In this document: positions 1 through 37,932 of the stretch, in pieces
How the letters are laid out: every line of letters begins with the position of its first letter
Position numbering within the stretch: position 1 is the first letter of the stretch
Notes under the pieces: model-generated
Database searches by the model: none
The model's input: the letters and a program-made list of their open reading frames with translations, nothing else
Told to the model about the DNA's origin: nothing
IMG/VR virus record: IMGVR_UViG_3300022744_000068
Location: 1-37,932 of that record
Direction: 5' to 3' (one strand)
DNA: 37,932 nucleotides
Origin: a virus
Program-made: the position numbers and the translations under genes

Positions 1-53
1 ACTCTGAAAAAAATCAGGAGTGATTTTCAACAGTTCTAACCGGGACGCCTGAA

Positions 54-671
54 ATGCCAGCCCAGGACCGCAAGATATCCGGCAAAAAAAGCCATGGGAC
101 GCGACGGGACAACGCTCGGGACGGTTTGGGCGGGGCGTCCCACGTGTCCGAAGGCCACCGTTTGCTTGTCGGCATGAAGGCAAGTGTGCGCGTGGTGGCT
201 CGCGCGGCGGGGGCTGGGAAGTCATCCGTGCAGCGTTGGATGTCTGGCGAGGGCGTTCCCGAACCGGATGCGCGCCGAAACCTCAGGTCCGCCTACGGCA
301 TCCCCATCGAGGCGTGGGACCAGCCGCCGCAGCGCGTGCATCACGACGACGCAGAGCCCGCCGAGGCCGAGCCAGACGCCCCCGAGGTAGAACCGCCCAC
401 CGGGGCGGCAGAGCACTTCCTGGAGCTCATCCGCGGCTTCCGGCGCATCCGGCCGACGCTGAGCCCATCCGAGCAGCTCAAGGCGCTCAAGGAAGAGGGG
501 GGGCTGCGGAAGGCGTACGACGATGCGGTGGGCAAGGTCGCCAAGGATTGGGACTACTTCATCCGCACCGAGCAGTGGGAGCGGTTCGAGAACCTACTCA
601 TGCACACCTTGGACAAGTACCCCGAGGCGAAAGCCGCGGTACACGAAGCGTTTGAGAAGCTGGGCCGCTGA
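54..671 (+). CDS. HTH DNA-binding protein, possible terminase small subunit
   Basis: A 205-residue protein. Residues about 42-75 look like a helix-turn-helix unit (VARAAGAGKSSVQRWMSGEG followed by a PxxxxRxxL stretch and a conserved-looking GIPIEAW). An acidic Pro/Glu linker follows at about 100-122, then a helical, charged C-terminal domain. A DNA-recognition domain plus an oligomerisation-type domain, two genes before the large terminase, is the usual arrangement for a small terminase that recognises the packaging start. No family signature proves this, so a transcription regulator is the alternative. The ATG at 54 has only a weak GGGA upstream. The basic N-terminal 40 residues could mean the true start is further in. 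Confidence 0.55.
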   Translation: MPAQDRKISGKKSHGTRRDNARDGLGGASHVSEGHRLLVGMKASVRVVARAAGAGKSSVQRWMSGEGVPEPDARRNLRSAYGIPIEAWDQPPQRVHHDDAEPAEAEPDAPEVEPPTGAAEHFLELIRGFRRIRPTLSPSEQLKALKEEGGLRKAYDDAVGKVAKDWDYFIRTEQWERFENLLMHTLDKYPEAKAAVHEAFEKLGR

Positions 672-690
672 GCCCAGGGAAAGCCCCGTC

Positions 691-1134
691 ATGATGACCG
701 AGCCCATGACCGAAACGCAGCTGCATGACGCCGAGCGCTGGCACGCGGACGTGGCAGGGATGGTGTTTTCCGAGCCAGACTCCGAGGACTGGCTGCGCGC
801 CCACCGAAAGGTATGGGCGGCCGAGCTGGCCATGTACGCACGGCTGCTCTCCGAAGTGAAGCGCATGCGCTCGGAGCTGGCGTTCATTGAACCGCTGGCG
901 CGCGAAAATTGCCCGCCGCTCGTGATGACCCCGGACGGCGCCCCCCGCTGGACCGCGGAGCGTCCGACGCAAGAGGGCAAGCCGTACTGGGCACAGACCA
1001 AGCTCGGAGACGTGTCCATGGTCGAGGTCCAGAGCGTTGATCCGCTGCGCGTCAGCCACTTCAACGGATGGGAGCCCGCGGACTGCTCTTGCTACATCGA
1101 GTGGGCCGGCCCCATCCCGGAGCCCAAGCCATGA
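691..1134 (+). CDS. hypothetical phage protein
   Basis: A 147-residue acidic protein that I do not recognise. I chose the ATG at 691 (an in-frame ATG follows at 694); the longer open frame upstream overlaps the preceding gene and looks non-coding. It has an amphipathic helical middle section (WAAELAMYARLLSEVKRMRS) and a Trp/Pro-rich C-terminus ending WAGPIPEPKP. Its stop overlaps the start of the next gene by four bases (ATGA), so it is in the packaging-gene operon and probably translationally coupled. No transmembrane segment or catalytic motif is visible. Confidence 0.7.
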   Translation: MMTEPMTETQLHDAERWHADVAGMVFSEPDSEDWLRAHRKVWAAELAMYARLLSEVKRMRSELAFIEPLARENCPPLVMTPDGAPRWTAERPTQEGKPYWAQTKLGDVSMVEVQSVDPLRVSHFNGWEPADCSCYIEWAGPIPEPKP

Positions 1135-1598
1135 CCCGCCTGCTCGCCTTCCTCGCCATCCTGCCCGCGTGCTCGTGGGTCCCGCCCGCCTTCCCCGCTG
1201 ACGTGGTTGTGCGTGGCCCGGTCACACAGGACGAGCAGTCCGCCGCCATCGACGGCGCCGAGGCGTGGTCCCGCGCGATTGAGACCGACGTTTTTGACGT
1301 GACCTTTGGCGACTCGACCAGGTGCGGACGCATCGAAATCACTTTCACGGCGGCCCAGCTCGCGCCGAACGAGATGGGGAAGACGTTCCACCAGCACTGC
1401 CGAACCGTCATCCACATCCGCCCGGGGCGCTCGGTGGCCATCATGCGCATCGACGTGGCCCACGAGCTAGGGCACGCGGTCATGGGCTCCGCGCACAACC
1501 CCGACCCGCGCAGCGTGATGTACGTGCACGATCGCGAGGACGAAGTGATCACGCTCGACGACGTGTACCGTTTCCAAGATGCAATGGAGCGCCGATGA
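1131..1598 (+). CDS. metzincin-like zinc metallopeptidase, predicted lipoprotein
   Basis: A 155-residue protein. The N-terminus MTRLLAFLAILPACS is a short hydrophobic signal with a plausible lipobox ending at Cys14. Residues 111-122 read HELGHAVMGSAH, an exact HExxHxxGxxH zinc site as in metzincins (matrixin/M10 type). SVMY at 128-131 fits the Met-turn that follows the site in that group. Predicted activity is zinc-dependent proteolysis at the cell envelope. The ATG at 1131 overlaps the previous stop by four bases, and its own stop overlaps the terminase start, so it is a stable member of the packaging operon, an odd place for an exported protease. The catalytic domain is smaller than typical M10 enzymes. 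Substrate unknown; lysis, exclusion or a host-surface role are all possible. Confidence 0.75.
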   Translation: MTRLLAFLAILPACSWVPPAFPADVVVRGPVTQDEQSAAIDGAEAWSRAIETDVFDVTFGDSTRCGRIEITFTAAQLAPNEMGKTFHQHCRTVIHIRPGRSVAIMRIDVAHELGHAVMGSAHNPDPRSVMYVHDREDEVITLDDVYRFQDAMERR

Positions 1599-3421
1599 CC
1601 ACTTCGCGTGCAGAAGAAGTCCGCCGCCGCGGCAGGCCGCCCGAGTCGAGCCGCCGCCTGATTGACCCCTGCACGCGCCTCCAGTTCAGGCTGCGCGCGG
1701 ACCACGCGGCGAAAGCTGGCGAGCGCACCAAATGGCCATCGAAGAAGTACCGCGATGATCCCGTCTCGTTCGCCCACGACATCTTGGGCGTCGAGCCGTG
1801 GTCGAAGCAGGTGGAGATTTTGGAAGCGCTGCGCGATCACCCGCGCGTTGCCGTGCGCTCTGGCCACAAGACGGGCAAGTCAAACAGCATGGCCATCGCG
1901 GCGCTGTGGTTCTATTGCTCGTGGCCCGATGCACGCGTGGTCATGAGCTCCACCACGTCTCGCCAGGTGGACACCATCTTATGGCGTGAGCTTTCCATGA
2001 TGCATGCGCGCGGCGGGCGGTGCCTGGCGTGCAAGCGCGAGCTAGCCGAGATGATGGCGTCGGGCATCCACCAAATCGACGCGGAAGAGCGCATCCCCAA
2101 GCCCTGCCCACACTCGGCCCTGATTGACGGCGAAATCGGGCGCCTCGCGCGCACGGGCATGCGTTCGGTCGACTTCCGCACGATCTCAGGCTTTACCGCC
2201 AAGGAAGCGGAAGCCGTGGCCGGCATCTCGGGCCGCAACCTGCTTTTCCTCATCGACGAGGCAAGCGGCGTACCTGACGAGATTTTCGAGGCTATCGAGG
2301 GCAACCGTGCGGGCGGCGCGCGAATCGCGCTGTTCAGCAACCCGACCAAGACAGAGGGCGAGTTCTTCCAGGCATTCCACAAGAAAAAAGAGCTGTACCA
2401 CTGCATCAAAGTGAGCTCGCGCGAGACGCCCAACGTCATCCAAGGGCGCACCGTGATCCCCGGCCTCGCGGAAGCTGCGTGGCTCGAAGAGAAGCTCAAG
2501 GAATGGGGCGAGGAGTCGCCACAGTTCCGCGTGCGCGTTGACGGCGAGTTCCCCGTGGGCGAGGACGGTAAGATCTTCTCCCTTGCGTCCATCCTCTCGG
2601 CCGAACAGCGCTGGGAAGACACGCCAGCCGAAGGCCGCTTGCACATCGGATTCGACCCCGCGGGCGAGGCCGGCATGGGCGACGAGATGTGTCTATGCCC
2701 ACGCCGCGGGCGCAAGCCGCTGCGCTTCGACGTGTTCCGCGGCCTCGACGAGTATGCTGCGCTCATGCAGCTGCTTTGGATGCTGCTCGAGCTGCGCGAG
2801 GAGGGGGAGCGCCCCGTGGTGGCGGTGGACGTCGAGGGCGAGGTGGGCGCCAAGGTGCACAAGGCCTTGCGCGAGTACCAAGACAACGCGCCCATCGAGT
2901 CCAAACTGCGCGAGTTCCTCGACGCGAACAAAGAGCACGCGATGCACAAGCTGCTCGACGGGCGCCTTGTGGCGTTCGATCTTGTGGTGGTGCGCTCGAG
3001 CGAGCGCGTGCGGTCTGCGTCGCGCAAGAAGGTGTACCATCGCATCCGAGACTGGCTGTGCGGAAACCTGGCCGAGTGGTTGCGCGGCGACCCCGGGCAG
3101 GACAACGGCGGAGCGCTGCCCGAGGATGCGAAGCTATCCTCTGAGCTGCACGTGCTCGTGTGGACCAAGGTGGACGATGGGCCCTTGCGCCTCATCGACA
3201 AGCGCGAGATTCGCAAGATGCTCGGGCGCTCTCCTGACCGTTACGACGCGCTCGCACTCTCGGTGTGGGAACCGGCCTGGGTGAAGGAAGAAGAGACGGC
3301 AGACGACTCGCCACCGGCAGCGGCTCACGCAGCGCCATCGATCGCGCAGCAGAGCGCATACGATGATCACGCCCCCGCGATGGACCCGTATGCGGGGGCC
3401 GACGCGTGGCGCCCACGATGA
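1595..3421 (+). CDS. terminase large subunit
   Basis: A 608-residue DNA-packaging motor. The ATPase domain has a Walker A SGHKTGKS at 89-96, a Walker B LLFLIDEAS at 216-224 (D221, E222) and a coupling motif ALFSNPT at 246-251. The C-terminal RNase H-like nuclease shows IGFDPAGEAGMGDE (D354), VVAVDVEGE (D412) and a final acidic site in SPDRYDALALSVW. The ATG at 1595 overlaps the previous stop. Oddity: a cysteine-rich insert between Walker A and B (CLAC at 143-146, then CPH at 171-173) could bind zinc. Function: cuts concatemeric DNA and pumps it through the portal. The family is clear; the headful or cos mode is not visible. Confidence 0.93.
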   Translation: MTTSRAEEVRRRGRPPESSRRLIDPCTRLQFRLRADHAAKAGERTKWPSKKYRDDPVSFAHDILGVEPWSKQVEILEALRDHPRVAVRSGHKTGKSNSMAIAALWFYCSWPDARVVMSSTTSRQVDTILWRELSMMHARGGRCLACKRELAEMMASGIHQIDAEERIPKPCPHSALIDGEIGRLARTGMRSVDFRTISGFTAKEAEAVAGISGRNLLFLIDEASGVPDEIFEAIEGNRAGGARIALFSNPTKTEGEFFQAFHKKKELYHCIKVSSRETPNVIQGRTVIPGLAEAAWLEEKLKEWGEESPQFRVRVDGEFPVGEDGKIFSLASILSAEQRWEDTPAEGRLHIGFDPAGEAGMGDEMCLCPRRGRKPLRFDVFRGLDEYAALMQLLWMLLELREEGERPVVAVDVEGEVGAKVHKALREYQDNAPIESKLREFLDANKEHAMHKLLDGRLVAFDLVVVRSSERVRSASRKKVYHRIRDWLCGNLAEWLRGDPGQDNGGALPEDAKLSSELHVLVWTKVDDGPLRLIDKREIRKMLGRSPDRYDALALSVWEPAWVKEEETADDSPPAAAHAAPSIAQQSAYDDHAPAMDPYAGADAWRPR

Positions 3422-3630
3422 GCGAAGGACGCCGCCAGCTTTTGGCGGCGCTCCAAATCCTCACCGCCACCGAGATCGCTTTGCGATGCGGCGTGACGCA
3501 CTCGTCCGTCTCACGGTGGGCAAGCGGTCAGACCGTGCCAAGCCAGAAGGCTCAGGCCGCCTTGGCAGAGCACGTGTGGACCGTCGTGGGGCCCTGGAAA
3601 ACGGGACGTAGGGACACGATTCGCCGCTGA
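3418..3630 (+). CDS. small HTH protein
   Basis: A 70-residue basic protein that is almost entirely a helix-turn-helix domain: LTATEIALRCGVTHSSVSRWASGQTVPS matches the XRE/Cro-type layout of a scaffold helix, turn and recognition helix followed by W-x-x-G. The ATG at 3418 overlaps the terminase stop; a GTG at 3406 would add four residues. Lying between large terminase and portal, it may assist DNA recognition during packaging or regulate late genes. This resemblance to the HTH in the gene at 54 could mean the two work on related sites, but that is inference. Confidence 0.7.
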   Translation: MSEGRRQLLAALQILTATEIALRCGVTHSSVSRWASGQTVPSQKAQAALAEHVWTVVGPWKTGRRDTIRR

Positions 3631-3685
3631 GCGTGCGTCAAAGGCGTGCACGCAGTCTGCAGACTCGCCGTGTACCTCTTGCGTC

Positions 3686-5089
3686 GTGGGACTTCGCGAA
3701 GCACTCGGCGCGCTGCTCGGCATCTCGGCCTACCAGACTGGTAAGCCGGCGTCGGGCTCCATCGAGCTCGACTCTCCCGAGGCCGACACGATCCGCCGCA
3801 TGTACGGCGGGCAGCTCCAGCCCATCGCGTACTCGCAAACCCGCTGGTACCTGGCGGACGTAGAGGCGGCCGAGCTCGCGGCGGACGCGGGCAGCATCGC
3901 GCAAGCCGCGGCGCTGTGGTCCGCCGCCCGCCGTGATGCGGTGGTCGCCGGTCTGCTCTCGACGCGCACCGGCGGCCTCGTGCGCCTGCCCAAGCGCTTT
4001 TTGGGCGACGCGGAAATCATCGGCTCGCTCGAGCTGGGCCACCACGCGGAAACGGGCGTCGTCCGCTCTGCCTTCGATGAGATGTGCCCGCCCCAAGAGA
4101 TCGCGCTGCTCGCGGCCGATGGCATCGGGTGCGGCGTGGGCGTGGCAGAGCTCGTGCCCGTCGAGGGGCGAGATTACCCCGTGCTCGTGCGGCTTGACCC
4201 GCGCTTCCTGGTGTACCGATGGAGTGAAAACCGCTGGTACTTCCGCTCGTTCATGGGTCTGATTCCCATCACGCCCGGTGATGGGCACTGGGTGCTCCAC
4301 ACACCGGGCGGGCGCAACGCTCCGTGGCAGAACGGTCTGTGCTGGGCCCTGGGCCGCGCATGGGTGCGCAAGACGCACGCCGCCCTCCACCGCGACAACT
4401 GGGAAGCCAAGCTGGCCAACCCCGCGCGCGTGGCCAAGTCCCCCGCGGGCGCCAGCGACGAGCAGCGGCGCGGCTGGTTTGAGCGCGTGGCCGCGTGGGG
4501 CGTAAACACCGTCTTTTCGATGCCTCCCGGATACGACGTCGCGCTGCTCGAAAGCAACGGGCGCGGCTGGGAGTCGTTCACCAAGACGATCGAAGAGCAG
4601 ACCCGCGAGATTCAGATCGCGCTTGCTGGGCAGACCGTCACCACGGACGGCGGCACCGGGTTCGCCAATGCGGACATTCACAAGAGCATCCGCGCGGACC
4701 TGATCAAGGAAACCGCAGACGGGCTCGCCTACACGTTGAACACGCAGTGCATCCCGGCTTTCGTGCTCAACCGCTACGGCGAGGACGCACTCACGCGCTG
4801 CCCGGTGATGAGCTGGGACGTCACGCCACCGCGCGACATGAAGGCCGAGGCCGAGGCAATGAACACGGCCGGCATGGCGCTCAAGATGCTGACCGAGGCG
4901 CTCGAACCGCACGGCGTGCTCGTGGATGCTGCCGCATTCTGCTCCAAGTTCGGGATTCCCGTACTTGGCGACGTGGACGGCGACGGGAAGCCCGACGAAA
5001 TCGTCAAGAGCATCGACAAGGGACGCCAGGAGATGCGCCCTGCGCTGCTCCGTGCGCACCGTGACCGCCAACTTCAGGAGGCCGCGTGA
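3686..5089 (+). CDS. portal protein, Mu gp29-like
   Basis: A 467-residue protein with a GTG start at 3686. Its size and its position between terminase and capsid protease fit the portal that forms the dodecameric vertex ring. Recognisable stretches are the Trp/Arg-rich core (LVRLDPRFLVYRWSENRWYF; GDGHWVLHTPGGRNAPWQNGLC) and the C-terminal helical region with TRCPVMSWDVTPPRDMKAEAEA, resembling the Mu gp29/DUF935-type portals. The stop overlaps the GTG of the protease gene. It is a docking site for the terminase during packaging and for the neck proteins afterwards. The family is inferred from overall pattern and context, not from a catalytic motif. Confidence 0.82.
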   Translation: MGLREALGALLGISAYQTGKPASGSIELDSPEADTIRRMYGGQLQPIAYSQTRWYLADVEAAELAADAGSIAQAAALWSAARRDAVVAGLLSTRTGGLVRLPKRFLGDAEIIGSLELGHHAETGVVRSAFDEMCPPQEIALLAADGIGCGVGVAELVPVEGRDYPVLVRLDPRFLVYRWSENRWYFRSFMGLIPITPGDGHWVLHTPGGRNAPWQNGLCWALGRAWVRKTHAALHRDNWEAKLANPARVAKSPAGASDEQRRGWFERVAAWGVNTVFSMPPGYDVALLESNGRGWESFTKTIEEQTREIQIALAGQTVTTDGGTGFANADIHKSIRADLIKETADGLAYTLNTQCIPAFVLNRYGEDALTRCPVMSWDVTPPRDMKAEAEAMNTAGMALKMLTEALEPHGVLVDAAAFCSKFGIPVLGDVDGDGKPDEIVKSIDKGRQEMRPALLRAHRDRQLQEAA

Positions 5090-6432
5090 AAACCACGCGT
5101 TTTGAAAAAACCGGCCTACTTGCGGTCAACCCTCAGGCTTTCCTTGAGCTGTTCATGGAAGAGCCGCCCAAGCGCGACGTGCGCCAGGCGGGCTCGTTCC
5201 CCGTGATCGAAATCATGGGGCCGCTCGTGCACCACGCATGCGGGATGTTCGACAGCTACGACGAGATCCACGACCGCTTTGCCAAGGCGTGCGCAGCGCC
5301 CGGCGATGTCGTGATCCTGAAGGTCGATTCCCCTGGCGGAGAGGTGCACGGATGCTTCGACACGGCGCGCGAGCTGCGCGCCATCGCCGCCGCCGCCGGC
5401 AAGCGCATCGTTGCCTATGTGGACGGGCAAGCGTGCTCTGCGGCCTATGCGCTCGCGTGCGCGGCCGATGAAATCGTGGTCCCTCCCACGGGCATCACCG
5501 GGTCCATCGGCGTCATTGACAGCCGCATCGACGTGACCGCTCAAGACGCCGCATTCGGCCTCAAGTTTACGTTCATCACGTCGGGTGAGCGCAAGGCAGA
5601 CGGGAACCCGCACACGGCAGTGTCAGACGCCGAGCTCGCGTCGAGACAGTCTGCGGTGGACGCCATCGCCGGGATATTTTTTGAGCTTGTGGCCGAGCGT
5701 CGCGGTGTTGCCGCCGAGGCCATCGAGAGTTTACAGGCTCGCTGCCTTATCGGCGCGGAGTCTGTAAAGGCTGGCCTCGCCAATCGGGTCCAGTCGTTCG
5801 ACGAAATGCTCGCGGCGCTTGCGGCGCGACCTTCCACCGAGGACACACAAATGTCGAAATACAGCGAGGCCCGCGCCGCACTCGAAGAGGCTGCGAAGGG
5901 CGACGACGAAGAGGCCAAGCGCGCCAAGCGCGCACTGGCGGCGATGGACGACGACGGCGAGCCGGACGGCGACGAGAAGAACGCCGAGGGCGAGGAGTCC
6001 GACGACGACAAGAAAAAGAAGGACGAGGAGGCCGCTCGCGCTGCCGCCGCCGCGTCTTCCGCGCTCTCTGCGCAGGCCCCCACGCAGGACCTTACCGAGA
6101 TTCAGGAAGAGCTGCGCGCTTCCTTCCTTGCCACGCGGCCGGACCTCACCAAGGACCAGCTCGCCGCTGTGGCAGGCCTTCCCCTGAAGCAGCTGCGCGC
6201 GGTGGTCAACGCCATCCCGAAGCCGGCGAAGCCCGTGCACACTCCGGCTCCCGCGCCCACGCGCGCCGATGGCCAGGACGGCAACGGCGAGGGCCCGCGC
6301 CTTCCCGCGGACGCCAAGGCCGCTCTCGATGTGCGGATGGGCCTCAAGGCCGTCGCATCCATCGGCGTCGAGAAGACGCCTCACAAGCTCACGCTCGGGG
6401 TTCCCGTGGTCGTGGCCGGAAAGGTTGGCTGA
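5086..6432 (+). CDS. S49-type head maturation protease fused to scaffold
   Basis: A 448-residue protein. Residues 75-200 form an SppA/protein C-type S49 serine protease: VILKVDSPGGEV at 76-87, catalytic Ser118 in ACSAAY, GSIGV at 139-143 and the probable general-base Lys170 in SGERK. Residues about 250-345 are highly charged and low in complexity (acidic DDDGEPDGDE, then KKKK), and the C-terminus is Pro/Ala-rich, as in scaffold domains. The GTG at 5086 has AGGAGG at 5076-5081. The enzyme would cleave the scaffold inside the procapsid before DNA entry. A second start inside the frame (5851) probably yields scaffold alone; see the separate entry. Confidence 0.87.
   Translation: MKTTRFEKTGLLAVNPQAFLELFMEEPPKRDVRQAGSFPVIEIMGPLVHHACGMFDSYDEIHDRFAKACAAPGDVVILKVDSPGGEVHGCFDTARELRAIAAAAGKRIVAYVDGQACSAAYALACAADEIVVPPTGITGSIGVIDSRIDVTAQDAAFGLKFTFITSGERKADGNPHTAVSDAELASRQSAVDAIAGIFFELVAERRGVAAEAIESLQARCLIGAESVKAGLANRVQSFDEMLAALAARPSTEDTQMSKYSEARAALEEAAKGDDEEAKRAKRALAAMDDDGEPDGDEKNAEGEESDDDKKKKDEEAARAAAAASSALSAQAPTQDLTEIQEELRASFLATRPDLTKDQLAAVAGLPLKQLRAVVNAIPKPAKPVHTPAPAPTRADGQDGNGEGPRLPADAKAALDVRMGLKAVASIGVEKTPHKLTLGVPVVVAGKVG
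5851..6432 (+). CDS. nested capsid scaffold protein (internal start)
   Basis: This is an in-frame internal start inside the protease gene. The ATG at 5851 is preceded by GAGG at 5839-5842, eight bases upstream, a good ribosome site in the middle of a coding region. It would make a 193-residue protein: a charged helical N-terminus, an acidic region, then an Ala/Pro-rich C-terminus. Lambda C/Nu3 and Mu I/Z use the same protease-scaffold arrangement. The ATG falls just where the folded protease domain ends, supporting a real internal product. Direct evidence for translation is lacking. Confidence 0.65.
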   Translation: MSKYSEARAALEEAAKGDDEEAKRAKRALAAMDDDGEPDGDEKNAEGEESDDDKKKKDEEAARAAAAASSALSAQAPTQDLTEIQEELRASFLATRPDLTKDQLAAVAGLPLKQLRAVVNAIPKPAKPVHTPAPAPTRADGQDGNGEGPRLPADAKAALDVRMGLKAVASIGVEKTPHKLTLGVPVVVAGKVG

Positions 6433-6435
6433 TCC

Positions 6436-6843
6436 ATGGCTGAAAGAAAGAAAGTCGAAGCGCGCTGGAGCCGCATCGAGCTGGTTCTGAAGAACACGAG
6501 CGTGGCCGAAAAAGGCAACGTCGCGTGCATCGATTCTACGGACGGCTCGTGCGTGCCGTCTGCCGCGTCGGCCACGCTGACTCCCATCGGGTACTTCGAA
6601 GAGAGCTTCACCGGCGACGGCACGAGGAAGATCAAGATCAAGCTGTTCAGCGACATCCTGGTCAATTTCCTCCCGAACGCGTCCTCGGGTACCGCGGTGG
6701 CCGCCGCGGACATGCTCAAGTCTTGCTACCTGAACGCTGACTCGTCAGTGACGACGACGACGACGGGCCGCTCCGTCGCGGGCAAGGTCTGGGGCGTGGT
6801 CACCGGAAACGGCGCGGGCGTGTGGGTGCAGATGGCCACCTGA
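6436..6843 (+). CDS. capsid decoration protein candidate
   Basis: A 135-residue protein immediately after the protease/scaffold and before the major capsid gene, the standard place for a gpD-like head decoration or stabilisation protein. The sequence is mostly beta-type with small residues: LTPIGYFEESFTGDG, a KIKIKLF strand, and a C-terminal RSVAGKVWGVVTGNGAGVWVQM resembling the ending of DUF2190/decoration-type proteins. The ATG at 6436 follows the previous stop by three bases. There are no catalytic residues. Assignment rests on size, composition and gene order. Confidence 0.62.
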   Translation: MAERKKVEARWSRIELVLKNTSVAEKGNVACIDSTDGSCVPSAASATLTPIGYFEESFTGDGTRKIKIKLFSDILVNFLPNASSGTAVAAADMLKSCYLNADSSVTTTTTGRSVAGKVWGVVTGNGAGVWVQMAT

Positions 6844-6890
6844 CGGGCGCTCGCGCCTAAAACGAAGGCTTTTACCTCAAGGGGTTTCAG

Positions 6891-7931
6891 ATGAGCATTT
6901 TGAACGCAGCGTTCCTGTTCGACCTCGAAACGAACATGCGAACGATCACAGAGAACACCTACACCACGCTGATGCAGAATCAGTGGTGGCGGAAGGTCGC
7001 CAGGGAGATGCCCTCCAACTCGAAGAAGGAGCGCATCATCTGGTTGCTCGAGACCGGATTCCTTCAGTACGGGACCGAAGGGCAAGTGCAATTCGTGGAC
7101 ATGGCCACGCAAATGCAGGAGCTCGAAAACAAGTACGTCAACGGCTCCGGTCTGAAGATGCTGCGCTCGCAGCTCGAAGACCTGGATGGCGGCGGCGTGG
7201 ACGCGGCCAACGCGTGGTCCCGCACCATGGGCGCGCTCGCGGCCAACTTCCCACAGCAAGAGGTCGCGGCGCTCATCCTGAGCAACCCGACTTGCTATGA
7301 CGGGCTCGCGTTTTTCCACGCGAACGCATCGGGCACCTCGGGCCATCCTTACGACCCGACCAACGGATCGCCGGGCAGCGCGCGATTCGCGAACCTGTTC
7401 ACCGGAACCGCCGGCTCTAACAACCCGGGCGCGCTCCCCATCGGCGGCGTGACCATCGACGTCGCGCAGGCAAACCTGAACAAGGCGATCGCCTACATCG
7501 CTTCGATTCCTCAGCCCAACGGGAAAAACCCGCGCAAGCTGAAGCCCACGAAGCTCTTTGTTCCACCGGCGCTCTATTACCCCGCGCTGCTTGCCACGCG
7601 TTCCAACATGATCGCGATGGGGGCCGCAAGCGGTGGCGGCGGTGCCGACGTGACGGCGTCCCCCACTGGAACGCTCGAAGTCGTGAAGGTCGAAGAGTTC
7701 TCAGCGGCCCTCGGCGGCTCCGATACTGACTACTACATCGGCTGCGAAGATATCAGCGGCCAGCTCGGCGCCTTCGTGTTTGTCAACCGCGAAGCGTTCA
7801 ACATCACCTATCACGGCCCGATGACGGACGCTCAGCTTGCTGGAAAGCGCGAGTTTGAGTGGCTGCCACACGGCCGCTCGGTGGTGGGACCCGGCCACCC
7901 GTACCTGTTCTACCAGGTGAAGGCCACCTGA
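6891..7931 (+). CDS. major capsid protein, Mu gpT-like
   Basis: A 346-residue HK97-fold-type major head subunit of the Mu gpT group. Recognisable features are the N-terminal helix (LFDLETNMRTITENTY), the WWRKVAREMPSNSKKE stretch, the alternating loop region around LTNPTCYDGLAFFHANA-like sequence (here ILSNPTCYDGLAFFHANAS), the AYIASIPQPNGKNPRKLKP segment and the C-terminal EFEWLPHGRSVVGPGHPYLFYQ. The ATG at 6891 has AAGGGG upstream. It builds the icosahedral shell, with the decoration gene before it and connector genes after. No N-terminal propeptide is evident, consistent with a separate scaffold. Confidence 0.88.
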   Translation: MSILNAAFLFDLETNMRTITENTYTTLMQNQWWRKVAREMPSNSKKERIIWLLETGFLQYGTEGQVQFVDMATQMQELENKYVNGSGLKMLRSQLEDLDGGGVDAANAWSRTMGALAANFPQQEVAALILSNPTCYDGLAFFHANASGTSGHPYDPTNGSPGSARFANLFTGTAGSNNPGALPIGGVTIDVAQANLNKAIAYIASIPQPNGKNPRKLKPTKLFVPPALYYPALLATRSNMIAMGAASGGGGADVTASPTGTLEVVKVEEFSAALGGSDTDYYIGCEDISGQLGAFVFVNREAFNITYHGPMTDAQLAGKREFEWLPHGRSVVGPGHPYLFYQVKAT

Positions 7932-8051
7932 TTCTGAGCGCGCGAAAGCCCGTGCGTGTGTGCGTATGACGGGGCCGAAAGGCGGCGCACACGTTAGCAG
8001 GCTTGGCAGGGCGGAGAGACGCTCAACCTTTACTGTCTGGAGACTCCAACC

Positions 8052-8540
8052 GTGGCGGCATACCTCGACACCGATGAATTCAAGCTCCGCACGATCATTG
8101 CGGGCTCGTTCATCGATGATCTGGAGTCGTCGCAGCCTGGATGGGTCGACCAGCAGCTCGAATCCATGAGCAGGCGCGTCGATTCGCGACTGCGCAAGCG
8201 TTACGTGGTCCCGTTCGCCACTGCTCCAGAATCCGTGAAGCTGTGGGTTACGCAGCTCGCCACCATGCGCGTGTTCATGCGCATCTATCGCGCGCCCACG
8301 GAGCAGCAACAGTGGGTCTCGGTCCAAGAGGACTACGAGAACGCGATGGCCGAGCTGAAGGAGGCAGCAGACTCGCAAAACGGTCTGTATGACCTGCCCA
8401 TCACGGACGCGGCCGACGCCAGCGCCATCACGAAGGCTCAGACCGCGGCGTATTCCGAGCAGTCACCCTACGCGGCGTTCGATGGCCAAGCGGCATACGC
8501 CCGCGATGAGGACCGCAACGGAGGAGGAACGTTCCGATGA
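8052..8540 (+). CDS. head-tail connector, Mu gp36-like (DUF1320 type)
   Basis: A 162-residue protein with a GTG start at 8052. It starts YLDTDEFKLRTII and has the helical WVDQQLESMSRRVDSRLRKRYVVPF segment typical of DUF1320/gp36 connector proteins, in which a short helical bundle attaches beneath the portal. It comes directly after the capsid gene, as in Mu. The 120 bases between the two (7932-8051) hold no open frame, obvious hairpin or promoter that I can support. Its 3' end overlaps the next gene, whose ribosome site GAGGAGGAA lies inside it. Confidence 0.78.
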   Translation: MAAYLDTDEFKLRTIIAGSFIDDLESSQPGWVDQQLESMSRRVDSRLRKRYVVPFATAPESVKLWVTQLATMRVFMRIYRAPTEQQQWVSVQEDYENAMAELKEAADSQNGLYDLPITDAADASAITKAQTAAYSEQSPYAAFDGQAAYARDEDRNGGGTFR

Positions 8541-8938
8541 GCGCGGGCGACCTCCAGATCGATGCGATGATCGACCGGCTCCGCAAGCTGCCAGGCATGG
8601 CCCGCGCGGCCGCTCCCGACGTCGCCCGGGCCGTCGAGTCCGAGCTCGAGCGCCAAATCAAGGCCGCCGAGACCCCGGACGGGCGCGCGTGGGAGCCCAA
8701 GAAAGAGGGCAGCGGGAAACCCCTTGCCACGGCTGCCAAGTCGCTCGCTGTGGCCGCTATTGGGTCCCGCGTGTTCGCCCGCCTGACGGGCCACATCGCG
8801 CGCCACAACCTCGGCCGAGCCAAAGGCGGAGTTGAGCGTCAGATCCTTCCGACCAGCGGCATTCCCGCCAAGATGGGCGACGCGATCCGTAAGGTTCTCG
8901 ACGCGCAGTTCCGACACACGATGGGGGGCAGCCCATGA
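8537..8938 (+). CDS. phage virion morphogenesis protein (Mu gpG / P2 gpS-like)
   Basis: A 133-residue protein. The N-terminal helix (IDRLRKLPGMARAAAPDVARAVESELERQI) is followed by ETPDGRAWEPKK, matching the TPDGxxWxPxK signature of tail-completion/virion morphogenesis proteins, then an Ile/Arg-rich C-terminus. These proteins cap the neck and complete head-tail joining. The ATG at 8537 overlaps the previous stop, and the ATGA overlap with the next gene makes a tight neck-protein cluster. The ribosome site GAGGAGG lies about ten bases upstream. Confidence 0.8.
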   Translation: MSAGDLQIDAMIDRLRKLPGMARAAAPDVARAVESELERQIKAAETPDGRAWEPKKEGSGKPLATAAKSLAVAAIGSRVFARLTGHIARHNLGRAKGGVERQILPTSGIPAKMGDAIRKVLDAQFRHTMGGSP

Positions 8939-9498
8939 CCGTCGTGCTTGCTCTGACCAAGCTTTTTGGGGACGTTGTCGCCCAGTTCAAGGCGGACGCC
9001 ATTGCCGTTCCAAACGTGTTCGGCTGGCGCGCTCACCTGAAGCAGTGGGAGGCCGTCGACCGCATTTGCTGGATGCCCGGCGACGTGAGCGGAAACGCGG
9101 GCGCCATCCTTCCGCCCAAGTACCCGGGCCGTATCGACCCGGGCCGCCCGCTCGCGACCCTGGACGAGCTTTGCACCGTGGACATCATGGGCAGCAACCG
9201 GGGCCAGCCAGACAACGAGCTCGCCCAGTACCAGGCATCGCGCGAGCTCTACGACAAGTGGTATCGCGCGGTCTACCTGTCCGCGCGGGGCACCTTTCGC
9301 GTGCTCTCGACCGCTTGGATCGTCACAAAAGACGAAGGCCGAATCGGGGCCACGTTGCGCGTCGTCCTTGCGGTGCAGTCGATGATCCAAGACCAAGCCC
9401 CCACGCAGGCGCCCGTCGATGCGCACGCGTCCATCACCACCAGCGTCCTTGATGAGGACGAAACGCAGACAATCCAACCCTCAGGTGCCGTGACATGA
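8935..9498 (+). CDS. tail terminator-like protein
   Basis: A 187-residue protein between the morphogenesis protein and the tail sheath. In contractile-tail phages this slot holds the tail terminator that stops tube growth and joins tail to head. The sequence fits in part: an N-terminal helical opening (LTKLFGDVVAQFKADA), then beta-type segments with tryptophans, ALRVVLAVQSM-like strands (here GATLRVVLAVQSMIQD) and a variable acidic tail. I see no decisive motif, so the assignment rests mainly on gene order. It overlaps both neighbours by four bases. Confidence 0.55.
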   Translation: MTVVLALTKLFGDVVAQFKADAIAVPNVFGWRAHLKQWEAVDRICWMPGDVSGNAGAILPPKYPGRIDPGRPLATLDELCTVDIMGSNRGQPDNELAQYQASRELYDKWYRAVYLSARGTFRVLSTAWIVTKDEGRIGATLRVVLAVQSMIQDQAPTQAPVDAHASITTSVLDEDETQTIQPSGAVT

Positions 9499-10937
9499 GT
9501 CAGCCAGCCGTAACCATCAACGTCCTCGACGGCGCGCTCGGGATTCTTCCGACCGGAAACAAGCCGCTTGCAGTGACCGGGCCTTGCACCAAGGGCGCAC
9601 TGAACACGCCTGTCGGGTTTGGGCGCGTGTCCGACCTCGTGGCGATGTTCGGGTATGGCCCCGCCATCGAAGGCGCGTCCGACTACATCCAGCGAGGCAG
9701 CCAGGTGCTTTTCTGCCGCGCAGCAGCGACCACAGCTGGCGCGAATGGAACCTTGGACAACTCGGGCGTGACGGGCACGAGCGTCATCACCGCGGACGGC
9801 GCGGTCACGCCCATCGACGACTTCGACGTCGTTTTCCTGGTGGACGTGGGCGGCACCATCGGCACCGCGGGCATCGTCTTCCGCTACTCGCTGGACGGCG
9901 GCAACAGCTACAGCCCGCAGGTCTCGCTGGGCACGGCGAACACGTACACGATCGCGAACAGCGGCGTGAAGATCAACTTCGCGGCCGGAACGCTGGTGGC
10001 GAACGATGCCTCCAACTGGCGCACGACCGCTCCCAAGAGCTCCAACACGGATATCGCGAGCGCGCTCACCGCGCTTCAGCAAAGCACCGTGGCGTGGGAC
10101 CAGTGCCTCATCGCGACGGAGATCGGGTCCAGCGTGTTCGACGCCATCGACACCGCTTTCGCGGCGATGAACCTCGCGGGCAAGCCGACCTGGTGGATCG
10201 GAAACTGCGCGCTGCCCACGAAGGCGCAGACCGAGGCAACCTACAAGACGGCCATGGACGCCATCTTTGCGACGCGCTCCAGCCTGTACGGAACACTCTG
10301 CTACGGGGACGTCGAGATGATCTCGGCGGTCAGCGGGCGCAAGTACCGCCGCCCCGTTGCCTTCCGCGCGGCCTCCATCGAAGCGGGCCTTTCGGAGGAG
10401 CAGAACAGCGCCAACCTGAACCTTGGCAGCATCGGCGTATCTATCCGCGACGACAACGGAAACCCGAAGCATCACGACGAAAGCGTAAACCCGGGCGCCG
10501 ACGACTCGCGTTACTACGTGCTGCGCACCGTGCCCGGCGTGCAGGGCGTTTACGTGAACCGCCCGCGCATCTTCTCGCCGGCCGGCTCCGACTTCTATCT
10601 CATCCCGCACCGCCGCGTGATGAACCTCGCGATCAACGCGCTGAACGTCTACTTTGCGCGCCGCCTGAACAACCCCATCTTGGTCAACTCTAAGACGGGC
10701 TACATCCTCGAATCCGAGGCGCTCGAAATCGAGAAGGGCGCCGAGCAAATCTTGCGCTCCGTGCTGCTCGCCAAGCCGAAGGCGTCGGGCATCCAGTTCG
10801 CGCTCTCGCGCACGGACAACCTGCTTTCCACCAAGACGCTCACGGGCGACGCGCGGGTCATCCCGCTCGCTTACTCCGAGTTCATCAACATCGCCGTCGG
10901 GTTCCTGAATCCGGCTTTGCAGATCCAGAAGGTCTGA
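9495..10937 (+). CDS. tail sheath protein
   Basis: A 480-residue contractile sheath subunit. The N-terminus AVTINVLDGALGILPTG and the early ITCxGxxxxGPxNxP-like pattern (AVTGPCTKGALNTPVGF, then a FGYGPAIEGASDYIQRG region) are typical of sheath proteins. The middle is a variable beta-rich surface domain. The C-terminus (AYSEFINIAVGFLNPALQIQKV) corresponds to the extended arm that links neighbouring subunits. It is followed directly by the tube gene, as expected. It shows that the phage has a myovirus-type contractile tail. Confidence 0.88.
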   Translation: MSQPAVTINVLDGALGILPTGNKPLAVTGPCTKGALNTPVGFGRVSDLVAMFGYGPAIEGASDYIQRGSQVLFCRAAATTAGANGTLDNSGVTGTSVITADGAVTPIDDFDVVFLVDVGGTIGTAGIVFRYSLDGGNSYSPQVSLGTANTYTIANSGVKINFAAGTLVANDASNWRTTAPKSSNTDIASALTALQQSTVAWDQCLIATEIGSSVFDAIDTAFAAMNLAGKPTWWIGNCALPTKAQTEATYKTAMDAIFATRSSLYGTLCYGDVEMISAVSGRKYRRPVAFRAASIEAGLSEEQNSANLNLGSIGVSIRDDNGNPKHHDESVNPGADDSRYYVLRTVPGVQGVYVNRPRIFSPAGSDFYLIPHRRVMNLAINALNVYFARRLNNPILVNSKTGYILESEALEIEKGAEQILRSVLLAKPKASGIQFALSRTDNLLSTKTLTGDARVIPLAYSEFINIAVGFLNPALQIQKV

Positions 10938-10954
10938 ACGGGGAGTGATCACCG

Positions 10955-11437
10955 ATGAGTGACCAAGTACGCATCAACGGGAACCAGTACAGCTGGGGCT
11001 CGATCATCCTGAAGTTTGTGGACGGCGATCGCTTCTACGGCTTCGACTCCATCTCGTACGCCGACAAGCGCGAGCGCGTGAAGTCCTACGGGATGGCCCG
11101 CCACCAGGCGCCGCGCGGACGTTCGCGCGGCAAGTACAGCACGGACCCCGTCAAGCTCCGTGGCCCGAAGTCATCGATTCAAGCCCTGCGCGACAAGCTG
11201 GCGGCGCTTTCGGCCAACGGCCTTTCGTATGGTGACGTCGAGTTCACCACCATCGTCCAATACGTCGAGACGGGTGAGAGCCCGATCACGGTCGAAATCG
11301 AGCGCTGCGTGTGGGTGGCCAACTCGTCCAACGAGGAGGAGGGGCCCGACCCGCTCAAGGAAGAAATCGAGCTCGACTGCATGGTCATCCGCCGCAACGG
11401 CAAGACCCTCTTCGATTCCACTCTGGAGCAGCCCTGA
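10955..11437 (+). CDS. tail tube protein
   Basis: A 160-residue protein that follows the sheath gene and has the length and beta-rich pattern of a tube subunit: INGNQYSWGSIILKF at the start, YGFDSISYADKRERVKSYGMARH, then an ISVEIERCV-type strand (here ITVEIERCVWVANSSN) and a C-terminal hydrophobic strand pair. It would stack as rings to make the inner tube. The ATG at 10955 has GGGGAG nine bases upstream, consistent with high expression. The stop overlaps the tail chaperone start. Confidence 0.78.
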   Translation: MSDQVRINGNQYSWGSIILKFVDGDRFYGFDSISYADKRERVKSYGMARHQAPRGRSRGKYSTDPVKLRGPKSSIQALRDKLAALSANGLSYGDVEFTTIVQYVETGESPITVEIERCVWVANSSNEEEGPDPLKEEIELDCMVIRRNGKTLFDSTLEQP

Positions 11438-11871
11438 TGCCTGACCTTACTCCAGAAGAGAAGCTGGCCCAGGTTCGCGCCGAGCGCGCGCGCTTGCAGG
11501 CAGAACGAGACGCCAAAGAGGCGGCGCGGTCTACCGAAGACCTCTTGGAAGCGGAAAGCCGCGCGCTCGCTGACGAGAAGGCGCTGGCTGACGCCGAGGA
11601 GAAGCACACGGCCAAGCGCGTGCGCATGGTCCGCACCGACATGGGGGCGATCATCGTGAAACGCCCTCACCCGGCCATCTTCAAGCGCTTCCAGGATAAA
11701 GGCTCGATGAAGACTGACGACTTGGACGCGCTTGTGCGGCCAAACGTGGTCTATCCAGACCTCGGGCGATTCGATCAAATCCTGGAAGAGCTGCCCGCAA
11801 CGCTCATTCGTCTCGCGGACGCGATCGCCGGCCTCGCCGGCACCAGGGGAGACGATATCTCGGGAAAGTGA
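11437..11871 (+). CDS. tail assembly chaperone, gpG-like
   Basis: A 144-residue protein. Its first 65 residues are a strongly charged helix (EEKLAQVRAERARLQAERDA), followed by RVRMVRTDMGAIIVKRPHPA and a small helical domain. This position, between tube and tape measure, is where phages encode gpG-type chaperones that coat the tape measure during tail assembly. The last codons read GGA AAG TGA and are preceded by G, so the stop sits right on a GGGAAAG slippery heptamer. A downstream overlapping frame then gives the gpGT extension. The start at 11437 overlaps the previous stop. Confidence 0.78.
   Translation: MPDLTPEEKLAQVRAERARLQAERDAKEAARSTEDLLEAESRALADEKALADAEEKHTAKRVRMVRTDMGAIIVKRPHPAIFKRFQDKGSMKTDDLDALVRPNVVYPDLGRFDQILEELPATLIRLADAIAGLAGTRGDDISGK
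11862..11868 (+). promoter_or_regulatory. programmed -1 frameshift site GGGAAAG
   Basis: The heptamer GGGAAAG at 11862-11868 lies in the correct phase (G GGA AAG) directly before the TGA at 11869-11871. A -1 slip moves the reading to GGG AAA GTG ACC and into the open frame that ends at 12056. This is the slippery sequence known from lambda gene G/T, at the equivalent place in the genome. Frequency and a stimulatory structure cannot be judged here. Confidence 0.8.
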
Positions 11872-12056
11872 CCGAGCTGCGGCGGCAGTCGAAGCATGAC
11901 TTGGGCGTCGCCGCAGCGTGTTTGCTGGAAGCGTTTGGATGGGAAGAGCCAGAGAACGAGCACGAGGCCGCGCGCGCGTACACCGGCGCGCTTCTCTTGG
12001 CGCAGATGGCCGCTGACATCGCGTTGATTGCCAAGGCGCACACCAAAAAGGACTGA
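11868..12056 (+). CDS. gpT-like chaperone extension (frameshift product)
   Basis: A 62-codon frame that begins in phase at the slippery site. After a -1 slip the gpG-like protein (144 residues) would be extended by 62 residues to a 206-residue gpGT, with Val instead of Met at the first extension residue. The extension has a helical layout (LGVAAACLLEAFGW, EHEAARAYTGALLLAQMAADIALI). It could in principle be translated separately from the GTG at 11868, which overlaps the gpG stop. However, the exact heptamer and the position before the tape measure argue for the fusion product. Confidence 0.72.
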   Translation: MTELRRQSKHDLGVAAACLLEAFGWEEPENEHEAARAYTGALLLAQMAADIALIAKAHTKKD

Positions 12057-12057
12057 C

Positions 12058-13869
12058 GTGGCCCAGGACAAAACCACCGCGACTTACGAGATCGACCTCC
12101 AGAGCAATGTCTCTGGGGCCGCCGAGTCTGCCGCGCGTGCCCTGGACAGCTTGCGCAAGTCCATCAACGCGGACCAGAAAGAGCTCGCAGCGCTCAAGAA
12201 GGCCATGAACGACCTTCAGGGCGGCGCGTCGGTGGACATCAAGGCGTTTCGCGATCTGAAAGCCCGCATTGACGCCAAGAAGCAGAGCATTTCGAGTGCT
12301 CAGGCGGCTTACGTTGGGCTCGGCGGCTCGTTCAGGAAGACATCTGGCGACGGCAAGAACGTCCGCAGCATGCTCGAGCAGCTCACCACGCAGGCCAAGG
12401 CGACGCCGGGCCCCATCGGGGACGTCGTGGGCAAGCTCGGGAACCTGCGCTCCCTCGTGGTCGGCGGTGCCATCGCGCTCGGCATCATCGCCATCGTGGC
12501 CGGCATGGTCGCTCTCACCGCGGCGGCCATCGCTGCGAGCTCGGCGCTGCTCAAGTACGGCCTCGCACAGGCCAACGCGCGGCGCGCGGAGCTGTTGCGC
12601 CTCGAAGGCCTGACCAAGATGCGCAACTGGTGGGGCATCGCGGCAGGAAACGCGGCCGAGATGCAGACCGCGATCGATAAGGTGAGCGGCTCCACGGCTC
12701 TCGGGCGCGACAAGCTGAGCGCCTACACCGAGCAGCTCTACAAGATGGGGCTCCGTGGGCAGAATCTGTCCGAAGCGCTTGAAGGCATGGCCATCAAGGC
12801 GGCCACGCAGGGCGACGAGGCGGCCAAGCTATGGGCGGGGTGGGCTCAGGGCATCGCGCTCACCGGCGGGAGCGTCAAAAAGCTCACGGACGACGTGCGC
12901 GCGCGCCTCGGGGGCATCGCGGCGGCTCAGTTGCTCGATCTGAACGTCCAAACGGAGAAGCTGCGCGAGAATTTCGGACTGCTCTTCGCGGACCTGAAGA
13001 TCGATGGCTTCCTAAAGTCGCTGAACAGCATCACGTCGCTCTTTTCGCAGTCCACGGCGACCGGGCGCGCGCTCAAGACGATGATTTCGGCTGTTTTTCA
13101 GCCGATGATCAACGCGGTTGAGTACCTCGGCCCCATCGTGAAACGCTTTTTCCAGGGCATGACCCTCGGAGCGCTTCTCATCACGCTCGAGCTGCTCAAG
13201 CTGCGCAACTGGTTCCGTAAGACGTTCGGAGATTCCGAGATTCTGGCCGGATTCGACGCTCAGACCGCGGCGCTAAAGGCTGGTTTGTTCGTGGTGATGG
13301 GGCTTGCTGCCGGCGTGGCTGTGCTCGCCGCCGGATTCTTCCTGCTCCTGTCCCCCATGCTTGCCATCGTCGGGGCGGGCGTCGCCGTGGGCTACGCACT
13401 GACCAAGGCATTCCGTTTCGTAATGGGAATCGAGTGGGGCAAGCTCGGGCGCTCCATCATCGACGGCATCGTGGGCGGCCTGAAACGCGGCGCCAAGTGG
13501 GCCCTCGACGCGATCAAGAGCCTGGGCGCGCAGATGATGACGGCTTTCAAGGAGAAGCTGGGCATCGCGTCGCCGTCCAAGGAGTTCGCGCGCCTCGGCG
13601 CCACCTTGCCCCAAGGCGTGCAGGTCGGCGTGCAGCGCGGAACGCCAGGCGCGCAGTCCGCCGTCGAGAACATGGTTTCGGTGCCTGCCGAGCAGCGCGC
13701 GGCGGGGGCCGTCTCGTCAAGTGCCAGCGTGTCCACGGGCGACATCCACATTCACGCCCAAGGCGCCACGGCGGCCGAGCTCATGGCGGACGTGCAGCAC
13801 CAGCTCGAAAGCATCCTGCGCCGTGTGGCGATGCAGATGGGCGCCACTGTGCCGGGGGCGGTGGCATGA
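12058..13869 (+). CDS. tail tape measure protein
   Basis: A 603-residue protein from a GTG at 12058, two bases after the previous stop, with AAAAAGGA upstream; a TTG at 12028 is an alternative. Residues about 28-85 are a coiled-coil segment. Hydrophobic stretches lie at about 134-165 and 407-447. The C-terminal part has KLGIASPSKEFARLGATLPQ, resembling the SPSK...G conserved near the end of tape measures, and a final helical domain. It sets tail length and takes part in DNA ejection through the inner membrane. The length suggests a fairly short tail, roughly 90 nm if one residue spans about 0.15 nm (a rule of thumb). Confidence 0.85.
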   Translation: MAQDKTTATYEIDLQSNVSGAAESAARALDSLRKSINADQKELAALKKAMNDLQGGASVDIKAFRDLKARIDAKKQSISSAQAAYVGLGGSFRKTSGDGKNVRSMLEQLTTQAKATPGPIGDVVGKLGNLRSLVVGGAIALGIIAIVAGMVALTAAAIAASSALLKYGLAQANARRAELLRLEGLTKMRNWWGIAAGNAAEMQTAIDKVSGSTALGRDKLSAYTEQLYKMGLRGQNLSEALEGMAIKAATQGDEAAKLWAGWAQGIALTGGSVKKLTDDVRARLGGIAAAQLLDLNVQTEKLRENFGLLFADLKIDGFLKSLNSITSLFSQSTATGRALKTMISAVFQPMINAVEYLGPIVKRFFQGMTLGALLITLELLKLRNWFRKTFGDSEILAGFDAQTAALKAGLFVVMGLAAGVAVLAAGFFLLLSPMLAIVGAGVAVGYALTKAFRFVMGIEWGKLGRSIIDGIVGGLKRGAKWALDAIKSLGAQMMTAFKEKLGIASPSKEFARLGATLPQGVQVGVQRGTPGAQSAVENMVSVPAEQRAAGAVSSSASVSTGDIHIHAQGATAAELMADVQHQLESILRRVAMQMGATVPGAVA

Positions 13870-14384
13870 GTTTTGACCCCATCACAGCCCCGATCGATTA
13901 CATCCGGCTGGCTGGCCAGAAGTCGCCCGGCGTGGCGGAGATCGTGAACGCCGCGGACCTGCGCGAGTGGGCGGTGCGCCTGGTGCCTTTCTCTGAAGGC
14001 GCGATCATGTTCTACAAGCGGCGCGCGCTCGCGGAGTTCTCCGTGCGCATCCGCTTGGCCACGTTGCAGGACCACGCAGATTTTGCGGCATGGCGCGCTG
14101 TGGTGGACGCAAAGCCCAAGATTCGCACGCGTGCCACGGCGCTCGACATCTGGCACCCCATCTTAGAAGACATCGACATCAAGGCCGCGGTGGTCAAGAA
14201 GGTCTCGCAGCCCACGCAGGTCGACGACGGTATCTGGGAATACACCATCGATTTCCTCGAGTGGCGTGGCGCTCCCGTCCAGACGCTCAAGAAGGTCGAC
14301 GGTTCGCAGGCGACGCCTGTGGACCCTGTAGACAGGGAGATCGCGGACCTGGCCGACCAGGTGGCAAAGGAGGCGGCCAAGTGA
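13866..14384 (+). CDS. tail/baseplate protein of unknown type
   Basis: A 172-residue protein between the tape measure and the hub gene, where Mu has its gp43 DNA-circulation-type protein. It is too short to be that protein in full. The start at 13866 overlaps the tape measure stop. The middle is beta-rich (MFYKRRALAEFSVRIRLATL), and the C-terminus carries EYTIDFLEWRGAPVQTLKKVDG followed by an acidic helix. I infer a baseplate or tail-tip component from gene order only. Confidence 0.6.
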   Translation: MSFDPITAPIDYIRLAGQKSPGVAEIVNAADLREWAVRLVPFSEGAIMFYKRRALAEFSVRIRLATLQDHADFAAWRAVVDAKPKIRTRATALDIWHPILEDIDIKAAVVKKVSQPTQVDDGIWEYTIDFLEWRGAPVQTLKKVDGSQATPVDPVDREIADLADQVAKEAAK

Positions 14385-15553
14385 CCGAGCTCTACGCCGC
14401 CGTTGCTGGCCACCGAGCTACCGCGCTGCGCATCACCGTGGGCACCGTGGGGCCGTGGGTGGCCGAGTGCAGCCTGGAAGACGACTCCGACGTGATGGGA
14501 CGGGTGGACGTCACGGTGGGTGACCTGACGCTCTCGGGCACCGTCTCGACCTCGAACTCGGGCGTGTTTGGCGGAGAGCGCAAGGTGGTCGTGATTGGCG
14601 GCGCGAACGGATGGGGCGTGTCCGTGCCCGCGAAGGACTACCACAACGACGCGCGCGTAAAGGCGAGCACCGTGGCCGAGGACGCGGCCCGCGCGGTGGG
14701 TGAGACCATCGGAGCGTTCGTGCCCGTGAACGATCGGGTGGGCATCGACTACGTGCGCCAGGTGGGCCCGGCGTCGCGCGCGCTGGAAGACGTCGCGGGC
14801 GGTGCGCCGTGGTGGGTGGATTACAAGGGCGTAACCAACGTGGGGCCGCGCAACGGCTCGACTACGGACGCCTATGAGGTGCTGGCCTACGACCCGGGCT
14901 CGCAGCGCGTCACCCTGGGCGTGGAGAGCCCCGGCGACGTGGTGGTGGGCTCCATCCTCTCCAAGGGGCTGGATGGCGCGAAGGTCGTGCGCCAGCTCGA
15001 GATCATCGCGGATGCTGGCGAGGTGCGGCTGGTGGCCCTGTGCGTGGGCACGGAGGAGCGCGCCAGCGACCTCCCCGGCCTGATGCGTGCGATCATCGAG
15101 CGCGCCACCGATGGCCGCCTGTGGGGCAAATACCGCTACCGCGTGATCCGCATGGCGAGCGAGCGGGTGGAGCTCCAGGCGGCGCGCAAAGCCGCGGGAC
15201 TTCCCGACGTGCTGCCCGTCTCAATGTGGCCCGGCGTGGCCGGCGCGCATGCCGAGCTGGCCCCCGGCGCTGAAGTGCTGGTGGAGTTCGTCGAGGGCGA
15301 CCGAGCACAGCCTGTGGTGACGCATTTCGCGGGCAAGGGCGGCCCGGGATGGGTTCCTGTGAGTCTTACCCTCGGCGGGGCGACTGGGGCGCCTGCCGCG
15401 CGCCAGGGCGACGCCGTAGAGGTGCTGTTACCCCCGGCAGTGTTCTCCGGCGCGATTGGCGGCGTGCCCTCCACTGGTGTCCTGACGTTCGTTCTCAACA
15501 AGACGCTCGGCACCATCACCGGCGGCTCGGGGAAAGTGAAGGTGGCAACGTGA
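14381..15553 (+). CDS. baseplate hub/spike protein (possible hub-gpV fusion)
   Basis: A 390-residue protein with a GTG start at 14381. The N-terminal two-thirds contain beta-rich segments such as DVMGRVDVTVGDLTLSGTV and the PASRALEDVAGGAPWWVDYKGV region that I associate with tail hub proteins. The C-terminal third has SMWPGVAGAHAELAPGAEV and LVEFVEGDRAQPVVTHF, resembling the OB-fold domain of gpV-type spikes. One gene may therefore combine what Mu splits into gp44 and gp45. It would sit at the centre of the baseplate. Domain limits are approximate and rest on pattern, not on an alignment. Confidence 0.6.
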   Translation: MTELYAAVAGHRATALRITVGTVGPWVAECSLEDDSDVMGRVDVTVGDLTLSGTVSTSNSGVFGGERKVVVIGGANGWGVSVPAKDYHNDARVKASTVAEDAARAVGETIGAFVPVNDRVGIDYVRQVGPASRALEDVAGGAPWWVDYKGVTNVGPRNGSTTDAYEVLAYDPGSQRVTLGVESPGDVVVGSILSKGLDGAKVVRQLEIIADAGEVRLVALCVGTEERASDLPGLMRAIIERATDGRLWGKYRYRVIRMASERVELQAARKAAGLPDVLPVSMWPGVAGAHAELAPGAEVLVEFVEGDRAQPVVTHFAGKGGPGWVPVSLTLGGATGAPAARQGDAVEVLLPPAVFSGAIGGVPSTGVLTFVLNKTLGTITGGSGKVKVAT

Positions 15554-16086
15554 CCGTCACATACGTCGGGAACCTGACGATCGGTGCGGCGCTACCCGGC
15601 GCGGACGCGGCGGCCGTTGCTGGCGCGGCGGGCATCAACCTCGCCCTGCCGGACATCCTTGCGCGCATCGCCGCGCTCGGAGCGTTCGCCCCGCTGCCCA
15701 TCGATTTCGCGTCGCAGCTGCTCCAGGCGCAGCAAATCGTCGCCAACGTGCAGCTCGGGATCTCGATGGGGCTGCCAGTGCCCGACATCTCGGCGCAAAT
15801 CGCGCTGATTTCTGCGCTGATCTCGGACCTGCTTGCCCAGGTGGTGAGCATCAACGGGCAGCTTTCCATCATCACGACCTTTCAGGGGTTGCTCGCGGCG
15901 GCTGGCCTGCACGTTTACGCGTACGCGGGCGCCGTGAACGCGTGCGGCGGGCAGGTGACCACCGCGCTCGCGTCGGGCCTCCCCGGCGGCGGCGGCGCCA
16001 CCGCGGCTTGCAATGGCCTGCTCCTCATGACCGAGGCCGGCGCAACGTGGTCGGCCATGTCTTCAGTTTTCAAGGTGACCCCGTGA
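15550..16086 (+). CDS. hydrophobic Ala/Leu-rich tail-region protein, unknown
   Basis: A 178-residue protein between the hub/spike and the gp25-like wedge gene. It is strikingly rich in Ala, Leu, Ile and Gly and has almost no charge (for example ISAQIALISALISDLLAQVV and a GGGGAT stretch). It could be helical or membrane-associated. The start GTG at 15550 overlaps the previous stop and its own stop overlaps the next start, so it is part of the baseplate operon. I do not recognise a family. A spike-tip, ejection or baseplate plug role is possible but unsupported. Confidence 0.65.
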   Translation: MTVTYVGNLTIGAALPGADAAAVAGAAGINLALPDILARIAALGAFAPLPIDFASQLLQAQQIVANVQLGISMGLPVPDISAQIALISALISDLLAQVVSINGQLSIITTFQGLLAAAGLHVYAYAGAVNACGGQVTTALASGLPGGGGATAACNGLLLMTEAGATWSAMSSVFKVTP

Positions 16087-16553
16087 CCATCTTGCTCGAC
16101 ACCATCGCGGCAGAGACGGCGCAGCTGCAACGGCTCGTGCCCGTGCCCGTGGCGCCATTCGGCTACGGAGTGGATCTGAGCTGCGTCTCGGACCTGACGC
16201 CCACCATGGCCGAGGTGGACGCGTTCTCCCCGCTCGGCGTCGCCCAGGCATGCGCCCGCCGGCTCCAGACCCAGCGCGGCACGCTGGCCGATGACCTGGC
16301 CTACGGGCTCGACGTGCGCGGCATGCTGAACACCGGCGTCACGGCTTCCGAGCTGCGCGACATGCAAGGGCAGATTCGCTCCGAGCTACTGAAGGACGAC
16401 CGCATCGCTGACTTGGCGGCATCTGTCTCGATGCCATCCACCAACGCGCTCACGGTGCAAATCCGGATCACGCCCGCCGACCCCAACGCTAGCTCGTTCT
16501 CGTTCACCCTCGCCGTGACATCCGCGCAAGTGATTTTGGAGGCCATCGGATGA
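16083..16553 (+). CDS. baseplate wedge protein, gp25/gpW-like
   Basis: A 156-residue protein matching the size and position of gp25-like (Mu gp46) wedge proteins. It has FGYGVDLSCVSDLTPTM near the N-terminus, an ACARRLQTQRGTLADDLAYG stretch typical of the family, and a beta-rich C-terminal half ending in VTSAQVILEAIG. These proteins nucleate sheath assembly on the baseplate. The gene overlaps its neighbours by four bases at both ends and is followed by the gpJ-like gene, the conserved order in contractile tails. Confidence 0.78.
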   Translation: MTILLDTIAAETAQLQRLVPVPVAPFGYGVDLSCVSDLTPTMAEVDAFSPLGVAQACARRLQTQRGTLADDLAYGLDVRGMLNTGVTASELRDMQGQIRSELLKDDRIADLAASVSMPSTNALTVQIRITPADPNASSFSFTLAVTSAQVILEAIG

Positions 16554-17722
16554 GTTCAGTAAGCCTCAGTGAGCTCACCACTCCGCTCACCCGTGCCCAA
16601 GCGGAAGCCCTGACCTACGCCATCCTGGCGCGGCTTGGTCTCTCCACGACGACTTGGAAGCCGGGCGCCGTGGCACGCGCGCTGATTACCGTGTTTGCGA
16701 TCTTCATGGTCGGCGCGACCACTCTGCTCGCGCTCATCGCAGGCGGCGGTTTCCTCGAGACGGCATCGGGTGATTGGCTGACGCTGCTTGCGCGCCACGT
16801 CTACGGCGTAGAGCGCGAGCTCGCGACGTTCGCGGCTGGCGAGATCACGCTAGTGAACACGGCCGGCGGCGTCTACACGCTCGACCCTGGCGACCTGGTG
16901 GTCCAGAACCTCGACACCGGGAAGACATACAGGAACACGACCACCTTTACGGTGGGGGCGCTCGCGACCATCACGGTCCCCATTGCGGCAGTCGAGGGCG
17001 GTTCGGCGTCCACGTCCATCGCAGGCGCCATCACCGGATTCGTTACCCCCCTCATCGGCGTCACGTGCTCCAACGCGCTGGCGGTGGTGGGAACGGATGA
17101 CGAGGGCGACGCGGCTCTGAAAACGCGCTGCTCGGAGCGTCTCGGCGCTCTGTCCCCCAACGGGCCCTGGGACGCCTACGCCTACGTAGCCAAGAATTCC
17201 AAGCGCGCAGACGGCACGCCCATCGGCATCACGCGCACGCGCCTTTCCAAGGATGGATTCGGGAACGTGGTGCTGTATGTGGCAACTGCCACGGGCGGCG
17301 TAACTGGCACTCCTGACGACACCACAACGGACCTTGGCGCAGTCAGCGACGCGATCCAGCGCGGCGCGGTTCCGCTCGCGGTCACGGCCGATGTTGAGTC
17401 CGCCGTCCCGAACGTCATCGATATCGACTACCAGCTGTGGATTTACTCAACGACCGGGCGCAGCGAGGCCGAGGTGAAAACGGCAGTGCAGACCGCGATT
17501 GCCCAATACCTCGCGACCCGCAACATCGGCGGAGACGTCATCTCGGGCGCTGGGTACGTGTTCCGAGACCAGATCCGTAAAGCGGCCTGCGTGTTCCCCG
17601 AAGTGTTTCACGCCATCGTGACGACGCCTAACGGAGACGTTTCCATGGCGTTCAACGAGGTCCCGATCCTTGGCGTCGTCACTGGATCCGTGGCGTTCGT
17701 CAGCAATCAAGAGGGCGTCTAA
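16550..17722 (+). CDS. baseplate protein J-like
   Basis: A 390-residue baseplate J family protein. The region around residue 65 (FLETASGDWLTLLARHVYGVEREL) is the ASGxxLDxxAxxxG-type motif near the N-terminus of gpJ/Mu gp47. It is followed by beta-rich sequence (AGEITLVNTAGGVYTLDPGDLVVQ), then a central EGDAALKTRCSERLGALSP helix-forming part and a C-terminal wedge domain. The ATG at 16550 has GGAGG just upstream. It forms the outer wedge that joins the hub to the fibres. The stop overlaps the next ATG. Confidence 0.87.
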   Translation: MSSVSLSELTTPLTRAQAEALTYAILARLGLSTTTWKPGAVARALITVFAIFMVGATTLLALIAGGGFLETASGDWLTLLARHVYGVERELATFAAGEITLVNTAGGVYTLDPGDLVVQNLDTGKTYRNTTTFTVGALATITVPIAAVEGGSASTSIAGAITGFVTPLIGVTCSNALAVVGTDDEGDAALKTRCSERLGALSPNGPWDAYAYVAKNSKRADGTPIGITRTRLSKDGFGNVVLYVATATGGVTGTPDDTTTDLGAVSDAIQRGAVPLAVTADVESAVPNVIDIDYQLWIYSTTGRSEAEVKTAVQTAIAQYLATRNIGGDVISGAGYVFRDQIRKAACVFPEVFHAIVTTPNGDVSMAFNEVPILGVVTGSVAFVSNQEGV

Positions 17723-18444
17723 TGGCGACCACTTGGCGCGACAGGATGCGTGAGAGCGTTCCTACCTGGCTTCGCTCGGGCGTGGCCGAGAAGCTGCTTT
17801 ACGCGATCGGCGTGCAAGTGGATGCGCTCACTGACGCGGCATCCGCTGCCGTCAAGCTCCGCATGCCCGGCGTCTATTCGAGCGAATCTCTCGCACTGCT
17901 CGGTCGTGAGCGACGCATCCGCCGCGGTCCACGAGAGAGCTCGGACAACTACGCCGAGCGCCTGGACCGCTGGCTGATTGACCACCAGACCCGAGGCGGA
18001 CCTTACGCGCTACTGAACCAGCTTCACGCGTTCTATTCCCCCAACAACTTTCAGATCCGGCTCGTGTACCGCTCGGGCCGCTGTTTCGACATGGCGGCCG
18101 ATGGAACTATCACGCGCAGCCGAGTCACGTGGTCACCGGACAATCAGCCCGAGAAGTGGGCGCGCTGGTGGCTCATCTACTCGTGGCCAACCACGTTCCG
18201 CGCCGTGCGTACGTTTGGCGAACCTGGGCTCAAGTTCGACGACGGCTCGACGACCTACGGCTCAGGCCTGAGCTCCCGGGTGATCTACACGCTGCGCGTG
18301 GTCCCGCAGGACTGGAACGCGGCGCACGCGTTCGGCCACATCAAGCTCGTGCACGGCGCGGGCGTCTATGGCTTCCCCCCCCGCAAGTTCGGGGATGGTC
18401 TCAAGTTCGGCGGAGTGAACACCGCCCAAATCGAGGTGCCCTGA
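17722..18444 (+). CDS. tail protein I-like baseplate protein
   Basis: A 240-residue protein following gpJ, matching the gpI/Mu gp48 slot. Recognisable sequence includes the N-terminal helix pair (WLRSGVAEKLLYAIGVQVDAL), LALLGRERRIRRGPRESSD, and RWLIDHQTRGGPYALLNQLH in the middle. The C-terminus is Trp/Tyr-rich. Such proteins complete the baseplate periphery and carry the fibre attachment. The start is the ATG at 17722 within a TAATG overlap. The next gene starts two bases after the stop. Confidence 0.75.
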   Translation: MATTWRDRMRESVPTWLRSGVAEKLLYAIGVQVDALTDAASAAVKLRMPGVYSSESLALLGRERRIRRGPRESSDNYAERLDRWLIDHQTRGGPYALLNQLHAFYSPNNFQIRLVYRSGRCFDMAADGTITRSRVTWSPDNQPEKWARWWLIYSWPTTFRAVRTFGEPGLKFDDGSTTYGSGLSSRVIYTLRVVPQDWNAAHAFGHIKLVHGAGVYGFPPRKFGDGLKFGGVNTAQIEVP

Positions 18445-18445
18445 C

Positions 18446-19093
18446 ATGTCCAGTACGCTCACCGAAACCAGCACCTTTACCGCAAGCGTCATCACCCCAA
18501 GCGACGGCGACGATGTCAACGCGTCGTCCATCTCGGGGGGCTTGCAACCACTCACGAACCGCACGCGGTACCTCCTCGAGAACGCGGTGACGGCGCCTGC
18601 GCCCATTACGTTCGTGCGCATGGTCCCGCTGAGCAGGTTTCAGAATGCGGGGACAGGCAACTGGAAGCGGCAATACGCGCTCGGCGTGTCCTATTTTTCG
18701 TGCCTGAACGCGAACACGGAAAACGTGATCGGTGAGATCCAGCTTCCAGACGGGGCAACGCTCACGCAGGTCCGCGCGGGCATCCGCATTTTCGGCGGTT
18801 CTCCATCGGTCGGGATGAAGCTCACCGTGGGCGTGCAGACGGCGGATAAAACGGGCACCGTGGGGCCGTCAACGTCGGCGCTATTCGGCACCGCAGCGAC
18901 CGGCACCACGAGCACGAGCGAGCAAAATCCGCTTTCGGTGACCGGCAGCTACACCGCGACCGCCGACACGAAAACCGTGAACATCGCGATCACAGCGTCC
19001 GACTCAGCTAGCGGCGCATATTCGGACACGCTGTCCTGGGTCGAGGTCACCTATACCAGCACGGACCCCAAGGCTGGCCAGGTGTCGCTGTGA
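18446..19093 (+). CDS. tail fibre-region structural protein
   Basis: A 215-residue Thr/Ser-rich, beta-type protein. It begins with repeated Thr/Ser-Ala-Ser patterns (TETSTFTASVITPSDGDDVN). It has QFSGxNxNxxN-like regions including a LENAV helix and ends with a strand-rich segment. It lies between the baseplate protein and the glycine-rich adhesin, so it is probably a fibre stalk or a connector to the baseplate. No catalytic motif seen. It overlaps the next gene by four bases. Confidence 0.6.
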   Translation: MSSTLTETSTFTASVITPSDGDDVNASSISGGLQPLTNRTRYLLENAVTAPAPITFVRMVPLSRFQNAGTGNWKRQYALGVSYFSCLNANTENVIGEIQLPDGATLTQVRAGIRIFGGSPSVGMKLTVGVQTADKTGTVGPSTSALFGTAATGTTSTSEQNPLSVTGSYTATADTKTVNIAITASDSASGAYSDTLSWVEVTYTSTDPKAGQVSL

Positions 19094-20520
19094 GCGCCCT
19101 TGACGCGCTGATCTTCGGCATCCGAGACCTCTTTTTTGGAGGCTCGCAGCTTCCCACGCGCACCGCGCTTTCGTTCGAGGGCGCTGGCGTGACTGTGTCG
19201 GACGACGCGGCCAACCAGCGCACGCGCGTCATCATCACGGGCGGCGGCGGTGGCGGCGGGAGCGTCACTGAGGCGCAGCTGCGATCTGCCGCCGCCACGT
19301 TGACCGCATCGCTGGACGTGAACGCGCAGCGGTTGACCAGCGTTGCAAACCCGTCGTCCCCCACGGACGCCGCGACCAAAAGTTACGTCGACGGGCTTGG
19401 AATCACGGAGGCGCAGCTACGCTCGGCTGCGCTGACGCTGGCCGCATCCATGGGCGTAAACGGGCAGCGAATCACAGGGCTCGGGACCCCGGTCACGGCC
19501 ACCGACGCGGCTACCAAGGGCTACATCGACGGCTTGCCCAGCGCGACCCAGCACACTCAGACCTTTACATCGTCCGGCACGTTCGTTGTGCCCGCTGGCG
19601 TGACCGTCATGGATGCGATCATGCGTCCGGGCGCTGGCGGTGGGTCGGGCGGTGGCGGTGGCGGTGGCGGCTTCTCTGGCGCGTCCGGCGGCGGCGGAGC
19701 TGGCGGGCGTGGCGGCACGAGCGGCGGCGGAGCTGAGACCGTCACCGCGCAATTTGCCGTCGTTCCTGGCGACACGCTGACGATTACGGTCGGCCTCGGC
19801 GGCACGGGTGGAACCGGCGGAAGCGGCGGAAACGCAGGCAGCAGCGGCAGCAATGCCAATGCGGCCAACTCTGGCGGCTACTCCGAAATCACCGGCACTG
19901 GTGTTTCGGTTCGCGCGGGCAAGGGCAGCATTGGAGGTGCCGGAGCACCAGCTTTCGCTGGCGGTGGTAGTGGCGGAACAAGCGGAGCAGGCGGCGCGAT
20001 CAATGGAGCCCCTGCAACGCCTGTCCCCTACGGCAGCGCGGCATCTGTGAGCACCAGCTCTGTACCAGGAGCAGGCGGCGCACCCGGCGCGAACGGGACG
20101 GCAGCGACCGCCAACGGCGTGGTTTCGGGTGGGGCTTTGTTTGGCTCCGTGAACACCACGCCAGGCACCGCAGGAACCGGCGGCACGCAGTCGAGCGGAA
20201 CGTGGGGCGGTGGCGGCGGCGGTTCAGGAGCTCGCGGCGACGGCACCGGATGCGAGCGCACCGTGTTCGGAGAGGCGGCGGCGGCGGCCACTGACGGCGC
20301 GGGCGGCAACGGTGGCAACGGTGGCAACGGTGGCTCAACGGGCGCCGTGGGCGTGGACGGGACAAACGGCGTGGACGGGACAAACGGGCGCGGCGGTGGT
20401 GGTGGTGGTGGCGGTGGTGGCGGCGGCGCTGGCAACACCGGCGGCAAGGGCGGCAAGGGCGGCAACGGCGGCAAGGGGTCCGATGGGATCGTCGTTCTCC
20501 GTTGGGTCAAGGCGGGTTGA
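19090..20520 (+). CDS. glycine-rich tail fibre adhesin
   Basis: A 476-residue protein from a GTG at 19090. Residues about 58-103 and 104-149 are two tandem 46-residue fibre repeats (TEAQLRSAA..., DVNAQRLTSVANP..., DAATKSYVDG and its second copy). Residues about 180-465 are extremely glycine-rich with GGxGG runs. The C-terminus is GIVVLRWVKAG, as in many phage glycine-rich tip proteins. A bundle of polyglycine-II-type strands, as known for S16 gp38, is plausible. It would contact the host surface at the fibre tip. The fold itself is inferred. Confidence 0.72.
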   Translation: MSALDALIFGIRDLFFGGSQLPTRTALSFEGAGVTVSDDAANQRTRVIITGGGGGGGSVTEAQLRSAAATLTASLDVNAQRLTSVANPSSPTDAATKSYVDGLGITEAQLRSAALTLAASMGVNGQRITGLGTPVTATDAATKGYIDGLPSATQHTQTFTSSGTFVVPAGVTVMDAIMRPGAGGGSGGGGGGGGFSGASGGGGAGGRGGTSGGGAETVTAQFAVVPGDTLTITVGLGGTGGTGGSGGNAGSSGSNANAANSGGYSEITGTGVSVRAGKGSIGGAGAPAFAGGGSGGTSGAGGAINGAPATPVPYGSAASVSTSSVPGAGGAPGANGTAATANGVVSGGALFGSVNTTPGTAGTGGTQSSGTWGGGGGGSGARGDGTGCERTVFGEAAAAATDGAGGNGGNGGNGGSTGAVGVDGTNGVDGTNGRGGGGGGGGGGGGAGNTGGKGGKGGNGGKGSDGIVVLRWVKAG

Positions 20521-20521
20521 T

Positions 20522-21064
20522 ATGCGCGCTGCAATCGTTGGACAGGACAACATCGTGATCAACACCGCGGCGGTGCCCAACATGCAGTGGGTACCACCGC
20601 AGGCCGGCGCCGTGCTCGTGGAGATCGCAAGCGGCCAACAGTGCGAGCCGGGGTGGCGCTACGACGCCAACGCTGGGACGTTTTCCCCGGATGCTTCCGA
20701 GCTGTCACCGGCGGAGCTCGACGCGTACAAGGACGCGCGGTGCGACGCCATCAACGCGCGCTCGGATGCGCTCATCGAAGAGGGATTCGTGTTGAACGGC
20801 ATCCGGTTCGCGCTCGACCAGAAGGCCACCAACCGCCTGCTCGGCCTGATGATCCTCGGAACGAGCGCACCGTTTCCCATTCCGTGGGGCAACATCGACG
20901 ACTCCGAATTCGTCACGCTTTCAAACGCGGCCGACGTGCAAGCCATGTTCGCGGCGGCGTCTCACGCCGAGGCTGTGGCCGGGCTGAGCGGGCAAGCGCT
21001 CAAGCAGGCCGTGCGAGCGGCAACCACGCGCGCCCAGGTGGACGCCGTGCAGGACAATCGCTGA
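20522..21064 (+). CDS. DUF4376-type tail fibre assembly protein
   Basis: A 180-residue protein. Residues about 70-175 match the DUF4376 pattern: a charged helix DARCDAINARSDALIEEGF, NGIRFALDQKATNRLLGL, then FVTLSNAADVQAMFAAASHAEAV and a final RAATTRAQVDAV. Such proteins are found beside phage tail fibres and are thought to aid fibre assembly or sit on the tip. The ATG at 20522 follows the adhesin stop by one base. The gene is the last before the membrane-gene cluster. Confidence 0.72.
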   Translation: MRAAIVGQDNIVINTAAVPNMQWVPPQAGAVLVEIASGQQCEPGWRYDANAGTFSPDASELSPAELDAYKDARCDAINARSDALIEEGFVLNGIRFALDQKATNRLLGLMILGTSAPFPIPWGNIDDSEFVTLSNAADVQAMFAAASHAEAVAGLSGQALKQAVRAATTRAQVDAVQDNR

Positions 21065-21074
21065 GGGAGATTTC

Positions 21075-21338
21075 ATGATTCAGCTTCTACACAGCAAGTG
21101 GGCCACGTGGGCTTTCATCTTCATCGGCGCTGGCCTGGTGGCGCTCGGGCACTCGGGCGAGCTCACCGGCCCGGCGGGTAACCTGCTCGATACGATCGGC
21201 GGTTTTCTGATGGGGCTTCCCGTGGCCATCAAGTCCGGCAAGGTCGAGCGGCTTTTGGAAGCCGTTCGGGCCGCCGACGATGGCGACTTCACCAAGATCC
21301 AAGACGCGCTGGAAGCGCTCAAGGGGAAGAAGCTGTGA
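21075..21338 (+). CDS. holin-like small membrane protein
   Basis: An 87-residue protein with hydrophobic segments at about 10-26 (ATWAFIFIGAGLVALG) and about 37-52 (LLDTIGGFLMGLPVAI), joined by a short loop. A charged helical C-terminus follows. That is a class II/III-type holin layout. The ATG at 21075 has GGGAGA upstream. The gene begins a series of tightly packed small genes ahead of a peptidase and a spanin-like gene, which favours a role in membrane permeabilisation. No specific holin family is recognised. Confidence 0.6.
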   Translation: MIQLLHSKWATWAFIFIGAGLVALGHSGELTGPAGNLLDTIGGFLMGLPVAIKSGKVERLLEAVRAADDGDFTKIQDALEALKGKKL

Positions 21339-21517
21339 TCCTATCCATCATCCTCATGGGCATAGGGCTCGCGTCCGCCGCAACTCACATCGGCATCGAG
21401 ATCCGCGCGAACTGCCAGGCCCGCAAGCGTGGCAAGCCGCTTCCCTACAAGCCCGGCGACATCGCCAAGGAAGCGCTCGACGTTGGCACGAACGCAGTGG
21501 GCAAGTTCTCGAAGTAA
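21335..21517 (+). CDS. small membrane-anchored protein
   Basis: A 60-residue protein with one N-terminal hydrophobic helix (about residues 1-20, MILSIILMGIGLASAATHIG) and a basic C-terminal domain (RANCQARKRGKPLPYKPG). The GTG at 21335 overlaps the holin-like stop by four bases. It could be a second lysis membrane protein, for example an antiholin or pinholin, or a signal-anchored partner. I cannot assign a family. Confidence 0.6.
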   Translation: MILSIILMGIGLASAATHIGIEIRANCQARKRGKPLPYKPGDIAKEALDVGTNAVGKFSK

Positions 21518-21529
21518 GGGAGGCTCGTC

Positions 21530-21664
21530 ATGCTCAGAAGGTTTGATCGTTGGCTCGGTGAGTTTCTGCACTGGACCCGCTACGACGTGGGCGCGTTCGG
21601 CGCCGTGGTCGCCTTCTTTGCTGGCTGTGCCGGCTTCCTTCTTGGGCGGGGGGCCCACCCGTGA
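21530..21664 (+). CDS. 44-residue single-span membrane protein
   Basis: A short gene below common size cutoffs. The ATG at 21530 has an excellent ribosome site, AAGGGAGG, seven or so bases upstream. It encodes a 44-residue protein with an amphipathic Trp/Arg N-terminus (LRRFDRWLGEFLHWTRY) and a hydrophobic helix AFGAVVAFFAGCAGFLLG. Its stop overlaps the next GTG by four bases. The context suggests a lysis-cassette membrane protein. Confidence 0.65.
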   Translation: MLRRFDRWLGEFLHWTRYDVGAFGAVVAFFAGCAGFLLGRGAHP

Positions 21665-21855
21665 AACAGTCTTTCCCCCCGAAGCGCATGGCGCGCGGTC
21701 CCTTCGGAGCACGCCTCAAAGCTTGGAGCTACTCCGAGCATGGAACCGGCGCGCATGATGAGCCCATGTTCGAGCTCACGGCCAACGTGGGCCGCGACGA
21801 GACCCAACACGATTCCCGCTTCCCTCCCCCTCGACCAAAGGAAGACGCCGCATGA
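21661..21855 (+). CDS. small hypothetical protein
   Basis: A 64-residue protein that starts at a GTG (21661) overlapping the previous stop and ends in the start of the next gene (ATGA). It is polar and proline-rich with no hydrophobic segment (MKQSFPPKRMARGPFGARLK at the start, FPPPRPKEDAA at the end). Its only support is the chain of four-base overlaps on each side. It may be a real small gene or a leader for translation of the peptidase that follows. Confidence 0.45.
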   Translation: MKQSFPPKRMARGPFGARLKAWSYSEHGTGAHDEPMFELTANVGRDETQHDSRFPPPRPKEDAA

Positions 21856-22529
21856 AGGCCGCCGTTTTCGCGCCACTGCACATCCACGAAGCCGCCGACG
21901 CGCCCGAGTTTCAGCGCGAGGCGCACGCGTTCTGTCAAGCCGTTGGCATACAGGACGCCGTGCACCTGTTCGATAACAAGCTTGGATACACCGGGCGGCT
22001 TGGGCAGGTGCGCGCGTGGCTCGATGCGAAACCGGCGGATGCGCTCGATACGCTCGTGTTCGTGTGCCACGGATGGAAAACCGGGCTTCAGTTTGGCGTG
22101 CAGACTGCCACGGCTGCGAAGCTGGCGGAGAGCGTGAAGCGCTGCGCCACGCCCGCCCTGACCGTGCTGCTCTACGCGTGCACCACGGGCAGCGACAACG
22201 ATGGGAACGACGGGAACGACACCGACGCGGGCCCGGGTGGAGAGGGCGGCATGGCCGACGCGCTCCGTGACGCTTTTCTCAAGGCTGGCGTGCGCGCGAC
22301 CGTTTACGCCCACGCGACGCGCGGCCACTGCACGCGCAACCCCTACGTGCGGCGGTTCGATCCGGCCGAGGTGGCCGGCGGAAACTGGGTGGTGGAGCCG
22401 CATTCCGAGTTGTGGAACAAGTGGGTGCACCGGCTGGCCGATGACCACGCGTTTCGGTTCCGCTTCCCGTTCATGACGGCCGGTGAGCTCGAGTTCGAGC
22501 TGCGCGGAATGCCGGGAGACGTGGCGTGA
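21852..22529 (+). CDS. putative clan CD (caspase-like) cysteine peptidase
   Basis: A 225-residue cytoplasmic protein without a signal peptide. A hydrophobic strand leads to His73-Gly (TLVFVCHG, 67-74), and a second leads to Ala109-Cys110 (LTVLLYAC, 103-110). Hydrophobic-His-Gly and hydrophobic-Ala-Cys are the two catalytic blocks of clan CD peptidases (caspase, gingipain, legumain, CHAT groups). A Gly/Asp/Asn-rich loop (113-134) follows the Cys. The gene lies in the lysis cassette where an endolysin would be expected, with no other murein hydrolase recognised nearby. An alpha/beta-hydrolase is a weaker alternative because GxSxG is absent. Substrate unknown: it could act on peptidoglycan peptides, a host protein or another lysis protein. 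Confidence 0.55.
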   Translation: MKAAVFAPLHIHEAADAPEFQREAHAFCQAVGIQDAVHLFDNKLGYTGRLGQVRAWLDAKPADALDTLVFVCHGWKTGLQFGVQTATAAKLAESVKRCATPALTVLLYACTTGSDNDGNDGNDTDAGPGGEGGMADALRDAFLKAGVRATVYAHATRGHCTRNPYVRRFDPAEVAGGNWVVEPHSELWNKWVHRLADDHAFRFRFPFMTAGELEFELRGMPGDVA

Positions 22530-23135
22530 ATGGGGCTGCTCGAGCACGCGTGGCACTGGCTTTCCACGCTGCCCGGATGGGCGGTGTTCGCGGGCTACTT
22601 TGGGGGGGCCGCGGGCGTGCTGTGGCGGGTGCTCGTGGGTATCGCGAAACGCAGGGCGCTCGCCGTCGCGAGGGCATGGGTCGCCGTGGAGACTGAGACC
22701 GACGACGAGCCCACGGTTCGCAAGCAGCTCGCCGCTGACGGCTGGGTTTCGCTCGACCATCACCGGCAGGTCGTGGGCCAGCTGGCGGCCGACAATGACG
22801 CCCTGCGCGCTGAGAACCGCATTTTGAGGGCTGCGCTTGGCGAGCGCGAGGGCGAGCTGGCCCAGGTGCGCGGGGACCGTGAAGCGCTCCAGTATCGGCT
22901 TGCGAACATGACCTCCCACGCGCTCCACCTGCGTAAGGAGCTCGCCGGCGCCCTGGGCGTGGACGAGGACAGCTCAAGCCTTCCGCCGCCACCTCGGAGC
23001 CCAAGCGGGACGCATGCGCCTGTGACGCACCGCCCGCCGCCCACGCCGCTCGTGCTGGAAGGCGACGCGGACCCTTTGAAGGTGACGCCAGCTGGCGGAA
23101 TGACGGGCGTGAGAGCGCCCAGGACGGGTGAGTGA
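22530..23135 (+). CDS. inner-membrane spanin-like protein
   Basis: A 201-residue protein. One hydrophobic helix (about 15-38, PGWAVFAGYFGGAAGVLWRV) is followed by a charged region and a coiled coil at about 80-125 (DNDALRAENRILRAALGERE). The C-terminus is Pro-rich. This is the layout of Rz-type i-spanins, which link the inner membrane to an outer-membrane lipoprotein. No Rz1-like lipobox was found in the overlapping frames. The lipoproteins at 1131 and 27874 are distant. The ATG at 22530 follows the previous stop without a gap. Confidence 0.55.
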   Translation: MGLLEHAWHWLSTLPGWAVFAGYFGGAAGVLWRVLVGIAKRRALAVARAWVAVETETDDEPTVRKQLAADGWVSLDHHRQVVGQLAADNDALRAENRILRAALGEREGELAQVRGDREALQYRLANMTSHALHLRKELAGALGVDEDSSSLPPPPRSPSGTHAPVTHRPPPTPLVLEGDADPLKVTPAGGMTGVRAPRTGE

Positions 23136-23542
23136 TGGCACGCTATGGAAAACGAGGGCAGCGCGTCCAGCTCCTGATCAAGCAGGGGTCGGCGTACCTA
23201 CAGCGCTTCGTGGTCACCGCCAACGGTAAGGCGGACGGTGCGCCGCGCGACATCACGGGCAAGACCATCCGCGCCCAGATCCGAAAGACGCCTTTGACCG
23301 GCGCGAACGGCGCACCCACCGTCACGCTGACGTGCACCGTCACAAATGGCCCGGCGGGTGAGTGGGCCGCTTCTCTCACCGCCACCGAGACGGGGGCCAT
23401 CCCCGCTGGCGAAACGATTCTCGACGCCGATTCCCAATACGCGTGGGACGCCGAGCTCGTCAACTCAGACCCAGACGACATCGAGCCGCTGGCCTATGGG
23501 CTGCCAGGGGACGTCGTGGTTCAAGCCCAGGTCACGCGCTGA
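23135..23542 (+). CDS. beta-rich accessory virion protein
   Basis: A 135-residue protein; the ATG at 23135 overlaps the previous stop (TGATG), with an alternative GTG at 23132. It is strand-rich: GSAYLQRFVVTANGKADGAP, then RDITGKTIRAQIRKTP, a TVTLTCTVTNG strand and YAWDAELVNSDPDD. The pattern resembles BppU-like N-terminal domains and other baseplate-attachment beta-domains. It lies between the lysis genes and a set of virion proteins, so it is probably a fibre or baseplate accessory. Confidence 0.55.
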   Translation: MARYGKRGQRVQLLIKQGSAYLQRFVVTANGKADGAPRDITGKTIRAQIRKTPLTGANGAPTVTLTCTVTNGPAGEWAASLTATETGAIPAGETILDADSQYAWDAELVNSDPDDIEPLAYGLPGDVVVQAQVTR

Positions 23543-23553
23543 AAGGAAACACC

Positions 23554-23964
23554 ATGTCCAAGAGCAACACTTTCGAGACCGACATCCTCAACTACATCTT
23601 TCAGGGAACGGCACTCCCCGGCGGCTACGCTGGCCCGTTCTACCTGGCATTGCATACCGCCGACCCCGGCGAGGCGGGCACCGCTGTCACCAGCGAGGCC
23701 ACGTACACGGGCTACGCTCGCCAGTCCATCGCGCGCACATCGGCAGGCTGGACCGTTGCCACGGGCCAGGCGACCAACGCGGCGGCCATCACGTTCCCCG
23801 CGTGCACGGCGGGCTCCAACACCATCACCTACTTCTCCATCGTGACCACGTCGTCGGGCGCGGGAACCATCCTCTACAGCGGCGCGCTGACGGCCTCCCT
23901 CGCTGTGAGCGCCGGAATCACGCCCACGGTGGCCATCGGCGCCATCGTCATCACTGAGGACTGA
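23554..23964 (+). CDS. phage structural protein
   Basis: A 136-residue protein preceded by GAAAGGA about nine bases before the ATG at 23554. The sequence FYLALHTADPGEAGTAVT and YTGYARQSIARTSAGWTV is a pattern widely seen in small phage tail/virion proteins. The C-terminal half is strand-rich and hydrophobic, ending AIGAIVITED. It is probably a tail or fibre component. No enzymatic motif seen. Confidence 0.65.
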   Translation: MSKSNTFETDILNYIFQGTALPGGYAGPFYLALHTADPGEAGTAVTSEATYTGYARQSIARTSAGWTVATGQATNAAAITFPACTAGSNTITYFSIVTTSSGAGTILYSGALTASLAVSAGITPTVAIGAIVITED

Positions 23965-24001
23965 ACGCTCGCAACCAAGGCACGCACCAGGAGGCTAACC
24001 C

Positions 24002-24550
24002 ATGAGCGGCGGACCCAGTTTGATTCAGTGCCTCACAGCCCAAAAGGCTGCGGGCACGCTCCAAAGCAACTACACGACGGCCAAAAGCGTCATCAACCCG
24101 ACCGAGATCGTCGCGCTCCCCGCGAACTATCTCGGCCTCGGTACGCGCCTCAACATCAAGGTGGCCGGCGGCATCTCCAACGTGGTCACAGCCACGCCAA
24201 CTTTTACCTTTCAGGTGATGGTCGGCGCCGTGGTCGCTTGGACATCCGGCGCACTCACCACGGTCGCCACGGCCAGCACGCTGCTTCCGTTCGTGCTCGA
24301 CATCGATCTGCGCCTTGACTCGGAAGGCAGCGGCACATCCGCGAAGTTCCTCGGCATTGGCCGCATTCGGTGCGCTGCGTTCGCGAACGCCGCCGCAATC
24401 GTGCCGATCACATCACCGGCAGTCGGTACTGGTTTCGACAGCACGGTCGCCAACAACTTGGACTTCTGGTGCGGTCTCTCTGCGGCGAGCGCAAGCACTG
24501 GAATCCAGGTGTACGACTACTGTGTGACCCAGTACCGTTACTCGGCCTGA
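24002..24550 (+). CDS. putative virion protein
   Basis: A 182-residue protein, with AGGAGG about nine bases before the ATG at 24002. It is made of small residues and beta-type segments (MVGAVVAWTSGALTTVATAS, LLPFVLDIDLRLDSEGSG) and ends with DFWCGLSAASASTGIQVYDY. This composition is typical of virion surface proteins such as decoration or fibre subunits. The family is not recognised; the assignment rests on composition and on the neighbours. Confidence 0.55.
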   Translation: MSGGPSLIQCLTAQKAAGTLQSNYTTAKSVINPTEIVALPANYLGLGTRLNIKVAGGISNVVTATPTFTFQVMVGAVVAWTSGALTTVATASTLLPFVLDIDLRLDSEGSGTSAKFLGIGRIRCAAFANAAAIVPITSPAVGTGFDSTVANNLDFWCGLSAASASTGIQVYDYCVTQYRYSA

Positions 24551-24580
24551 CGTTCTGCAACCGTTGATCGGAGTGGGAAA

Positions 24581-27500
24581 ATGGCGGTGGCGAGCGCGAT
24601 CAACGGGCAGATTCTTCCCGGCAAACCAGCAACAGCGCTACCGCTGCTCGCCCCTGCGGTAGCGCGCTATCCAAATCCCCTGCTCCCCGTGCTCGGGACG
24701 GGGCTTCTCAAGTCGACGATCACCAATGCCCCTGCGCTCCACGCGGCGGGAACCATCGCGTATGGGTCTACCAGCGTCGCCGCTCCGTATCCGGTGCTCA
24801 CGTCTGGCGACAAGCTACTGCTGACCGTTGGCACCAAGCCGAACACGGCCACCATCTCGACGCCATCTGGGTGGACCCTTGTGGGGACCTACTCCGGTGG
24901 AGCAGGCACGACTGGTGCGAACACTGGCCCCACGACGATCGCTGTATTCGAGAAGCTGGCAACGGGCTCCGAGAGCGGCACGGTCACGGTATCGATCACC
25001 TCTGGCAACAGCTCTTGGGCGCAGATCACCTCGTGGATGCTCCCGCCCGGGTGTGACTCGTGGTACTCCGCAACTGCGGCGGGCAATGCCGACACAACCA
25101 CGGGGGCTGCGTGGTCTGTCACGTGCGACGGCAACCCAGGTTTGCAGCCCAATGACACTGTCTACGTCGCGAGCTGCACTCCCACGAACGTGGCCGCGGG
25201 CAGCCAGTTTTCTGCCGAGTCGGTGAGCGTAACGGGGGTAACGGGGTGGGGATCGTTCACCGAGATTTCGGAGCCTAACTCAGCAACGGGCAACCGCGTC
25301 GCGGGCTTCACGTTCTACGGATCGGTGACAGCTGGCACTGGCGCCGGCCTCCCCGTCGTCGCGGCAACGGCAAGCGGCACGACGACCAACGTGTCTGGCC
25401 CGTCCATCATGGTCAGGCTGCGGGCGTACTCATCTGCCGACAGCTTCCAGATTGCGCCGTGGGTGCACACGACCACCAACTACGGCCGTTCCTCGAGCTA
25501 CATGACATCCGAGGTCGGCGTCTTCAAAGACGTTACGACCGGGCAGCTTGTGTTCGGAGCGATCGACGCGAGCGTCACAAACGGCTTGCGCCTGTGGACT
25601 TCCGCAGACAACGGCAAGACTTGGTCAGGCCCGATCGGGACGGATACGAGCCTTTCGACCTACAGCTTTCGATCTCTCACGCAGTCTTCGGATGGGTACA
25701 TCCACTGCCTCTTGCTCGGCGCTGGCGGCGCACCCTACACGTACGCTCGACTCAGCCCGTCTTACACGAGCGGAGCGCTGACCGGATACTCCGTTTCAGC
25801 GACCTACACGATCGGCACGGGCTCGGAGACAGGCGAGCTAAAAGGCGCGATCCAGGTCATCAAGGACCAGTCTGGAACCGAGTGCCTTTTTTTCTGCGGC
25901 AACACGCCCAACGCAGGGGGCACTGGCATCTTCACGTTTTGCCAGAAGACACTCACGACAACGCCAGCGGCAGGAACCGACTGGACGAAGCTAGATGGCA
26001 CATCGGGCATCACGAGCATTGAAGACCGCGCCACGGCTGGCCTGAACAACCACGAGCAAGACTGCGTCTTCGGACAGATTCCGTCGACACAGGTTATCTG
26101 GGTGGCCACGTCGCGCGTGCCAATGGAGCACGTGATCGACAGCTTCACGCTGAATCGGTTCAAGCTCACTCCGACCGGCGCGCACACCTGGTCCGTGGGA
26201 TCTGCCGTCGTCGGCGTCGCCTCAGCACACGCGATGTGCATGGCGCAAGCGAACGACAAGCTCTTTCTCCTCGCCAACTACGTGAACACGGATACCGTGG
26301 CAGACCCACTCGGCGCCACGGGTCTCAGCGTCGACTTGATCGACAGCAGCGACACGTACACGCGCGCCTACCTGACGAATTCGGCGGCGTGGATCGATCA
26401 CCCGCACACGCAGGCCGCCATCTCGTGCAGCGGCGACGGCAGCAAAGTCTACGTGGTCACGGAGACGTGGGAAGACCCTTACTCATACTGCGTTTTCTCG
26501 GCGTGGAACGGCTCGACGTGGGTAAACCACCAAGCAGAGCCGCAAGTCTTCTCGTTCAATGGTCCGTTCGGATTCAAGCGATCCGTTGGCTGGGATAACG
26601 GCCTATGCCTACTCAGGCCGGACCTCGTCGATATAAGCCCGTGGACCGCGACCTTTTACCTCGTCCCATCTGCCGCTGCCTCCAGTGCGGTCGCGGGCAC
26701 CGCCTCGGGCGTAGGCACTGCCTCTGCGACAGTTGCTGCCACAGGCGTCATCGCTGGTTCGAGTGCAGGCGTAGGAACGCCTTCCGCTACGGTTCTCGGC
26801 GCTGTTGACGTGGCCGGCTCAAGCGCTGGAGTAGGTTCCGCATCGGCAAACGCGGTTGGCACCAGCGCGATTGCAGGCACCAGCGCGGGAGTCGGGGCGG
26901 CGTCCGCCACGCTCGCTGGCACGGGCGCCATTGCTGGCACGAGCGCCGGCGTGGGCACGGGCACGGACACGCTTGCGGGCACGGGAGCTCTAGCGGGCTC
27001 GTGCGCTGGCGTGGGCAGCGCCACGTGCACGGCTGGTGTCTTGGCGCAGTTCGCCGGAACCTCGGCAGGCACGGGCAGCGCCACGGGCACGGGCGTCGCC
27101 ACGTTCCCAGCTTCAGGCACATCGGCAGGCGTGGGCACTGCGGCGGCGACGGCAGCTGGCACAGGGACCATCGCGGGCACCATCGCGGGCACTGGCACGG
27201 CCTCGACCACCTTGGCTGGCAATGTGCCGGTGGCCGGGACTTCGGCCGGCGTAGGCACCCCCACGGGCACGCTTGCGGGGTCTGGCGCGCTGGCCGGAAG
27301 CTCGCCCGGTGTCGGTACCGCCACGGGCACGGCAGCGGGCAGGGGCGCTGTGGCTGGCACCAGCGCGGGCGTTGCCACGGCCCAGGCCGGCATCTTCGAT
27401 CACTCGTCGTCGTCGGGCACCGCGGCGGGCGTGGGCACGGCCAGCGCCACGCTCACGGCCCAGGGAGCGCTCGCGGGCAGCTCGGGGGGAACGGGCACGC

Positions 27501-27856
27501 CCACGGCGGCGATGACCGGGCTGGCCCCCCTCGCGGGCGCTTGCACTGGCACAGGGACGGCGACGACCACCGCTCAGCTACGCGTGGCTGTGTCCGGCGC
27601 GGCGGCGGGCATCGGGGCCGCGTCGGCTTCTCCGACTGCATCCGTGGGCGTCTCGGGGGCGGCGGCGGGCTCGAGCTCGGCCGGCATCACAGTCGGCAGC
27701 GGCCTTCTTCCGGCGGACTGGGCGAGCTACCCAATCACGTGGGTGGGCTCCGAGGTCCAGGGCACGGCCTACGTGGGCGGCTCGGACACTGAGCAGGGCC
27801 CCGCCTACGTGGGCGCATCCGAGGCCGAGCAGGCGACAGCGTACGTGGGCGGATGA
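24581..27856 (+). CDS. large tail fibre/adhesin with Asp-box domain and 20-residue repeats
   Basis: A 1091-residue protein. Residues about 40-285 are a beta-sandwich-like region (STPSGWTLVGTYSGG, GTVTVSITSG). Residues about 300-690 include an Asp-box SADNGKTW at 341-348, as in sialidase-type beta-propellers. Residues 705-1024 are sixteen 20-residue repeats (consensus AGTSAGVGTASATLAGTGAI). The last 40 residues hold three degenerate 12-residue repeats around TAYVGGS(D/E). It is probably a host-recognition or glycan-binding fibre. A single Asp-box does not prove an enzyme. ATG at 24581 has GGAG upstream. The small-residue repeats may be a spacer that can change length. Confidence 0.68.
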   Translation: MAVASAINGQILPGKPATALPLLAPAVARYPNPLLPVLGTGLLKSTITNAPALHAAGTIAYGSTSVAAPYPVLTSGDKLLLTVGTKPNTATISTPSGWTLVGTYSGGAGTTGANTGPTTIAVFEKLATGSESGTVTVSITSGNSSWAQITSWMLPPGCDSWYSATAAGNADTTTGAAWSVTCDGNPGLQPNDTVYVASCTPTNVAAGSQFSAESVSVTGVTGWGSFTEISEPNSATGNRVAGFTFYGSVTAGTGAGLPVVAATASGTTTNVSGPSIMVRLRAYSSADSFQIAPWVHTTTNYGRSSSYMTSEVGVFKDVTTGQLVFGAIDASVTNGLRLWTSADNGKTWSGPIGTDTSLSTYSFRSLTQSSDGYIHCLLLGAGGAPYTYARLSPSYTSGALTGYSVSATYTIGTGSETGELKGAIQVIKDQSGTECLFFCGNTPNAGGTGIFTFCQKTLTTTPAAGTDWTKLDGTSGITSIEDRATAGLNNHEQDCVFGQIPSTQVIWVATSRVPMEHVIDSFTLNRFKLTPTGAHTWSVGSAVVGVASAHAMCMAQANDKLFLLANYVNTDTVADPLGATGLSVDLIDSSDTYTRAYLTNSAAWIDHPHTQAAISCSGDGSKVYVVTETWEDPYSYCVFSAWNGSTWVNHQAEPQVFSFNGPFGFKRSVGWDNGLCLLRPDLVDISPWTATFYLVPSAAASSAVAGTASGVGTASATVAATGVIAGSSAGVGTPSATVLGAVDVAGSSAGVGSASANAVGTSAIAGTSAGVGAASATLAGTGAIAGTSAGVGTGTDTLAGTGALAGSCAGVGSATCTAGVLAQFAGTSAGTGSATGTGVATFPASGTSAGVGTAAATAAGTGTIAGTIAGTGTASTTLAGNVPVAGTSAGVGTPTGTLAGSGALAGSSPGVGTATGTAAGRGAVAGTSAGVATAQAGIFDHSSSSGTAAGVGTASATLTAQGALAGSSGGTGTPTAAMTGLAPLAGACTGTGTATTTAQLRVAVSGAAAGIGAASASPTASVGVSGAAAGSSSAGITVGSGLLPADWASYPITWVGSEVQGTAYVGGSDTEQGPAYVGASEAEQATAYVGG
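26693..27652 (+). repeat. sixteen in-frame 60-base tandem repeats
   Basis: The repeat unit is exactly 60 bases (20 codons) for sixteen copies with no length change, and a partial seventeenth copy follows to about 27703. Copies share the core GTSAGVGTASAT but have diverged at the DNA level, so the array is old or selected for the protein pattern. The strict 20-residue register suggests each repeat forms one turn or rung of a fibre. Confidence 0.85.
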
Positions 27857-27873
27857 CGCCCAGGAGAGAACAC

Positions 27874-28380
27874 GTGAACCGTCAACGCATTGCCCGTGTA
27901 GCCATGGCCCTGCTCGCGCTGGCCGCCCTGCTCTGGCCCGCCTTGCTCCTGGCCAGCTGCGCCACCTTCAACGCCCGCACCGGCACCGGCACCCCCGTGG
28001 ACGTGGTGGCCGCGCTCGAGCAGGGGTGGCACGCCGCCGGCCTCCCGTCGCTGGCCGGCTGCCACCTGCGCGAGGCCACGGTCTACCAGGCCACCGACGC
28101 GCAAGAATTCGCGGTGCGGTGTGGCGCCCCGGTGGCCCACGCCGCGAGCTGCCTGACCACCGACAACGTGCAGCGCGGCCTACGGGTGGACGGCTTCCCC
28201 GTGGCGGTGCTGCGGCCGGGCCTGGACGACGTGCAGGGGGCGACGCTGCACGAGCTTATCCACTGGGCGGAACAGTGCGCGCTGGGCACGCCCGACGCGG
28301 GCCACCGTAACCCGCGCGTGTGGTCGGCCGGGGGTGGACGGGAGAGCGCTCAGGGGCGGGCGGCGGCGCTTCTCAGGTAG
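27874..28380 (+). CDS. predicted lipoprotein with HExxH metallopeptidase motif
   Basis: A 168-residue protein. I chose the GTG at 27874 because AGGAG lies at 27862-27866, seven bases upstream; the ATG at 27853 would add seven residues. A signal sequence with LLLASC gives a lipobox Cys29. The domain holds HELIH at 126-130, followed by WAEQCALGT and a His144 (GHRNP) as a possible third ligand. Cysteines at 63, 83, 93 and 135 could make disulfides outside the cytoplasm. It is the last gene of the rightward transcript, three bases from the end of the opposing operon. Predicted role: zinc protease at the outer or inner membrane, perhaps superinfection exclusion or lysis. Not a metzincin: the spacing to the third ligand differs. 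Confidence 0.65.
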   Translation: MNRQRIARVAMALLALAALLWPALLLASCATFNARTGTGTPVDVVAALEQGWHAAGLPSLAGCHLREATVYQATDAQEFAVRCGAPVAHAASCLTTDNVQRGLRVDGFPVAVLRPGLDDVQGATLHELIHWAEQCALGTPDAGHRNPRVWSAGGGRESAQGRAAALLR

Positions 28381-28383
28381 CGG

Positions 28384-28680
28384 TCAGCGTCCGCCGCGGC
28401 GCACTTCGGCTAGCGCTTCGGCCAGCGCGCCGACAGAGATCCACAACTCGACCTTTTGGCGGTCTGTTCCGCCGTTCTCGTCGACCTGGAACGACTCGCC
28501 GTAATCGCCGAATTCTTTGATCAGCGCAAACGCGCGGCGCCTGTCTTCGGGGGTCACCCCGGGAAGCTCGGCGGCCCGCAAGCGCTTCACCTCGTCGAGC
28601 AGGCGCACTGTGCGATCGGGAAGGTGCTCGCGCATAGTGTCGAGCCTCTCGATCTCGTCGTCGCTCATTCGTTCGGTCAT
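28384..28680 (-). CDS. small acidic helical protein, unknown
   Basis: A 98-residue protein at the promoter-distal end of the leftward operon, after the integrase. It is charged and mainly helical: MSDDEIERLDTMREHLPDR, then LDEVKRLRAAELPGVTPEDR. The sequence resembles small phage early proteins but I cannot name a family. The ATG at 28680 has GGGGGGAG just upstream. Its stop lies three bases from the opposing lipoprotein gene; no clear hairpin terminator is seen between the two. Confidence 0.65.
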   Translation of the reverse strand: MTERMSDDEIERLDTMREHLPDRTVRLLDEVKRLRAAELPGVTPEDRRRAFALIKEFGDYGESFQVDENGGTDRQKVELWISVGALAEALAEVRRGGR

Positions 28681-28753
28681 GGCTCCCCCCTTGCGGCACT
28701 ATGCCGCGTGCTCACCGCCCGATCCAGCTCGGCCAGCGCTTCGCGCCACCGTC

Positions 28754-30241
28754 TCACCCTGAGTCAGCCCGAGCAGCCCCGCCAGCGGCGCCTTCCACAG
28801 CGGCAGCCAAGAACGCCACCGCGGCCATGGCAACGCCCGGCTTGCCCAGCTCATCCACGAACCGCCGCGCGGCCACCTGGTCAGGCGCCAGGCGCGCTAG
28901 AACCTCGCCGGCAAGCTCTGCTACGGCGCCTTCGCTGACGGGCTTGCCGGCTTGCATGGCCCCCAAAAGCGCTGACGCACGTTCCCCAACCGTTCCCATT
29001 TCGCCGGAACTACGCGAAACCTTTCGGGACCTCGCACATTTTGAAAACCGGCGATCCGGCAACGGGTCCGCGAGTTCGATTCTCGCCTCCTCCGCTGATT
29101 CCGCGCACTTAGCGCCATCCGTACCAGTCGCCGCGCGGGGGCCTTGGGAACGATTGGGAACGAGATTGGGAACGGGTCCGAGTAGCCTCAGGTGGAGCTC
29201 CGGCCGTGTTTCCCGCGCGGCTCGGGCCAAGCCCTCGGGGCACAGGTGGGCATAGCGTCGCGTTGTCGCGCTGGTGCTGTGGCCCAGGTACTTGGCGACT
29301 TCTTCAAGCGTCCAGGCGCGGCCCCAACTGCCCGAGATGAGATGCGACGCGCAGGTGTGGCGAAGGTCGTGAAAGCGGACGTTGCGCGTGATGCCGGCGG
29401 TGGCCAGCGCGCGGCGCATGCTGGGCGTCTTGTCGCGCGTCCGCGGCTCCCCATCGCGCCCAGGGAACACGTGAGAGCGCTTCCCGCTCCTGGCTCGCTG
29501 GCGCTCCATCGCCTCCACCGCCGGCGCGAACAGGTGAAGGGTGCGCGTCTCTCCCGTCTTGGTGGACGCCCCCTTCCAGCTGTGGCGCACCGTCGCCGTG
29601 CGCCTGGGAAGGTCCACGTCGCGCCACTCGAGGCCAAAGAGCTCGCCCGCCCTCATGCCCGTGTGGATGGCCACGATCAAGGCGTCGCGCGTCTCTTCGT
29701 CATCCACGGACGCGAGCAGGCTGGCCACTTCCTCGCGGTGCAGCCACGTCCACTTGTCAGCCGACTTGGCCACCTTGGGCACGCGCACATCGCGCGCTGG
29801 GTTCCGCTCAAGCTGCCCCGACTCGCACGCGCTCTCCAGGCACACGCGCAGCAGGTTCAGCGCGTTCGCGACCGTCTGGCGGGCGGCCCCGGCTTTGATC
29901 TGGGCCGCTACCCACTGACGCACGTCCTGCGTGGTCACGTCGCGCAGAGGGCGCCCAGCGAACGCAGAGACCAGCACGCGCTTCCATGTGTGCCGGTCAC
30001 GGCCCACGCTGCGGTGGTGGCCATCGTGCTCGCGCTCGTCCAGCCAGTCAGCGCCCCAGCCGGCGACCGTCTTCCCGGTCAGCGGGGCTTGCTCGGCGAT
30101 GCGCTCGGCAAAGAGCACCAGGGCGGCATCGGCCTCGGCGTAGGTGCGGAAGGTGCCGATGGTGGTGAGCTTGCCATCGATGCGGTAGCGCGCGCGGAAG
30201 ACGTCGCCGCGAGCCTCGACTGAGCCGGTTCGTCGGGTCAT
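28754..30241 (-). CDS. int: tyrosine recombinase integrase
   Basis: A 495-residue site-specific recombinase. An N-terminal AP2-like arm-binding domain (about 5-50, GDVFRARYRIDGK) precedes a SAM-like core-binding domain (about 58-145) and the catalytic domain, with R197 (HTGMRAGE), a probable K228, H291 and R294 (HDLRH), H321 (LGHS) and nucleophile Y330 (TRRYAHL). Most relatives end soon after the Tyr. Here the frame runs on: residues 383-402 are the antisense reading of a tRNA-Ser 3' half (the attP), and 403-495 are a further helical Ala/Glu-rich domain. Integration would replace everything after about residue 402. The start overlaps the previous stop (ATGA). It promotes integration and, with an excisionase, excision. 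Confidence 0.92.
   Translation of the reverse strand: MTRRTGSVEARGDVFRARYRIDGKLTTIGTFRTYAEADAALVLFAERIAEQAPLTGKTVAGWGADWLDEREHDGHHRSVGRDRHTWKRVLVSAFAGRPLRDVTTQDVRQWVAAQIKAGAARQTVANALNLLRVCLESACESGQLERNPARDVRVPKVAKSADKWTWLHREEVASLLASVDDEETRDALIVAIHTGMRAGELFGLEWRDVDLPRRTATVRHSWKGASTKTGETRTLHLFAPAVEAMERQRARSGKRSHVFPGRDGEPRTRDKTPSMRRALATAGITRNVRFHDLRHTCASHLISGSWGRAWTLEEVAKYLGHSTSATTRRYAHLCPEGLARAARETRPELHLRLLGPVPNLVPNRSQGPRAATGTDGAKCAESAEEARIELADPLPDRRFSKCARSRKVSRSSGEMGTVGERASALLGAMQAGKPVSEGAVAELAGEVLARLAPDQVAARRFVDELGKPGVAMAAVAFLAAAVEGAAGGAARADSG
28980..28999 (-). repeat. candidate integrase arm-type sites, left of attP
   Basis: On the minus strand this region reads two near copies of the motif TTGGGAACG: one of eight of nine bases (ATGGGAACG at 28991-28999) and one with an extra G (TTGGGGAACG at 28980-28989). 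They lie about 40-60 bases from the attP core, in the opposite orientation to the copies on the other side. Confidence 0.5.
29038..29094 (+). other. attP: attP: 3' half of a tRNA-Ser(UGA) gene
   Basis: The plus strand carries a tRNA 3' half. It has an anticodon loop with UGA and the 3' stem (TTTTGAAAACCGG, 29039-29051), a variable arm GATCCG-GCAA-CGGGTC (29053-29068, six pairs), a T arm GCGAG-TTCGATT-CTCGC (29070-29086), acceptor strand CTCCTCC (29087-29093) and discriminator G. The 5' half is absent: upstream bases do not pair with the anticodon stem. Long-variable-arm type plus UGA indicate tRNA-Ser. The match begins in the anticodon loop, a usual crossover place for tyrosine integrases. 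This is a phage attP that rebuilds the host tRNA on integration. It lies inside the integrase reading frame. Confidence 0.85.
29144..29174 (+). repeat. candidate integrase arm-type sites, right of attP
   Basis: Three exact direct copies of TTGGGAACG at 29144-29152, 29154-29162 and 29166-29174, with spacings of 10 and 12 bases (about one helical turn). They lie 50-80 bases from the attP core and inside the integrase coding sequence, where they encode PVPNLVPNRS-like sequence. The related inverted copies on the left suggest arm sites for the integrase N-terminal domain. Confidence 0.6.
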
Positions 30242-30411
30242 GGGCGCGCTTTGGAGAGCTTCCGCTCGACCAGTTCGTAGGCTTCGATTCGGCAGCCTTC
30301 CTCATGCAGCGGAAGTTCTCGGACGGCGTCGGCCCGGTAAACGTACGTTTTGAGTGGCGTCCCCTCGGCTGCCACAACGGCGTAAATGCGCTTTTTTGCC
30401 TTCTGCGTCAT
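30238..30411 (-). CDS. small basic protein, excisionase candidate
   Basis: A 57-residue protein translated just before the integrase; its stop overlaps the integrase start (ATGA). The ATG at 30411 is preferred to a longer frame, which would run into the gene before it. It has a basic N-terminus (MTQKAKKRIYAVVAAEGT) and a helical, charged remainder (ADAVRELPLHEEGCRIEAYE). Small genes coupled to integrase are often recombination directionality factors, but no winged-helix signature is clear, so this is context only. Confidence 0.6.
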   Translation of the reverse strand: MTQKAKKRIYAVVAAEGTPLKTYVYRADAVRELPLHEEGCRIEAYELVERKLSKARP

Positions 30412-30430
30412 CGGAATGGCCTCCGGCGTA

Positions 30431-30649
30431 CTACCGCCGCCCCACACGAGCAAGCGCACGGTCCACGGACGCGGCAACGATAGGCGTGACCGTGATGGGC
30501 TTGTCGAGCGTCAAACGGCGCTGGCGCTGGGCCCGCGTCTCGCCCTTGCGCGCACGCTTTCCGGCGAGCTCCTGCACGAGGCGCGTTTGCGCGTTCGTGT
30601 TCGCCTCGATGGCGGCGATCAGGCGCTCGAACTGCTCGGCGTCAGTCAT
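30431..30649 (-). CDS. small Arg-rich protein
   Basis: A 72-residue protein with a helical N-terminal half (EQFERLIAAIEANTNAQTRL) and a strongly basic middle (GKRARKGETRAQRQRRL) that could bind nucleic acid. The ATG at 30649 lies eight bases inside the previous gene. The C-terminus VTPIVAASVDRALARVGRR is moderately hydrophobic. I do not recognise a family. A role with the integrase or in host takeover is possible. Confidence 0.6.
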   Translation of the reverse strand: MTDAEQFERLIAAIEANTNAQTRLVQELAGKRARKGETRAQRQRRLTLDKPITVTPIVAASVDRALARVGRR

Positions 30650-31265
30650 TGGCCGGCTCACTTGGCACTTCGACCTCTCCGCAGTAAACACCGAAACGCT
30701 CAAGAATCGCGGGGTCAGCATCCCGAGATGATGCGTTTGTGACCATGACTCCCTTGGATGACCGCGCGTTGAGCGTTGGCCTGAGAAGGCGAATGAAAGC
30801 GCCCTCGACGCCAACCGGAACCGGCACGGGGACAATCGACGGTAGATGACGTCCGTCGCGTCGCTGAACAAGGTGCTGGTAAATCCACTCTTTGGCTTCG
30901 GCCAGTCGGAACCGAACAGATCCGTCTACCGCGTAGCAAGGCATGTATCGTTGCTCTAGATCGGCGATGCGGGCCTGCGCCTGGGCGAGCTCGCGCTCGA
31001 ACTTCGCGCGGATGCCGTCGACGACGGGCTGCGCGATGTCCGCTTGCTCCTGAGCGACGCGTGCGAGGCCGTCCTTCAAGCGGGCATTCTCTTTGGTCGT
31101 GGCCGCGTTGCTCGCAAGCGCCTTCTGCAACGCCTGCGTGAGCGCGTGGATGTTCGCGGCCTGGTTCTGGCGCTTCTCCTCGGACTGCGCGAGCAGCCCT
31201 TCGAGCACGGCCGCGCTCTTCGGCTTGGTGTCGTCGACGCGGGGGATGGGGGCAAGCATGGTCAT
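30642..31265 (-). CDS. coiled-coil early protein, unknown
   Basis: A 207-residue protein. Residues about 25-105 are a long charged coiled coil (EEKRQNQAANIHALTQALQK; QAQARIADLEQRY). The C-terminal domain has MPCYAVDGSVRFRLAEAKEW and YQHLVQRRDG. The start at 31265 overlaps the previous stop by four bases. A dimeric architecture with a separate C-terminal domain suggests an adaptor or DNA-associated protein. Nothing identifies its partner. Lying in the recombination operon, it may serve replication or recombination. Confidence 0.65.
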   Translation of the reverse strand: MTMLAPIPRVDDTKPKSAAVLEGLLAQSEEKRQNQAANIHALTQALQKALASNAATTKENARLKDGLARVAQEQADIAQPVVDGIRAKFERELAQAQARIADLEQRYMPCYAVDGSVRFRLAEAKEWIYQHLVQRRDGRHLPSIVPVPVPVGVEGAFIRLLRPTLNARSSKGVMVTNASSRDADPAILERFGVYCGEVEVPSEPAND

Positions 31266-31543
31266 TTGCGGCCTGCCCTGCGCAGCTCCTTCAGACGGGC
31301 GCGCGACATTTGGTAGTCCTGCAATGTCTCACCGATGCTGCGAGCCGCAAGACCCGCCCTGCGGTCAGACTCTTTCGCGGCCAGAAACTCGCGACGCTTG
31401 CGCCGAATCGACTTGGTTTCGGGCTTCAAGCCCTTGGCCGCGCGCGCAGCATCGCGCTTCTTCCGGCGCGTCTCTCCGCTGCGCGTTCCGTTCTTCGAGC
31501 CGACGCTCGTTCCCTCTTCGACGTTCGAGCCTTCTTTACGCAT
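31262..31543 (-). CDS. small highly basic protein
   Basis: A 93-residue protein dominated by Arg and Lys (ETRRKKRDAARAAKGLKPET, then KSIRRKRREFLAAKESDRRA), likely to bind nucleic acid. I chose the ATG at 31543, six bases after a GAGGAG ribosome site (31550-31555); another ATG at 31549 abuts that site. The 69 bases upstream to the SSB-like gene hold no gene. It may aid recombination or replication as a DNA-binding helper, but no family is recognised. Confidence 0.6.
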   Translation of the reverse strand: MRKEGSNVEEGTSVGSKNGTRSGETRRKKRDAARAAKGLKPETKSIRRKRREFLAAKESDRRAGLAARSIGETLQDYQMSRARLKELRRAGRK

Positions 31544-31612
31544 GTCCATCTCCTCAGCGCACCTGCGCTCCATGGAACCGCCCACCGTGCTGGGCAGCTC
31601 GAGCAACGCACG

Positions 31613-32173
31613 TCACCAGTTCATCTGGTCTTCATCGTTGGACAGCGGCGCGTCGTCGACGGGCGGCTCGGCCTGGGCCGGGCGCGTGTTCGTCCGCTGC
31701 TGCGCGGGCCCTGCTGCAGGCTGGCGCTGCTGGGGCCGCTGCTGCGCAGGCTTGGCCGCTGCGCCACCGTACAGCGCGCGCATGCGCTTGGCGAAGTCCA
31801 TCGCCTCGGCGTCGTCCATTTGCTTTTTCATGGCCACGCCGATGCGGTTCACGAACGTGGGGCGCCAGTAACCCTCGCCACCGTCCTTCGGCGTATCCCA
31901 CTCGAGCGTCTGCTCGTACTCGGTCTCGCCCAGGCCCGGGAGCTGCTTGCGCGAGAACGCGGCCCAATCCTCGTTCCACCCCATCGTCTTGAGCGCTTCG
32001 ATGGTGCGCTCGCCGGCCTTGTCGGTGAAATAGCCATACCAGGAGTAAAACCCGGCGTGCTCGCCCTCGATGACCTCGATGCGCACGCCCACCTGCTCAG
32101 TGCCGCTGTTGGCGAAACCGAACGCCTCGGTGTTCGGAACGGCGCGCGCTTTAACTCTGATCGCTTTGCTCAC
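31613..32173 (-). CDS. SSB-like / DUF669-type ssDNA-binding protein candidate
   Basis: A 186-residue protein. Residues 1-125 are beta-rich with aromatics (GFYSWYGYFTDKAGERTIEA; TMGWNEDWAAF; GYWRPTFVNRIG). Residues about 135-170 are a Gln/Pro/Ala-rich linker, and the C-terminus is acidic and ends in an aromatic residue (DDAPLSNDEDQMNW), as in SSB tails that recruit partners. DUF669-type phage proteins sit beside Sak4/AAA ATPases in the same way. Its start overlaps the Sak4 stop. It probably binds ssDNA for the recombinase and nuclease encoded just upstream in the operon. Confidence 0.65.
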   Translation of the reverse strand: MSKAIRVKARAVPNTEAFGFANSGTEQVGVRIEVIEGEHAGFYSWYGYFTDKAGERTIEALKTMGWNEDWAAFSRKQLPGLGETEYEQTLEWDTPKDGGEGYWRPTFVNRIGVAMKKQMDDAEAMDFAKRMRALYGGAAAKPAQQRPQQRQPAAGPAQQRTNTRPAQAEPPVDDAPLSNDEDQMNW

Positions 32174-33183
32174 TGTGCTTCTCCATTGGCCTCAGGGGCC
32201 TGTTCGTTGTCTTGGGGCTGCAGGCGCTCACGCAGCCGATTCAGCACGCGCGCGAGCTTCGTGGGGTCCTGGCCAACCTCGGCGAGGCTCGCGGTCACGC
32301 CCGCGATCAGCTTCTCGTCGGTGACCTGGGCGAGCAGACCGTCGATCATCGCTCGCAGCTCTTCGGGGCTCGCCGGGGTGCCGGCCTCGACCGCCGCGGC
32401 GTACTCAGCCCAGTCGAGCGCCATCCGGTCGGGCAGGCCGTCACGGTTCTTCGCGTAGTAGGCAGCCGTGCCGACCGTGTACATGATGCGGTCGCCCGTG
32501 CTCACGCCGCGAGCGCGCCCTGTCTTGTCGTTCACGCGCTCGAACGAGTCGAGCTTCGCGTAGAGCACCGTGTCGCACCAACCGCGAATGAGGCCCGAGG
32601 CCTTTTCGTTGATGGCGGGCCCAAACTTGCCGTAGTCCTCGCCCTCGGGGTTCTTGAACTTGCACACCGCGGCATGCCCAGCGATGCCGATGGCCATGCG
32701 CTTTTCGCGGCGCAAGCGCTCCAGGCGCGCGAGCAGGACGCGCCACTCGACGAGGCTGATCGTGTTCTGGCCCTTGAAAAAGCCGTAGTCCTCGATGTTC
32801 TTCTTCCCATCCCGCTTGCAGATGTAGTTCCACAGGAACTGCTCCACGTCGTCGATTAGGTCGATGGCAAGCATGCTGTACTTGGGCGGCTTGGCCAGGA
32901 GCTCGTCGCACGCGTCGAGCAGGTCTTCCCAGCACGTGGGCGTGGGGAAGCGGTTCGCACCGGCGATGTTCTCGGTGCCGCCCTGGGTGTCGAAAAAGAT
33001 GGTGTTGCCGGCGTCGGCAAAGAAGGTCGACTTGCCGAGACCGCCGTCGCCGTAGATGAAGATGCGCCGGGGCTCCTTCACCACGCCGCTCGTCACCGCA
33101 TCCAGGGTCATGCGCTTGGTGCGCGCTGCAGGCGCTGGCGCCTGGGTCGGCGCTGGTGCGCCCTGTCTCATATTGGTTCTCAC
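32170..33183 (-). CDS. Sak4-like RecA-fold recombinase ATPase
   Basis: A 337-residue ATPase of the phage AAA_24/Sak4 type. Walker A GDGGLGKST at 45-53, Walker B MLAIDLID at 104-111 (D108), a KGQNTISLVEWRVLLARLER helix and an IGIAGHAAVCKFKNPEG sensor-type region are present. Sak4 proteins promote single-strand annealing together with an SSB. I chose the GTG at 33183, with AGGAGG at 33192-33197; it overlaps the HNH stop. An ATG at 33171 is the alternative. It would act with the SSB-like protein and the nuclease of the same operon in phage recombination or concatemer repair. Confidence 0.85.
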   Translation of the reverse strand: MRTNMRQGAPAPTQAPAPAARTKRMTLDAVTSGVVKEPRRIFIYGDGGLGKSTFFADAGNTIFFDTQGGTENIAGANRFPTPTCWEDLLDACDELLAKPPKYSMLAIDLIDDVEQFLWNYICKRDGKKNIEDYGFFKGQNTISLVEWRVLLARLERLRREKRMAIGIAGHAAVCKFKNPEGEDYGKFGPAINEKASGLIRGWCDTVLYAKLDSFERVNDKTGRARGVSTGDRIMYTVGTAAYYAKNRDGLPDRMALDWAEYAAAVEAGTPASPEELRAMIDGLLAQVTDEKLIAGVTASLAEVGQDPTKLARVLNRLRERLQPQDNEQAPEANGEAQ

Positions 33184-33710
33184 GACGCTTTCCTCCTCAG
33201 CTTCGATGCACGTTCCATCGCGCTGCGCACTTCCGCCCGCGCCCGACGTGGGCGCGAGTTGTTGCTCTGCTCTTTCCGGGTTGCCCAACGGCAGTTCCCG
33301 GGTTCGTAGCCACGGTCATTGTCGATGCGGTCCAAGCTGGTTCCGCTCGGACGCTCGCCCACGTCGGCCAAAAAGTTCTCGAACGACTTCCAGCGCTCGC
33401 AAACCGTGATCCCGCGAAGAGTGTACCGCTCAAAATCCTGGACCGGTCCATTACCCTTCACGCGCTGCCACATCATCTTCCAGGAGCGATACGTGGAAGA
33501 CCGCGAGAGACCGTGCGTGGTCCTTCGCTCTGCAGCGAAGCATCCGCATGACACGGTGTGTCCGTAACGGAGGTTGCTCTGCGACACGACCAGGGACGAT
33601 CCGCAGTCACATGAACAGTTCCACTGCCGATGCTTTTTGACCGTGGAATGAAGACTCAGCGCCGTCAGCCTTCCAAAGCGCTGGCCCGTGATGTCGATAG
33701 CGGCCCTCAT
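33180..33710 (-). CDS. HNH homing-type endonuclease
   Basis: A 176-residue free-standing HNH endonuclease. The N-terminal zinc-binding part is FGRLTAL at 12-18, NCSCDCG (31-37) and SCGC (54-57). The middle has TYRSWKMMWQRVKGNG, and the nuclease part has LDRIDN at 126-131, PGNCRWAT (137-144) and EQSNN (147-151). The usual first His of the motif is not seen (TSLDR), which may lower activity. It sits between the nuclease and recombinase genes with ATGA-type overlaps on both sides, so it is either a homing insertion now fully adapted to the operon or a true operon member. Confidence 0.87.
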   Translation of the reverse strand: MRAAIDITGQRFGRLTALSLHSTVKKHRQWNCSCDCGSSLVVSQSNLRYGHTVSCGCFAAERRTTHGLSRSSTYRSWKMMWQRVKGNGPVQDFERYTLRGITVCERWKSFENFLADVGERPSGTSLDRIDNDRGYEPGNCRWATRKEQSNNSRPRRARAEVRSAMERASKLRRKAS

Positions 33711-34735
33711 TCTGCAGCCTCGGGCGCGCTCAACTCTTCATGCACGTTCTCGAGCTTGCGGAATAGCGCTTTGTCCTCGAGCGAGGCTTCCCCCGAACAA
33801 ACAGGGAAGTAACTGCACATTCTGGAAAAGCGCTCGCATGCGTCGGTGTTGCGGCACGGCGTTCCGAGCCGCGTCACTTCCTTCATGGCCTGAGTCAGGA
33901 GCCACATGTCCAGGCTGTGGGCGCGCTCCTCGGACTCAAGGCGCACGACTTCACCGCGTTGGTAGTATTTGTCCGGCGATGCCGCGACGTCCTCCAGGAG
34001 GCGCTGCTCGTACTCCTCGACCGTTTCGAGGCGGGTCTGCAGCACGTAGCCTTGGGCAGTGTCCCCGGTCTCGCGCCACTTCTTGCCGTCCTTCGTGCGC
34101 ACGCGCTCGCCATTCGCGTCGTGCACGATCTTCGTGCCGTTTTCGTCGGCGAGCGGGATTTGGTTGGGGCGCTGGGCAGGCTTGCGCACCACGTCGTAGA
34201 TGCAGCGCTCGGGCTCAATGCCAAGCGCGCGCACACCCGCGAAGTAGGCGGACACCTGCCCGTCCATCGTGAGCTTCCGCCAGTAGGTAGAGCCAAAGCC
34301 TATTTCGCGGGATGCCGTCTTGTGCTCGACCAGGCCACCGCGAATCACCACGTCCACCTTGCCGCCGAGTTGGAAGGTGCGGGACGCTGCGCCCGTCTCC
34401 GGGTTGATGAGCGGCGCGCGGAACTCCTGCTCAACGCCCACCACCTCGTAGGGTTCGCTGCCCCAGCGCGCTTCGTAGCCGCGAAGGAGCACGCGAAGGC
34501 GTGCGGCTTCATAGGGGTCAGCTGCGCCGGCAGTGGCGGCCTCGATGGCCACGTCGAGGCCATAGCCGAGCCACCACTTTTCCAAGCCCAGGTGCCAGCA
34601 CGCGCCGAAGCGCAGCGCTTCCGCGTCTTCCAATGGCCGGTAACCGAGCACATAGGCGTAGTGGTGCTCCATCTGGCAGCGCCGGAAGCACGACATCTCC
34701 GAGTTGGTCACGACTCTGAGGGCGACCTTGCTCAC
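33707..34735 (-). CDS. PD-(D/E)XK nuclease, Cas4/RecB-like with Fe-S cysteines
   Basis: A 342-residue protein. The nuclease core has GGKVDVVIRGGLVEHKTASRE, with D128 and E137-x-K139. Cysteines near the N-terminus (C16, C20) and four at the C-terminus (C294, C300, C307, C313) fit the iron-sulfur cluster arrangement of RecB/Cas4-type exonucleases, which join both ends of the fold. It would resect DNA ends to give ssDNA for Sak4. The GTG at 34735 overlaps the previous stop; an open frame continues 129 bases upstream but lies over that gene. The phage therefore has an end-processing nuclease, annealase and SSB set. Confidence 0.82.
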   Translation of the reverse strand: MSKVALRVVTNSEMSCFRRCQMEHHYAYVLGYRPLEDAEALRFGACWHLGLEKWWLGYGLDVAIEAATAGAADPYEAARLRVLLRGYEARWGSEPYEVVGVEQEFRAPLINPETGAASRTFQLGGKVDVVIRGGLVEHKTASREIGFGSTYWRKLTMDGQVSAYFAGVRALGIEPERCIYDVVRKPAQRPNQIPLADENGTKIVHDANGERVRTKDGKKWRETGDTAQGYVLQTRLETVEEYEQRLLEDVAASPDKYYQRGEVVRLESEERAHSLDMWLLTQAMKEVTRLGTPCRNTDACERFSRMCSYFPVCSGEASLEDKALFRKLENVHEELSAPEAAE

Positions 34736-35028
34736 GGCTCTTCCTCGCCGCTGAACACCGCATCCTGGCAGCCCTGGCACATCCGGCTCAGGTCCCATTC
34801 CTCGCGCGAAAGCTCGTCGCGGAAGTCGCGTTCGGGGTCGACCCTCAGCCCGCAGGTAGCGCAAAGGCTGTTGGCAAGGGCCTGGGCGAGGGGCGGACCG
34901 CCCAGCGCTTGGCCGAGCTTGTCCATCTGCTCGAGCAAGTCGTCAGACTTACCCTTGAGCTGCTCCGAGCCGTGCAGCTCGACGGCATCCCGCAGCGAAA
35001 CGGCTACCGACGCGAAGGGCATGATCAC
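34732..35028 (-). CDS. small zinc-ribbon protein
   Basis: A 98-residue protein with a two-part zinc site near the C-terminus: CATCG and CQGCQ, separated by about 25 residues. I chose the GTG at 35028, with GGAGG five to six bases upstream and a GTGA overlap with the previous gene; the ATG at 35022 is the alternative. The N-terminal half is a helix-rich part (LHGSEQLKGKSDDLLEQMDK). Likely a DNA- or protein-binding zinc ribbon in the recombination operon. Function not identified. Confidence 0.65.
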   Translation of the reverse strand: MIMPFASVAVSLRDAVELHGSEQLKGKSDDLLEQMDKLGQALGGPPLAQALANSLCATCGLRVDPERDFRDELSREEWDLSRMCQGCQDAVFSGEEEP

Positions 35029-35258
35029 GATGCACCTCCGACGATGCGCGCGAGCTTGGGGCTCAGCTGGGTCTGACCGGCGAAATACTTGCGTGCCCAC
35101 GCGCTGAACGTGGGGCCGAGCGGGCGGCGCACGCGCTTTCGCGGCGTCTTGATGACGGTCTGGTTGGTGTCGCGGTCGAAGTCGCGGACCGCCTCAGCGA
35201 CGGTCTGACGGTTCGCGAACATGGAGCGGGCGCGCTTCATGGTGATGACGGGGTTCAT
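35025..35258 (-). CDS. small basic protein, second gene of the leftward operon
   Basis: A 77-residue, highly basic protein (MKRARSMFANRQTV; KTPRKRVRRPLGPT). ATG at 35258 overlaps the stop of the 39-residue gene before it, and its own stop overlaps the next start. The Arg/Lys cluster suggests nucleic-acid binding. No family recognised. As an early product it could affect transcription or replication. Confidence 0.6.
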   Translation of the reverse strand: MNPVITMKRARSMFANRQTVAEAVRDFDRDTNQTVIKTPRKRVRRPLGPTFSAWARKYFAGQTQLSPKLARIVGGAS

Positions 35259-35374
35259 GATTGCCCCCCGTCGACGAAGCGCGGGATCACCGCGTAGAGC
35301 TCGCGCAAGTCGCGAATCGACAACCAACCGGCGCCGCGCGTGATTCGGCGGACCATCTGTGAAGACAGCTGCAT
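35255..35374 (-). CDS. 39-residue first gene of the leftward operon
   Basis: A short gene whose ATG at 35374 has GGAGGGG about eight bases upstream. It encodes a 39-residue protein (start MQLSSQMVRRITRGAGWL, then SIRDLRELYAVIPRF). The sequence may form a short helix-turn-helix-like unit (SIRDLRELYAV). Its stop overlaps the next ATG by four bases. It is the first open frame after the leftward promoter and could be a leader peptide or regulator. Confidence 0.6.
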   Translation of the reverse strand: MQLSSQMVRRITRGAGWLSIRDLRELYAVIPRFVDGGQS

Positions 35375-35422
35375 GACTACCCCTCCACCCCTCACCAACT
35401 CGTAACGAGCCGGACGAGTGAG

Positions 35423-35451
35423 ACGGTAAGGCATCGGCTACATACTGTCAA
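35423..35451 (-). promoter_or_regulatory. leftward early promoter (PL-like)
   Basis: On the minus strand there is a perfect -35 TTGACA (35446-35451) and, after exactly 17 bases, TACCGT (35423-35428) as a moderate -10. It is about 50 bases before the first leftward gene. The -35 overlaps the imperfect palindrome TACATAC...CTGTGTA (35439-35465), a likely repressor operator. It should drive the recombination-integration operon. Confidence 0.6.
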
Positions 35452-35464
35452 CGATATGCTGTGT

Positions 35465-35494
35465 AGAAAAAGAAAGGGCCCCGTTTTGGAGCCC
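35465..35494 (-). terminator. intrinsic terminator after the leftward repressor
   Basis: On the minus strand a stem of seven positions, GGGCTCC / GGGGCCC (six canonical pairs plus one mismatch, loop AAAAC), is followed by TTTCTTTTTCT. It lies 38 bases after the repressor stop and just before the leftward promoter, so repressor transcripts should stop before entering the early operon. Confidence 0.7.
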
Positions 35495-35532
35495 TGGCAC
35501 ACCGCATCCCTGAATTTATTTTCGCTGGTTCG

Positions 35533-35931
35533 TCACTTCTTCCGGGTCCCGTAGAGCACTCTCAGCACCAACGAAATCTGGTCATCGTTGACGTCGACGT
35601 CACGCAGCGCCAGCGCCAGGCCCTCTCTCTCGGTGCTCGTGAGGTGTTTCCATTCTGGATGAGACAACAGCGTGCGAATGCGTTCCGTCTTCACGTCTTT
35701 CGGCCCCCCGACGCGCCGATCCCCATAGAGGATATGATCGGCGCCGACCCCAAAGAGCTCTGCTAACCGCGGTAGGAGCGCAGTCGGCAATGCCCGCCCG
35801 TTCTCCCAGCGACTTACTGTTGCCGTACTGGCACTGTCAAGAGATTCCGCGAGCTGCTGCTGGGTCATGCCCCTGGCTTCGCGCAGCGCCCTGATTCGAG
35901 CGCCTACTGCTTTAGGGTCAATGTGAGCCAT
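35533..35931 (-). CDS. XRE-family phage repressor, CI-like
   Basis: A 132-residue protein. Residues 7-68 are a classic XRE helix-turn-helix domain (VGARIRALREARGMTQQQLA; STATVSRWENGRALPT; LAELFGVGADHILYG). The C-terminal 60 residues are charged and helical with no S24 self-cleaving peptidase, so induction is unlikely to be by RecA-stimulated cleavage. The ATG at 35931 is preferred; a GTG at 35937 adds two residues. The promoter on its minus strand places the transcript start only a few bases before this ATG, suggesting a leaderless mRNA. It is transcribed divergently from the second XRE gene and is followed by its own terminator. Confidence 0.85.
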   Translation of the reverse strand: MAHIDPKAVGARIRALREARGMTQQQLAESLDSASTATVSRWENGRALPTALLPRLAELFGVGADHILYGDRRVGGPKDVKTERIRTLLSHPEWKHLTSTEREGLALALRDVDVNDDQISLVLRVLYGTRKK

Positions 35932-35940
35932 ATGCACACA

Positions 35941-35969
35941 CCTTTATGAGCTTATGACGCCAGCGTCAA
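35941..35969 (-). promoter_or_regulatory. promoter of the leftward repressor
   Basis: The minus strand has TTGACG (35964-35969) and, 17 bases on, TAAAGG (35941-35946), a weak -10. Transcription would start around 35934, next to the repressor ATG. The palindrome TGACGC-CA-GCGTCA overlaps the -35, so the repressor or the opposing regulator could control this promoter. Confidence 0.5.
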
Positions 35970-35986
35970 TGCGCCGTTTTGCGCAT
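35955..35986. promoter_or_regulatory. two adjacent palindromic operator candidates
   Basis: Between the divergent repressor genes lie two perfect-arm inverted repeats: TGACGC-CA-GCGTCA (35955-35968) and ATGCGC-CGTTTT-GCGCAT (35969-35986). They directly abut each other and cover the -35 of the leftward repressor promoter and the region just upstream of the rightward promoter. They are good candidates for binding sites of the two XRE proteins. Confidence 0.55.
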
Positions 35987-35993
35987 CTTATAG

Positions 35994-36022
35994 TTGACGA
36001 TATGTTTCCGAGTACATACAGT
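35994..36022 (+). promoter_or_regulatory. rightward early promoter (PR-like)
   Basis: TTGACG at 35994-35999 and TACAGT at 36017-36022 are separated by 17 bases. The expected start of transcription, about seven bases beyond, falls at or beside the ATG at 36030, and there is no ribosome site upstream. TACATACAGTC (36013-36023) overlaps the -10 and resembles TACATACTGTC (35439-35449) at the leftward promoter, a possible shared operator. Confidence 0.6.
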
Positions 36023-36029
36023 CTCCAGC

Positions 36030-36296
36030 ATGGCACAGGGGTTTGGGGACAGGTTGCGCCGTGCGCGCAAGATGCGGGGCCTAAAGCAAGCCGAGCTTGC
36101 GCGCGTTACGAGCGCAGATCAGGCCACAATTTGCCGCTACGAAACGGTTGGCGGCGCTCCTACGGTTGAGCGCCTCAAGGAGTTTGCGGAAGCGCTTGGC
36201 GTTTCCTTCGCGTGGTTGGCCATCGGCGAAGGGGAAGACCCCACCGTGGGCATCGAGGACGACGGCGCTGCAGGTGTCGAGGGCGCGGCCCAATGA
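36030..36296 (+). CDS. XRE-family regulator, Cro-like
   Basis: An 88-residue protein. Residues 5-65 are an XRE helix-turn-helix domain (FGDRLRRARKMRGLKQAELA; ATICRYETVGGAPTVERLKE; ALGVSFAWLAIG), followed by an acidic tail. The ATG at 36030 is favoured over the longer frame because the domain starts here and the promoter predicts a leaderless transcript. As the first gene of the rightward operon and opposed to the longer repressor, it is probably the Cro-type switch protein. Its stop overlaps the HNH start. Confidence 0.82.
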   Translation: MAQGFGDRLRRARKMRGLKQAELARVTSADQATICRYETVGGAPTVERLKEFAEALGVSFAWLAIGEGEDPTVGIEDDGAAGVEGAAQ

Positions 36297-36658
36297 TTAC
36301 CGCGTTACGCGCCATGGGCACGCTCGACGACCTCCTGGCGTTCTGCTTTCCGGAGCCGAACACGGGTTGCTGGCTCTGGCCGTCGAATCGACGGGGCCCG
36401 ACGCGCGACGTGTTCCGCAAGTTTGTCGGGCCCATCCCGCCCACGCGTCCGACCCCGAGCCCACGCCTCGGAATCACGTTCGTCCTGCACCGCTGCGACG
36501 TCGAGCAGCGCGTGAATCCTGACCACTTGTACCTTGGCGACCACGCGCAGAACGTCAAAGACGCAGTCGAGCGCGGACGCGTCGTCAAGGGTGACAGGTG
36601 GTATTCGGTACCGGGCCGCCAGGGCCTCGTGAGGCGCCGCAATCGAGGTGCCCGATGA
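36293..36658 (+). CDS. HNH endonuclease
   Basis: A 121-residue HNH_3-type endonuclease. GCWLW (25-29) precedes the catalytic region HRCDV (66-70), RVNPDHLYLGD (73-83) and N87, which follow the H...C..P.CxNPxHL...N scheme; one Cys of the usual pair is missing (EQRVNP in place of xxCVNP). A free-standing HNH next to the switch gene may be a homing gene or an early DNA-acting protein. ATG at 36293 overlaps the previous stop, and its own stop overlaps the next ATG, so the gene is well integrated into the operon. Confidence 0.78.
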   Translation: MITALRAMGTLDDLLAFCFPEPNTGCWLWPSNRRGPTRDVFRKFVGPIPPTRPTPSPRLGITFVLHRCDVEQRVNPDHLYLGDHAQNVKDAVERGRVVKGDRWYSVPGRQGLVRRRNRGAR

Positions 36659-36864
36659 TCCCCCCCAAGAGCACCACGCCAAACGCGCCCCCCGCCGCTG
36701 GCGTGTCGCAGTTGCCCCCCTGCAAGCACAAGGCGCCCCCCGCCCGCTTGCAGGGGGGTGACCCTTTTTACGCGCTGCGCCTCGTCATCCTGACCTGGTG
36801 CGGCGCTGGTCTGCTGGCCTGGTCGTGCGTGGTCATCGCCGCGCGCGTGAAGGGGTGCATGTGA
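36655..36864 (+). CDS. small single-span membrane protein
   Basis: A 69-residue protein with a Pro-rich polar N-terminus (MIPPKSTTPNAPPAAG; two cysteine-containing PPCKHKAPP-like segments) and a hydrophobic helix near the C-terminus (LVILTWCGAGLLAWSCVVIAA). The underlying DNA has two near-inverted segments around TGCAAGCACAAG/CTTGCAGGGGGG. ATG at 36655 overlaps the HNH stop. As an early membrane protein it might act in exclusion, but this is speculation. Confidence 0.6.
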   Translation: MIPPKSTTPNAPPAAGVSQLPPCKHKAPPARLQGGDPFYALRLVILTWCGAGLLAWSCVVIAARVKGCM

Positions 36865-36951
36865 ATGCCAGTCGAGGTCTTACTGTTGGGGCTCTCGTTC
36901 GGTTTGGTAGCCATCGCCTTTGCGCTCGACACGCTGAGGATGGACCCATGA
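36865..36951 (+). CDS. 28-residue membrane microprotein
   Basis: A very short gene starting at ATG 36865, directly after the previous stop (TGA-ATG), and ending in an ATGA overlap with the next gene. The product is a hydrophobic helix (PVEVLLLGLSFGLVAIAFAL) with a charged end (DTLRMDP). The precise overlaps on both sides support it being real, despite its length. Confidence 0.5.
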   Translation: MPVEVLLLGLSFGLVAIAFALDTLRMDP

Positions 36952-37358
36952 TCCCCGTCCTCGTCGAGAGCCCTTTCGCGGGCGATGTGTGGAATAACAT
37001 CGAGTACGCGCGCGCCTGCATGGCCGACTGCCTCAAGCGCGGCGAGGCGCCTTTCGCGTCGCACCTGCTCTACACGCAAGAAGGCGTGCTCAACGACAAC
37101 GTGCCCGAAGAGCGCGAGCTCGGCATCGAAGCCGGCCTGCTCTGGGGTCGTTTCGCCAAGCGCACCGTTGTCTACGTGGACCGTGGCATCTCGCGCGGCA
37201 TGCGCGCCGGCATCGCGCGCGCCATCACCGAGGGGCGCCCCGTCGAGTTCCGAAGCCTCCCCGCGTACCAGACCGCCGAGGCCCTGCGCGCGCTCGCTGA
37301 TGCCATGCGCACCTGGGCCAACGCGAAAGCCGAGCTGATGGCAGGTGACGTGCCATGA
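36948..37358 (+). CDS. deoxyribosyltransferase-like protein (DUF7768/DUF4406-type)
   Basis: A 136-residue protein matching small phage proteins related to nucleoside 2-deoxyribosyltransferases: VLVESPFAGDVWNNIEYARA at the start, then GEAPFASHLLYTQEGVLND, PEERELGIEAGLLWGRF and TVVYVDRGISRGMRAGIARA. These resemble the SPYRG...N...A, PF.PHL and GISxGM signatures of the group. The role is probably nucleotide or base handling, possibly in DNA base modification; catalysis is not proven. It overlaps both neighbours and is just before the DNA methyltransferase. Confidence 0.72.
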   Translation: MIPVLVESPFAGDVWNNIEYARACMADCLKRGEAPFASHLLYTQEGVLNDNVPEERELGIEAGLLWGRFAKRTVVYVDRGISRGMRAGIARAITEGRPVEFRSLPAYQTAEALRALADAMRTWANAKAELMAGDVP

Positions 37359-37932
37359 GCTTCGCCGTCGTCGTGGCAGACCCGCCGTGGAAGTTCGGCG
37401 ACTCGCTGCCCGGCGAGACCCGTGGTGCCACGTCGCAGTACACCACGATGCGCGCGGATGACATTGCGGCCATGCGCCTTCCGGACCTGGGCGAGAACGC
37501 GGTGCTGTTCCTGTGGCGCGTGGCTGCGATGCAGCAAGAGGCGCTCGACGTCGCCAAGGCCTGGGGCTTCACCGTCAAGAGCGAGCTCGTCTGGGAGAAG
37601 ATCACCACGGGCAAAGAGCCAAAGGCCCATTTCGGCATGGGGCGCTACGTGCGCGCGTCCCACGAGGTCTGCCTGATTGCGACGCGCGGCCAAGCCTTCC
37701 CGTCGGTGCGCAACGTGCGCTCTCGATTCGCGGCGCCGGTTCGCGCGCACAGTCAGAAGCCTGACGAGTTCTACGCCATCGTCGAGAAGCTCTACCCATT
37801 CGGGCCCACCACGAAGCACTACGACGTCTTCGCGCGCACCCGTCGTTTTGGCTGGATTGGCTTCGGCCACCAGCTCGGCAGTCTGAACGCGGGCGCGGCC
37901 CGGCCCGGGAAAGCACAGGAACATGAGCAGGA
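37355..37932 (+). CDS. MT-A70 family adenine methyltransferase (open at window end)
   Basis: The frame from ATG 37355 runs 192 full codons to the end of the window with no stop. The catalytic DPPW lies at 9-12, followed by QYTTMRADDIAAM, NAVLFLWRVAAMQQEA, WGFTVKSELVWEK, MGRYVRASHEVCLIATRG and a C-terminal FGWIGFGHQLG, all in MT-A70 order. It would methylate adenine N6 in DNA, perhaps to avoid host restriction. If the window is a circle, base 37932 joins base 1 and the protein ends ...EHEQEL with TGA at 5-7, a 194-residue enzyme. Confidence 0.88.
   Translation, partial: MSFAVVVADPPWKFGDSLPGETRGATSQYTTMRADDIAAMRLPDLGENAVLFLWRVAAMQQEALDVAKAWGFTVKSELVWEKITTGKEPKAHFGMGRYVRASHEVCLIATRGQAFPSVRNVRSRFAAPVRAHSQKPDEFYAIVEKLYPFGPTTKHYDVFARTRRFGWIGFGHQLGSLNAGAARPGKAQEHEQ

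Follow-up and report, generated by a model that had tools for sequence, protein, structure and literature searches.

The integrase gene and its attP

The window, by which we mean the whole 37,932-nucleotide stretch analysed here, is a 37.9-kb metagenomic viral contig whose record carries no host contig. The gene content by PHROG annotation, which includes a tail sheath, a terminase, a repressor and genes for recombination, is that of a temperate myophage. Its 495-aa integrase ORF (Table 1) matches Phage_integrase of Pfam over residues 166-333 (E 3e-28) and a PHROG integrase (E 2e-68). The catalytic residues R197, K228, H291, R294, H321 and Y330 complete the R..K..HxxR..H..Y pattern of a tyrosine recombinase, with Y330 as the nucleophile. 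The AlphaFold2 model depicts a normal integrase for residues 1-343, disorder for 344-415 and helices, at modest confidence, for 418-485; a structure search with the same protein returned the lambda, Tn1549 and Xer integrases. Elsewhere in the window, positions 24581-27856 (+) encode a putative tail or fibre protein of 1091 aa, with a long AGTSAGVGTASATxAGTG-type repeat making up its C-terminal part, and long shadow ORFs run here on the opposite strand and in other frames.

Table 1 Features of the integrase–attP region of the window
Feature	Position	Strand	Basis
Tyrosine integrase ORF, 495 aa, free-phage form	28754..30241	-	ORF call, Pfam, PHROG
Catalytic domain, residues 166-333	29243..29746	-	Pfam match and invariant alignment columns
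Predicted disordered linker, residues 344-415	28997..29212	-	AlphaFold2 pLDDT < 50
Arm-type repeat TTGGGAACG, copy 3	29166..29174	+	Repeat search
Arm-type repeat TTGGGAACG, copy 2	29154..29162	+	Repeat search
Arm-type repeat TTGGGAACG, copy 1	29144..29152	+	Repeat search
attP core, tRNA-Ser(UGA) 3' half, anticodon loop to discriminator base	29038..29094	+	Sequence, tRNA-Ser genes of Myxococcota compared
Post-core frame (residues 403-495), predicted loss on integration	28757..29035	-	Sequence, ORF, coding signal
Inverted arm-type repeat, near-copy ATGGGAACG	28991..28999	-	Repeat search
Inverted arm-type repeat, near-copy TGGGGAACG	28980..28988	-	Repeat search
Predicted helical C-terminal domain, residues 418-485	28787..28990	-	Profile (weak member), AlphaFold2

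Within this ORF, and antisense to it, lies the attP core, a 57-bp tRNA half that reads TTTTGAAAACC..GCGAGTTCGATTCTCGCCTCCTCCG. It comprises an anticodon loop with TGA, a T-arm whose stem is 5 bp long, and the acceptor strand CTCCTCC. This strand complements GGAGGAG, with which most of the tRNA-Ser(UGA) genes detected in 12 genomes of Myxococcota begin. In structure the core thus matches a tRNA-Ser(UGA) 3' half, which integration could restore to a whole tRNA. Neither ARAGORN nor Rfam reported a complete tRNA in the window, as expected where only a half is present. The core spans integrase codons 383-402 and is followed by 93 further codons. As Y330 and the entire catalytic domain are encoded upstream of the core, integration would leave the catalytic body unchanged.

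The whole record contains three copies of the repeat TTGGGAACG, all of them at 29144-29174, and two inverted near-copies lie on the other side of the core. This corresponds to the usual attP order of P arm, core and P' arm, here wholly intragenic: all five arm-type sites fall within the integrase ORF. None of 300 shuffles produced a tandem repeat accompanied by an inverted copy on the opposite side of the core. The preliminary description had located the ORF, the tRNA-Ser half, the antisense residues and the 93-residue remainder exactly, and its placement of the repeats within the integrase frame is borne out, with the inverted near-copies as an addition. Since arm-site and core DNA coincides with residues 344-415, the same DNA codes for the disordered linker. 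Past the core, codon usage falls between that of true frames and that of false ones and is only weakly gene-like; the long frame by itself is weaker evidence than the layout of arms and core.

A Myxococcota clade with attP inside int

A direct single-protein search found no close relatives of the window integrase. Distant alignments reached a clade of integrases in viral contigs and Myxococcota MAGs. In a tree of 75 integrases, drawn from the midpoint root, the window groups with 53 others (54 rows, support 100/98) and branches first as drawn; all named taxa in this group are Myxococcota or carry the older label "delta proteobacterium". The core lies inside int in 35 of the 54 rows and outside in 5, with no position called for 14. 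Mapped on the full tree of 75 integrases, the "inside" label requires 14 changes, as compared to 25.4 for shuffled labels. The trait is thus clustered, yet it has moved in or out repeatedly. Some clade members (L010, L011, L281, L248 and L250) have the core outside int, which indicates that the overlap is dispensable for integration. The preliminary description had named relatives whose integrase ends before the core, with an extra frame that is not conserved, as evidence against its reading; these close relatives provide such evidence in part.

Of the attP forms examined that have the core inside int, 12, the window among them, show the tandem pair with an inverted copy, whereas L279, L290, L292, L299 and L032 lack this layout in an exact 7-mer test. 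In two relatives the next gene seems to start over the stop of the free-form int (L032, 5246-5249; L012, 5614-5620; TGATG, ATGGCTGA), an overlap that supports the long-form stop as a real gene end. A tRNA-Arg call in L032 was rejected, as it looks like the chance completion of a 3' half.

Integrated forms in relatives

In Myxococcota genomes, the ORFs of at least 12 distinct clade integrases enter a complete tRNA antisense and terminate within it. The tRNAs concerned are Gly-CCC (L090/L242, L243), Thr-CGT (L091, L092, L252), Arg-CCT (L247, L253, L254, L258), Arg-ACG (L093, L094) and Lys-TTT (L260); Trp-CCA in the viral contig L304 is additional to this set. At ten loci, L304 among them, the ORF stops 14 nt before the tRNA 5' end, at a codon that is the complement of tRNA nucleotides 12-14 (TCA) in the conserved D-arm. 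The frame continues beyond the tRNA in L096, L014 and L095. A single universal frame through the tRNA was considered and rejected, as frames differ between phages. Separately, in one Myxococcaceae MAG (G003; contigs C56, C75, C92 and C184) at least five tRNA-Gly 3' halves lack the tRNA 5' half (L272, L273, L274, L276 and L277), a pattern as from repeated integration at one tRNA type.

Joining attL and attR flanks provided a direct comparison of integrase 3' ends, as the preliminary description had proposed. In the L092 genome a 47-bp core is present twice, at a spacing of 5.3 kb; the prophage ORF of 423 codons ends in ...GLRNRCSTN, and the joined flanks yield 465 codons ending in ...RCPKCRKCPTEQ. 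The L091 genome holds one attL and two attR copies, and either join gives 465 codons. Hence, 423-aa prophage ORFs become 465-aa ORFs in two MAGs. The joined tails are short and cysteine-rich (CTQC...CPKCRKC), reminiscent of a small zinc ribbon and unlike the helical tail of the phages. Judged by eye, ORFs of the small L092 element itself (G001:C8, 1812-7186; about 5.3 kb between tRNA-Thr core copies) resemble genes for a protease of the trypsin type and a surface protein rich in repeats more than phage genes. Small integrated elements of about 8.5-9.6 kb between tRNA-Thr core copies are also present in G002:C149 (6759-16429), where three core copies in a row suggest tandem islands.

A second comparison comes from viral contigs. 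L304 adjoins a complete tRNA-Trp and its integrase ends in ...GGLEPTTCGFGIRCSTN; L305 and L306, which are identical over the compared stretch, are devoid of the tRNA 5' half and their integrase reads ...GGLEPTTCGFGRPGES..LSSLRK. The proteins resemble each other closely as far as the core and part at its end; both predicted states, integrated and free, are seen in related viruses. In these relatives, integration exchanges the integrase C-terminus for sequence read from the host tRNA. The proposed loss of the C-terminus in the prophage is therefore observed in relatives, through complete tRNAs, attL/attR joins and the L304/L305 pair; for the window itself it was simulated.

The post-core frame and the simulated prophage form of the window

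The frame beyond the core may encode a domain in its own right, or it may happen to run across attP in a stop-poor, GC-rich genome, with extra residues that have no role and integration trimming dispensable sequence. We consider the latter unlikely. The attP-form tails share the motif LAxxxLxAxxxGxxxxxxxAxxLAxAVL, and in a leave-one-out profile test nine tails attached to differing tRNA cores beat all 500 shuffles, which argues for one common domain; L290 and L032 nearly did so. The tails of L288, L299, L305 and L310 did not beat their shuffles, and the short tails of L305 and L310, unrelated to the helical domain, fit a passive overlap. So do the weak coding signal past the core, the relatives with a core just outside int, and the tail of the Myxococcus phage Mx8 (see below), which the C-terminal domain profile did not detect. 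Conversely, the L091/L092 tail copies keep length and frame with a dN/dS of 0.23-0.32 over their post-core codons between species (0.82 for two copies of this type within one genome). Moreover, much of the C-terminus of Mx8 Int is needed for efficient recombination, which likewise speaks against a roleless tail.

For the window tail the profile gave 6.7 bits, a marginal score that is in keeping with a passive overlap: 9 of 2000 shuffles scored as well and one unrelated stretch of the window scored higher. Membership in the helical domain family is thus likely but not firm. Plain homology between the window and L012 tails was rejected, their pairwise similarity being no better than that of shuffles; the profile evidence remains. 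Four helices are predicted for the domain of L278. Comparison of the domain with the PDB gave no convincing match (best E 3.5), and no Pfam family scored above cut-off. In G003, the attR-like tRNA-Gly fragment L276 carries a tail that is in frame with the L090 integrase and joins the helical domain family; we regard this fragment as a candidate attR of the L090 element.

The preliminary description had suggested a search of bacterial genomes with the core as a route to hosts and lysogens. Exact and degenerate searches of viral contigs and 84,980 genomes returned no match, nor did a search of 379 Myxococcota genomes at up to 3 mismatches. The prophage form was instead simulated by joining the window int to tRNA-Ser(UGA) 5' halves taken from twelve actual Myxococcota genes. 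In seven of these simulations the predicted integrase is 404 aa long; four others give 416-438 aa and one gives 511 aa, and the 93 post-core residues are lost in all twelve. By analogy with its relatives, we infer that the window integrase, too, would have its C-terminus exchanged on integration.

Relation to known systems

The principle of an attP inside int is known already from the Myxococcus phages Mx8 and Mx9 (PMC6070905, PMC4701971, PMC4383910); the window adds a member whose integrase is divergent and whose tRNA is a different one. The changed Mx8 integrase is described in a review as altered in specificity, not inactivated, and as acting as a switch (PMC6070905); the prophage form has also been called less active (PMC4701971). 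Integrases extending across attP are provided for in the Islander database, which names Mx8 and SSV. In Mx8, as in the window, attP with a tRNA 3' end lies in int; integration replaces the integrase C-terminus in Mx8 and would do so in the window. Both show tandem repeats (11 bp apart in Mx8) before the core and one copy after it, and Mx8 shares a myxobacterial host lineage with the window clade. Still, the two integrases are only about 26% identical, the target is tRNA-Asp in Mx8 as opposed to tRNA-Ser(UGA) in the window, and the repeat after the core is direct in Mx8 and inverted in the window.

BPs-type mycobacteriophages, the parallel drawn in the preliminary description, carry attP in the repressor gene (integration-dependent immunity). 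The likeness holds insofar as attP lies in a coding gene, so that integration changes a protein C-terminus. In the window, however, it is the integrase gene that holds attP, and the likely repressor (35533-35937, PHROG) is encoded far from it; Mx8 and Mx9, with attP in int itself, are the closer precedent. Streptococcal ICEs in rumA also have their att site inside the integrase gene, with a C-terminus that differs between the integrated and excised states (PMC4701971), and thereby resemble the window in having two C-terminal forms; they differ in using a serine integrase and a non-tRNA target.

Archaeal SSV-type elements, too, carry attP within the integrase gene, and their integration parts an N-terminal portion from the catalytic domain (PMC8371274). 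A corresponding suicidal integrase in the window, inactivated by integration and dependent on an intact integrase from another phage for excision, appears quite improbable: here all catalytic residues precede the core and the domain stays whole, the prophage forms of relatives retain these residues, and the altered Mx8 enzyme is not inactivated (PMC6070905). Among bacteria, attP inside int is exemplified by Mx8 and the window clade, though with the catalytic part spared. That the window is an attR-like or chimeric assembly and its long ORF an artefact, as might be suspected of a metagenomic record of 37.9 kb that comes without a host contig, is scarcely credible given matching inverted arm sites on both sides of one core, a frame unbroken across that core and the recurrence of the layout in unrelated contigs.

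As far as the literature was searched, the wide occurrence of the trait among Myxococcota elements, their shared arm layout, the free-form domain and the natural pairs seem to be new. The stops supplied by host tRNAs also count among the additions to the known principle.

Proposed mechanism and implications

In summary, the window very probably holds an Mx8-type int–attP module in which integration at tRNA-Ser(UGA) swaps the end of the integrase, leaves a prophage form without the helical domain, and matters to the phage. The free-phage integrase would combine a standard arm-binding, core-binding and catalytic body with a small helical domain at the C-terminus, and the DNA of the disordered linker between them would also constitute the attP arms and core. 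Recombination of attP with the 3' half of a tRNA-Ser(UGA) gene in the host would restore the tRNA and join int to the tRNA 5' half, giving a prophage integrase with an intact catalytic body from which the helical domain is gone; excision would rejoin the full gene. Most likely, it is the full-length enzyme that integrates efficiently, and the truncated enzyme of the prophage may be altered or weaker, which would favour stable lysogeny until induction. The helical domain may act on assembly, stability or direction.

Tentatively, this may extend to a state-reporting integrase across a large clade of Myxococcota phages and islands, with a helical domain unique to the free form helping to drive integration and a stop in the host tRNA D-arm removing it, although we hold this wider proposal to be rather doubtful. 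If true, such an integrase would provide built-in directionality without a separate regulator. An attP inside int is the common state in this Myxococcota integrase clade (clearly so in 35 of 54 rows), and the natural before-and-after pairs, together with the conserved free-form domain, make it directly testable whether integration is sensed via the integrase gene.
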